Positions 1 through 64,000 of a stretch of DNA of 64,000 nucleotides are shown one piece after another. Position 1 is the stretch's first letter. Every line of letters begins with the position of its first letter. The translations under genes and the position numbers were made by a program. The stretch is from Branchiostoma floridae (Eukaryota; Chordata; Leptocardii; Amphioxiformes; Branchiostomatidae): contig NC_049994.1 of NCBI RefSeq assembly GCF_000003815.2, positions 5,080,392 through 5,144,391 of the forward strand. Reading direction: 5' to 3'. The notes below the pieces were generated by a model. It worked only from the letters and a program-made list of their open reading frames with translations. It made no database searches and was not told the origin of the DNA.

Positions 1-90
1 GATGTATTGGCTACGAAGCCAGTGCACACTGCTTTGGCAGCGGTTGATATATTTTATGCTACCGTAGGATCTGCTTTGGGGTTTACCTGA

Positions 91-98
91 TGACGTCA
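91..98. promoter_or_regulatory. CRE-like palindrome TGACGTCA
   Basis: A perfect CREB/ATF consensus palindrome. A second copy lies at 370-377. Both lie upstream of or within an ARRDC-like gene, but position alone does not show function, and similar octamers at 9886 and 54377 (inside a transposon) show that they also occur in repeats here. Confidence 0.25.
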
Positions 99-369
99 GC
101 CTTCTGATCATGACCGACGACCTCAAATTAGGATCAGGCCTAAAAATCTACCAAATCTGAAAGTGTACATCCTTCGTCGCCTCATCCATATAACACATCT
201 CTTACATTTCCCGAGAAAAGTGCTTCTACCAGTCGCAAGTAATCGTGAACACCTCAAATGGACCCTAGGCACAGGCGTGCATTGCTGACATTTGAATTGA
301 TAAATGCAAAAGACGTCTTAACCTGGATGGGGGGGCGATATTGTCTACCAACAACCTTTGACCCATTGC

Positions 370-377
370 TGACGTCA
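370..377. promoter_or_regulatory. second CRE-like palindrome
   Basis: A perfect TGACGTCA 279 bp from the first copy. The same caution applies: sequence match only. Confidence 0.22.
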
Positions 378-571
378 TACTCGTTAAGTCTCGCGTCCAG
401 AGCAATTGGGTCACATATAGCTCAAGAGGACTGAGCGACCACTAAAAAATTCCGGTCGGTCCTATCTTTTTAGTTGGCGAGCAGTTTAACTTCTCCATAG
501 CGTCCACGCAAGGACATTATATAGAATGTCCTTGGTCCAAGTCATGTTGATGTTTTTTTTCTTCTTCACAG

Positions 572-782
572 TTCATCGTAAACATCCCGGGACTGCACAC
601 GAACCTCGATGTCGAGATGCCGATCACCATTGGCTCCATCCCCCTGAAGAGTTATTACCCACAAGCCCCTTCTTTCCCCCTACATCCGGTAGAACAACCG
701 CCACCTTCCAATGAGTCTTTGTACCCAAACCTCGGTTTCGCACAGTGGACGTACCCGGCAACTACTGACCCCAGTGCACCAC
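572..782 (+). CDS. ARRDC-like penultimate coding exon
   Basis: The acceptor AG is at 570-571 and the donor GTATGT starts at 783. It is open for 70 codons plus one base. It holds the end of the arrestin-C domain and the proline-rich start of the tail with LYPNL. The last complete codons read P-S-A-P and the leftover C begins the following Pro codon. Confidence 0.85.
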
Positions 783-2393
783 GTATGTACAAAAGTTCGT
801 TACTTTGTTTAGACCATTGTAGTGAGTGGTACCACGTAGAACAACTAGTTTCCTTATTGTTTTAGTAGCAGGGCATAATTTATGCAGGGATGGCTTACTA
901 TATCCCGTTCCTTTTAACGTGCTAGAGGCACCTCAATTTCAAGGACCCCGAAAAATGAGAGCAGCCCCAACCAAGATGCCCTGCCCAGGATTGAACTAGG
1001 GTCCCCAGTTATCCATGGGAGGCTGCCGAGTACCAGTCGAACTACAGGAACATCCCTATGTACTAAAGTTAAGGGCGCCGTCACATAGGTCGTGCTATCG
1101 TCGTATGATTTTGATGCCACAGGGTTTTCAAGCAGACCTTGACAGAACAGCAGCACAGTACGACGATCGCACGACCTATGTGACCGCGCCCTAAAGTAGC
1201 GCGTACTATTTTACGACAATAGGCAGGTTGTGGAACAGTGGCGGCGGCACCATGGGGGCAGTGGGGGCGGCCGCCCCCACAAAAAATAGGTCGTGGGGGC
1301 GTCGCCCCCACGATAAAATAAGCTGAAACGCTCAAAATCAAGCTAAAACCCTTGTGTACATTTTCACCAATGGAAATTTCATCAAATCTCGCTAGTCTAC
1401 TGGCAAAATTTGGCCCTGAAAATGCAGGAAATGACGTTTCAGAGGGTCCAGATTTCAAAATTTCAAAGGACCTCCCTTGTGAGGATTCGCGCCGTCGGCA
1501 CTGGACATGGTGGGAAAATGCTACCGGAGCGTCGTCCCCCACGACCTTTTTCTAGTAGAAATTTCATTATCAAACTTAGATTTGTTTACAAGCAAAATGT
1601 TCCCCTCAAATGCAGGAAATGTCATTCAAGTGCCCTGATTTAAAAATTTCTCCAAAACTCCCTTGCGGCGGCTTGCGTCTTCGGGGCTCACGACGACGTA
1701 GTGCAAAATATGTTGGTGCGTGGGTCGTCGCCCTCAAAAATCGTTTTCTCTACTAGAAGTTTAATTAAATTCAGCTTAGTCTGTCTGCAAAATTTGTCCC
1801 TCAAAATACAGGAAATGGCGTTTCAGAGGGTCTAGATTTCAAAAAATTTCCAGAACCTACCTTGCAACGGCTCGTACCTTCGCCGCTCGAGATGGTGAAA
1901 ATATGTTTGGGGTGTCGCCCTCAATAACTAAAGCTAAAAACTATGTGTATTTTGATAGAAATGTCATTGAAGTTAGCTTAGTCTGGCAGCAAAATTTGCC
2001 CCTCAAAATACAGGAGATAGCTTTTCAGAGGGTTTAGATTTGAAATTTTTCCGGGGGGGGGGCATGCCCCCGGACCCCCCTAGAAGGGTCGCGCCGGAGG
2101 CGCGACGACTCGGGCCTTCGGCCCTCCATTTAGTAATATGAGAAATGTTCGCCCCCACAACTAAAAAATGGTGCCGCCGCCTCTGTGGAAGATGTACGTT
2201 TAGATGATACATGCTTAAGTCACCTAGATATGGTTCTAACGAGCTGATCTGATGTGTTCTAGCTCCGCCTTACTTTGCGGTGTCGACGGAAGGACCTGTA
2301 GCACTCGCCGAAGACAAGGAGGACAAATACACCATGGGCCCGACGGAGTACGCTCCCAAGTACGCCTACTACGACTGGAGCAAGCACGCTTAG
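572..2393 (+). CDS. ARRDC-like: arrestin domain-containing protein (ARRDC/TXNIP family), 3' end, partial
   Basis: Two exons, 572-782 and 2263-2393, joined by a phase-1 intron, encode the last 113 residues of an alpha-arrestin. Exon one begins after a strong acceptor (ttcttcttcacag) and reads NIPGLHTNLDVEMPITIGSI, which fits the last strands of the arrestin-C domain; ARRDC2/3/4 and TXNIP have a comparable 'P-L-V-I-G-T-I-P' strand. The tail contains LYPNL, then PSAP followed directly by PPPY, and ends YYDWSKHA-stop. In known ARRDC proteins, PPxY motifs recruit NEDD4-type HECT ubiquitin ligases to membrane cargo, and PSAP in ARRDC1 binds TSG101 at the plasma membrane. The tail is short compared with vertebrate ARRDCs. 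The start lies outside the window, so the paralogue cannot be named. Confidence 0.85.
868..1058 (-). repeat. tRNA-derived SINE, family 1 (copy 1)
   Basis: Read on the minus strand it begins near 1058 with a type-2 Pol III promoter: box A around TGTAGTTCGACTGGTA and box B around AGTTCAATCCTGGG. A second copy with the same order of blocks (gaggcacctc, agcagcccc, taccagt-gaactacagg-acatcccta) lies at 63620-63808. Confidence 0.6.
1070..1193. repeat. hairpin MITE
   Basis: The ends are inverted repeats of about 33 bp (aagggcgccgtcacataggt at the left, its near-complement at the right) with a spacer of about 55 bp. The short length and lack of an open frame indicate a non-autonomous element. It sits in the ARRDC-like intron. 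Confidence 0.6.
1320..2060. repeat. tandem array, about 190-205 bp unit, four copies
   Basis: A block reading roughly 'ccctcaaaatacaggaaatg..gtttcagagggt..agatttcaaa' recurs near 1405, 1592, 1795 and 1997, with GC-rich spacers. Diverged single copies occur at about 33485 (inverted) and 39835, so the unit belongs to a dispersed family. GC palindromes around 1255-1310 and 2050-2130 lie in and next to it. Confidence 0.6.
2263..2393 (+). CDS. ARRDC-like terminal coding exon
   Basis: The acceptor AG is at 2261-2262. Completing the split codon gives P-P-P-Y-F, so the PPxY ligase-binding motif starts at the exon junction. The stop TAG is at 2391-2393. The tail is acidic and tyrosine-rich. Confidence 0.85.
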
Positions 2394-2960
2394 GCTTAGA
2401 TCCAATTGGAAAAAGGGGCCCTGTTGGGCAGCTCACGGGCTGTTTGGGGACACTTTCGGGCACTTTTCGAACACCTTACGGCACCCGGGATATATTTGAG
2501 CATGGCCGGGACCCGGGTTTATTTTAAGTCGGACTGATTATCTGCAATGATACACTCATGTTTATAGTCCACCAATGTCATCAATTTGTTTAAGTTATTC
2601 TGTTAATTTCTTTGTCAGTTACACCCACTTGGTTATTTAATCTATATCATTTAGTTGTTGCATTGTTGCAGCGATTTGACGTTTTGTTATTTATGTTATA
2701 ACTTACTGATGACCTATGACCCCTCCTCATTATATCAAGTTCACTGAGTTGATTTTTATTTTGACACTGCAGTTTGCTTTCAATACTTGTTATTTTATGC
2801 TTCTACATTTATGTTGACTCATGTTTTTGATTGTGTTGTAACCTGTTTTGTAAACTGTAAAAATGGACTCCAGGAAGCTAAGAATAGAGTTTACGACAAA
2901 ATTGTTAAGTCTAATGGAGATCCCAATAAACAGACAAACAAACAAGTTACAATAATTGCC
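2394..2960 (+). other. ARRDC-like 3' UTR with poly(A) signal
   Basis: AT-rich, non-coding. A canonical AATAAA is at 2935-2940, followed by an A-rich and then T-rich stretch, so cleavage near 2955-2965 is likely. Confidence 0.55.
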
Positions 2961-3254
2961 TCTCTCTCTATATATATATGCGATATATACGATGTAATTT
3001 CCTCAGGACGGATCTAGCCTGAGTGCCATCCTAGGTAGGCTATTGGTGCCCCCATAGTCTCCCATGGCAGAATTCCGTTAATAGAGAGTATGGGAGCCCC
3101 GTTAAAGCCAACTAGGTTGGCGCTCCGACTAGATACAAACGGTTGATCTTCAAAAAGGCAGGTTTGTAGATACGTGTTTTAACTGTTTTTAGCTGACCAT
3201 CTTTACAAGATACAGATTTAGATCACCGTTTGGTAGATAAATGGGTGGATGAAT

Positions 3255-3285
<31 letters not shown>

Positions 3286-3490
3286 TAGATGCGACGAAGC
3301 TATGTGTGCCCCATGCTGTCGACCCCCCCTTAAAACCTTAATCTTGAAAAAGTCAGGTACGTGTTAAACTGTTTTTGGGTGTCCATCTTTTACAAGATAC
3401 AGATTTAGATCACCGTTAGATAAATGGATGGATGGGCGGATGGATGGATGGATGGATGGAGAGAAAGAGAGAGAAACGGGTGGATAGAGA
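2961..3490. repeat. intergenic: dispersed repeat and simple repeats
   Basis: No gene is seen. A block running from 'aggtttgtagatacgtgttttaactg' through 'gatttagatcaccgtt' occurs at 3140-3235 and again at 3335-3420, with related pieces near 4690 and 6110. A (GA)n run is at 3257-3282 and a GGATGGAT run at 3422-3462. Confidence 0.5.
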
Positions 3491-3731
3491 GGTGCGACGA
3501 TGCCCTGCATTTCCTATGCTATGGAAAACACCTTATGTAACCGTTCAGTCGGCTTCGGCCATAGTGACCAAGCTTAAGTCACGCTGTCGTACCACTGCGG
3601 GCCTTGCTAAGCTTTGTAGTCGGGTTTCTGTGGTCAACCAAGAGCTAATTTCATTCTCTTCTATGATTTTACCGCACAGCGTTGGTGTGATACGATTACT
3701 GCCTTTCAGTTCACAGGGGTTTCGCGTATAC
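3491..3731. repeat. duplicated segment, left copy
   Basis: The segment with 'cctatgctatggaaaacacc', 'accactgcgggccttgctaa' and 'ttcacaggggtttcgcg' is repeated in direct orientation at 6601-6834 with high identity. The two copies flank two transposons. Confidence 0.65.
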
Positions 3732-3796
3732 ATATCTATTTTTCGTTTCCACAAAAAGCCCGCCGGGCCCCGGTGTGGAAATGTGACGTAAGCTTA

Positions 3797-4655
3797 TGCC
3801 TAGGTTACACATAGCCGAATTTGGCTCCCGACTCTCTCCCGACTATGGTTTAGGAGTGATTCGGGAGCTAGTCGGCTGTAGTCGGCTGGCGTTCGGTTGA
3901 GTCGGCTGGTGTTCGGCTGCTCCATCCGAATGTTTTGAAATGTTCAAAACATTCGGCTCTGAACGGCAACTCTGGAATGGGTCGGTTGGTGGTCGGCTGG
4001 TGTTCGGCACGGTCGGCTAGTGTTCGGTTGGTGTTCGGGAGTAAGTCAGCAGTCAAATTAAATCTTAACCACGCCATAAACATTGCTGATTTACTCCCAG
4101 CTTGTTTCCAACTTACCAATGATTCACCCCAAGACCTTGGACAAATCTCTGCTAACTCATTCCCAAGCAAAAAGACTATTGCCAGGACGTAGACGAATCA
4201 CTCCCGAACTTCACACGACCGACATCCAGCCAAAAACAAAAAGACCCATAAATGCCGCACTGGAGCTATATGTGATCTAAATTTGATCTCTTGGTGATGT
4301 TTACAAATAGAACAAAGGACATTCTTGATTAAAAACGAAAATGAGCACTCTTTTGAAAATCGCTGATTATGTCTATTTCAAGTCGAAAAAGGGTCGGCAA
4401 TCGGTTGGGGATCAGTCAGGAGTGATTCGGCAGTCTGCGGCTAGAGGTCGGGATGGTTGGTGATAGGTTAGTTAGCATTTGGGACACAGTCGGGAGTAAG
4501 TCATTTACTGGTCGGGAGGTGTTCGGGACATGTTCGGCGCTAAAAAATAGGCGTGGCCTAAACTGGTCAGACTACTCCCGAACTACTGCCGACTTGGGTC
4601 GGCTAAGAGTCGGCTAGTGTTCGGGAGCCAAAGTCGGCTATGTGTAATCTAGGCA
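3797..4655. mobile_element. PIF/Harbinger-like non-autonomous DNA transposon
   Basis: The ends are inverted repeats of about 50 bp starting TGCCTAGGTTACACATAGCC and ending with its near-complement (GGCTATGTGTAATCTAGGCA). The 859-bp element is flanked by TTA at 3794-3796 and 4656-4658. A 3-bp TWA target duplication is typical of PIF/Harbinger. The inside contains many 'gtcggctggtgttcgg' words on both strands and no transposase frame. Superfamily assignment is inferred from the target duplication. Confidence 0.6.
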
Positions 4656-4850
4656 TTAAGCAAACTAGGCTAGCGCTCCGACCAGATACAAAAGGTTAAT
4701 CTTGAAGAAGTCAGGTTTGTAGATACGCGTTTTAACTGTTTTTAGCTGAGAGAGAGAGAGGCGGATGGATAGATGCGACGATGCTATGTGTGCCCCACGC
4801 TGTCGAAAACCCCATAAAACCTTATCCTGAAAAGTCAGATACGTCTTTAA

Positions 4851-6111
4851 CGGGTTGGCGGAAAGGGCTGCCCGGTCGGTCGGCGGAAATCGCTGCCCGG
4901 TCCGGTCAGGAGGTTGGTTTTGGGGGTTTCGAGTGTACCAAATGTAAACAATATGGCTTGCTGTCGCAACAGTAATTGAGGTGCATTTCTCGTGTAGGCT
5001 GACCCTACGTTGAACAGTAGCACTAATATCGTAAACATTACCGTAATTACCGTAATAACGGCGTAATTTCGATCTTATACACGTTTACGGTAAACACCAG
5101 ATTTCGGTGATGCCAGCTCATTAGCGCTTATAAGGTCGATAATGAGCCGCGTGTCCTCACCGTAAGAACTGATGAGCGCCTTGATTTTTTTTTGTAAAAA
5201 TGTTATCCCAACAATAGTTTTATATTTATATAATCTGAAACAACAAAATTGTAGGTTGGATTGATTGGATTGTGTAATTCATCGGAGGTTTTCGGCATTC
5301 CATGTGGCGCACATTAGGTCGTTGACCCCGAAACACGCAGCGGTGTAGACACGTGGATATGTGTGAGGCGCTTCTAATAGGGGACAGTAGTAAACTTTAT
5401 CATTATTTGCTCTTCAAAATAGCTTTAGACAAAGAAGATGTGGGCATTGATCAGAGTATGTGTCACTCGTGTTGAACATTAATTGCTAATTAAAAAAAAA
5501 TTCTCGAGCCGACCATGGCCACGTTGTTTATCGTGGCGTTATTTGGGCTCTAGCCACTCTGCCGATCTGAGACTGGATGGGATTCTGCTGACTTTTAGTG
5601 CTTTGGCCACGAACACGTTAAAATATTAAATCCTTGGTTAAATCTTTATTATTTTCGGGTTTCTTCATTTCCAACATGTGAGAAAATAGTATCGTGATCA
5701 ATCAAAGATTGCAGTTTCAGGCTGTTTGATTTACACGATATTCAAAAGATAAATATTCTTAATATTACCGACCGCGCTCCACGTGATAGCGCCCTGTAAA
5801 TACGGCCGTAATTACGATCAGATTTACAGCAGGTACACGATTACCCTCGTCATAATTTAGATACAGAATACTATCAGCCGTTTTCCAACCAAAACCCCGT
5901 CCAAAATTTCGACACGGTTTTGTATAAGTTTATTCTACGATTAGTGTATGTTTAATATTGAGATTACAATGCTTTCTGCTGCAAGAAGGCGCAGCTGCAC
6001 TAGATACCTTACTCTGTTGTATGCAAGACTCGAAACCCCCAAAACCAACCTCCGGACTGGACTGGGCAGGGGTTTCCGCCGACCGACCGGGCAGCCGTTT
6101 CCGCCAACCCG
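4851..6111. mobile_element. non-autonomous DNA transposon with long terminal inverted repeats
   Basis: About 85 bp at the left end (cgggttggcggaaagggctg..., to tttcgagt) is repeated inverted at 6035-6111 at roughly 90% identity. It interrupts a repeat that is intact at 3171-3200 and 4725-4745 (gatacg-gttttaactgtttt), so the empty site can be read in the same window. TTTA occurs on both sides and is the likely target duplication. The core contains 'gtaattaccgtaataacggcg' runs and no transposase frame. Confidence 0.6.
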
Positions 6112-6164
6112 TGTTTACTGTTTTTGGTGACCATCTTTACAAGATATAGATTTAGATCACTAGA

Positions 6165-6580
6165 AAAATGGATGGATTAATGGATGGGTGGATTGATCCG
6201 GGATGGATGGATGGATCCGGGATGGATGGATCCGGGATGGATGGATCCGGGATGGATGGATCCGGGATGGATGGATCCGGGATGGATGGATGAATGGATG
6301 GATGGATTCGGGATGGATGGATGAATGGATGGATGGATTCGGGATGGATGGATGGATGGATCCGGGATGGATGGATGAATGGATGGATGGATTAGGGATG
6401 GATGGATGAAAGAATGGATGGATGGATGGATGGATGGATTCGGGATGGATGGATGGATGGATCCGAGATGGATGGATTAGGGATGGATGGATGGATGAAT
6501 GGATGGGTGGATGGATCCGTGATGGATGGATGGATGGATCCGCGATGGATGGATCCAGGATGGATGGATAGATGAAGAGA
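6165..6580. repeat. GGATGGAT minisatellite
   Basis: Over 400 bp of GGAT-based repeat with periodic variants (tccgggatggatgga). It keeps long open frames on both strands, with products of repeated DGWIRDGW or SIHPS words. These frames are a by-product of the repeat and not a gene. Confidence 0.9.
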
Positions 6581-6600
6581 AAGAGAAACAGATGGATAAA

Positions 6601-6834
6601 GAGGTACAACGATGCCCTCTATGTATACACCATTCATATCCTATGCTATGGAAAACACCTTATATAACCGTTCAGTCGGCTTCGGCCACGCTGCCGTACC
6701 ACTGCGGGCCTTGCTAAGCTTTGTAGTCGGGTTTCTGTGGTCAACCAAGAGCTAATTTCATTCTCTTCTATGATTTCACCGTACAGCCTTGGTGTGATTC
6801 GATTACTCACTTTCAGTTCACAGGGGTTTCGCGG
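6601..6834. repeat. duplicated segment, right copy
   Basis: Direct repeat of 3491-3731. It lacks the short piece 'atagtgaccaagcttaagtc' present in the left copy. Confidence 0.65.
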
Positions 6835-6997
6835 TTGAAACAAACCGTGAAGGACACACGAACCTTTTCCGCAGTGCGGGTTCCTAATAGCGATGATGAA
6901 AGCCACAAACATTCAACAACCTTTCAACATTACAGTATCCGTCTAGTTTTTGCCGCATTTTCTTGACAGCGACGCCGCCAGTATGCCGCCGCTTATA

Positions 6998-7080
6998 TAA
7001 GGGGGCAATGGCCAAGTGGGTAGAATGTTCGACATGCAGTTGGTAGGTCCTGAGTTCGATCGCCGGCTTGTTCACAAGAT
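6998..7080 (+). repeat. tRNA-like SINE head
   Basis: A box A-like sequence TGGCCAAGTGGG at 7008 is followed by a box B-like GAGTTCGATCGCC around 7052-7065. I cannot draw a convincing acceptor stem, so a tRNA-derived SINE head fits better than a working tRNA gene. Confidence 0.45.
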
Positions 7081-7105
7081 TTAATCCCTCTTTACACGAG
7101 AGCAA

Positions 7106-7504
7106 GAATGAGCCGGAATACCGTCGGAATGAAAATTCTTTTCTCTGATTCCTGGCAATTCCTGGTAATGTGTTCCAGAAATTCTCACTGCATTCCAGCT
7201 ATTTGTGCCCGTCCTTTTGGCTGTCCCGAAAGTTTTTGACATGTTAAAAACTGTCGAGGTGAATTCGAAGTGGAGAAATATCGAATGGCATTCAAAGTGC
7301 TTTCTAAGTGGATTCTTAATATTCTAACTGTAGTATAAACGCATTCCAACATTATTCAAAACATTCTTATCTCATTCGATGGAGAACCGAAACGGCAAGC
7401 CACTTCGAATCCTGCCCGAAAAAATATCTGGAATGCAGTGAGAGTTTTTAGAATTCCCAGGAATAGAAAAAACTTTTCACTCTGACGGCATTTTGGCTCA
7501 TTCC
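7106..7504. mobile_element. MITE with about 60-bp inverted ends
   Basis: The left end (aatgagccggaataccgtcg...) and the right end (tctgacggcattttggctca) are inverted copies, continuing inward over 'attcctggaattc' words and 'cactgcattccag'. No coding frame is present. Confidence 0.55.
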
Positions 7505-10500
7505 TTCTCGAAGGGGATACAAGGTCCATTTAGAATTCCCACTCGGAATGCGAATGTGGCACGAAATTTGCAAATACTTCATTCCGGCTGGTTCTGCTTG
7601 ATTCCTGCTAATTCGGTTTCAGTGTAAAGGCCCTAGAAATGCAGTATTTTGGAAAGAGTATGGAAGTTGAGCACACAGACAACTGCCTGTGGACTAGCCC
7701 ACTGCTGTAGTGATTGCACAAAGCTGTGTGACCTAGGACTACAAAAACCACAGAGATAGGTGCCTCCAGATTGCATATGCACCATTTTGCGCGGGAAGGG
7801 AGGATTATCATGCTTTCTAGCTTAGTCTATGATTCTACATTAAAAGGGGTGTTCTACTCCAGAAGGGAGTGTTATTTTCCGATTTGTATTAATTTTATTG
7901 TTTTGTATGTAATAAATGTATACCACTTCACATTATACGAATAAGTACCCAGTTGCTCCACGCGCATCGAATAGGATTCAGTCTTCTACTAAACTCCACA
8001 AATACGGTACCCTATAAATTCTCTAATCAGTTTAAGCCTATAGCTGAATACAATGTGCCTGACGATGCCAGACTTAAGTGAGGTTACAATACTAATTTCA
8101 GGGGCGCTAAGAAAAAACTCGTCTTCTTCAGTGTTCTTTGATATCTACTGAGCAATTGGCCTTCTTGGTGGGCTTTAAGCCGGCTTTACAATTCATGCGG
8201 ACGCCGGCCGAATTTGTAGCCCGGTCAGAGCTCGCCTAATGTCAACATCGCCCGAGTATCGGCTGTATTTTTCGCTGAATATCTGCCCCCTTTACAAATG
8301 GATGGAGCCCGTCCGACGTCCGTCCAACACAACTGATTATAATTTGTTAATGAGACTGTACTATGTCTTGAACATGGACGAAGTCAGAACTGACTAACCT
8401 TGTAAAGAGCCAATATTTGTGTAGAATTTAATTTCTGAGTTGCGGATATGTGTAGGGTATGAGTGGAGTAGACGGGCACACTGAAAACAATAATATCAAC
8501 AGGAATGTCGTCATACACCAATCCAAAATCTACCACAAGAGCCACAAAGTGAACAGACCAGTCTTATTCACCATAATACAATAATATTGACAAAGTTGCG
8601 ATCGGGCGAACCTCGGGCGGACCTTGTGCGAACCTCGAGCGAAGGCCGGCAAAGGCCGTCCGAGTTTCAGACTGGAAGCCTTTAGACGTGAAGAATACAT
8701 GATCTCACACATCCAAACCTATAGCAAAAAAATAAATAGGGAGTACATAGCAAAGAAATAAATAGGAAGTACTGTCTTGGTGTCAAATTGCCTTACATTA
8801 TAAAAGGTACGCAGCTTTTTTCTAGAAAAGTTCATACAGTAGTCTTTTTTTATCTTATATGTCGGAACAACCTGTTTACTAAAGATGAAAGCCAAAAAAC
8901 AAAGGGACGTGCATGTTCAACACAGGTGTAAAATTGATTAGGTGACAGTTAAAATTCTGCCGGAGCCCTTCCAAGCTCCCACGTACCGACAGTAGCACGA
9001 CGCCCGCCCGAAGCGCACCCAACTTGTCAATGTCGGACGGAATATCGTCCGGTTATTGTAGGAAACCCGAGCGAGGCTGGAGCGAGACCGAAGAGTTCGG
9101 GCAAGCTCCGACCGGAAAAAAAGACTTTAAAACCGTCGGATTGCCGTCCGAGTATTGGCCAAGTCTTGGCCATTGCTCGGACAAGCTCCGGTCGAGCTAC
9201 AGGCAACCCATTGACGAGCTCTCCGAGCTCAACACTCACCGCCGAGGCCTCGCTGAAATTAAGCGCAGGCCGAGCTGCCCCGCAAACGCTGGCCGAGCTG
9301 CTAAAATTCGTCCGGAGCCCGTGTAATCGCCCAAACGCCGGTCATACTCCGGCCGAAAATGGCCATCTGGAGCTCGCTGACAACTCGGCCGAGCTAAATT
9401 CTTGATTTGTAAAGGGGGCTTAAACGTTAACACTTTTCATTTATTCCGAAAATAATCACGATAAAGGAAGTGTCTATGCGTATAGAGAATGCATGAGTAA
9501 GGTCTGCATGGGTTTAGTGAGTATCAAATCATAATCGCGTAATTCACTACAAGTGGAATTCCACAAAATGTCGGCTGATCATGCATTCATTGATACATTA
9601 TCTATTGGAAATAACACTTCTGGAGTGGAATACCCCTAGTAGAACGGCAAAAAGGAGATATCATGTGAATCAAATGTGACACCGCAAATCAAAGGGAGTA
9701 CGAAACCAAAGCGCAACATTTTCTGTTCATACTCCACAACGAAGCTAGTATTATTCAATTAGCATGTACACACGCGTTTGCAAGAAACATACACCCTTTT
9801 CCTGTTATTGGACATTGCACCATCTTAAATCGATATCATTCTTCAGACTCGAGGATTTTTTGCAAAGTATGATTAAGACCGTACGTGACGTCATATTACA
9901 CATGGCAACTAATTCAAAAACAAGCACCGAGGTTCGCGTAAAAACATACTTTTGAGAAGTAGACAGTGTTGATTATACTGCTTTATTATTGTGACTTTCT
10001 GTAATTGCAACGGTAACAGGTCGTTTCGCAACAATAAATGTCAGTTCGCAACCGTCAGTTCGCAACAAGGCAAGTCTTTTCGCAACAAGGTACAAGTCGT
10101 TTGCAACATGCTACAATATGTTTCTTCGCGGCTCTTCACGAGTATATATTTCTTGAGCCACTGTGCTGTGTTCCAAACCAGTTATTATATTAAGCTATTA
10201 ATATCATATTATTTGTTATATTAAGCTTACAAAAGGCCAAGGACGGGCGTATAATTTCTGGTCTCTTATCATATAGTTCCTCGTCATGCACGTATCACCA
10301 AACGTAACAGGGATGAACTCAAGTATGATTCCTTCGTACGCCCACGAGGCTCCTGTTTCTCAATGCAAATATCAGCTTTGAAATAAGCACCGCCAGGAGA
10401 GTACAAACCTGGCTTATATAATTGCAAGGCAAACCTTTTGGGACTCTACCAAACGGTGGGTTCCTACATTTGAATAAACATAATCTACACTTCGAACGTT

Positions 10501-10728
10501 TCTTCAGAAGAGCCAGTGACTTATTTGAATGTTGTACATATGTTGTAGATATTTTCTATTTCGGTTTTTTTTGTAGGAATTATTTCATATGCCCCTCCTC
10601 AGAAAACTTCCTTGGAACACTTTCGGGATTTTGGTTTCGCCCAGACGAAGAAAGATCTAGAAGTGGGCAGCTGAGTTCTCTTAATTACGCAGTAGTGTCT
10701 GACTTGACGCAGACGACGCTGTTTCATC
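7505..10728. other. intergenic, degraded transposon sequence
   Basis: No gene is recognised. A GC-rich stretch at 8170-9423 has loosely inverted ends (tttaagccggctttacaatt / atttgtaaagggggcttaa) and many 'ggccgagct' or 'gcccgaccg' words, so it is probably an old DNA transposon with nested fragments (another 'ccccctttacaaat' end at 8287). A small direct repeat of 'gtcgtttcgcaacaa' lies at 10018-10112. Promoter elements of the downstream receptor cannot be assigned. Confidence 0.35.
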
Positions 10729-10878
10729 ATGTCGATCGGAAACAGCACCAGCCGGAGCCAAGCGACCGTCAGTGCCCTGTTGCAGGTGGCGGCCACACCG
10801 TACGGCCTGCCCGCCAAGGTGGCGATCGGACTCGCGGCGTCCGTAGTCATGGCCATCATCGTTGTAGGGAACATACTG
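10729..10878 (+). CDS. aminergic receptor exon 1
   Basis: ATG at 10729 opens 50 codons: a short extracellular N-terminus and most of TM1, ending GNIL, then donor GTGAGT at 10879. An internal ATG codes M41 in TM1, so the first ATG is preferred. Confidence 0.82.
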
Positions 10879-13800
10879 GTGAGTTGATGTCCTGTTCTTA
10901 TTTGCCTTCACGGAAAGGAAACATATTTCTTTCTCAGTTTCTTCTTCTATGTGTGGCCAGGCCCGACGCAGCTCAGTCACTGACGTATGGGCAACTTAAG
11001 CTTTTAGCATCATGGTAACTGCAGGTTGCATGTGCATAGCAGGTGGTAGGATAGAGCTGGAGGGGCTTGTCATCATCTAATATGAATTGAATATGCTTGA
11101 GTGAGAATAAGATCATGAACAGAGCATCCAGAACATGAGGAAACATCATGTATTTGCTTGTAAATGCTGCGTTTCTATTCTGTTACTGCTTTTTCTGTAT
11201 TTGCGCGTGTCAAACAGTAGTCTGAAAAAACGGCCACGAGGTCTACCATGAAATTTCTTTCTCAACTGAATTCCGGACTCCTCGGCCACTGCGTGATTGT
11301 TGGGGATCGGTCGATGCTTGCAGGTCACCGAGGCCCATCCAATGACAATTTGACCAAGAACAAGATTCTCAGATTTCCGTTACATAAGCTGGTGTCTAAC
11401 TGGACCGGACCATATATGCATGCATGTTTATGCCAGGCACTTGGACGCTAGGCCGTGAGTCATCAAGAAAACAGTACAAAATAGACAGAAAGCTCGATAA
11501 AAACGGCTAATAAAAACAGCCGGAGCCTAAGCTTTATTTGGAGATTACAAAGAAGGCGTTATTCGACTAGAATGGGCGCCAATCGGTGACAATCTGTAGC
11601 CTAAAGTCGCTATTTTTCTAGTAAAGGAAATCGCAATACAGAAAATGGTGCAAAGTGGTGCAGTTTTTCTTTCATAATATGCTGCGCCAAGTATCATAAA
11701 TAAAGATCCCTTTATAATATCAGATCTCTTTTTGATGCGTTTTTAACACTGTAAATTGGTTCTTAATTCAGTGGAAACTGTGATTTCCAATAAGGCATAG
11801 GAAAGAATTATTATGTTTTTACGTGTATGGGTGACTCTCCATTTAACATCCTATCCGGGGGACGTCTCCAGGAGAAGATAGGTACTCATTTTCAACTGAG
11901 TGAAGTGAGGAAAATGCCTTTCCCAAATGCACTTTATCGGTGACATGGCAGGTTTCAAATACAAGACCTCTTGGGCCTGAGCCAAACGCGTAGTCAAATC
12001 AGCTTGATAAAATGACCGGTAAAGACCTTGGTCTCTTTCGTAAACAGTATAACTTACGGTCGTAACCAGCAAATGTAAAAGTGTAAAAAAATCTGTAAAT
12101 TTTCTGTCAAAAGATTCTGTCAGGCAGGTAATTAAGTAAGCTTTGGCGCAGTGAAAGAGATCAGATTTCATTTCATAACCAGTGTAACCTTTAGTCGTAC
12201 CGAACAAAGATGTAAGTGTAAAGAAAACTTAACACCTTCAATCAGAAGATCTGTTCAAGCAGGTAAATTAGTTTTATAAGAAGTGCGGTGCATCAGGTTT
12301 CGTATATGCATCTCATAACAAGTCTTAGATTCGGTCATAGAGAGCATTGAACTCAATAAAGAAAAAGTCTAAAGAAGTTCGCTCAGGTGACGAAATTAGT
12401 TTTATAAGAAGTGCGGTGCATCAGGTTTCGTATATGCATTTCATAACCAGTGTTAGAATCGGTCATAGAGAGCATTGAACTCAATAAAGAAAAATTCTAA
12501 AGAAGTTCCTTAGGTGACGAAATTAGTTTTATAAGAAGTGCGGTGCATCAGGTTTCGTATATGCATCTCATAACAAGTCTTAGATTCGGTCATAGAGAGC
12601 ATTGAACTCAATAAAGAAAAAAGTCTAAAGAAGTTCGCTCAGGTAACCAAATTAGTTTTATAAGAAGCGCGGTGCATCAGGTTTCGTACATGCATTTCAT
12701 AACCAGGGTTACATTCGGTCATAGTGACCAATGATGTCAATAAAGAAAAAGTCTAAAGGAAACTAGTAAACATCTTCTTTTAGAAGATCTGTTCAAAGAG
12801 ATAATTAAGTTTTGTAAGAAGTCCAGTGAAAGAGATCAGATTTCATTTCATAACCAGTGTTAGAATCGGTCATAGAGAGCATTGAACTCAATAAAGAAAA
12901 ATTCTAAAGAAGTTCGCTCAGGTAACCAAATTAGTTTTATAAGAAGTGCGGTGCATCAGGTTTCGTACATGCATTTCATAACCAGGGTTACATTCGGTCA
13001 TAGTGACCAATGATGTCAATAAAGAAAAAGTCTAAAGGAAACTAGTAAACATCTTCTTTTAGAAGATCTGTTCAAAGAGATAATTAAGTTTTGTAAGAAG
13101 TCCAGTGAAAGAAATCAGGTTTCGTTTCATAACCAGTGTTATCTTCGGTCATAACACGAGCAAAGATGGAAATGAAAAAGAAATAAATAAACCTATTCTG
13201 TCAGAAGCCGATATGTTGCCTACGGTTTCTCTTTTGACGCGGCTATATATGGATGCTACACATGGGATATCATCCTTATAATATATACACGCGAGTACAA
13301 CCGTATATATGTTTACTTCCAGGTGAAGTATTAGTAGTATTTCCGTCTGCGTAAAGTATTCTAGCATAGGTTATTTTAAGGTGGTATCGCACTACACTTG
13401 GGGCACCGGTGCGGCACTGTGGGGTTCGTTCACTGTGGCACTGTTGTGTTATTTTTGTTCTTTTTTATAATTTAGATATTGCGAAATATGTAAATGTATG
13501 ACTTAGAAGACAACAAAATACACAAAACGTAAGAAAATCTTTGGAACCCCGTAGTGCCGCACCGGTGCCTCAAGTACAGTGAGATACCACCTTAAGTCAT
13601 CGAAAGTAAAACTAAGATGATGCTTATTTTACAGGTATGCATAGCTGTCGCCACAGAACGGAAATTACGTCATCCGCAGAACTGGCTTCTGGTGTCACTG
13701 GCCGCTAGTGACTTACTGGTAAGTCTTTTTTAGCTCCGCGAAGAAGGTCGATGACATCCAATCATGAAGACATCCTGACGATGCAGCAAGGTATACATTT

Positions 13801-16800
13801 CTGTATTAAAGAAGTGTAGCGAATGTACAATGTAGCGAAACGACTTCTGCCATGTAGCGAAACGACTCTAGTGAACAATGTAGCGAAACTTTAGCGAAGA
13901 ATTAGTGAAACAATAGTAACGAACAATGTAGCAAAATGATTTCTGTGATGTAGCGAAACGACTCCAGCGAACGATTAGTCAAACGACGTCTGCCATGTAG
14001 TGGCGAAACGACTCTAGCGAGCAATTAGCGAAACGACAGTAGCGAACAATGTAGTGAAACGATTTCTGTAATGTAGCGAAACGACCCTAGTGAACAATTA
14101 GTCAAACAAGAGTTCGTAGACCTCAGGCCTGCATGAAATGTATTAGGTGTCTGTAGACCTATTGTGTATCTTTTTTCCTTTTCGTCCCTGGTTGCGTATT
14201 TTTACCGTGTTGGTTGTGCACCATGCAAAAGTCTGAAATTCCATTTTCAGAATGTGTAAGTTTGGGCATGGATGAACATTAATTATTTTGGATTTCTTAA
14301 GCATGTAACCAACCACAGTACCTTAAAGTTATTGAGACGACTTTTCCTACCTTTTTTGGTCTCAGAGTCAGATGGCCCATGTAGTTGTTCCGTCACACAT
14401 GATATATTCAGTACTGATATCTTCCTATTTCAATGTACTGACCTAATGCAGCTGCTAAATCTCCTTATTGTACCAATGATATTCATTAAAGATTTATTTC
14501 TGGAGTGTTATATCACTTGACACTGGAAGGTTATTTGCATAATTTGAAAAATTATATTTTTACAGTAGTTCCATAGACAATATGAATAGTGGTAGGCCCC
14601 ATCCAGCAGCATTAGGGTGGTATGATATTTTGTTCAATCCGTCCAACTAAAACCTAAATCTCCTGAAGTACCTAAGCCATATTTTACAGCAGAATTTACT
14701 ACTCAAAATGTCCTTGTCAATCCCATTCATAAATGGCAAGCTGCTGGCAACTTTAAAAAGTTCAGAAAGCTGTCGTAGTCAGAGTGAACACCCAGCAAAC
14801 ATCCCCCAAATCAATGAGCAGCTGCTTAGAGGAGGAAACAATTTCATCATATATTTGCAGTGACAAAATGCAACAAACGATACCAAATTTAAAACAAAAC
14901 AAAGCCTCTACCACTTAACCTTGCCCGTACTATAGATTAAGCAGGCCCAAAAATCAAGCAAATATGACTAGCCCCAAACTACAAATTACCTGCATACAAT
15001 ACGGAAATGGCATCCCCAAAGAAACAACAAGAAACAGGAAAAATTATACACATACCTTTGTCTTACACTCAAGCTCTATACATTTCTCCTCCACTTTAGA
15101 AAGTTGTATCTTCTGCTGATTGCCAAACAGGGTAAAGGAACTTGTACCAGAACATTAAACCCAGTACTACACAGCTCTCAAAACACCACAAACTCGGACT
15201 AAGAAGCAAACTCAAACTGTACCTAACAAATACAGCAACAGATACTAGACTAAGTATATCATCTGGCAGGTCAGACACTGTTGATACAAAGTAACCTGAT
15301 ACATTGAAGGTGGCCTAGGCCAGATGATGGTTCTAGGTGTAAACTTAAAGACCTCTCAATCAACCAAAACAGATGATGGTTCTACCCAACCCAACCGTCA
15401 GCAACCAAGCAGATATTGGGGGGATGCCCCAACCACACCAAAACAGGGTCAACCTATACAGTATCAAGTTCAAGCACTAGGAGGCCCAAAATCAAACCTC
15501 ACCACCAGGACACCACCAACAACTCACGTACCAAATAGCAACACAATGGCACCTTGCGTTCCGGAGATACAGCGCACGCCCCGTGCCCGCACAAAAGGTA
15601 ACCTAAAATGTCAAGTTCAAGCACCAAGGGCGCCAAAATCAAAATTGAGAATCATTCACCCATCGCCGACACATGTGCCAAATATCATCGCGCCAGCACC
15701 AACCGTTCAGAAGAAATATAACTCCGGAAATACCCCTCCCGGACACAAAATTCGACCTGCCGGGTCAAGTTCATACGCGGCAAGGCCCAAAGTCAATCCT
15801 AGGCAACAGGCAACAACCCCCCACCCATGCACCAAAAATCGTTGCAATCGCGCGTATCGTTCCGGACACACAGCGCCAAAAGTGCCCCCAAAACACCAAA
15901 AATGCCACCTGCAATGTCAAGTTCAAACGCCAGGAGGCCCAAAATCAAACCTGAGTGACAGGCCACCACCCCCAACCCACGTACTAAAAATCGTCGTGCT
16001 CGCACCATCCGTTCTGGAGATACAGCGCCCTAAATCCCCAGCTTCCAAATTTTCCCACGCCCGTGAAAACCATACCTGCATACATGCAGGTAATGACTTA
16101 TATAATGCCATGTAGTGACGAAACGACTCAGCGAACGATTAGCGATACGACTGTAGCAAACAATGTAGCGAAATGACTTCTGCCATGTAGCGAAACGACT
16201 CTAGTGAACAATGTAGTGAAACGACTTCTGTCATGTAGCAAAATGACTCTAGCTAACAAATTAGCGAACCGACTTCTGTCATGTAGCGAAACGACTTTAG
16301 CGAACAATTAGTGAAACGACTTCTGCCATGTAGCGGCGAAACGACTCTAGCGACCAATTAGCGAAGCGACAGTAGAGAACAATGTAGCAAAATGATTTCT
16401 GTAATGTTGCGAAACGACTCTAGCGAACAATTAGTCAAACGACTTCTGCCTTTTAGCGTGAGACCACTCTAGCGAACGATTAGCGAAATGACTGTAGCAA
16501 TTCACAAACTGTAGCGAAACGACTTTTGCCATGTAGTGAAACGACTCTAACAAACAATGTAGCGAAACGACTTCTGTCATATAGCGAAACAACTCTAGCG
16601 AACAATTAGCGAAACGACTCTAGCGAACAATTAGCGAAACAACTCTAGCGAACAATTAGCGAAACGACTCTAGCGAACAATATAGCGAAACGACTCTAGC
16701 AAACAATGTAGCGAAACGACTGTAGCGAACAATGTAGCGAAACGACAGGTTACGGACATTTATGCATTGACTCCACCCCTTACTGCAGGTGGGGTCGCTC

Positions 16801-18355
16801 ATCATGCCGTTGTCGTTGGCCCATGAGCTGATGGGTTACTGGGCGTTCGGGCCGGTGTGGTGTGAGATCTGGCTGGCCATGGACGTGTTCGCCTGTACCG
16901 CCTCTATCTTCAACCTGTGCCTCATCGCACTGGAGCGGTACCGCTGCGTTGTCAACCCCACCGCTTACCGCAGGTACTTATGACCTCACTGCGTTATTGA
17001 GATATTGTGTCTGTCTGTGTGTGTGTGTGTTTGTGTGTGTGTAAGTGCTTGTTTGTGTTTCCGGATTTTTATAGTTAGCATAACTCAAGAATCTCTCAAT
17101 GGATTACGATGATATTTGGTGTGTAGGTACATGCAGGTATTGGAAAGACATGTAGGTGAAATGGAAAGAAGGTCGAGTTTACTCTTTGACCGCCAAATGA
17201 TTAGATTTTGGGCCTCCTAGTAAGTCATTTGCATGAAATTTACACAATTATTTCTCGTAGCCCGACGATCGGGAACTTAGCCTACAATACACATCATACA
17301 TTCCTATTTTGCTTCTTTCTTGTAGCCCGACGATCAACCGGCGCCAGGGAATCCTGATCGCAGGAGCTTACATCATCGCAGCTGCCATCTCCCTCCCGCC
17401 GCTGTTCGGCTGGGCCGAGCCCCGGGCGCAGGACGGCGCCCTCCCGATGTGCCCGCTGCACCGGTCCATCGGCTACGTCGCCTTCTCGGCCACTGCGAGC
17501 TTCTACATCCCACTAATCGTCATGGTGACGGCCTACATCTGTCTGATCGTGGCAACACGGGCGCACCTCAGAAAGAAGATCTCCAAGCGTCCTTCGGGAG
17601 AGCCACTGCCACAACCCAAACCAGCTGCAGTCTCGGAGATGAAGAAGGTTGATGATGGTTACATCCATCTGAGGGTGATGCGGTCAACCGCTACCATTAC
17701 TGGTTCGCGCCGTATGAGTGTTGTTGGCAGTACCCCGACTAGCCCTGGTCGCAACCAAGCTACACCGCCCAAGAAGCCAAGAAATCCGAGAGACAAGAAC
17801 CAGGGCAAGAAGATTATCACCGTACTAACGGCTACAGCATCTACTGACAGAAAACATGGGGAGAAGAGTGGCAGAAGTGGTCAGGGTGGCGCAGACATCT
17901 CCAAAGAAAGTAGTGACGGAAAGCAGCCCAAAGGGTCGTTTCCCATCAGGTTTGAAGAAGCCAAGAGCGAGGTTGTCACTGAAGCTCTGCAGCGAATCGG
18001 CACAAAGATGGAGCTGCAGTTCGACAGAAATCGGAAGGGGGCGCCAGGTCTCAGTCCACGGCAGGAGAGGCTGAAGATTTTACAGTCCAGAGAGCGGCGG
18101 TTCACGCTGATCATCGGGCTCGTCATGGGGGCGTTCATCGTCTGCTGGTACCCGTTCTTCCAGCTCTACCCCATCGTGGTTGCCTGCGAGTCGTGCAACG
18201 TGCCTGAGCTTGTCTTCAAGTTCTTCTTCTGGATTGGTTACTGCAACAGCGCTGTCAACCCGATCATCTATACTATCTTTAACAAAGACTTCAGGGGCGC
18301 CTTTCTGAGAATCATCACGTACGGTTTCCGCAAACGCCGCGCACATGGCGTTTAG
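10729..18355 (+). CDS. ADRA2-like: alpha-2 adrenergic-like class A aminergic receptor
   Basis: Exons 10729-10878, 13635-13718, 16789-16973 and 17326-18355 give 482 residues with phases 0, 0 and 2. It is a seven-helix plasma-membrane receptor predicted to bind a biogenic amine and signal through a G protein. Visible marks are N5 in an N-x-T sequon, N48 (TM1), D76 (TM2), the C103/C182 disulfide pair, D110 in TM3 for the amine nitrogen, ERY 127-129 at the DRY site, S194 and S198 in TM5 at the catechol-binding spacing, CWYP 413-416 in TM6 and NPIIY 451-455 in TM7. The run MGYW-FG--WCEI and the end FFFWIGYCNS-NPIIYTIF resemble alpha-2 adrenoceptors. The third inner loop is about 170 residues, basic and Ser/Thr-rich, with a PKA-like RRMS. 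The usual TM4 tryptophan is replaced by Y155. Vertebrate alpha-2 genes lack coding introns; this one has three. Octopamine or dopamine specificity cannot be excluded. Confidence 0.88.
10879..13634. other. receptor intron 1
   Basis: 2.76 kb with no exon. Its middle is a tandem array (annotated separately). An inverted pair around 13380-13430 and 13545-13600 ('aaggtggtatcgcactacac..tggggcaccggtgcggcac' and complement) is probably a small MITE. Confidence 0.6.
12125..13165. repeat. tandem array with alternating 125-129 and 154-155 bp units
   Basis: The unit runs from 'aagtgcggtgcatcaggttt' through 'cataaccagtgttagattcg' and 'caataaagaaaaagtctaaa'. Unit starts fall near 12281, 12409, 12536, 12665, 12819, 12944 and 13099, with a diverged copy before the first. 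The last two pairs form a higher-order repeat of about 280 bp. Confidence 0.8.
13635..13718 (+). CDS. aminergic receptor exon 2
   Basis: 28 codons, phase 0 at both ends, acceptor ttttacag, donor GTAAGT. It encodes the end of TM1, inner loop 1 and the start of TM2 (NWLLVSLAASDLL). Confidence 0.88.
13820..14105. repeat. TAGCGAAACGACT minisatellite, left block
   Basis: Imperfect copies of about 25 bp (tagcgaaacgactctagcga + acaat). The same repeat resumes at 16108 after 2 kb of other sequence. Confidence 0.85.
14106..15440. other. unique-looking sequence between two blocks of one minisatellite
   Basis: No exon is recognised. It is AT-rich with only short chance frames on either strand. Because the same minisatellite flanks this segment plus the array that follows, it may be an insertion, but I find no clear terminal repeats. 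Confidence 0.4.
15450..16075. repeat. satellite-like array, about 147-154 bp unit, four copies
   Basis: The word 'tcaagttcaagc-c-aggaggcccaaaatcaaa' recurs with starts at about 15465, 15612, 15766 and 15918. A 263-codon open frame (15324-16115) covers it. Two of the three periods are not multiples of three, so the peptide repeat seen in copies 1, 2 and 4 is read in a different frame in copy 3. That argues against a protein gene. Confidence 0.7.
16108..16747. repeat. TAGCGAAACGACT minisatellite, right block
   Basis: About 25 copies of the 25-bp unit, most regular at 16575-16745. It ends 41 bp before receptor exon 3. Confidence 0.88.
16789..16973 (+). CDS. aminergic receptor exon 3
   Basis: Acceptor ttactgcag, donor GTACTT after a phase-2 break. 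It encodes TM2 end, outer loop 1 and TM3 with D110 and the ERY motif. Confidence 0.88.
17326..18355 (+). CDS. aminergic receptor exon 4
   Basis: Acceptor ttcttgtag at 17325. The first base completes a Ser codon, giving YRSPTINRR. It encodes inner loop 2, TM4-TM7, the long third inner loop and the C-tail ending KRRAHGV. Stop TAG is at 18353-18355. Confidence 0.9.
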
Positions 18356-20115
18356 GTAAATGACCGGGGAGTGAAGAGCTTGAGGGCTCCTCCATATCGC
18401 CCAATCAAAATAGATTACAGTGCACAACAACCAATCAGCAGCCTCATCTGGACAGTCAAAGAGAACAATGTGATTCCAACGCAGATCAAGCAATCAGCAG
18501 CCTCATCTGGACAGCAAATCAGAACAATGAGATTCCAACGCACAGCAACCAATCAACAGCCTTATCTGGACCGTCCAATCAGAACAATGACGCAACAACA
18601 AATCAGCAGTCTTATCTGGACAGCCAATAAGATTCCAACGCACAACAACCAATCAACAGCCTTATCTGGACCGTCCAATTAGAACAGTGACATTTCAACG
18701 CACTGCAACAACAAATCAGCAGTCTTATCTGGACAGCCAACAAGAACAATGAGATTCCAACGCAGAACAACCAATCAGAAGCCTTATCCAGACAACCAAT
18801 AAAAAAAATGAGATTCCAACGCAAAACAACCAAACAGTCGCCTAAAATCAGAACAATTGCTTCTAAACGCACAACAATGAATCAGCTGACTTGCACAAAC
18901 AATGAACGGTATCACAACTTGCCAATATAGATATTTATTGGTTATTAATGTAAGTTTTGTCTGTGTGTAGAACTATCTGTAGTGTATGTTCATTAATACA
19001 CGTATTGTCCATGGACACATAGAATGATTTTGGTTCTGCAAACTTCAAAGTAATTAAGATTCCATAACAAGTGTTCATAAACATATGTGGCAACATTCAA
19101 TGCATATTAATAAGGAATGTATAAAAAATCTAAACTTCTTATAACTTTTCCCCTAAAATTACTTTTGTATATCATGTAAGATCATTGTTGATATTCACGC
19201 ATATGTACTTTTGTGATGTTACATTCGTGCCTTTGTTAACTACTTATATGCATGTAGTCAAGTTATTCCAATGTTCAGATCTTTTATTGTAGATGTTGTA
19301 ATGGTGGGTTCAATATAACATGCCTAGAAAAGTTTCTCTCAACGCGGATGTGCCACTTTCACAAACTGGGGCGTGGCTGACCGGAAAATTTGCAAGAATT
19401 GTGGTTTAAAAGATAATATGAGCATCATTTGTGTATATTTCTTGATTAGACGTACACTTTTACCTTTTGTTTCCACAGCCAGACCGGGCCCCGGTTTGGA
19501 AATATGATCGTAGCATAACGTATGATGAATTTTTGTCTAAAATTACATTGTATATATTTAAAATCATCATGTACATCCATGTATTGTATCAATTGTACTT
19601 TTGGAACGTAATATTCAAGGTTTTGCTCATTATGTAATTTGGCTATTTCAGTGTCATACTAGTATTTTAAACGTAGGTTATTGTTAGACTTAGAGATAAA
19701 ATCAGCTCAATCAAAACTACCAGGAAACGTTTCCTTAACTAAGTCGTATCTATAAGCTCTTACTTAAACTTTAACGTAGATCTTTACACAATACTTATTA
19801 ACATGTGAGTAAAAGTAAAACTTATTATACTGTCATCTTATTATTTTGGTGTGGTTCATGATTAAATCAGCTGCAGTTATACCTTGTTTCTATGTTTATT
19901 ATCAATATCTGATATTGCGCTTATATCGATATCACTATCTAGGCAAATGTTGTTGTTTTTTTCATTGCCTCCGGGATACATTTTCCACAGATGCCAAGTA
20001 AGGTCGTGAATAGGGGTGGGTACGGTGTACCGGTACAAAACCTGAAATAAAACAGTGGACCGGAAGTTGGACCGCGATTCGAATATCAACAAATTACTGG
20101 TACATGTATTTGGCA
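18356..20115 (+). other. receptor 3' flank and intergenic DNA
   Basis: The proximal part is probably 3' UTR. After the minisatellite at 18418-18895 the sequence is AT-rich with no exon. An AATAAA occurs at 18798-18803 inside the repeat. A piece at 19470-19510 (gtttccaca...ccgggccccggt-tggaaat) matches 3740-3785 and marks a dispersed repeat. Confidence 0.45.
18418..18895. repeat. 59-bp minisatellite in receptor 3' UTR
   Basis: About seven copies of a unit with 'aaccaatcagcagccttatc', 'tggaca', 'aatcagaacaatgagattcc', 'aacgcacaac'. It starts 62 bp after the receptor stop, so it is probably transcribed. The copies carry CCAAT words, which follow from the repeat. Confidence 0.8.
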
Positions 20116-20129
20116 AGGCAATTATTTGG

Positions 20130-20332
20130 TAGTCTCTACCAGACTCCGGATCGCTGGAAAATCGTAGTAATGGAACAAATAGAGAGGAATATAACCGGCC
20201 AGGGAACAGCTCGCAATCCTAGGTCGCGTTACTGTTGCCTAGCTAGCTGGCTATATTCCTCTGGCCGGCATACTCCTCTATTTGTACCATTTCTACGATT
20301 TTTTCCAGCGACTCGGAGTCTGGTAGAGACTA
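20130..20332. mobile_element. hairpin MITE with perfect 9-bp target duplication
   Basis: The ends TAGTCTCTACCAGACTCC and its complement extend inward for about 80 bp per arm. Both sides carry ATTATTTGG (20121-20129 and 20333-20341). A 9-bp duplication is typical of Mutator-like elements. It lies 42 bp from the stop codon of the acetyltransferase, probably in its 3' UTR. Confidence 0.75.
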
Positions 20333-20373
20333 ATTATTTGGCGCAACACCCTACCCTGACAGAAACAAACCAT

Positions 20374-20982
20374 TTAATGTAACTGCTCCACAGAACCAGT
20401 TAGAGTTGAGAAGTCGTAGTAAAACTGCACAGCATCGGTGTAGCCTAAACCCTTTATAAATCCCGCATTCGGCACTATGCCGATTTCCTTAAACCCAAGA
20501 CCGCGCCAGGTTCTTAAAGATGCTTCGTTATTAACGTAAACTAAGTTAAAGAAGGACGCCTTGTATCCAAGATCCCTTGCAATGTAAAGGAAACGTTCGG
20601 CCATCTTCTTCCCTAGACCCTGGCCCCTTTCTGACTCCTTCACTATAAAGCCAGCATTACATATATGAGACGACCTTCCGGGAAAGTTGGGCTTGACGTA
20701 GAAAGCTCCAAGAACGTCTTCAGACGTCTTGGCGGTATCCCTGGCAACGAAGACGTCGTGAGAGAGGTAGTAGTCGCGGAAGTCTTGAAGAGACTCCATT
20801 TTCTCCTGAGGATAGCTCTGTCCGTCTTCAACGATCTTCTTGAAGATGGAGAAGAGTTGTTCCACGTCTTGCTCCCTGTAGTGGTCCAGGGAGACCTGTC
20901 TTCCGTTAGGCAGAGACATTGGTAAGGGAAGGTAAGGTAGTCTCTGGGAGGAGCCCCTGGCTTCAATGACGTAGCAACTCAT
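20374..20982 (-). CDS. GNAT-family N-acetyltransferase
   Basis: A 202-residue frame on the minus strand without introns. GNAT enzymes move an acetyl group from acetyl-CoA to an amine. Residues 119-124 (RGQGLG) match the acetyl-CoA pyrophosphate loop Q/R-x-x-G-x-G/A, preceded by the strand SHICNAGFIV. Residues 146-164 (NLVYVNNEASLRTWRGLGF) fit the later N-x-x-A...G-F core, and the fold ends with a Y-T-D-A-V-Q-F-Y strand. From memory, the phrase LGYK-S-FNLV---N-AS--W--LGF resembles fungal Mpr1-like acetyltransferases; this is not a tested match. The substrate is unknown. No signal peptide or membrane helix is seen, so it is probably cytosolic. A strong acceptor and donor upstream suggest a 5' UTR intron, which argues against a bare retrocopy. 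Another in-frame Met lies at residue 22; the first ATG is preferred for length. Confidence 0.85.
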   Translation of the reverse strand: MSCYVIEARGSSQRLPYLPLPMSLPNGRQVSLDHYREQDVEQLFSIFKKIVEDGQSYPQEKMESLQDFRDYYLSHDVFVARDTAKTSEDVLGAFYVKPNFPGRSSHICNAGFIVKESERGQGLGKKMAERFLYIARDLGYKASFFNLVYVNNEASLRTWRGLGFKEIGIVPNAGFIKGLGYTDAVQFYYDFSTLTGSVEQLH

Positions 20983-21019
20983 CCTTGTTATGACATATAG
21001 CTAGACGGTCTGAAAGAAA

Positions 21020-22010
21020 CTGCAAAAAAAAGAAAGAAAGAAATGTTTACATGTTAACAATCTAGATAGAATAGAAGAATATCAATAGCTGATTTATATT
21101 TCCCTGTTCATACACATAATGAATACAATTTGATGTCTAAGGAGCTTAGAGTCTTGAGACAAACTTTTGATTATAATGAAACATATATCTGTTCTAACTT
21201 ACATTTTCACCATCACATAAGAAGCGTGGAAATGTCAACCTTCATTTAGTAGATCCCTTGTAGCTTAACAATGTATATTATAATACATGTGTTTGGTTCT
21301 TCTGTTGTGACCTGTACAGTGTACTCACTGACCAGTGGGTATGTACTGTTAATGTTTATACAGGCTAATGATTACCAGGCTAGTCCTGCCACGTAGTTGA
21401 TACTACTCCATAAGGCTATAAGGCCTCGTATCATTTGGCTAGCCTCTATTGAGGGTCTGCATGGGGGGGGTCCGACAACGATTTTCGCTGAATTCAGAAG
21501 AATCCCCTACGTATTACGCTAAACCAAGAAAGACAATTACGCTCAATTGGGTCGCCTAGCTACGAATAACGCAGATAAGATGGTTTTGCCTACAAATTAC
21601 GGGAAATAGAAATAGGCTGCCTACGCCTTACGTAAAAGAGCATGCAGACCCTCTCTATTGTACAAATTGTACGCTGGGGGCTTCAGCCGGCCAGAGGAGT
21701 ATTTTCCTCACCGTCTCCCACACGGTCTTAGACCACCGATCCACGGAGCCTGGTAGAGGCTATTATATGTTATGTTGTAGCCCCAAGACACGAGGTCGGC
21801 TTCTCGGCTACCGCAAGTTGGCATTGCTGTTTTTGACCTCATGGTAGCCGGGATGTTTCATTTAGATGAAGACCTCACTGTCGCGATGTCGATCTGCCTT
21901 AACACCTCAAACAACCTCAACTGACTTCATATGCAACTACCTTGTGTGGCAGTCTGGATACATTGTTCATGCATTTAACAATAACAAAGAACCGTAAAAG
22001 TACTTACCTG
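21020..22010 (-). other. predicted 5' UTR intron of the acetyltransferase gene
   Basis: On the minus strand the exon side ends CAG and the donor reads GTAAGTA (22007 downward). The acceptor at 21020-21022 is preceded by a long pyrimidine run (ttctttctttctttttttt-gcag), 37 bases before the ATG. A second AG about 10 bases further is possible. Predicted from consensus only. Confidence 0.5.
21451..21653. mobile_element. MITE with 6-bp target duplication
   Basis: The ends GAGGGTCTGCATG / CATGCAGACCCTC are exact inverted repeats, flanked by TCTATT at 21445-21450 and 21654-21659. The interior contains several 'ctacg-attacg' words. It is nested in another inverted-end element running about 21440-21770 (tagcctctattg / ggtagaggcta). 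It lies inside the predicted acetyltransferase UTR intron. Confidence 0.65.
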
Positions 22011-23091
22011 GTATTCGGTGGTGATAAACAAATTCCGTTGTTATTCTCTCGACTAGAAGGACCGGTTGTACAGACACTAAAGGTTTGCTTCCGGGGCAAA
22101 GTACGGTTTGCATGGGGACAGGTCAAGAGGTCAAGCTGGAAAAGTAGGTCACAGAGATCCTCAAGTAGATGTCAGGAGGGGGTCATAATATTCACCTTTT
22201 GGAGTCTTTTGGGACACAATGTTTATTTCTATCTATTTATTTTGGATGTTCGGCTCCCACAACCATGGCTACGTAACAAACCTGTGACTATGATTTACAA
22301 AAGGCTAGCCTTAATACTGACAAACGTCATAAAAACAATGCAATCTTCCTCACAACTTCTGCTTGGAGATAACCCTGTGATATTATGAAAAAAAATTATG
22401 GCGCTTCTGTATGTCACTGTTATACGTCCCTCTCGGACAATCACATGAAAATAATCTTCAGCAAGTTGAATTAAATACCGCCGATGTACCGAATCTAGTA
22501 AGCTGCAGTCGAGCCACAGACCGCTAGATGTCGCAACATACCAGTATGTCGGCCGGTTGCCAAGTTGGCACTTCTGTCCTTTCCCACCTGCAGATTTGAT
22601 TGATGGTTCTCAGATCAACGTGCCAAATGTTGCCTGTGGGCAAAATCCAACATGTGTTTGTTAGAGTAGATACATAATTATTGTGCATGTAAGTTTATAC
22701 ATAACTCTCTTACAAGTTTTGCAGTGCCTGTTTCCGTAGTTCTGACTTCGGTCTGGGAGATCACAAGCCCTCTCATAGCACCGTGACATTGGCACCAATA
22801 CCACAGGGCAGATTAAAATACCACAGGCGTTAACTGCTCAATTAGCCATAAAAAAGGTCAAAGCAACACCATTCTTCAACAGGAGAAGTTGTGTCACTGT
22901 TGACACGGAGATTATCCAACAGAACTGTCGAAAATAGGCACATTATTTCACATTAGGTGTCATACATGTATAGGTGTGTTGTCATTCTTCGTAATGAATA
23001 GAACAAGAAAGATGGAAGATAAGCAGAACATTTCCCTTATAGTCTATGTCGGTATGAGAGAGAAAGAGGGGAAGGGAATTAGCTAGAAATT

Positions 23092-23155
23092 AAAGAGAGC
23101 GAGCGAGCGAGCGAGCGAGCGAGAGAGCGAGAGCGAGCGAGCGAGCGCGCGCGCG

Positions 23156-23205
<50 letters not shown>

Positions 23206-23245
23206 CGAGCGAGAGAGAGACAGCTTGCAGAGAGAGAGAGACAGA
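23092..23245. repeat. (GAGC)n-(GC)n-(GA)n compound simple repeat
   Basis: GAGC repeats, then about 30 bp of alternating GC, then GA repeats. Alternating GC can adopt left-handed DNA and is prone to length change. Confidence 0.9.
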
Positions 23246-23670
23246 AAGAGGGGGAGACGGACAGAGAAGAAGAAATCTAAAGGAAGAGGGAGGGTGCATG
23301 GAATCACTTAAACTTTGATTTGAATTGTTACATCATATGTTGCTTTGAAGGAATTAATCCCTCGAGGCATAAACAGAGCTGAAATCTAGACGACAAAAAG
23401 CTAGTTCTGTAATTGCAGGATAGTTATTTTGTTAACATTTGGTCCAAACGAAATCGGACATGCTGGAAATAATCTGTCTTGATGCAAACATGCAGAATGT
23501 AATTGATTAAATCAACTGTAAATGTCAACAAGCAAGTCTTTACAAACTTGATGGCAAAGAATTTGCATACTGGTATCAGGTCAAAAAAATTACACACCCT
23601 CTCCATACTTCAGTTTTGGCCTAGAAAGATTTACTGATGATGATTTTAACTCGACGGTTGAAGCCTGAGA

Positions 23671-23795
23671 ACACACACACACACACACACAGACACAGAC
23701 ACACACAGACACAGACACAGACACACACAGACACAGACACACACACACACACAGACACGCGCGCGCGTGCGCGCGCACACACACACACACACGTA
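23671..23795. repeat. (CA)n/(GC)n compound repeat
   Basis: CA repeats with CAGACA variants, then alternating GC/GT (acgcgcgcgcgtgcgcgcgc) and CA again. It is the left member of a local duplication. Confidence 0.9.
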
Positions 23796-24050
23796 CGCAA
23801 ACAAAAAGAGCAAACACAGGGATAACATATGATAATCAATAATAATCGGAGTCTTTCGGAGATAACCTTTAGCATAATTGCCCGATGATAGATAGGACCC
23901 AAACTGTCGAAGCTATATATATATGGGATAATTAAGTCTCATCATCATGTTATATACACTAGATTGAACAGTTTCAGCACGAAGCAGATTTTTAAATTTG
24001 CCTTTTCTCAGGTAACGCCCAGATAATAGCCCAAGAATACACACTCACAA

Positions 24051-24051
<1 letters not shown>

Positions 24052-24120
<69 letters not shown>
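24052..24120. repeat. (CA)n microsatellite
   Basis: About 34 uninterrupted CA units. It is the right member of the duplication with period about 308 bp; 'cctcaggtaacgcccagata' follows each copy (near 24010 and 24312). Confidence 0.92.
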
Positions 24121-24123
<3 letters not shown>

Positions 24124-25679
24124 TACAAACACAAACACAAACAAACAAACCAAAAAATACAAGCAAACAGATGTTAGATTTCTGAGATAACCGATAATAG
24201 ACGGAACCCAAACTGTCAAAGTTATATATAGGATAATTACGTCACAAGGTCGTGTTAGATACTCTAGATTGAACAGTGCCAATATGTACCATATGATTTT
24301 TGTCTTTCCTCAGGTAACGCCCAGATACTTACCGCCGTTTCCTCATCATGACTAATCTAGCGTTATGAGACATTTCATTTCCTCCACGTAAAATGGGTTG
24401 GTCTTGAACGAGATCAAATCATTTCGATTAGAAAAAAAAGACGATTTATAATGAGATAAAGAAGGACACTAACCACGGGTTACAATTAACGACCAAAACA
24501 TCACCTTTCTTGAATCAACTCACCCGAGGCCATTCAATTTTCCACCTCACTACAATATCACATGACTGTTTGAGGTAAACAAACGTATACGATATAGTAT
24601 GAAAACTATACAGATATACTTTAACTTTGTATCTTACGCTTCTTGATTTCAATAATTCTTTTCAAGTTTCTTTGCAAAAGCTATCGTTTGGTAAACCCTA
24701 GATCACAACGGCCATAGATTTTCTAAATCCGTAAACGTTTTTGTAGATCAAATCAATATTGTTTCAATGCTGACCAGTATTTTCTATTGTGTATCTGTAT
24801 CTGTTTTATTTCTTTGTTTATCCCAATATTAAGCAAAGTGACGTAGTCCAACAATTTTTAAACCTTAATTATACCCTCTGGCGTCCATGGCCATTAGCAT
24901 ACCACCGATTCAACCAGTCACAATTCCGTAGGCATTAGTCATAAATGCGGACACAATCTAACTTGCATGTAGGTATCCTGTTATATATGTGCTTAGACGT
25001 ATACTATGCCTTTTAATATGACTCTGTCACAAGAACTAGTAAGACGTTCTCTGTTTATTTGTTTGAACTTTGTTTATTCATGAAAGCTCAAATCGACCTG
25101 CAGGCCGCTTTTCATTGAGGTCAGGGGGGGGGTGTATATACAGTTTACATCATTTAAACCCGTCCTGATGGGTCTTATAGTCTATATACACAATTTTACA
25201 TACATAGCGCAAAATACATAATAATGGAAGCTGCTACATGATTCGAATCTGTTCATTCGGTCGTTGGATATCATCAAGACGTCCTCGTTGCGACTGTCTT
25301 GCGACCAACGCGCGATTTGTTTAACAAAGTCAATAGATACAAGGAACGATTCTTTCAGTACGATTTGTATGTTTTGTTGTCCTTTAATTTCAGGCGTGCT
25401 TTTACATCTTGCATGATACTCCAGTAACTGGACTCCAGTTATAAAATTAATACACAAATGCAATTTTATGTCGCAATGGGGGTGGGAATGCGGGCGCGGA
25501 CTCTTTTCTGTGGACACGTGATGCTCAGTATGTAAATGAGCCACTCGTAACTAACGAAGGCCGCAGTTGACTTGCGTCAAAGACTCAAACCGGTAGCCTT
25601 AGGCGTCGCGTGTAGTGACTATACCTTTTTGGCAGCCGGGATCGGCTATCCTGTGTAACACAACAGCGAAACATAAACG

Positions 25680-25922
25680 ATGGCAACACGGCTGATTTTT
25701 CTCGTGAGTCTGTTGGCCCTAGCCGGGCTCGTAGCCCCACAACACGACGACCACGACCATGGGGAAGGGGAAGAACCATTTCACGAGGTTTTGGAGCTGC
25801 TGGGAGCCGACGAGAACAGCACTACTCTCACGACTGCACAGACGGAAGAACTGGTGCGAAGGTTGAAGGAAAAGGTGCAGTGCTCGCAACAGGATCTTGG
25901 ACAGAGTACCACATGCGACACG
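25680..25922 (+). CDS. zinc transporter exon 1
   Basis: 81 codons from the first ATG; signal peptide (RLIFLVSLLALAGLVAP), His/Asp-rich start, first ectodomain helices. Donor GTATGT at 25923. Confidence 0.88.
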
Positions 25923-28900
25923 GTATGTACCAGTACAAGTGCCATATTCAAGAGTTGCTCTTATGCTTCGGGATGAAGATTGAACTTTTTGTTCGGCCTC
26001 ATCTTTTTGAACTGAAGTGCTTACACCAGTATTTACGATAGACTTCACATTACTAGCCCTGTATTTACCTTTCTCACCGATTCAGAACGAAAAACATGGG
26101 TTGTTTTTTCTCTGCTGGCATTTTCTTTTGAATTCTCACCACGATTCCCTTTTGTAACTGTGTTTTTCACTTCACTTGGCACCTCCTCAAATTAAGCGGG
26201 GGGTTGAAAAACACGAGTGCTCTCATGTATTATTCTTTCCTACATTGCCCATGCTGGCTCATTATGTTTCTATACCAGATTAGATCCGAAATATCAAAGG
26301 ACAAATTTCACCTCTAGCAATTTACTTTGAGCCTGGTTATATAACAAATGCATTAGCTAGAAGAGCTAGAAGAGTACTATTTAGATGAAAATAGAGATTT
26401 TAGGAATTCCCTCAATTTTTGAACCGTGAAAATTTAACGTGGACGGCTCTGTGTTTGAAGCAAGGAGCTTTTATCAGTTTGAAGCAAGCACTCCTGTTAA
26501 ATTTTGCTTTCATTTTGATTGAGAAAAAGGCTTGTTTGCAAAGTGAAAGAGTAACACAGGTGTAACATGTCGGAGCCGCAGTTAGTTCACACAAGAGCTT
26601 CCGTGCGAACATGGCGGATTGACCCACTTGTTGAATCACGGGCCGCTGCAGTTTCCAAGATCGAAGTCGAAGAGCCACATTCATACGCCCTTTCCTTCAG
26701 TAATATGTCTCCCTTTAAGTCATTTTAAAGATATAACGTTAAGTAATGACATTTCCTCCTTGGGTTATATGATACATGTATTGCACTGTACAGTGCGCCG
26801 CGCCCGGCCGGTGTTCTTCCGTGCGATGACAGTGTTTGGAAAAGCAAACATGGCGACTTCGCAAATAAAAAAGAAACGCCTCTTTGTGATTTCCCCATTA
26901 TTTTTCTGTCCATTTCCATCGCTACTAGATGTACACTTATAATCTACTAATAAAGCAGAGAATGGCTTTAACATTACGTCAGTTAAGATCATTGAACAAC
27001 TTCCATGACAAGGCCGCTACTACGCTAGGAATTAGTCACGTACACTGTCTGTAGCGTAGGCCACTTTTTACAGGTTAACCGTCTGTATTTAATTGTTGCT
27101 GAAGCCACGGCATTTTCCTAAGGTTACAAATGACAGTTTCTTGTGTTTTCCTTAGTGTTTGACCGCTGCAAGTCTGATCGCGACGGCCACGGGTGACAAC
27201 AGTGCCACAACCCTGGACGAAGAGGGGTTCCACAAGGCTTCGGTGGTCCTCGTGGCCTATCTCACCGACTTAGCGGGCGTGTGCAAAAACAGCTCCGACC
27301 CGAGTGCAAAAGGGCTTTCCTCGTTTGAGGACCAGCTTCTCCAGTACACACACAGCGAGAGGGACGACAGACTCGGAGATCACAGCTTCGAACACGTCTT
27401 GGAAGACATCGGAGTCAACTACCAGGTTGAAAACTGGGGCAAGGTGAGTTTGGAAATACGTGAGACACCGGGGAAACAAAATGGCGACGCTTTGTTTCTG
27501 AAATTCACAGCGGGAGACAGAGGCGATTTGAGGGCTGTCACTTCAGCCGCACCCTATGCGTGCACGGTATTTAGCTACTTGTTTCTTTCGCTATTTCTAG
27601 CTTTAAAGTTTAAAGATAAATATCTGTGTCAACAAAGGTCTACCAGATGTCGTTCCGGCTATCTTCTTCCACTTGGAGGGTTTTAGACAAAGCTTACGAC
27701 CCTGTATATTATCTGAATGTCTAACTGCTAGTAGTAGTACCTGACACGGAGCGCACGGTGATCGAGTTACAGCAAACAAGACCTAATGTCATCAATCACC
27801 TGTCAGTCAACCCGTCTCCATGGAGACCAGTTATTTATAGACGGCTTGCAGGGCTTCAGCCAATCAGGGAAGAGCATGACTTTCACCTGCGTGTCAGAAG
27901 TAAAGAAAGAAGAAGCCTAGCGGGTGGTCATACTCTTTTTCATTGCGCAACAGTTTTGTCTGAATTGTATATTTTGTAAACTAAACCCAAGGTTCAATAC
28001 TATGCAAAGGGTAGTTTAGAAGGGTTGGCTGTGACCATCTGTTCAGTCTAAATGCAACAACAACCTATGCTTGCAAAGCTGGTGTTTTACACAGATGATG
28101 GTAAATATGTAAATAAATAAATAAACAAACAAATATAGATACTCATACACATTCATACTTGATAAGGATCAGAGGACTGATCGAAAGCTAGTTGGTAAGC
28201 GCTTTATTTTGTGTACGGATGTAAGGTGTCTGCAACATAAATATAGATAACGTTACAGATACAGAAGTTGGTGTGAAGAATTTACAGGTCTCCCTTGTTG
28301 ACAAGTTGACATTTCGAAGATTCTCATGGATACAACAACAACTCTCGCATTCCCACTAGGTATCTTAAGGCCACACCAAATTATTTGTTGTGCTCGTTTG
28401 CGCTCGTTTGTAGTGTTAAGGCAGACCCTTGTTTTTAGACTGAAATTATGTGGATGTGGCTATGGATGGCAGTATTTACAGGTTTGTGATAGCAAAACGT
28501 ATTATTTTTCTCGGGACTTTCAAAATGAAACAAAATAGACAGTGTCACACACGAATCTGAGAAGCAACAAATAAATTTGGTGTGGCCTAACATGAAAAAA
28601 TTATGATATTGACTCCTACCAAAGAATCATCTTTTGAATACAAACTTGAAGTGTGCATACCTCGCGGATTCCTGATGCTACATTATCAGATCTCTGTAAA
28701 ATCTCATCTTTAATAGACCCCTGAGAGACTAAAAAAATTGTAACCCTCTTCTTTTCTCAGTGTTTCAGTACCGAGTCAGTTTTTGAGGAACTGAACATCA
28801 CCAATACCAGTGGTGGGGCAACCCGGGAACAGCTGGGAGAGGTCGCGGCTATAACAGTCGTCAGCGTGCTGCAGGGGTTGTGTATCGGAGAGGCAACGCT

Positions 28901-31900
28901 GCCGGAGAAAACCTTCTTCACCAACCACATCTTTGAGCTACTGAATGCTACAAATGGCGTCATCACAGCAGCGGGTAAGAGGCTTACATGTTTGCACAAT
29001 CTCTCGCTGGCTGGAGTTTATGACCCCCTCCCCTAGGTGGTGGCAACTGAAGTAATATTCAACCAGATCCACTGTGGCGTAATTTATCGTATCAAACTTG
29101 CCCAATTGACTCCTTTAGCCGGTTATAGTCCTTGGCCAGCTTTGATACTACTGTAAATGCAGAAATGTTTGCGGTGGATTAATGTTCGCAGTTTTCGCAG
29201 AGAACACTTCACCGCGAATTTAAAACCACAGCGAACATTTTTCTATTGTAGTGTTACCGCGAACTTAAATCCACCGCGAAAAGTCCTTTTTCCCGCTACC
29301 GCGAAATTAAATCCCCGCGAAATTAAATACATTTACAGTATCTTATGGCACCGTAGGATCTGCTTGGAGATTACAACTGTAGGGCTGGCCGCTGGGAGCA
29401 CAGTTTTAGTCAGGCTAAGGATAAGTACTCTCCAAGCAGAGGTTGGTGGGGAAAATCGTGAGCTTTTCCTTGCAACTGTTTTTTTCGATCGGCCTTCCCT
29501 TCAAGCATGTCCAGAGTTACCAGCAGAACCCTGGGAAGTCGGTCAGTGCGTGGCGCTCAATGGCAGTGTGCAGAGTTTTGGAGCGGCAGGAGTTTTGATG
29601 AACGCAAATTCCAACTTTAAATTTTTAAACAAGTACTATGACAGACATTTTATCGTCTCCCCCTAGATGTCAAGAATATGGTGTATACTTTTAAATTGAT
29701 ACCTTTATACATGTACATTTGTATATGTAAACACAAGAAAATATTTGGGTGCACCTGTATATCCACAGAAAAAAATTGGGTGCACATGCAGCTCCAATTT
29801 TGGGTGCACTAAGGTGCAAATACACCCAGTATTTGGAGCCTCGAAGTAAGTAAGTTGACGTACGGCATTACTCCGCAACGTCGGGGTTATACACGTCCGT
29901 TAGTACATTTTGTATTTCAAGCATGTGAAATTACCTTTGACATCAAGATTCTGCACAGTTGACAATTCATCTTTTTATTTTGATTCCTAATACCATACAA
30001 ACAAGACTGGCAATAAAAATATTATTGCCATGACGACGATTGAGGGGAACAACAATACAGCTCAAATCAGAAATAGACTGGAACTTCCCTGTCGCACTAT
30101 CCCAGGCACAATATACGAGCCCACCTGTAACATAAGCCTACACAGCCAGCAGACATGTACTATCCCTGGTACAGCACAATGGTCTGCCAGTAACCTAGGT
30201 CTTGGACAGGCTTCTAAAGTCTGTTATGTGGCAAATAGAAAATATTGAATTTCATTCTCATGGTTCATCTCAATCTCATAACCTTAAATGCATATAATTC
30301 TCAACACAAAGATTCAACTACCCAAAACTGTAATGACATTATGCGTGTGGGTGGCTGGCTTCCACATTTGTTGCTTTTCATGAACCCTCTAAGAATCAGA
30401 ATATCCAGGAACAAAGAAAAAGAAAAATGGGAATAGGTGGTCGCAAACAGTATGGTCTTTGTTCTGCTATTAAAAATCTATGCCAAAAAGAAAATTGAAC
30501 CTCCTAGCAAAACAGATTCTTGAGGCAAGGTAGAGTCACATCATGTCACAAATTAAGTTTGCACACCTGCATTTAGCCTTGGCAACCCTTCACACTCACA
30601 CACACTCACTATCCAGTTAAAAGACTAAAAGAAAAAAGGATGTTCCGCTTTGTAGTTGAAAAGATGTTATAATCGCTAGCATATTTCACCTGACACGTAG
30701 AACATGCCCCATTTCCATGGTAGGAAAAACACAAAATAAGCCGACAAGTTCTATGCTTGAGTGTACATGTAAGTCTATTCAGTATGTACGTGTAGTACTG
30801 GTACATTGACGTTCCGGTATTTTGGACCTGTACCTAAATCATTTCCATGGGACTGCACGTGTAAACAGCACTAATTGTACGTCCTGAGCCACTTCATGAT
30901 AAAAGCAATGAATCAGCACAATTGTTCTGCATTTTAAGCCCACATCAAATTCATGCTTGCTTCATTTTCTGGGAGAAATGTACAAGAGCCATATTTCCAC
31001 CTGATTTGCAATTCAGTTCACATGAAACGTAGTGGCAAATTGGATTTTCTAGGGCTTATAATAGCTCAGTACAAAAGATCTTTTGTAGGCCGGATCTTTG
31101 CAGTACAAAGCATGTCTATATTTATTATGTAGACAACATCTGTTTCTGTAAAACGTGGGAACAACTTTATTTTCTCACCAGGCAGTAGGATAATATGAAT
31201 GTTGCCTCATTTGTGAAAGTACTGTTTCCTGAGTCTGAATTGGCAGCCAGTATATGAATAAGTATCATTCAGTGTTACAGTTACGAACCTGCTTTGCACT
31301 GGCAATTGCGGCTGCATCACATCAAATCTCATCATCCCTAAAGTATAGTCAGTATTCCGAATAAAAAAATAAGATATCGTTCAGTTTGGGTTTAATGATT
31401 TTCTCTTGATTCGTGAGGAAAAATCACTGACATTCTTTAAGACAGATTTTTTTGGTAGGTCGGAAATGTCTGATTGCCACTACAATTTTTTTTATGGACC
31501 CAAAGGCATAAATGATATGTAGTATGAACTGTGAAACTGAAAGGTAATCCATGCTCTAGTTTTCTAGATGCGGATCCTGGGGAAAGAACTCTGCAACAGG
31601 CCTGACTCAGCCTAGTTCAGTAGTACTAGTACAGATGTGCCTACAGACTGTCATTCTCGTATAGGACTGTTTAGCCACAGCTGACGCTGCAGGGTTGATA
31701 TCGATTAGGATTTTATCATGGTCAATATTGACTGAAGGAGGCCATACACTGTATATGCTCACTAGTTTTCTGTACATGCCTCTGATATAAATAACCTGGA
31801 AGCAGGTGGCAATGATGTTTAAGGCATCTGGTGGATTTTTGAATCCTTTAAAGTTGATGGATTTCATTCATCTTACTTGAAGACATTTGATAGCATAGGA

Positions 31901-34900
31901 ATGGTAAAAGTATTAAGGAGGAAGGAAATTTGTCCTCCATCGATATCAAAGGCCAACTGCCATTCACTTGTAGGCTATGCAAAGGCCATGGGAAGTCTAC
32001 AGTACCACTTAGTAATCCAAGTGAGTTTAATTTTAGATGTACCGGTATACGTCTAGTACAGTCAAACCTAGCGGCCACTCAAGGGACTGGAGAAATATGG
32101 CCCCTATAGACAGGTGGCCACTATAGAGAAAACGTTGATCAACTCATGACCATGAGCAAGCTACACCAAGTGGTTAGACTGGCAACTCTCGATCTTCATG
32201 TCTACCTTGTCCTCCCAACGACCTGGAGGTCAAGGGACTAGGTAGGTAGGTAGGTAGGTATGTACAAATGTACAGCACATACAAGCTAAAAGTTGTACAT
32301 CATGGGGATCAGCAAAAACTATTCTGCATAATGATGATGTTAAGCTCAGTCTCTTAGCTGTATAAAGATGATGTTGACAAACTGTCATCGTTTGTTTCCA
32401 GCTTTTGAGGGGATGTTCACCTCTCTGGGGATTGGTGGAGATGGCCATGGGGCTGAAGGGGAGGAGGACGGGCATGACCACAGGAGGAAGCGAGCGGTCA
32501 GCAAGTCCAGGGTGAAGCGAGCGTCACATGACCATGGCCATGAGCACGAAGAGGGAGACTTTGAAGAGACGGTGAGTGCATATGGTTCAGAGTTTCTTGG
32601 TACAGTAGAAGCCAGTTACTAGTAATTGCACAAGGGATAACCGCACACTTCTGTTTATTGCACGGAATCCCCAAATCCCAAACCGCGGTTTTGCAGTTTA
32701 GCAACATAACACCACATTATTGCACCACCCGGGTAATTTGACGAAATAAGCTGGCAAGTGGGGTGTGCAAATACTTGGCTTCTACTGGGTAAGAATTATA
32801 AAAGGTAGTCCCATAGCCTTTTTGCGGCTATTAGAGGCAGTGTCCTGGACACTATTGGAAGGCAGAGCCCATCCGTAGTCCGTTTACCTATGTTTACATC
32901 TGTGTGAGGAAAGTTGTAAGGGTGGGTACTGGTATGGTGTACTGGTAAAAAAAAAATTATTATTGGACCGGCCCAGAAAAACAGGAGCTGAAAGAAAATC
33001 AGTGGACTGGATTTTGGACCAATTAGAAATTACAGATTATACTCAGTCTGGCAGGATAATCTGCATCGGTGTGTGAGAAAGGTGTATTATGAGAGTTGAT
33101 GTAATGCGTGGATGCTACAATGTTGCAATGATAAAATAAAAAATGTTGTGTTCCAATTTACAGTGCTTTACGCCAGACCAGTTGATGCAGCTGTATCTGA
33201 TCGATGAGGACAGCGGTCTAACACAGGCCCAGTTTACGGAGGTCGCACCTGCGATCGTCCAGCAGGTCTACAGCAAGGCATGTGTAGAAACTCACACAGC
33301 GGTCCCCGGCAAAGCACTCACTGAGGCTGAAAGTGAGTAATATTTATTTAATTTACTTTTGTTTTCTTTATACAGGGTAGGAGTGCTCAGTAGTTGTCTA
33401 GCCGGCCTTTGAACGGAAATTCTGTTGAGTGGCAGAGGTTTCCACGCGACGTTCCAGGGGGGGTGTCGGTGAAAATTTTGAAGTCTAAACTCCTCTGAAA
33501 TGTTATTTCCTGTATTTTGAGGGGCAAATTCTGCCAATAGAGTACTGTAGACTCAGCTTGGTTCAATAGCATCTGTGCTGAATTTCTGGAGGTCTTTGCA
33601 AAATTTCAAATGTTTATGCTGATTAATATCTTAACGTGCCGATTTTTGTCCGTCATACTCTGGGGAAAGAATGGGCAAAATTTTTGTCCAAAGGATGGAA
33701 GGACCCTGTTGCTCAACGTTTAACACACTAATTTACAGGTGTACCCAGCAGCGTACCCAACAGTAATACCCAACAAAATACTGTCCCCAATCTTTATGAC
33801 TTGATATGTATCAAATTACATGCAGTATCAATACTTTGTTTATTTTCCCACAACAGTCAAATCAATTTACGAAAGATGCATCACAACATTGTAATTGATT
33901 GATGGCTTGGAAGGAATAATGGGTTGGGATTTCACCCCCTCAAAAGCAGCTGTCGCCCAAGAAGACACAAAGAATTTAATCTAATCTTTAACCTAGCTAG
34001 CTGTCATTTGTAGCATACCTTGCTAAAAACTGTGTCAATGAAGCTCTCCGCATGTAAGCAAAGTTGTCCCTGAACTATGCACCTTGCTATTCTCTGAGCT
34101 GAAAAGGTGAAAAGTTCAGGGTGTGTCTTTTGGCTTCAGGGTAATCAATGACGTTAACGAAGATATCATCTTACATACAAATGTAGTAGTGTGCACTGGA
34201 CCATATACAATGCAAACAGTCCCCTTTTCACCCCAATTAACTGAGAAAGAACAGGACTTTGATGATAGAAGATGATACAGTACTTGCTTTGTTATGTAGA
34301 TTTAGTAATGTGTATAGTAGGCATTACGAATGCCCTTAGGTGCCAAAAGAAACCCCTGTTAAAGCAAATACTGTAAATGCATTTAAGTTTGCGGGGATTT
34401 AATTTTGCGGTAGCGGGAAAAGGACTTTTCGCGGTGGTTTTAATTTCGCGGTAACACCATAGACTGCAGTTCAATATTAAAGTTTTATTGTTGCAAAGTT
34501 TGAGCTTTGTTCCAACACAAGAGAAATACTCGCCATGAATTTTTCGGTCTATCTCAACAACCTTCGTCAGATGTCTGATTCATTGCGCTGACGTTCCGAA
34601 AGTCGGAAGTTTGATGATGCCAGGAGAGAATGAAATGGCGGAAAGACGAAAATGTCAATTAAACTCAAACTTTGCAACTTTGGATTCTACCAACATTGAT
34701 ACAACATGTAAGTCTTCATTTGAGCAAGGAAAGTTGCTACCCTATGTGCTACTACATGTAGGTCTGAATGAATAAACGATTAACGACTTACTTGTCCAAT
34801 CCTACAATCATAGTCAGTATGTTGACGGAGTTGTCTTTCCTGTACAGAGTATGGGTACGGCACCTTGGCTGTGTTGATCATCAGTCTGCTGGCCCTGATC

Positions 34901-37900
34901 GGAGTCCTGTTCATCCCAATGTTCAGCTCCAGCCTGTACAAGGAGGCACTGCAGGGCTGCATAGCTCTGGGTGTAGGGGCACTGACGGGTGATGCACTGC
35001 TCCACCTTATTCCACAGGTAAACTATGGGCTTTATTACAAAGAAGAAAAAAATTCACGGGTCTTAGTGGCAAGTGTGCAGATGTGGACACACTGGCATCA
35101 CCAAATCCGTAGGTGTTTTATGGCACCTTTAGACAGATTAGCCGTGAGGCTCGGTGGGTGTCACTCCACTGTCATGGGGGCAGGGGCACGGCGAGTATCG
35201 AACTCGGAACCTAATGATTCTGATTCCAACGCTCTAGCCGGCGTTGGGCCACACAGACACCCCTATGGGCTTTATTACATATAATAAGTAACAGGGTTTG
35301 TTCTAGAAAAAATCACAAGAGGGAGCACTGCAATGGAGCGGATTGACCAAGTGGGGGCGATGGGGTTAAAGTTGGGGTTTTCCCTTCTGCGGTGTGGGGT
35401 TTTAGAGAATTTTAAGTTAAAATAGTGCCCGTACACGTCTGCAAGTAGATTGCACAAGACATATATCAACAGTCAAACCTGTCTATAACGGCCACTCGAG
35501 GGACTGGAGAAATGTGTCCACTATAGACAGGAGGCCACTATAGGGAAAATGCTGACTGGTACCCACTGATCTTTCTCGCCAAGTAACATTGTCACAATTG
35601 TAAAAAAATTCAACTAACCCTGCCAAGTCAACTCTGCCAAAAATGATTGATAGCCATGCGTAATGTTGGTAAATTCGCCGACAAAAACTTGTGCTCAAAA
35701 CATTGAGGGGCACATATATACTTTCCACTACTGCCAAAATGTTGGGAACTCCAAATCCTTGCAAACTACGATTTTAAACGCGGCGCAGGGTGACATACAG
35801 CCTCTGTATAGTCGCAATAAGCAGTGTTTCTGTATCTACAGGAAATTTTGTGACCATGGTCTCGTTGGACAGGTGGCCGCTATAGACTATTTCTTAATGC
35901 TTAGGTCAATGGGGAAAATCCAAGGGACCGACAAAAAGTGACCGCAATGGCTGCTTTGCAACTGTGGCCGCTGATACAGGTTTCACTGTACAAGAAACTC
36001 ATACCTATTCCATGGAGCACTATGAATTCTTGTTTCCTCGTCAGGCTCTTGGGCTGCATGCCGACCACACAGCGGCAGATACGCACGACCATGGAGCTCA
36101 CGACCTGTCCTACATCTGGAAGCAACTGGCCGTCATGGGCGGCATCTATCTGTTCTTCATCTTCGAGAAGGCCATGGGACAAGTCACCTCCTACTTTGGG
36201 TACCGTGGGCACAGCCACGGAGACAGCCGCGTGCAAACTAATCAGGTAAGCCCGCCCTGATATACAATTACAACGAAAATCGATAAATGGTATGTTCAAA
36301 GTCAAAACTACATTTCATAGTAACACCTCCTCACCTCACCTAGTCCCTACATATCCTACATACTCCACAGCAAGCCATGATCAGAGATGTACTGGAATAC
36401 TAGCATGCTCTAGCTAGTGTCCATTTTTGCATGAAAATGACGGAAATTTGCTGCTCGTGACAGAAAATCAACCAATCCGTCAACCTTGACGGACAAAAAT
36501 CCTTGGTGAAAGACATATGCGGCTTGGGGATGCCGTCCACGGCCGTAAAACTTACTAAAAGCCACACGCTGTTTGTTTTGCTATTGTTATGATTGTTGAC
36601 AATGTACTGTGTCGGTGCCTTTTCACATACGGTAATCTATAAAAAAGACGTTTTTTCAAGGTCTCAGTTCAGTCTCTCTAACTCCTGGAATGGTGTTTTT
36701 GCGGTTTTCGGACAATGGGAATTGGCTGACGGGAAAAAAACCTGAGCTGGCTAGAGCCCTGAATACTAGTATTACAAAAACATTGCAGGTGTGACTTGAT
36801 AGCAAGAAAATTCCGAAGATGTTGTTGTTTGTCACCAATTGTTTAGTGGAAAGCTTTACTCAAATGAAGCATCTTGAGTAAAGCTTTAATTTTTTTGTTC
36901 AATGCATAGTCTGACATATACCACAGGCACTGGTAGCATAGCAGGTAAACAAAGTGTCATTGATTTTAGAGCTGTCCTATTTAGCTTTTGAAAGCTACTT
37001 ACATGTATTATAATCCTTAATACTGTATGTTTTATCTACAATATTTTGCATACGATAATCATTAAAACCAGGGTACAGGTAGTTACAAATGCTAAAGTAG
37101 GTTTTGGTACATGTACAATGTATATGGAGCAGGAAGGATCATACTTGTATGTTCTATCAAATTTTGTGTTCATTTTAGTTTTTCTGTCTTTTCTGTATAT
37201 TATCCTTATGTCAACTTTTGGTTTGTGTCATTATTTTTGGTCCATTTTACCCCTTCCCAACCCACACTCTACAGCAATCCTTCCTGTCCCCATTCTTAAG
37301 ACTTCATCATTTATATTCATAATTCAGTAACACAATGATTGATTGATATTACTGATGCCAAGGTGGCAAATGACGGCACGATGGAACCGCACCCCCACCA
37401 TTGCGAGATGCGGACCACCGGGCACACGATCTCCCTGGTACTGAACCGTGGTTTAAACTATGTGTTGGTTTCCAGGTGTTTTGTCTGACTGACATTATCT
37501 AACAGGATGCCAATCATGCATAGCTCTTGCTACTTGCCATTGCAGATTGTTGGTGGCTTGCGTCAGATGTTAACTCTTTTAGAGCTCTTGCACAAAACTA
37601 ACTTTTACATCCAAGTACATCATTCCATCCAAGCACAATTGTTCATAGCTACAAGTACATGTATGTGTACATCTCTGTATCTAATGTTTTTTGTTGAATC
37701 TGTATGTGTCTTGTGTCCTCACAACGAGTTTTGTAATTGTTTTTGTGTTTAACTAAATGTTGAAGTGTCTTTGCGCCTAATGTTCCTACCAATCACCTAT
37801 CAGTCTTTTGTGTCAAACTAATTAAATGCTTTGTTGTGTGCTCAGCTCACATTTCTTATACGATGGACCTTAACCTTAGCCTGGGTACCCTCCGGATAGT

Positions 37901-40900
37901 AGTTCGCTCCTATGTTCGCTTCTGCTATCCGTCTGGAGACGTGCACATTGAAACCGTTTGGTGCTAACGTCAGTTAATGAGTGAATCAAGGAATAGGTTC
38001 TAGAGCACTCGTTCGATGACAACAGGCCCATAAGCGGACGGAGGGTTTGTCCGGTGTTGGAACACTGGTTCGAACGAGAGCTTGAATCCATTCCATAATT
38101 CGCTCTTATGTGGGGACCAATCAGCGCCTGCTTCCAAAATTTGGACGATTCCAGACGTTAAGATGGTCCGCGTTCCCAGACGGAAACACAGAGAAGCGAC
38201 TGTATATAGTGTATAATGAATGTCAGAGCTAGAAGCGACTGTATATAGTATATAAACTGAACGCCGGAGCGAACTGCTTTCCGGATGGTACACCCAGGCT
38301 ACCTTAACCTCATATGGTGATATTGTTTGGTGGTGGTTTTAGTTTACAAGGGCGTCTTTTTTACGCATGGCAACTAGAATTGTCACAAAATAGATTTCTG
38401 TCTTTCTGAGAAAACATTTCAACATAAAGGTTGGACAGGTTTAAATGTAACTCACAAAATAACATTATGTAGAATGCATAAAATTGCTGGAAGCCTGAAA
38501 CAGTCCCTTTTGGAATGGCTTTTAAGTATTCTGTGGTGTTGGTTACTCGTACAGGAGCCAAGCGACAACCCCATGCATACAATGGACAATGGGAAGCCAG
38601 CCAGCGCCAACCTTGAAAAGTCAGTTTCCAAACAGCAACTGGTGAGTCAAGATCAAAACATGCAATCGTAGTTAAATGAAATTAAAGAAAACTGTTTTGT
38701 ATGCTTTTTAGCACTAGCGAATAAAACTCAGATAACAGCTATGAAGATGTTTTGTGACAAGACTTTTATGTGACAAGAAAAATTAAAGGTACTATGGTGT
38801 ATATTAGTTCTCAGATGCCATAATACTGACACATCAAAAACATTGTTGTAGAGATCCTCTGAAGATTCTTTTGAACACCTTAGGATCACTGATATTGGTA
38901 CATCAGTTTAAGTAACTTTAAATTCATGTATTTTTTTCTCATTTGGCAATGTTTAATGGCATCTGGAGGATGTTGACATTACTGACATTACTGACATTGC
39001 AAGAATCCACATTCTTCCTGTTCACCTGTTACAAGGTGAATATGATTTCTTTTACTGTAGCACTAAACTTATAAGTTATCATATTTCAGACCAATGCAGA
39101 GAGCACAGTGACAGTTAACCTGGACTCAGAGCAGCCAGAGGCTGACAACCAGGAGAAAAAGTACTTCTGCTGCAAAGGTAGGCTTACTGGCTGAGCAGCC
39201 ACTACTAATCCATACAAATGTATTAGGCCTATCGTGCAGCTGACTACCTTTGGCTGTAGTTGTTGATCGTATATGATTTGCCAAATGTAGAAATCGTCTG
39301 AAAGCTGGGCATAGTTTTTACCTCAAAATCGACACCATCACATTGGACAGGGCTTGGGGATTTGCAAAAATGAGTCACTCACATAACTCACTGTCAGGTT
39401 TATAATCTTAGACTGTTGTTCCCTGTCAGGCAAGGGCTAGACGTAACGCTAATTATGTTCACCTTTATCCACAGGGTAACCTATATCCGTTGTTTTAGAA
39501 AAAACAGCCTGAGGGTATTTAGGGATATCCAGTCGACAGTTGCTGCAATATTTTGAAAATAACTGCAATGTTTTGAGAATATTGCAATTTGAAACCACAT
39601 CCGTCGACTTGATATCTCTACATACACTTTTTTTAAAAACTACAGATAAAAGTGAACAAGCGTTAGATGTGGAGGCTTGATGACAGCTTGCCAGCTGAGC
39701 CTCTATCTTTAGGGTTGTCACAGAAAGTTGAGGAGATGTTGCTGCTGGGGACAAAAAAAGTTTTGCCCATTCTGTCCTCTATAACAGACAAAAAATCTGC
39801 ATGTAAAGATATTGATTGAACCAAGCTGAGTCTACCAGCAAAATTTGCCTCTCAGAATAAAGAAAATAGTGTTTCAGATTTCAAAATTTTCCCTGGGAGT
39901 ATATCCCTGGATCCTCTAGAATCAGCATGCCTTTGACAGGATTTCCATGTTTAAATCCAGGGGACAGAAAAAATTTCAGGCTGGCTAGAACACTGAGCAA
40001 ATCTCTAGGAAAGGTATACTATGCGTAAAGATGGTTAAGTGGCTTTGCGAAAGAAAGAAACCAAAACCTGACCCTTTCTGCAGGTTTCACATCGCTGGCT
40101 ATGCTGATCATCGTTGGTGACGGCCTGCACAACTTGAGCGATGGGCTGGCCATCGGGATCGCCTTTGCTGGGAACCTGTCTATTGGCATATCCACGTCCA
40201 TCGCAGTGCTGGCACACGAGTTACCACATGAGATCGGTCAGTTGAACATAATTTACCTTGAGCATATTACATAATGTATTACTTAGGACAGACAAGCAGT
40301 AAATGTACAGTCAAACCAGTATTAGCGGCCACCTTTGCATAGCGACCACCTGGCCATAGTGGCCACTTTTTGTCGGTCCCTTGGATTCATAATGATTAAG
40401 AAATAGGCTTAGCAGCCACCTGTCCAACGCGGCCACGGCCACACGATTTCCGGTCCCGTTGATACAGAAACACTGCCTATTGCAACCATACTGCAGCCTT
40501 ATGTCACCCTGCACCGAGTTTGGAATTGTAGTTTGCGAGGATTTGGAGTTCCTGACAGGGTCATTTTGGCGGTAGCAGAAGATATGCATGCCTTGAGCAT
40601 TAAAGTGCAAGTCTTTGTCAGCGAATTTACATCGAGACAATATTACATGGGGGAACTGAAATCATGTGTAACTTGCTCATGGTCAATTGATCAACATTTT
40701 CTCTATATAGTGGCCATCTGTCTATAGTGGCCATATTTCTCCAGTCCCTTGAGTGGCCGCTATAGACAGGTTTGATTGTACTTTCAAAGCAGAGGTTCAG
40801 CTCTAGCTGTTTTTGACATGTTTTTTTGGCATTTTTTGTCAGGATTTCTCTTCAATTTTTCCCATACAGAAAATGGGACAAAATAGAAAGCAAAAAAACA

Positions 40901-42631
40901 ACATGTCAAAAACAGCCGTAGACAAACCACGCACTGCTTGGAGAGTTAAGCGTCAATGGTCAAGACTGTACAAGTGACCACCTCTACATAACAACGACCT
41001 TGTGTAGCCTGTTAGTCTTAGACAATTTTTCCCATGGGGGGGTGATTATGTATCTATTCAGAATAACATTTTAAAAACGAGTGCTCTTTAAAACTATAAT
41101 CCAGAGAAGACTGTGCTTGGTGATAACATATTCCACTCTACAATAGTTCTGGGGAAATAGGAATTTTTGAACACATCAATCCTAGCTTGGCTACTTGAAG
41201 GCATGACTGTTTCTAGTTCGTTTTTGAGCTGGTGTTAGATACTTATCAGTCAGTACATCCACCAGTTTATTGGTCATCTTGTACATCATACAAAGTCTTG
41301 CGTGCTTTCTCGAAGATCAACGTCAATTTTTCTTTCAGGTGACTTTGCCATCCTGCTGAAGTGTGGCATGAGTTACAAGCAGGCTCTCCTGTGGAACTTT
41401 GTTTCCGCCTTGTCCTGCTTCCTGGGGCTGTACATGGGACTGGCCATCGGGGCAGACATCACCTCAAGGCAGTGGATCTTTGCAGTGATCGCTGGCATGT
41501 TCTTATACATTGCCATGGTGGACATGGTAGGTCGGAGCTTCATAAGCATTGAGTGGTAACGCTAGTTCACCTTTATCCGTTGGGTAACCTATTTCTGTTA
41601 ATTCTAAAAACAGGGTATAGGGGATATCACGTTGATGGACTTGGTTTCAAATTGCAATATTTTCAGCATATTGCAGTTTACAACTACCACCGTCGACTTG
41701 ATGTGCCTAAATACCCTATTTTGAAAAACAGCGGATATAGGTTACCCCGCGGATAAAAGTTAACTTGCATTACATGACAGTTTGTACATTGATGAAGAAT
41801 GAAGACCTTAATTGTACATTTTTACCCAACTGAACTAAGTACAGGTCACAACAGAGACAGAACATACAAAATAGTATCATAGACCGAGTCTAACACAGAC
41901 GTTCGGCTTCTTCTCGCTAATCTTGGTAATCAGGTGAAAATATAGGACCTAGTTTGTATCCAGGGTTTAGCAACAGTCAGTTTGTCAAAATGCATTAAGG
42001 AATATAAATTTGTCTGTGCTACTCATATGTCTAAAGTGAGGGAATCTACTTTATACACATAGCTAAATGGAGTATTTCTATCCCTAACATACATATATAG
42101 TACAATCAACATGAAGTGCACTTCATCTTCTATTATGTTTGAGGTACATGTACAAAATTGACAGACTCTAAATTATGATGAACATCAGTGAATGAAAAAC
42201 AGAGACCTTTTGTGTGTTCAACTTGATTCATTTCAATGAAAGAATTATTATGAGTGAACTTGACATGGGTTGATTGAGTGAATGAGTGGGCGTGAGCGAG
42301 TGTGAGTGAAAGTACAAGTTTTAGAAGTCTGACTGTTACATAAGATGCCACCTATGAAGACCATTGAAATGCTGCTTGTTGACTGCTACATGGTTGAGAT
42401 GCTATGATAACATGACATGTTCTGTTACTACTATGTAAAGCAAATGACATACTTCTGGTATATCTTACACAATGTTGTTGTTTTAAACCACAGATGCCGG
42501 AGCTTGCCGAGCACAAGTCGGAACGACCAGTCGTGACATTCATCGTGCAGAATGTGGGTTTCATGCTGGGAGTGACCTCACTCCTGTTGCTTGCCCTGTA
42601 CGAAGACCAGATCGCAGTTAGTGTCCAGTAG
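25680..42631 (+). CDS. SLC39A4/12-like: ZIP-family zinc transporter, ZIP4/ZIP12-like (LIV-1 subfamily)
   Basis: Twelve exons with matching phases give 702 residues: 25680-25922, 27156-27443, 28761-28974, 32402-32571, 33164-33332, 34848-35017, 36045-36245, 38555-38641, 39090-39177, 40084-40236, 41339-41526, 42494-42631. ZIP proteins move zinc and related metals into the cytosol. Residues 1-20 look like a signal peptide, followed by HDDHDH. The ectodomain has paired cysteines and PAIVQQ (334-339), like the PAL motif of ZIP4/ZIP12. Eight helices follow from about residue 368. HNLSDG (559-564) in TM4 and HELPHE (588-593) in TM5 are the metal-site motifs. HELPHEIGD, not EExPHE, separates it from ZIP8/ZIP14. 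A His-rich loop (residues 249-297) contains two furin-type sites. An extra exon at 37363-37437 is possible. ZIP4 versus ZIP12 orthology is unresolved. Confidence 0.92.
25923..27155. other. zinc transporter intron 1
   Basis: 1.2 kb. No exon or clear element seen; two similar words 'cttccgtgcgaacatggcg' occur near 26598 and 26815. Confidence 0.45.
27156..27443 (+). CDS. zinc transporter exon 2
   Basis: Acceptor ttccttag, 96 codons in phase 0, donor GTGAGT. It begins with Cys (CLTAASL), a pattern shared with exons 3 and 5, which suggests repeated ectodomain modules. Confidence 0.88.
27444..28760. other. zinc transporter intron 2
   Basis: No exon seen. It contains a 14-bp palindrome GTCTCCATGGAGAC at 27814-27827, loosely like an RFX site. 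Confidence 0.4.
28761..28974 (+). CDS. zinc transporter exon 3
   Basis: Acceptor ttttctcag, begins CFSTESVFEEL, ends in phase 1 before GTAAGA. Ectodomain. Confidence 0.88.
29146..29340. mobile_element. TACTGTAAATG MITE, copy 1
   Basis: The ends TACTGTAAATG / CATTTACAGTA are exact inverted repeats. The interior carries alternating 'ttcgcggtgg' and 'ccaccgcgaa' words. A second full copy is at 62532-62748 and fragments are at about 34369-34470 and 52486-52590. Confidence 0.75.
29603..29845 (-). mobile_element. CAGGGCTCGAAAT element, truncated copy
   Basis: It matches the element at 57447-57778 in the same orientation (acaagtactatgacagacat, agaaaatatttgggtgcacc, agctccaattttgggtgcac). The left end is missing and the right end is diverged. 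Confidence 0.55.
32402..32571 (+). CDS. zinc transporter exon 4 (His-rich loop with furin-type sites)
   Basis: Acceptor gtttccag, donor GTGAGT. It encodes a disordered acidic/His segment (GHDH, HDHGHEHEE) around RRKR (276-279) and RVKR (285-288), both basic sites followed by Ala. A MITE begins 30 bp into the next intron. Confidence 0.88.
32601..32788. mobile_element. TACAGTAGAAGCC MITE, copy 1
   Basis: The ends TACAGTAGAAGCCAGTTA and CTTGGCTTCTACTG are inverted; the interior has 'attgcacggaatcccc' words. It starts 30 bp past the exon 4 donor. A sister copy is at 56388-56566. Confidence 0.65.
33164..33332 (+). CDS. zinc transporter exon 5
   Basis: Acceptor aatttacag. It encodes CFTPDQLMQLYLIDEDSG and PAIVQQVYSKAC, the membrane-proximal PAL-like module. 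Donor GTGAGT in phase 1. Confidence 0.88.
33333..34847. other. zinc transporter intron 5
   Basis: No exon. It contains an inverted fragment of the 1320-2060 repeat family near 33480-33545 and a TACTGTAAATG MITE fragment at 34369-34470. Confidence 0.45.
34848..35017 (+). CDS. zinc transporter exon 6
   Basis: Acceptor cctgtacag. It encodes YGYGTLAVLIISLLALIG (TM1) and ALGVGALTGDALLHLIPQ (TM2). Donor GTAAAC, with a SINE inserted just after it. Confidence 0.9.
35040..35262 (-). mobile_element. tRNA-derived SINE with 17-bp target duplication
   Basis: Flanked by the exact duplication CTATGGGCTTTATTACA at 35023-35039 and 35263-35279. On the minus strand it begins with a tRNA-like head: box A near 'aacgccggctagagcg' and box B GGTTCCGAGTTCGATACTC. 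It sits about 20 bp after the exon 6 donor. The perfect duplication suggests a young insertion made by a LINE-type machinery. Confidence 0.82.
35469..35990. mobile_element. ACAGTCAAACC element, copy 1
   Basis: The ends ACAGTCAAACCTGTCTATA and its near-complement at 35975-35990; the interior has repeated 'ggccactatagacagg' words. An inverted copy is at 40306-40780 and a half copy near 32058-32165. No coding frame. Confidence 0.7.
36045..36245 (+). CDS. zinc transporter exon 7
   Basis: 67 codons, phase 0. It encodes a His-rich outer loop, TM3 (GGIYLFFIFEKAMG) and the start of the cytosolic loop with RGHSHGDS. Donor GTAAGC. Confidence 0.9.
37363..37437 (+). CDS. possible optional exon in the His-rich cytosolic loop
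   Basis: A 75-bp open stretch, GC-richer than its surroundings, between AG (37361-37362) and GTACTG. It would add 25 residues (VANDGTMEPHPHHCEMRTTG, then HTISL), phase 0 at both ends, between exons 7 and 8. The content fits the His-rich TM3-TM4 loop of ZIP proteins. The acceptor lacks a good pyrimidine tract, so it may be an alternative exon. Confidence 0.5.
37877..38301. mobile_element. Mutator-like MITE with 9-bp target duplication
   Basis: The ends TAGCCTGGGTACCCTCCGGA and CCGGATGGTACACCCAGGCTA are inverted. CCTTAACCT is duplicated exactly at 37868-37876 and 38302-38310. The TAG...CTA ends and 9-bp duplication are shared with 20130-20332 and 59702-59819. Confidence 0.8.
38555..38641 (+). 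CDS. zinc transporter exon 8
   Basis: 29 codons, phase 0 at both ends, acceptor actcgtacag, donor GTGAGT. A disordered cytosolic loop segment with no conserved motif; skipping would keep the frame. Confidence 0.78.
39090..39177 (+). CDS. zinc transporter exon 9
   Basis: Acceptor catatttcag, ends in phase 1 before GTAGGC. It encodes the rest of the cytosolic loop and KKYFCCKG just before TM4. Confidence 0.82.
39444..39665. mobile_element. palindromic AACGCTAGTTCACC MITE, copy 1
   Basis: Near-palindrome of about 220 bp: 'cacctttatcc..gggtaacctatatccgttg', 'gatatc-agtcgac', a centre of 'attgcaa' words, then the complement back to 'gtgaac-agcgtta'. In zinc transporter intron 9. Confidence 0.7.
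40084..40236 (+). CDS. zinc transporter exon 10 (metal site)
   Basis: Acceptor tttctgcag. It holds TM4 and TM5 with HNLSDG and HELPHE, the residues that form the zinc pathway in ZIP proteins. Donor GTCAGT. Confidence 0.92.
40306..40780. mobile_element. ACAGTCAAACC element, copy 2 (inverted relative to copy 1)
   Basis: Its left half matches the complement of the right half of 35469-35990 (ccactttttgtcggtccctt, attaagaaataggctta). It lies just after exon 10. Confidence 0.7.
41339..41526 (+). CDS. zinc transporter exon 11
   Basis: Acceptor tctttcag. The first codon completes the Gly of HEIGD. It encodes TM6 and TM7 (WIFAVIAGMFLYIAMVDM). Donor GTAGGT. Confidence 0.92.
41557..41763. mobile_element. 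palindromic AACGCTAGTTCACC MITE, copy 2
   Basis: Same family as 39444-39665. It begins 31 bp after the exon 11 donor. Confidence 0.72.
42494..42631 (+). CDS. zinc transporter exon 12
   Basis: Acceptor taaaccacag. It encodes MPEL, TM8 (IVQNVGFMLGVTSLLLLALY) and stop TAG at 42629-42631. Confidence 0.92.
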   Translation: MPELAEHKSERPVVTFIVQNVGFMLGVTSLLLLALYEDQIAVSVQ

Positions 42632-42969
42632 TGAAGGACGGCTGGGGATTATTGCCAAATTATGGATTTTGTTATACCCGGCGCGTAAACCTTGGACCTA
42701 AAAGAGAACAAATGTAGACTGAAGGTGGACTTACTTGTGTCAGAGAGAGAGTTACTCCCGGAGTAAGTCCACCCCATTTTGCCATGTTTGAGAACTGTTG
42801 GTGTTAGTTTTATTATCCAAAGGCCTTAACACCAATTTAGGCAGTAAGTCCGTCTTCAGTCCTCCTTCAGTAAGTCCATTTTCAGACCATTGGATTTACT
42901 GTGGGTGAAAAGAAGACTATGGTCCATGGCAATTGTTGTTCATAAGTCCAAGGTTTGCAATGTTATTTG

Positions 42970-43165
42970 ACGCTAGTTCACCTTTATCCATCGTTTTTAT
43001 AAACGGGATATTCAGCGATTTTAGTCGTCAGAGGATGGTTGAAAATTGCAGTATATTAAAAATATGGCAGTTTGACACCACCTTCCGTCGACTTGATATG
43101 CTTTGATATCCTGTTGTTAAATTAACAGAAATAGGTTACCCCAAGGATAAAGGTAAAGTAGTGTT
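42970..43165. mobile_element. palindromic MITE, copy 3 (in 3' UTR)
   Basis: The arms 'cgctagttcacctttatcc' and 'ggataaaggta-a-tagtgtta' pair. It lies about 340 bp after the zinc transporter stop. Confidence 0.68.
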
Positions 43166-44548
43166 AACAGCCAGATATGAATAGAGGATATGAGATAATG
43201 AAAGATTAAAACAACTATGAATTCAAATGCCTGAATGTGAGCATTTTGTGGTTCATATCCTAACTGATATGAAAAAATGGAGCTGAAAATCCAACTGGTA
43301 CAGTAGGAAAAAATGGAGCTGCAAATTCAAGAGCCAAGAAATATTTGGTGTTGCCTTGTTTGTGCTTTGCTGGTTGCTTTTCCCTTGCTGTGAGGCATGT
43401 TTTTATCAGTGTGTATTGGCGATATTGTTATTCATTAGTCATGCCAAATATAAGATGATTTTTATGAGGAAAATGAACTTCTGTGTTCGTTTGGTAACGT
43501 TATATATTTGAGATAAGTGATTCTTTAAAAAATTCTATGTTATCGGTAGTATTTGCACTGTTACATGGTACTAGTGTTTTAAGGCCCCTGTATTCTTATC
43601 ACTAGCTATTATAAGCTATATAAATATGTGATTGTACTGTAATCTAAACTAGATTTGTATAAGCATCAAATCTTTGTAATTCCACTGGGATCCATATTAC
43701 AGCCACATAGAAAACAAAAACTTTATTGTTGAGGCCTTCTCAAGATTGTTTTGCATACCAGAATATACAATCATGTAGACTACCTCAGAATGACTGATGA
43801 TGCATGGGTGCATCTCTTTAAATTACTAATATATAGATTCACGAAATTTCATTTGAAATGGCACCCAGTGGAATTATAGGGGTTGATGTTACAAAATAAT
43901 GTACATTTAACTTCATAAGTTGAATATTATGCAAAATGTAAAAGAATGACTGAGAAGTCACAAAGACACAAAGTGAGCTTTGAGCGCTCTGTCAAAATTT
44001 AGGTTGCAACAAGCTCAATGCCTTAAGTTAGTGGAATGGGGGTTCAACTAAGGTCAGGAGTGCTGTCTACCTGTGATTTTTGTTATGATTTTTCTTCTAC
44101 GCTTATATCAATTTTAGGGTTCTCTCGATAACCTGTCCTGGGATCAAAATTCGCTTTTTGGGTTGGACAAAATCCTTTTGTTGAAAAAGTCTGAGTACTA
44201 GTCTCATGACATGACATTGATGAAAACATATTTCTGTAAGCTTAACATGACAAATCTAGCAACGCATATAAACAACATGTAACAGTTATCTTCCAAACAA
44301 TGAGAAGGAAGGATGAAAAGAATTCAAAGCTTCAGATAGCCACATGGTAACGTTTAATTGTATCTTCGAGAATGTTATGTCTTCATGTGTGAAGAGTAGT
44401 GATGTTCTGTTATACCAATGACTGTTCATATGTCAAAAGGACACTAATGAGGAATGAATAACCTGGTCCAGTAGTACATTTATCATTATTTTTTTTGTGC
44501 ACTTTATGGCCTATATTAGCTCACTTTACACCTTCTTTTAGTAACAGT

Positions 44549-44765
44549 ATAACGCTGGTTCACCTTTATCCAAGGGTAACCTATATTCGTTGTTTGTAAA
44601 AAAAAAAACGAATTTTGGGATATGAAGTCGACGGACGGTGGTTTCAAATCGGAACATTTTGAAAATATTGCAATTTTGAAACCACTGTCAGCAGACTTAG
44701 TAAATGTGCTATTATTAAAGACAACGGATAAAGGTCACCCCACAGATAAAGGTCAACCAGTGTTA
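44549..44765. mobile_element. palindromic MITE, copy 4 (in 3' UTR)
   Basis: The arms 'aacgctggttcacctttatcc' and 'ggataaaggtcaaccagtgtta' pair and are separated by inverted 'attttgaaaatattgcaat' words. Upstream of the AATAAA at 45064. Confidence 0.7.
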
Positions 44766-45090
44766 GTCCCAAAGTTTTTTTTTAACTAACAGACAGTGAA
44801 CCTTTGATAATTAGATATGGACAATATGTCTAATGTATATAATTGTTCATTTTAATGATTGAACTGTAAATTTCTAAAGAAAGCAGGACTGTGGTGAATA
44901 TTTTCCTTTGTATTAAAAATATTATGGAGAAAGTATATGGAACATGACATGTATGTATACAATCAGCACTATCAGATTTCTATGGGATTTAGACAGATGT
45001 GGACTATTTTTGACAAGAAAGATTGACTTTAATGGAAAATATATTTTCTTTGGTGTTGATTGTAATAAAGATTATTGCTGTCTGACAATT

Positions 45091-46970
45091 CACATGCTAG
45101 TGTGCTGATTTTTTAGAGGAAAATATAGATTTGAAGAGTTGGTAATTCCTTACCACAAAATGAGACATCATGACAGAATGCAGCTTTTCCGTAAGGCATC
45201 ATAGGCACACTGTTTTTAAATTGATTTCCTATGATTTGTAGGAAAAGCTATCATATTTATGAAGGAAGACAATCAAATTTTTCACAACTACCTTCCTTTT
45301 TTATATAGCATGATAATGTATAGGGGGTTCTTTTAAGTTAAGCGTAAAGTGGTTTGGGACCGCCCCATACAGACCCTCAAATTATGACTGAAAGTAGAAA
45401 AAAAGACATAGAATCTTTATTTAACATCTGAGATATGGAAGAAAACAAGATTCCAAATATCCTGCAAATTTTCATTTCATATTCTTCTAAGGCTTTGGTC
45501 AGTAAATGTTAGAATGTGTCATCAACATTATAAAAGAAGTTACTTCTTTGCTCAGGTCATTGCTGAACTTGTATAATCATAAAAGCTCCTTAGTGTAATG
45601 TATGCTTCAGTATATTTACAATATTATAAAAATACCAGGATGCAGTTTTACATTGCGAAACCGAATCCAAAGCCTTTCCCACCAGCCGTAATGGGCCTCT
45701 AATGTTTCCGGGACTGTAATCGAAAACACAGATTTTAAATCAATTTGCCTTGCATGGGCTAATAGAAGGACTCCAGACACCACTCAAGCGCCCCACCTAA
45801 CGCATGTCTTACTAACTGCAGCTTGACAGCAAGAATATGGCAGATCTTGGAAGAAGAGAACTCGTAAATTTTCTGGCTGCCCCACGGGTCATGGGTTGCG
45901 TCAACTTGCGTGTCGGGAAAACGCAGATTAATATATCTTAAGCACAAGAAAAGGTTGCAACATTCAATCCCAAGATCTGCTTGGAGATTGTTTCAAACGT
46001 TGCGTCTCTCACAGTCTCGCTCTCTGTGCGCCACTTTCGAAAAGACTTAATCACGCAAGGACGCATTAAAACAATCTGAGAGTCATCTGAAACTATAATT
46101 TATCTGTTTGAACATTTAACTTTACTAGAATTGCCCATTTTTTCGTTTCAAAGTAACAAAGTTGACACGTTTAACGTTACGCAAATAATATAGCTATTTT
46201 TTATTAAGCAAACATACATAAGCAAAGTACAGATAGCGGCTCACTCAAGTTGAAAAAAAAAAAAAAACCCAACTCATATTGGCGCTGCTATTACAACAAA
46301 ATGAAAAGGGTATATAATTAAAAAGAAAGACAGAGAGATAAATTTATAATCAATTAAACACAAGTAACAACAATTAATTGGGTATTTAATGACATGGCGA
46401 TTGATTAGTTTATAAGTTTAAAATCGGCTGAAACATCGTTGTTTGAAACCATTTCAGGTAAATCTAACATATTGAGATCAAGTGAATGCAAACTATAAAT
46501 AAAAGTAGCTTATGGTAACATGTAACGTTAAACATCTCAGTAAATAACTTACACCGACCAACCAGTTAACGTTAACGCTAACTAACTAAACAGCAATTCA
46601 CGTGGGGATCTCACATTCGTTGCGCAAATGCTTGTTTTGCTTATACCGAACAAATGTTTTCATACTCATAATCTCGTAGTCCAAAAAAGCTGATTCGATA
46701 CCATGTAAACATGATTTTGCTCAGAATGGAAATAATCCGACAGAAAATCTTATAATGCTGTGTGCAAGTAGGGCAAAATATATGCGTGCTATGCTTAAAC
46801 GTTAACGTTGTAAAATTACCAACCTATTCAATCCTGGAAAGACAGATAATTTTTTTTTTTCTTTTGTTGTTGTTGAAAACCTGAACACTTGAAACCATAG
46901 TTGCGTATATGATTGCCCCTGACACTCCATTAGATTCCCGTTCGATAACATTTGCGTGCGGTGACTTATT
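45091..46970. other. intergenic, no gene recognised
   Basis: AT-rich. A 62-codon minus-strand frame (45759-45947) has no family features. 'gatctgcttggagatt' near 45973 is a dispersed-repeat word also seen near 29358. Confidence 0.45.
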
Positions 46971-46977
46971 GTTTAGC

Positions 46978-46990
46978 GTTGCCTAGCAAC
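46978..46990. promoter_or_regulatory. RFX X-box palindrome
   Basis: GTTGCCTAGCAAC is a perfect inverted repeat of GTTGC around CTA and fits the RFX-family X-box (GTTRCC, short spacer, RGYAAC). It lies 109 bp before the ATG of the coiled-coil gene, in the distance range typical of X-boxes in ciliary gene promoters. Confidence 0.7.
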
Positions 46991-47098
46991 CGGGGCTATT
47001 GTGTCCCCCAGGCGTCAGAAACCTGACGAGCCGGGCAGTTCGTCCTGAGATCTGTGATAAGAAAACAACAAACACAAGACGGAACAGAACGGTTCAAC

Positions 47099-47162
47099 AT
47101 GGCCAGCAGTAGTCTCGGCTTCAAGCATGTCAACCGGGGCCCACTCAAACTTGATCATGACA
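47099..47162 (+). CDS. coiled-coil gene exon 1
   Basis: ATG at 47099 in context caacATGg, 21 codons (MASSSLGFKHVNRGPLKLDH, then D) and one base, donor GTGAGT. Confidence 0.72.
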
Positions 47163-50100
47163 GTGAGTACTTCAGTTTTTCTGTATCAAAATCCCGCCAA
47201 AAATTAATTTGCACCGGACACAAACCGGACACTGACCACATGTATGCCAAGTCATCATCACTATTCATTCCAGATGTAGAATTCTCTCTCCGAGTATTTG
47301 GTTATTTCGTGGGACTTTTCGTAGCTCCTGCTTTTCTTTCAGCGTTTCATTTATGCCAAGGGAGGTATTTATTTACCAAAGAGAAGTGTATTTTGCCAAC
47401 AGTTTGCTAGATTTTGCTAGAGATTTCTTTACACGCCAGTCAACTCTGGGGAACACAGATGTTTTTCCATNNNNNNNNNNNNNNNNNNNNNNNNNNNNNN
47501 NNNNNNNNNNNNNNNNNNNNNNNNNNNNNNNNNNNNNNNNNNNNNNNNNNNNNNNNNNNNNNNNNNNNNNGCAAAATATTTGTTTTTAAAAATCGTAAGC
47601 ATTCTTTGAATCTGTCTGCTTTCATATCCTTTGAGCATACTTTTATAAATTAGAAAAAAACATAGCAATTCGGCAAGGCAAACTGCTTAAACACAGGGGG
47701 AAGTGGGGAAACTTAAATAACTTATTTTCTGTCAGCACCATATCTTAAACAAATGTATACTAGTAGTGATATTGTTGAATGAATATGGGCAAAGGGGTTT
47801 AGGACTAACGTTAACTGTTGTTACTGGTTTTTGCTTTTATTTTGTGGTTTTACATGTGCTTTGTTTAACGTATCTGTAGCTGCCATGCTTTCTTTTTGTT
47901 GTTTGTTTTGCAAAAAGTAATAAAGAATGATTGAAAAAAAAATCAATTCAGTTGAAAACTTTTATTGGTTTTCTGAAGAGTTATTGTTCATTTCTGCAAT
48001 GAATTATGAAGAAAATTGTGTTATCAGAAAGGAGTGATCACAAAGTTGTTTGGACCAAAATAATTTGATTGTACAGAAGTAGCAAGAAGTTTGCTGAATG
48101 TTTGTCATGAAAACATTACAAACAAAGTCTCTGTGTTGAGCCCAAGAAAATAAACCCACCAAAGGTGTTTTGCTATGTTGATCTTGGATTCCGTGGTACT
48201 GCTAGGTCAGGCACTGATGGACAGAATGATGGAGTGAATTTGGGGACGTCAGACTCATTGGATTATGTCAGCCCAATTTAACATTGCATTAGACCATTCA
48301 GCTGAAAAGTTACATTGGCATTGGCATGACAGCTACAGTATGTTGATGTATTACTGTAACACAATAAGGTAAAGGAGAGGTGAAGCATGATCTTTTTCCA
48401 ACTTAAGCTCAAGTTGTAATCAATGCAATTTTGTGGCTATCGGGTTGGTGCTTTTGGCCAACAACTCTGGGTCATCCCTACTCTTCGATAACCGCATTGG
48501 TCCTTAAGTGCAGAGATTTGATGCTTTATAGTTTTATAATGGCCGTGTGGCGCATTGCATACCCTCGATCTCTGAAGTTAAGAAACATGCAATGCGGACA
48601 GTTCTTTGATGGGAGACCACCCAAAGATGACCGGGTGCTGTAGCTGGAACAAAAATTTCACGAAATCGTTTTCCAGGAGGGACGAAAAATGGAGGTCCCG
48701 TGCTCGAGTAGGTGTCTCAGCCATGTTAATCAGCCTCATTAATCAACACCTTGGGTTCCTTGTACTAGCTGCAAATACAACCAAAATTATTATTATTATT
48801 ATTATAATACTTAAAGTCATATATAGGGCCGCCTGCTTTATGTCGCCCTCCAAATAATATTGATCTCCCGCATATTCATTTGATACATTAAGACTTGTAA
48901 TAGGTCTCATATACGGATACTTAACCAGGTAGTCTACTAAACCATTTTAATTGGGATTTCCTAGACTTAAATCAGAATTAGAGTCAAACGCCTGTTTTTT
49001 TTTACTAATCTTCAAGCTGGATGTTTACGTATCCTCAATACTTTGGCCACCTATATCTAATGAAGTGGCACAGACAGAAAAAGTAACTTTGCAAAATTTG
49101 CCATACCAGCACATGGATCAATGGTTTTTCACAATGTGTCATTCTTTAACTCACTCAACAGCTATATCCTTCACATGAATTTTTAATGTAGAGAGAGACC
49201 AACTAGATGAGTAAATAATATGCAAGCAAATCTCCAAGGATGTAACTAATACACAGAACACCTTAACAATAGAACAAAACCACCTCAAAACATATACAGG
49301 TATTATCTTTAATCCTTACAATTGTAAGAAGTTCCTTCTTGATTTGTGTGTTTAAAGAAAATGCACCAGTGGAGGTAAAGTTATTGTTAGCTAGTCCAGG
49401 ATGTTAGGTACTACAAATAACAAGGAGACAATAGCCTTATTCACTGTACGTTCCCACCTGATTAACCTTTATTGGTCCAAGGGTGCTTACCTGCATTACC
49501 ACCTTGTGTAGGTTGCCTTGGAAATTGGACCCCCTATGGTTAAATAAATACAGTAAAGCCATATATTGTAATGGTACAGAATGACATGTATTACTAGGAA
49601 ACATTTTTATATGAATACTAGTCAGTGAATAAGAAATAGTAAATAATCATTTAGGTTTTAGACTGTAACAAAAGACAGAAAAGCAATGCTTTTTACAACA
49701 ATTTTACCTTTCAGCACGAAGTGTCAATCAATTGGACGGGAGACCTGGCGCATCCCCGTCTTGTAATTAGCCTACGAAAGGGTATGTCACCCCGTAAGGG
49801 GCGGTATAACCCCGTCGTGTGTAGACATGTGCGAACATGTCTACATTTGATCACGTCGACCGATGATGATGATAAAGCCAATTCATTATTCCATACTTAG
49901 CCAAAGTCAACAAGGCTTGGGCTGTTAAGAAAAACATTGTATGTTAGGAGCTATGGAAGAGGGGTTGAAATCCAGGTTGAAATTAAAGTTTTCCAGTGAA
50001 AAGTTTGGACTTTGCAGGGTTGCTGTTTTCTCTGTTGCTTTATGGCGTCATGACAGATGTTTAGCCCAGAAACCCATGGCCAGAGGTCCTATGTTCAAGT

Positions 50101-53100
50101 TCCCTGACATGCCACTGATTAAGACCCCATTCACACTCAGAAAAACGATTTGGATAAAACATTTATCCGAATAAAAAAAATTCTATCCGATCCAAAATTG
50201 CGTTCACACTCGTCTTCGGTAATCCGATTAGTGCGCCCTCAGTCTTATCCGAATGAAACATTAGGTTGAGGTCAAAGGGTAGCACCATTTCTTACAGCTC
50301 AAAATGGCGGGAATCCACCAACTTTTGATGCTGTTGTTCTTCTGGAGAATGTTCTGTAGTCGTAGAAGGGAACGCAATCGACGGTCTTTGATCGCGATAA
50401 GGTTTCACCGACAAAGTCAGAGCGGCAGACAGAACGATCTGGGAGCGGGAGCGAAGCCATGATTGGTGGAACAACATTGTGCTTTGAACATTTTCAGACT
50501 CGGACTGACAGAAAAACTTCTAATTGAGCAAACTCACCTTTGATAAGTTGCATCCTATCCACTTAAAGTGAATCCTATCCACTTGCGCGTTCACACTGCC
50601 AAATCGTACGAATCGAGACTCCCGCCTCGCAGTTTTGTCCACTTCCTGGAGTTCTATCTACCTCCCCGAGGTGGATCGCAAGGGATTCGAATTGATGAAA
50701 TCCAAGTGATTTGGGAGCGTTCATACTGCTAAGTTTTATTCGGATCGGGTAGTTTTATTCGGATAACATGTTTTATTCGAATCGTTTTTCTGAGTGTGAA
50801 TGGGGTCATAGTGCCCTTGGTAGAGGCACTTTTCACAACTTTTTTCACTCCACTCACAGGTGTAAAATATGGGTACCTGACTTTGGTTGGGGAGGTAAAA
50901 GGCAGTGGAAGGAGAGGGATGGGCAATGAGACTATAATTCTAATATTACGATCCTCTTTTCCGTTTTTCGTATACGTACTTCACAGTTTGATTCCTACTT
51001 GTATGTGACCCACTGCGTCATAACTTTATCAGCACTGCTCTTGTTGGGACATTTTTTTGATGACAGCACCTTTAAAACTTAAGTGGAGGCTATTTAGTGA
51101 TTATGCAAATGTCTCTATATTAGAACTAGTATATATATAGTTACAGAATAATAAAAATTATTCATTGGTAGTGTAAAAAGTCTAAAAATAGAAATCCCTA
51201 GATACTGTTTCATTGCGACCATATTCCAAGTTTTGAAGCAGCACTAGGGATGTAACCTGGGAAAATGAGTCTTTACAGTGTAGTGTGGATAATTGAAATA
51301 TGGAAGGGAAAGCTTGTTCATTGTCCATACTGGTAGTGTTTTTCTCAGTTTCCTAGGTACACATCTCCTGTCTGTAATCATCAATGCCGCCTGTCTATCT
51401 GTCATCACGATAGAGATCATACTTTTCTTTATGTTCCTTTATTAACTGCTACCCTCGTAATGCCAAAACCCGCTCATGCAAAAAACACTGCACGCAAAAG
51501 CAGGTCATTCTAAGGGATCCACTCCTAGGCGTGCCTCTGTTATTGTTCGTGATTGTTTGTTGTCATGGCGATAAAAACACAAGATTTTGCTCTACGTGAG
51601 GTAGTCCCTGTCTACGGGTGAGCGACAACGAGAGCGCCACGTTACGGATGCCCGAGAAAAATAGGTACAACTTACACAGTTGCACAAAGGCCTGTACCGC
51701 ACTGTAATCAAGAGAAGAGGGTCCCATTTCTGACGTTTGTTTTGTGTTGTTGTGTAGAAGGTCAACCCCCCTTTGTTATTATAGAATGGAAAATACCAGC
51801 ACAGTATTAGGTTAGGGAGAAACCTGAATGAAAGCTAGATGAAAGCAATAAGTACAGTTCAAGGTATGGTTTTCTGTTGGAAATGAGGCCGTAGTGTGTT
51901 CTAATTTCTGAAATTCTTAAGTACCATTTCTTTCTTTCAAGCTCCCCCGGCCACAAAGAAACAATTGCATCATTCCTGACATAACTTTAAGTCTGGGGCC
52001 TCGGGCGAGAATTGTAACCTGTACAATCTCAGAAGTTAAAACAGTATGTGAAGTTCAAAAGAAAGCATCCAGTCCAATACTTTTGTAGACCACTACAACT
52101 TGATAAAAATTGGCCCTGACATAAAGTATATTTCTTTTATTTGAGAAAAGATTCAGTTCAAATATCTTTTGTTCCTTCTGTAACTTGTTATTGAAACAGG
52201 TGTCACAATGATGACATTTATTCAATAGATCGTTTTCACAGAACGTTCGAAAACCGTTCGATCACGCGTGGGCGCCATGTTGGATGATAACCTGGATGAC
52301 TAGAACACAGAACGGCACCAGCAAAGTTACTTGCGGGTTCAAGTGTGCTGTTTTGTCTCCATTCTGTGAATCATTAAGTGATATAGCCAAGGTTGTAATA
52401 ATCAGGACAAAGTTGCAATAATACGTCTTGATCTATATACTTTTAAAAATGGCACTTTTTTCAACGATCTAATGCTGGTGCCGATCGCGAGGATTTACTT
52501 TTGCGGTAGCGGGAAATGGAGTGTTCGCGGTGGTTCAGAGTTCGCGGTGAAGCGACTTCGCAAAAAACGCGATCATTCACTGTACCTGGCCCGCTACCCT
52601 GGGTGATATCCTTTCACTGACAGGCGGCGTGCAGAGGACTAGCTACCAATCCCCACCGCATGCGTGCACGAGCTGGCCCTCACTATCCACTTGCCTAACA
52701 AGGGGCACGATTTAGCGCTTCCCCGAACCTAACTCCGTGAGGCAAGCGGATAGTGGGGGCCAGCGGGATAGTGGTATTAAATAAGTTCGTGCGCGCGTCT
52801 TTTTTCCGTATTTTGGCTTTGTTAACATGTGTATTAGAAAGGTCAGTTTACAAAATTACAATTCAGTTGATCAACTAACGTCAAACATACGAATCAGGGC
52901 TGCTAGCGCTGACGTTATTGCGACAGACTGTAACGTTGCACTTAATACTGAAAATTCAAACTCTGAGAATGCTTAGCACATGTTTAGTCAGATGCCAAAT
53001 TGCGTTTAGTGCCCGTCGCGGCATGGAGGTGACAGAACTCGACCAGACTTGTAGAAACTTCCCTCGCCACAAGCGCAAAGCTCGCTGGAAGACACGCCAC

Positions 53101-56100
53101 ACTTTGTCGATTCAATACTAAAATCGTGCGAGATACGGAAGGGGCTGTCAAAGTTTTAAAATTTGTGTAACTTAAGGGTGCCGTCACACGTGCGTATATC
53201 TGTTGTACATGTAGACCTTACGAAAGTCTCTGTACTTTTGTCGTTTCTCAATAAAGAATCTTTATCAAAGTTCATATGAGGTCCCTATGGACTATTTGTC
53301 TTTATCAGGCTTCACATATATCACTGGGAAAAGGCCGAAATTAAACAAATGTAGACACTCAGATAACATGCTAGAGAAGTTAGTTGGCCGAGGGAGTATG
53401 GCCTGCGATCTAGCTAACTCCTCTGGCATGTCATCTGTCTATATATGTCCAATTTTATTTTCACAGCGACCTGTGGAGCACGGTGGGGGCGAAGAATTTC
53501 ATACGAACCTCATACGGACTTGAATACTATATGCATGTGTGACCGCATCCTTCAGGTGCAGTCACATGAGCGTATATATCAAGTCCATAAGAGGTCCGTA
53601 TTGACATTTTTCTTTCTAAGATCATACCAGTCGTATGCACAATATACACCTCACCTCATACTTTTAGGTAAGCGTACTGGGCCGTGCTGAGCGTTAAACT
53701 GACACAACGATTGAGATGCGCGTGAGGGGTGTATTGTGCCCGTTAACACGTGTAAGTTCCGCATTGACATGTTTTGTCTTGCCTTAGGTAAAGTTTGCGA
53801 CTGAAGAAATTTTGTTTTGTTCTACCAGCTACAGAATCGTGGGTAAAAAAGTTCGAATTTCGTTCCTCGTGAACAAGCCAAACAACTTTTAATCCTCGCT
53901 TGATTATCGACAGAACATCGGGGGCAGTACTGGTGAAAATATCATTCACAGCTCAGGACTCGATGTGCCGTGTTTTATAAAGATGAAATAGAACAAGCTT
54001 GCTGACAATTTCGTGTAACATGGTATACGTCCATGACATATGTATACCCTGTACCAGAAACCAACTTTCTCCCAAAAAATAAAAGAAAGCATGCACAAAC
54101 TCCGCGGCAGGGCTACTGTTGGTGGGCTGGTAGGAGAGTGGTTTAATCAAGTTATTGAAAAGACGACGGACTGTAGGTAATGTTGTTGAATAGAAACGGC
54201 GAGTAGGCCTTATCCTGTGTTTATGGAACTCGCAATTAGCACGGCAAACATCCAGCCCGTTTCTGAAAAAAAAAGGCTTCTTTCCACCTACGAGTCCACC
54301 ACGTGCAACACACAGCCGTGTGGAGATCGAGCCGCTTATCATCCAACATGGCCGTTCGAACGTTCGAACGCGACTGTGACGTCATTGTGAAAACGATCTA
54401 TAACATAATGTTCTAGAACAGACTTTGTTGTAAAGCCAGACTTTGGTGATTGTTTGCACATAAAGGTACTAAAACCATAACCATGCCATCTACAACTCAT
54501 GATCAACGAAACGTCTTTTGGAAATGATGCATTAACGATGTTTTCTAATGGTAAGTCACTGACAACCTGTCTTTGTGTGTCAGACTCAGATATTTAAAAT
54601 TTTGAAAATGTATATCTAATCTCTTAAGACTGAAAAATATTTGAATATCTATAATATTAGTACAGAAAAAATTCCAATCATTACTATGACTTTTTTCCAA
54701 CTGTTCAACAGTCCAAAACTTATTTATGTGTGTGTGGATGAACATGACCATTTCTAGTTTAATCTAATTAAATGGCCTTTGTGTGAATGTAGAAGATGTC
54801 GGAACTAATCAAAGAACACAATACACAGAGTGCCAGCACTTGACAGTTTAACAGATTAGATTTAGTCCCCCCTGCTGTTTTCATGACCACTGGTAGTTTA
54901 TCTACATGCAATGTGTCAATCAAACCATGGTTACGGTGTGGCTGATATAAAGGTTTTGATGTAGATAAGAGATGTTGCGTGTTATAGGAACATTCATTAT
55001 AGTTATAGCCATGAAATGTCATGTACAACATATAGTAGTGACATATAAATGACATTGTGTAGTGGAAGTCATGAAAGGATAATACATGTATTGATTAGAG
55101 GATAAGGTGGGTCAATGCACCTATAATGGACGTTTGAAGAAATGCTATAAATCCCAATACCAGGAAACATGCACTGTATGTATGTTTCAATTGATTTTGA
55201 TGTAAGTCACATAATATTTAATTACATGACCTTTATCGGCACTGTGATAATACAAAGTTAGGAATCATGCTCAGTTTTGGTTTTGGTACTTCTTGCCTGA
55301 TCTTTCAAGAAGAAGAATAGATTTTCACATATTAGTGATTATGATGTTTACATTCAGCAAAATATTGTTTTAGGTCAGTTGCTTCTTCTTCTTCTACAAA
55401 CCAATATTAAGGTCATTGACCTTGTCCAGATAGCTGTCACCATGGTTACTGGTAAACTAGGAGACACCCTGTGGTGTTGGATGACATTATGTAGCAAGTG
55501 GCAGGACAGCGGCGTGTATATTCATCATTTTAATATGACTTTGTGTTTGCGTGAAAATAAACAGAGCAGTACAGTAGCTTGACCATGTGAAAGTAAACAA
55601 CATGATGTGTTTGATTGCAAATGTTACTTTTCTACTAAAACGTTTTTACAATAGTCTTGAAGATTTCAGGGTTTTGTTTAATGTCTTTTGTTATGTTGTC
55701 AAATGTCATGAGGATTAAGCAGTTGTGTAAAATGCATTGTCTTTATACTTTTCAGTTACGCCCAAAGACTTTAGTGCCTTCACCCCACCCCCTGGAACTG
55801 AAGCCCCCCGCCGCACCTACAAGTACCAGGGCTTCCCCGATAAGCAGTTTGAGGGTGTGAAGCAGCCGCTTACAGGGCCGCTGGGCTTCAGAGAGAACGA
55901 CGCTCCGCCTCCTAAACGGAAAAAAGTACAAGCCACGCAGTTCGTCAATGGTGAGTATCGCATGGAGAGATTCTTCACAGTTTGATTTACATTTACAGGG
56001 CTCGAAATACTGGGTGCATGTGCACCCAGGTGCACCCAAAATTGGAACTGTGCACCCAATTATTTTCTGTGGGTGCACAGGGTGCACCCAAATATTTTCT

Positions 56101-59100
56101 TAGGTTAATGTATGTAAATATATCAAAGTATATAGTATACATCATATTCTTCACATCTAAGTGTTAGAAAGATAATAAAAATGTCTGTCATGGTACAACT
56201 TGTTTAAGAATTTGATAGCTTGTAACTAAGTTTTTATCAATAGGTCATTACTTAAATTTAAGTGGTGCATCCCAAAATTTTTTGGTGCACCCAATTTTTT
56301 AAGCTGGGTGCACCAGTGCACCTAATCCCAAAAATGAATTTCGAGCCCTGACTTAAAAAAGTCTATCTTTCAAATAATTCAATTTGGTACAGTAGAAGCC
56401 GCTTAATTGCACACCCAATTTGCCAGCGAATTCCGTGCAATTATCTGGCGTGTGCGATAATGCAAAGTTACCCAGTTGGACCGCACCGCCACGGGATGTG
56501 GGGATTCCGTGCAATAGACCGAAGTGTGCGTTTATCCGACATGCAATTAACTGGCTTCCACTGTATACACAAATCATCTTAGAAAATCAAACACCAGAGC
56601 GAGTAGTATATGATATGGTACTTTAAATTCATTTTGAAGACATTTGTTTGAAGACAAATTAATACAGTTGGATAAGTTTCAGCGATTACTTCCAGATGTT
56701 TTGAATGACATTCAGGACTGTTCTTCAGCATCACTACTAAGTAGTTTGAACTGGTTAATAACAGACCAAGGGTTTGGGAGAAATGCTCCCCTTGGGAGAT
56801 TTCGTGTAATAGGCAACCAATAAAAGACTTGGTTCGGCCCTCCTGGGGTCATGTGATCCCACACCACGTGATCTCAGTCCTCGGCCAGTTTATCCCTGCC
56901 TGCAGGGGAGTGAGGACGTTTTGATAAGTTATCCCTTTTAACCCGCCACCACCCCAGGGCCACCTTAGTTAAAGTTAAGTGAATAAGGTTTTCAAGACAT
57001 TACTTCGGAAAAGTAAAACTGTGTTTGTTCGGAAAAGTTAAACAGGATTAAAAAACTTTTCCCTTTCTTGTGCCAAACTCTGCCTCACTGTCTTTGTTGT
57101 TAGATTATTAAAGTTGTTAACTTGTACTAAAAATTGTATCTTTGAACTGTCTGTAGTTAAAGCTGAGAGTGCCTAGCCATCATGATCATTCTTCTACGTC
57201 TGACAACAATAAGTGTTTTTATTGTAGCTAAAGGACTGGTACTTTTTTCTTATGTTTTTATATGTCCAAGGATGATATTTACCTAGTCAGTAAAACTTTT
57301 GAATTTTCTATTTCCAGGGAAGCCCATCTTTGAGTTAGATGGTAAGAATTTCCAGTACGGCACAGACGAGCTACATCACCTGCTGGAGTCCTCCGACAAG
57401 ATCCCAGTCAGACGGTCTGATTTCCTGAAGGATCAGCGAGGGTATGCAGGGCTTGAAATTCATTTTTGGGATTAGGTCAACAAATTGTTGGGTGCACCAC
57501 TTAAATCATAATAGAATGTCAGAAAAACCTAATAACAAAACTTTAGATACTTACATGCTATCAAATTCTTAAACAAGTACCATGACAGACATTTTTTATT
57601 ATCTTTCTAACACTTAGATCAAGAATATGATGTATACTAGTATACTTTGATATCTTTACATAAGATAAACCCAAGAAAATATTTGGGTCCACCCTGTGCA
57701 CCCACAGAAAACAATTGGGTGCACAGCTCCAATTTTGGGTGCACCTGGGTGCACATGCACCCACTATTTCGAGCCCTGGTATGTATAAATTGCTATAACA
57801 CGTAGCACCTAGAACGTGCCTTTACGGTTTACCAATTGAAAGCAAAACAATCAGCATGGTAAAGCAGATGAAACAGATCCAGGCTTTAACCAGCTCAGGG
57901 ACCAGGCACTACAGCCCACAAAAATCATGACCATGGCTTGTACAGAACACAAGATATCAAAACCAGAAATTCTGCTGCACTGCCGTGGAAAGCTGCCAGG
58001 GGGCCCAACATCTAATTGTTACTAGTTTTTGTCACAGCCTACCAACACACTAAATCTATTTAGCCATTTTAAGTGATCTTGGCGACCAGCTAACAGACAC
58101 ATACACACACATACATACATGTAGATGGTGCCTTGAATATAACCTCCTTGACAAAGGTATTAACACCCTTGCAAAAATGGTGACTGTAAAATGCTACATT
58201 GGTCTGACATTTTTGTCATAATGATACCACAACAGTCTATATCTCTTAGCATTAATAACCATGCCTTGATTATACTGTATTGACCAGCTTTTGCAGTCAG
58301 CTCAAAAGACTCTTCTTGTGTGCCGACAGGTCGGCAGAGGAACGTCGCCGTCACAAGCAGCAGAACGAAGCGGAATTGGACATCGCTCGCTGGCGAACCG
58401 AGAAGGCTCGCAAGAAAGTAGAGGAGGTGGAGGAAAAGAAAAGGGTGAGAAAGAGTGAAAAAGGGGGATTGGGAGGAATACTCTTTAATCCCTGGAGACT
58501 TGAAAAGCACATTCATCAATTGTCTCTTTTCTTTGTATTATAATAATAAAATGAAAATCTTACTCTTTGTTCTAGAATTCTCCTTTATACAAAGAATCTG
58601 ATAATATAAAAGGCTCTAAATTCTTATTGCCATTCTTCTAGACCAAAATATGCACATAAGGATTGATTGTTCACTTGATTATGTAATGCCAATCATGTAA
58701 CTACATTGTACAATTTAATGGAGAACTCTGTAATTTTTCTACACATGATTTAAGAAGAGAGAAGAAGCAATTATGGCATGTTAATTATCTGATATAAATA
58801 AAGTTTCTTATTGTGCACAATTTATCTGTCTTGATACACATATTTAGACCCGTTTTGCTTTCTAATCAAATATACTTCACTATGTCATTGTGTTCTAATT
58901 CAGTATTCTTTCCTGACAGGATCTGGAAATGTTGAAAACCTACCAGCCTTTTGGCAGGCCAGGAGGAGGGGCTCCAAAGGTAGGGACAGACATGCCACAT
59001 CAACCCTGTTCAATTGTCATCAACCAAATGCAGAAAAAATTTTCATGAATTGTCATAGTATGGAAAAAAAAATGTGGCAAACTTAAAAATTTTTGATACC

Positions 59101-62100
59101 TTTGACATGTTTTGAAGTTCGATACTGTTTACACTTTTGATTCAATACTATGAGCGCAGTGGGGTGTGTTTGATAAACAAAACAATGTTGATTTGATACC
59201 AACAAAACACGTCCCTTCTTTGTGTAGCCCACTGCCCAAAGTTTTGTCCATGATAGCGCAAACAATTTGTAATAGCCCCCTTATTTAAAGCTTACTTTTT
59301 GGCAAATTTCTTAATATTTGTTGACTTCCCTGTTGTAAAAATGGTGAATTTCATAATATCCAAGTCTCTCTATGCATTTCATGGTTAACGCTAGTTCACC
59401 TTTATCCGCTAACCTATATACATTGTTTTCTAAAACAGGGTATTAAGGCACATCAAGCTGAAGGGTGGTAGTTTTAAACCGCAACATACTGAACATATTG
59501 CAATTTGAAACCAACGTCCGTCAACGTGATATCTCCAAATACCCTGCTTTTAAAAGCAACGGATATAGGTTACCCAACGGATAAATGTGAACTAATGTTA
59601 AATCTTTTAGTTTATCTGCAACAAAACTATGGGACTACCTAAATTAATTTTAACTTAACCTTTTACCATGCCGTTTTTTTCTTTATGATGTGCACATATT
59701 TTAGCCTGAGTATCATCCTCCGTAGTAACCGCTGGCTCACGACTTTCACTTCCTAACTCCGTGGTTAGCAAGCGAAAGTCGTGAGCCAGCGGTTACTACG
59801 GAGGATGATTCTCAAGCTACACATATTTGCCAAGAACCAAGGAAATAAATTGTCGTGCACGTGGCCTTAGAGTGATAATCAAATTTTAGATACTACTAGA
59901 AGAACAAAGAAAAACAAACTATGATCATGTATTTTGAACACTTGTGAGGCTGTTTGACCATTGATCCCTAATGTAGCGTGTGTTAGTCCATAGATTAACA
60001 TTGTTCCATCTCTCATCAGCCTGGAATCAAGAAAGACTCCCCACCAATTGTTACAGACAACCGGATGGTGGGTTCACACAGACTCTTGCATTGGGGTGGA
60101 AAGTGTTCATGGCAAATTCCCAAAAGTCGAAAAAATGTCCATTCTATTTTTATGGCATGTTAATTGCAATTCAAGACCAAAATGGTGACTCGATGACTTG
60201 CCAAAAAAAAACACACACAAAAATGACACTGTTTTTCAGAATAGAAAAACACACAAAAAGCATACTGTTTTTATAACTGACAGTTCATTTTCCACCATCC
60301 ATGAGTTCCTATAGTGTGGTAGCTCTCTTTCTGCCCCCCTCCCCCATCTACTCACAGTGTTTCTCCCCGGTCAACTACCATAATGGTTATTGTCACTGTA
60401 AACTAAGTTTATCCTAATCTCTACATAATGTCATTCTTGTACTTCTTTCAATTGCAAGTCCACTCAAATATACTTAGTCTGATACAGGATACAAATTATA
60501 GGCTACTCATTAAGCAACTGGAAAAGTTGCGAGAGTAACTTGAAATTTGTATTGTGTATCTTTTTACCTGTGTGTCTAACCAACCTTGACATACTTACTG
60601 ATAAAGTTCTGATTTCATAAACACAACAAGTGTGTGCAGTGTAAAAGTCAGTAAAAGTTGATAGAAATTGATAAAGGAATTAAACAGTTTTGCACAGGTG
60701 TACCACTGGGGGTCAGGTAAGCTGATACCACACAGTATTAATAGTGAAAAGTGCCTATGACACCAAAGTATAACGTTTTCTGATTATCTTCAATAATACT
60801 AGTAATACATTGTAGTATCATTCAATGTACGTTCAGACATTTGCACCAAATAAACTTTGATTTAAACTGCCATATTCATTGTGACATCAATAAGTAATAT
60901 TGATCAACATTCAATTACATGTACCTATAATAACTATTGTAACTAGAATGGTCTAATGTAGAATAACAAAAGCAGTGTATATTTAGAGCAAATGTCTCCT
61001 TTTCATTGAATAATAGACAAATTAATTTTAATTGAATATATCAGAAAATGTTGTCCATTGGTGTCATTGGTATCATAAAGTTTAAAGGACATACGTCCAG
61101 TATTTCAAATATCTTCGTTAGTCCGAAGCTCACGAGATATGCCTACTTGTCTGTTCTATACAGGCTCCTATGACTAGGATGACAAACTCATTAGAGACCA
61201 GATTTAGACCCCCAATGCCAGAGGTGGGTTTGTGTTAGCGAGGAAAGTGAATTGAGAATAGCTGAGTGTGTTTCGAGTGTTTGTTTTGCTTGTTTGATTT
61301 TTTATCTAGCGTAGACAATATCTACTAGCAGCTTAGGAGATCAGAAGTTTCAATATTGTTTGTTACGGTCAGAAAAAGACTGTTTAAAATTCAACTTCCT
61401 GAAACTAAGGAATTTTATAAATTTGGCTCTTTAAAAAAACAACAAAAAAACTACAAGTAATATTGTTCAAATGTTATAGATGTAGGGTTGATATATATAT
61501 TAGTTCGTTTTCTTTAATGTAAATGTAATGTTTACATTGTACATTGAAAAAAACACTAATATATATATCTACATGACCTAGAAAGTCTAGACTTAAAGGA
61601 ATGAAGAAGGAAATATTCTATCTTGGAAAATGCAACAAAAATTTGTTTTTTTACAGAGAAAGGGGATAGGAAACTAACCACAATCACTGCTTTCATCTGC
61701 TTCTTTCAATCCATCTTTCTGTGTGTTGTCTTTTGTGTTTGATTGTGTTGTGCTCTTTTTTTTCGTACACAAGTCATGATCTGTTGGTGCATCTGTTCCA
61801 ATTAGTGTAGTTTTCAGCAGGGATATCTCCAGGAATTGTAAACCTGAGGCTTCAAGGAGCATCACATTATGAAATAAACTTTTGACACATATTGATCAAA
61901 ATTCCCTTCTGAATGTGAGCAAATTCAGTCCTAAAATGTCATCTTTTCAATCCATGTGCTAGTACTTACTTTGTGTTAACTTTGGTGCTAGTTCACCTTT
62001 ATCCGCAGGGTAACTGTATAAAAAAATTATCCATTGTTTTTAAAAAGTATGGTATTTAGGGATGTCAATTTGTCCTTTGACATGATATCCCTAAATACCC

Positions 62101-63577
62101 CGTTCTTCAATACATCGGATATGGGTTAACCCACGGATAAAGGTGAACTAGCGTTAGACTGCTCACAGTTGAAAAAGACCTATAGGCCTTTTGATTCTAC
62201 CGTTCTTTCATGAAACGTAAGCTACTCTTCAAAATCACTTGGTACATCAAACTTGGAGATGCCCCTGCATTTTACAGTATGTCCCAGGGTCTGAATAATA
62301 CTAAAAACTTTCATGTTTTCTTTAAATAGCACACATACGAGGATGGGTTTGGTAAGCCCGGGGGTGGGGCTCCTTATCGCACGGAGTCAGGCAAGATAAA
62401 GACGACCTTAAAGCAGGACCCAGTTCTGAGGTTCAAGGACAACAAAGCATCAGCGAGGGAACTTGAGCAGATCGAACGCTACAGGCTGGATCCAAGGGCT
62501 GCTATGGAATACAAGTCTGAACTTGGTGAGTTACTGTAAATGTAGAAATGTTTGCGGTGAATTAATGTTCACGGTTTTCGCGGTGACCACTTCACCGCGA
62601 ACTTAAAACCACCGCGAACATTTTTCTATAATGGTATTAGACTGCAGTCTATGGTGTTACCGCGAAATTAAATCCACCGCAAAAAGTCCTTTTTCCCGCT
62701 ACCGCCAAATTAAATCCCCGCGAACTTAAATGCATTTACCGTACAGTATTACTTCCATTAAAATTGGATTCATACTTTTTGCCATGTCTGTTTATATGCT
62801 TTTGTGTGTATTGTGTTTGCTTGTTTGAGTTTCCAAATACTTTTGGTCAACATACTTTAGTTTGATGGATTGCGATGAAATTTAGTGTGCGTAGGTCTTG
62901 GGAAGACGAAGGTCAACATCAAGTTTGGCCCCCTGGTATCTGACCTTGGTACTGAAGTTACTGTACAACTTATGATAACATTTTTTATATCTTTTTCCTG
63001 GACAATTGCTAACATTTTGCTTTTTTTGCTGTTTGTCTTGAAAAATAAAAGGAAGAAGACAAGATACAACATGTCCCAATTTTCAGATTTGACGTTTTCT
63101 AATCCTTAAAGTTTGAATCTTTGATATTTTGGAGTTTATCATTCTGAGTTAGATATAAGCATGTCCTTAGGGGTGGGTACCAGTACAGAAAAGTCAAGTC
63201 CAGGTACAGTCAATATCTTGAGGTCCGAAACTGAACTTGTACATGATTATAACATATTCTAGAAAGCGAAATACAAGCACAGCTCTATTTATTTTTTAAT
63301 CAGTCCAAAAACCAGTTCACTACATCTTTTTAGACTGGTCAACAAGAAATACTGGTTTCTTATCATGGCAATAACATGCATCTACTAGTACTGGGCACCC
63401 CTTCATAATGATTACACAATACATGTATTAAAAAAATTGTTACTTGCAGATATTGCTGTGTTTGGAGATGAAATTGTTCTGATTTCTTGTCATTTCTCAT
63501 CAGCACGCTTGATGGATGATAAGAAACATCAGATGCAGCAGGAGTACCAGGCAGATATCGAGGCAGACAGAAAGATG
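47099..63577 (+). CDS. charged coiled-coil protein with two FG[KR]PGGGAP motifs, probable ciliary/centrosomal gene, 5' part
   Basis: Nine exons with matching phases give the first 312 codons: 47099-47162, 55756-55950, 57318-57441, 58330-58444, 58920-58979, 60020-60067, 61164-61223, 62330-62525, 63504-63577. The gene runs past the window. I do not recognise it with confidence. Visible are a Pro-rich N-terminus, a basic patch PKRKKV (74-79) like a simple nuclear localisation signal, a Glu/Arg/Lys helix at about 128-171 (RWRTEKARKKVEEVEEKKR), FGRPGGGAP at 177-185, a Pro-rich linker, FGKPGGGAP at 229-237, and another charged helix from about 265. There is no signal peptide or membrane segment. 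The X-box upstream and charged helices suggest a cilium or centrosome role; CSPP1-like and CCDC66-like proteins are candidates I could not verify. An exon may be missing in the 8.6-kb first intron, which includes the assembly gap. Confidence 0.75.
47471..47570. other. assembly gap (100 N)
   Basis: Exactly 100 unknown bases, the usual placeholder for a gap of unknown size. It lies in the first intron of the coiled-coil gene. Confidence 0.98.
48535..48815 (+). mobile_element. 5S rRNA-derived SINE (SINE3/DeuSINE-like)
   Basis: Positions 48560-48645 keep the internal promoter of 5S rRNA: 'ctcgatctctgaagttaag' (box A region), 'gatgggagacc' (box C) and 'accgggtgctgtag' at the 3' end. The middle is diverged, so it is not a working 5S gene. 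It runs on into 'ggaggtcccgtgctcgag' and ends in an (ATT)n tail near 48790-48810, as in 5S-headed SINEs. Confidence 0.7.
49823..49842. promoter_or_regulatory. p53-family-like 20-mer palindrome
   Basis: AGACATGTGCGAACATGTCT is two adjoining RRRCWWGYYY half-sites; the second is perfect and the first has one mismatch. It lies in a 10-bp-arm palindrome (GTAGACATGT / ACATGTCTAC). It may simply be a chance hairpin inside a repeat. Confidence 0.3.
50123..50807. mobile_element. non-autonomous DNA transposon with about 55-bp inverted ends
   Basis: Left GACCCCATTCACACTCAGAA and right TTCTGAGTGTGAATGGGGTC are exact complements, followed inward by 'ttatccgaataaaa' words. I could not find a clear target duplication. 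No transposase frame. Confidence 0.7.
52226..54400. mobile_element. 2.2-kb DNA transposon with inverted ends, probably non-autonomous
   Basis: TAGATCGTTTTCACA at the left and TGTGAAAACGATCTA-type sequence at the right are inverted, and 'gccatgttggatgataa' recurs inverted about 60 bp inside each end. The interior has a TACTGTAAATG fragment (52486-52590), a hairpin (about 52668-52775) and a 129-codon minus-strand frame (53953-54342) I do not recognise. No obvious target duplication. Confidence 0.55.
52668..52775. repeat. imperfect hairpin inside the 2.2-kb transposon
   Basis: 'ctggccctcactatccactt' and 'aagcggatagtgggggccag' are inverted, with 'taacaaggggc' and 'cctaactccgtga' between. Confidence 0.5.
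55756..55950 (+). CDS. coiled-coil gene exon 2
   Basis: Acceptor acttttcag, phase 1 at both ends, donor GTGAGT. It encodes the Pro-rich region with PPPGTEAPRR and PPPKRKKV. Confidence 0.85.
55996..56350 (+). mobile_element. CAGGGCTCGAAAT element, copy A
   Basis: The ends CAGGGCTCGAAAT / ATTTCGAGCCCTG are exact inverted repeats; 'gggtgcacccaa' words occur near both ends. The ends recall hAT elements, but the flanks (ATTTA/ACTTA) suggest a 5-bp rather than 8-bp duplication. It begins 46 bp after the exon 2 donor. Confidence 0.75.
56388..56566. mobile_element. TACAGTAGAAGCC MITE, copy 2
   Basis: The ends TACAGTAGAAGCCGCTTAAT / GCAATTAACTGGCTTCCACTGTA are inverted; interior 'gggattccgtgcaat'. 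Sister of 32601-32788. Confidence 0.68.
57318..57441 (+). CDS. coiled-coil gene exon 3
   Basis: Acceptor tatttccag, GKPIFELDGKNFQYGTDELH onward, ending DQRG in phase 2. The donor now reads GTATGC because a transposon was inserted after the fifth intron base. Confidence 0.85.
57447..57778 (-). mobile_element. CAGGGCTCGAAAT element, copy B, inserted in a splice donor
   Basis: Inverted relative to copy A. It is flanked by GTATG at 57442-57446 and 57779-57783. The left GTATG is bases +1 to +5 of the intron after exon 3, and the right one continues GTATGTATAAA, which was probably the original donor sequence. Confidence 0.8.
58330..58444 (+). CDS. coiled-coil gene exon 4
   Basis: Acceptor tgccgacag, first helix (SAEERRRHKQQNEAELDIAR onward), donor GTGAGA in phase 0. 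Confidence 0.88.
58920..58979 (+). CDS. coiled-coil gene exon 5
   Basis: 60 bp, phase 0 at both ends, acceptor ttcctgacag, donor GTAGGG. It encodes DLEMLKTYQPFGRPGGGAPK with the first glycine-rich motif. Confidence 0.88.
59385..59602. mobile_element. palindromic AACGCTAGTTCACC MITE, copy 5
   Basis: It starts TTAACGCTAGTTCACC and ends GTGAACTAATGTTAA; TTAA at both ends may be the target duplication. Confidence 0.72.
59702..59819. mobile_element. 118-bp hairpin MITE with 9-bp target duplication
   Basis: The ends TAGCCTGAGTATCATCCTCC and GGAGGATGATTCTCAAGCTA are inverted; the arms are about 47 bp and nearly identical. CACATATTT is duplicated exactly at 59693-59701 and 59820-59828. Confidence 0.85.
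60020..60067 (+). CDS. coiled-coil gene exon 6
   Basis: 48 bp, phase 0 at both ends, acceptor tctcatcag, donor GTGGGT; PGIKKDSPPIVTDNRM. Confidence 0.78.
61164..61223 (+). CDS. coiled-coil gene exon 7
   Basis: 60 bp, phase 0 at both ends, acceptor ttctatacag, donor GTGGGT; APMTRMTNSLETRFRPPMPE. Confidence 0.78.
61984..62156. mobile_element. palindromic AACGCTAGTTCACC MITE, copy 6
   Basis: It runs from 'tgctagttcacctttatccg' to 'ggataaaggtgaactagcgtta', shorter than the other copies. Confidence 0.72.
62330..62525 (+). CDS. coiled-coil gene exon 8
   Basis: Acceptor tttaaatag, donor GTGAGT in phase 1. It encodes the second motif FGKPGGGAPYRTESGK and a charged helix (ARELEQIERYRLDPRAAMEY). Confidence 0.88.
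62532..62748. mobile_element. TACTGTAAATG MITE, copy 2
   Basis: It begins at intron base +7 after exon 8 (donor GTGAGT then TACTGTAAATG) and ends 'catttaccgtacagta'. Same interior words as 29146-29340. Confidence 0.75.
63504..63577 (+). CDS. coiled-coil gene exon 9
   Basis: Acceptor ttctcatcag, donor GTAAAT in phase 0. It continues the helix (ARLMDDKKHQMQQEYQADIE...). The open frame is intact at the donor, so the gene continues. Confidence 0.83.
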
Positions 63578-63619
63578 GTAAATTTCTTTGTTTCATTCAG
63601 ACTCTTGTAGTTTCTAGTG

Positions 63620-63808
63620 GTACATAGGGCAGCAAGTTTCCCTGCTGTAGCAGTAGCATTTTTACAGAAAGGGGTAGCTAGCCCTTTCCCTTTAGCCTGC
63701 TTGAGGCACCTCCTTGAACATGGGACTCCCGTTGTACGTCCCTTTCAAAATACTGGTGCAGCCCCCAACTGAGAGGCTGCTACCAGTTGAGCTACAGGGA
63801 CATCCCTA
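63620..63808 (-). repeat. tRNA-derived SINE, family 1 (copy 2)
   Basis: On the minus strand it starts 'tagggatgtccctgtagctc' followed by 'aactggtagcag' (box A). It shares block order with the copy at 868-1058. Confidence 0.6.
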
Positions 63809-64000
63809 GATGGCACAGTTACATGGAACCTTTGAATTCACTACTTGTCTGCATGGAGTACACGATATCATAGAAGCTTTGCAAGATTGAAGAACCAACT
63901 TGAAGTTTTAGTTTTTTTTGTATATGCTACATTTTTCTCCAAGTAGTATGTATTTATGAACTGCAATAGATTTTAGCAGATGAGTTTAGTACAAGTTTTG

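Follow-up and report, generated by a model that had tools for sequence, protein, structure and literature searches.

What becomes of an exon when a DNA transposon occupies the first bases of the intron behind it, and from which of the resulting sequences is that exon then spliced? The question arises at exon 3 of a predicted gene in the window, i.e. the whole 64,000-nucleotide stretch of Branchiostoma floridae DNA that was analysed, where a short element follows the exon almost directly and the same five bases stand on both of its sides.

The host gene and the element behind exon 3

Five exons within 55756-60067, bounded by AG on the acceptor side and GT on the donor side, can be joined without a stop over 180 codons, and this holds for one of the three frames. 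They are given below, with the evidence for each in parentheses and with a slash marking the splice border, here and throughout.

55756-55950, forward strand: predicted coding exon 2, with donor ATG/GTGAGT at 55951 (open frame with the later exons, AG/GT borders)
57318-57441, forward strand: predicted coding exon 3, 124 nt, with acceptor TTTCCAG/GG and ending in ...CAGCGAGG (frame and phase continuity with its neighbours)
58330-58444, forward strand: predicted coding exon 4, with its acceptor at 58329, 546 nt past the distal copy of the target duplication (frame continuity)
58920-58979, forward strand: predicted coding exon 5 (open-frame joining)
60020-60067, forward strand: predicted coding exon 6 (open-frame joining)

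The last codon of exon 3 is two bases long and is completed by the first base of exon 4, which makes 57442 the frame-keeping donor. Frame, phase and borders together suggest that 57318-57441 is a genuine exon. Searches of Pfam and the PDB with the spliced fragments of the gene yielded no significant hit; a scan of viral contigs for its protein returned 43 pattern matches, none of which was confirmed. A later intron of the same gene harbors a foldback element (window 59702-59819) with 56-nt arms that are 93% complementary and a 6-nt loop. Elsewhere in the window, a run of 100 N at 47471-47570 corresponds to an assembly gap or a masked stretch.

The region that follows exon 3 is composed of an element and two copies of its target duplication (TSD).

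57442-57446, forward strand: GTATG, exon-side copy of the TSD, identical to donor positions +1 to +5 in AGG/GTATGC (TSD comparison by length, donor scores)
57447-57778, forward strand: element A, a 332-bp non-autonomous DNA transposon, probably a hAT5-like miniature inverted-repeat element (MITE) (TIR, TSD, copies in the genome)
57779-57784, forward strand: GTATGT, distal copy of the TSD with the presumed original T at +6, forming the potential spare donor CTG/GTATGT (PWM, U1 pairing)

Element A has the termini CAGGGCTTGAAAT and ATTTCGAGCCCTG, and its TIR measure 13 bp with one mismatch. When its flanks were compared at lengths from 2 to 10, they matched in full at length 5 alone, the distal GTATG of the TSD itself lying at 57779-57783. 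The original prediction, according to which this GTATG duplication coincides exactly with positions +1 to +5 of the intron that follows exon 3 and a GTATGT copy survives 337 bp downstream of the exon-side donor, preceded by the end of the element, is upheld on both counts, by coordinates and sequence for the former and by sequence and spacing for the latter.

To characterize the family, the genome (513,431,437 bp in 431 contigs) was searched using window positions 57300-57800 as a query. This search yielded 1,913 first-look candidates, 40 of which were scored, and the 39 other copies that were fetched are the best-scoring ones, not a random sample. Both ends are present in 37 of these 39 best-matching copies. 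Among the 37, a perfect 5-bp TSD flanks 30 and a match of at least 4/5 flanks 32, the sole perfect match at any other length being one 6-bp case. At six loci (L021, L026, L036, L045, L072, and L073), the flanks fit better at a length of 6 bp than of 5 bp, which may point to 6-bp duplications now and then. Genome-wide there are 5,712 occurrences of the exact end CAGGGCTYGAAATWC, a count that also takes in a sister family whose ends are the same but whose core differs; the base five positions earlier is a purine at 2,859 of these ends and a pyrimidine at 2,853. Such a different core, rich in CCTGCA/TGCAGG, lies between the same or nearly the same ends at L095/L131, L135, L137, L141, L142, and L144, which represent a sister MITE family with members that likewise occur at donors. 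The window itself contains a third, degenerate copy of the family at 29619-29840 (∼77% identity over 230 columns, ends decayed), as well as a lone end-like sequence, CAGGGCTAGTAAT, at 26049-26061 on the reverse strand, perhaps from a related family.

Judged by size, TIR, 5-bp TSD, and high copy number, element A is a MITE, and its ends and TSD point to its being hAT5-like. Its CAGGG...CCCTG ends, which we take to be hAT-like, the 5-bp TSD, and the many short non-autonomous copies are the points of likeness to hAT5 elements, from which it differs in that no transposase is tied here to CAGGGCTCGAAAT ends, the assignment being made from ends and TSD. The Dimer_Tnp_hAT model has 33 matches in the genome. 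Rfam returned 0 matches over the whole window at gathering thresholds, and nothing was found when viral contigs were scanned for the end of the element. A 5-bp TSD is given for the hAT5 group of hAT DNA transposons (Repbase Reports 2007, cited in PMC12730594).

For a family with a 5-bp TSD and an element whose borders are defined by its TIR, a single pre-insertion sequence is possible, so that the donor would predate the insertion. The empty site would have read CGAGG-GTATG-TATAAA, i.e. CGAGG/GTATGTATAAA, which we regard as a well-founded reconstruction. Among the best 40 of the 1,913 candidates, which were those scored, no match besides the locus itself reaches to the left of the TSD. In the scenario that we propose, the hAT5-like MITE would have entered an intron that was already there, at its first five bases, and staggered cutting followed by repair would have copied these five bases. 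The exon would thus have kept an adjoining GTATG donor, with the first base of the element, a C, at +6, and the original intron with its own GTATGT would have been displaced by 337 bp, as the TSD length of the family implies. Since it preserves the reading frame, the exon-side copy would be the one that works as donor. That a hAT5-like MITE sits on an existing donor, which it duplicated, with the exon-side copy working and a spare left behind, is in our view very probable. Two further claims of the original prediction fit this scenario: GTATGC at 57442 as the working donor is favored by reading frame and phase, and the keeping of a donor through its duplication is favored by the 5-bp TSD of the family and the TIR-defined borders, given the pre-insertion sequence reconstructed above.

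Same-end insertions at donors of other genes

The exact end of the element is directly preceded by GTRNG at 75 sites genome-wide, and the 74 sites other than that of element A were all fetched. The words at the 75 sites are GTATG (32), GTAAG (15), GTGTG (15), GTAGG (7), GTGGG (3), GTGAG (2), and GTACG (1), and a TSD matching at least 4/5 at a recognisable far end, with no shift allowed, was found at 47 of them. The 75 sites were screened for open frame and GC, by acceptor score, and by visual inspection, with homology for L096 and L095, and the three insertions accepted as lying on real donors (A, L096, and L095) are therefore a floor. In addition, RG/GTRNG plus the end was searched with one mismatch. 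This gave 99 rows, many of them with a broken GT or already fetched; 20 were fetched, and one of these 20 (L137) was accepted. The three insertions outside the window are as follows.

L096/L132: SMG1 homologue, GAG/GTAAG-element-GTAAGG (60 residues across the junction, gap-free alignment to SMG1 structures, E 3.7e-8)
L095/L131: NKAP homologue, GAG/GTATG-element-GTATGG (35-residue alignment, E 3.9e-6)
L137: lamin homologue, AAG/GTAGG-element-GGAGG, TSD 4/5 (lamin A/C alignment, E 5.3e-13)

These insertions differ in the strength of their exons and in the state of their duplications. In the NKAP homologue, 7 of the 35 aligned residues lie on the exon side, and the case for the exon is made chiefly by its open frame and phase. 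In the lamin homologue, the junction is gap-free in the lamin A/C alignment, which has one gap earlier. The distal copies of the SMG1 and NKAP homologues match once the element end is moved by one base, and the elements in the NKAP and lamin homologues have only their ends in common with A, their core being different. The GT of the spare donor is intact in three genes and lost in the lamin homologue. Same-end elements thus appear to sit on donors in the homologues of SMG1, with the junction supported by homology, NKAP, with weaker exon support, and lamin, with a decayed spare.

Several other sites were examined and set aside. L099 has GTAAG on both sides and lies inside a simple repeat. Of the 20 sites fetched in the one-mismatch search, 14 were dropped on open frame or GC, and three (L139, L142, and L144) showed no convincing exon upon inspection. 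At L135 and L141, an open coding frame ends at the donor and no distal TSD was found; homology lends no support to the product of L135, and that of L141 matches a Pfam model across the junction with an E-value of 1.6e-5, below the model's curated cut-off.

Recurrence at donors raises the question whether the transposase targets them, in which case the repeated insertions would reflect a safe-site strategy rather than chance. Such targeting could account for the three exact-end copies that lie on donors among the 75 donor-like sites, and for the words found at the 5,712 ends, where GTATG occurs 32 times and its window frequency predicts 6.2 (5.2-fold) and GTAAG is 3.5-fold above the window expectation. 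We nevertheless consider it very unlikely. GTGAG, which is equally donor-like, is not enriched (2 seen versus 4.3 expected), and the centers of perfect TSD are simply AT-rich, ATA/TAT being the commonest (8 of 31 end pairs, a total that exceeds 30 because every end pair per locus was tried). Moreover, with a genome-wide total of ∼200,000 donors, chance alone would place the 5,712 ends on +1 to +5 ∼1.1 times, and the Poisson probability of at least three hits is 0.10 with the preference uncounted. The preference is for words with an AT center, and some donors belong to these words; the hits on donors come close to the chance expectation, and donor targeting is not needed to explain them. Recurrence may then follow from a preference for AT-centred 5-mers that includes GTATG and GTAAG, and from the fact that +1 to +5 would be the most exon-proximal register in which the +5 G stays next to the exon.

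The probable working donor, the spare donor and the inverted partner

Two further features bear on how exon 3 may be spliced.

55996-56350, reverse strand: element B, a second copy in the preceding intron, opposite to A, flanked by ATTTA/ACTTA, TSD 4/5 (BLASTN and alignment)
57473-57475, forward strand: in-frame TAG that would be reached upon use of the spare donor (translation)

At the exon-side donor, positions -3 to +5 are kept, and the C of the element is gained at +6 where a T is lost; the spare is original from +1 onward, and the CTG ahead of it is element sequence. Using a human position matrix (PWM) and the U1 5' end, the working donor AGG/GTATGC scores 2.39 and -5.1 kcal/mol, the spare CTG/GTATGT 3.56 and -7.2 kcal/mol, the reconstructed empty-site donor AGG/GTATGT 3.08 and -8.1 kcal/mol, and the other four donors of the gene 4.28 to 6.26 and -8.4 to -11.1 kcal/mol. 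The working donor is hence the weakest-scoring of the five in the gene. When the 129 GTs in 55954-57300 and 57450-58300, i.e. in the two introns beside exon 3, were scanned, the spare came out best on PWM and U1 pairing alike, and 8 of the 129 equaled or beat the working donor on U1 pairing. The second potential donor that the original prediction had described is intact and outscores the working one. Weakening of the exon-side donor is not general, since in the SMG1 homologue this donor scores higher than the spare (PWM 6.81 versus 4.10) and in the NKAP homologue PWM and U1 disagree on which of the two is stronger.

Because the spare beats the exon-side donor on both measures and tops the 129 scanned GTs, one might suppose that the donor at 57779 is chiefly used, with the mRNA retaining 337 nt of element and TSD. 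This is, however, highly improbable. Use of the spare would add these 337 nt to give an exon of 461 nt instead of 124, with the stop 11 codons past the end of exon 3, and folding predicts a lower accessibility for the spare than for the exon-side donor, with a mean unpaired probability of 0.16 versus 0.37 in the local fold and 0.21 versus 0.51 in the global fold. In the SMG1 and lamin homologues, it is the exon-side copy that reproduces the conserved protein, and the distal copy of the lamin homologue lacks a GT. The local fold also gives the reconstructed empty-site donor a mean unpaired probability of 0.02, as opposed to 0.37 for the present exon-side donor. The former is thus predicted to be less accessible than the latter, so that the insertion need not have worsened donor use, and folding may favor the working donor instead of impairing it. 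With the exon-side copy as the working donor, exon 3 would now rely on a weakened donor and on a preference for the nearer one, and the gene is probably still functional, now with a spare, possibly stronger, donor 337 bases on.

Element B, which starts 45 bp past the donor of exon 2, is identical to A in 289 of 315 aligned columns (92%). The introns on both sides of exon 3 therefore carry opposite copies, B 967 bp before the exon and A 5 bp after it, and pairing between them is predicted. A minimum free energy fold of 55949-58329 contains 291 A:B pairs, with a gain from pairing of -231 kcal/mol, global folds of 2.4 kb being weak guides to folding during transcription. The model thus predicts that the A/B pair can fold round exon 3. 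Inverted Alu pairs can favor exon skipping and circular RNA. By looping exon 3, A:B pairing would be expected to cause low-level skipping, back-splicing, or use of the spare donor; skipping of this 124-nt exon shifts the frame. A broader reading is that recurrent duplication of existing 5' splice sites by a group of abundant MITE, with an insertion preference for AT-centred 5-mers that overlaps the donor consensus, seeds latent tandem donors genome-wide, and that the inverted partner makes exon 3 here a regulated exon that is skipped, circularised, or extended. We put this forward as a doubtful extension, on balance rather unlikely.

Origin of the intron and comparison with known systems

An intron that begins with a TSD could also have been made by the element itself. 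Introner families are reported to recruit a 5' splice site from their TSD (PMC9860276), and A could similarly have inserted in a continuous exon, with its own TSD recruited as donor. The exon-side GTATG does appear to supply donor positions +1 to +5 here, yet we find this origin exceedingly unlikely. Between the distal TSD and the acceptor at 58329 lie 546 nt of non-element intron (57784-58329) that contain 6, 14, and 11 stops in the three frames. So stop-rich a stretch is unlikely to be a former exon, which argues indirectly against the creation of a new intron. In addition, no acceptor inside A exceeds 3.36, which is lower than the 3.56 to 6.27 of the gene's five acceptors, on a score that discriminates poorly and ranks a decoy AG at 56905 first (6.93). 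Exonisation of A together with the spare donor was rejected on the same internal acceptor. Least credible of all is that GTATG stands on both sides by coincidence, the true TSD having another length: 5/5 matches at the 337-nt spacing do occur, at 99 of 63,450 window positions (0.16%), but 5 bp is the perfect TSD length in most of the two-ended copies that were fetched.

Taken together, these findings point to an existing donor duplicated by a hAT5-like MITE, an accident that follows from known transposition chemistry and to which recurrence across several genes adds interest. They suggest that a cut-and-paste element can be tolerated even where it lands on a splice signal that the gene needs, since the target duplication that it makes restores this signal. 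For a 5-bp TSD, the rule suggested is that +1 to +5 is the most exon-proximal register to preserve the GT as well as the +5 G. Where a single transcript holds two donors that are nearly identical, such natural pairs could serve to gauge the parts that exon length, order, and +6 context play in donor choice, and could also show how fast a spare donor decays.

Among the open-licence papers listed for TSD splice-site duplication and for amphioxus elements, we found none in which a family of this kind duplicates a donor that was already present. The closest systems share some of its features. In mulberry, MITE-associated alternative splice sites have been reported (PMC6593561). As here, the MITE in those passages lie at or near splice sites and are tied to alternative splicing; they differ in that splice-like motifs are credited and exonisation is shown by transcripts, and the passages do not describe a TSD on a donor. 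Inverted Alu pairs (PMC11263572) are likewise two nearby opposite copies of one repeat family whose RNA can pair, whereas the pair round exon 3 is formed by a DNA-transposon MITE and its effect on splicing is a predicted one. In [D1,2] stwintrons (PMC12403724), an inserted sequence also separates a 5' donor; there an internal intron splits the donor, whereas the donor of exon 3 has been duplicated and its spare copy follows a TG instead of an AG. Introners (PMC9860276) share with element A a DNA-transposon-like nature and a TSD that gives the 5' splice site, but in the present case the intron very probably existed before, its donor was duplicated, and its acceptor lies outside the element.
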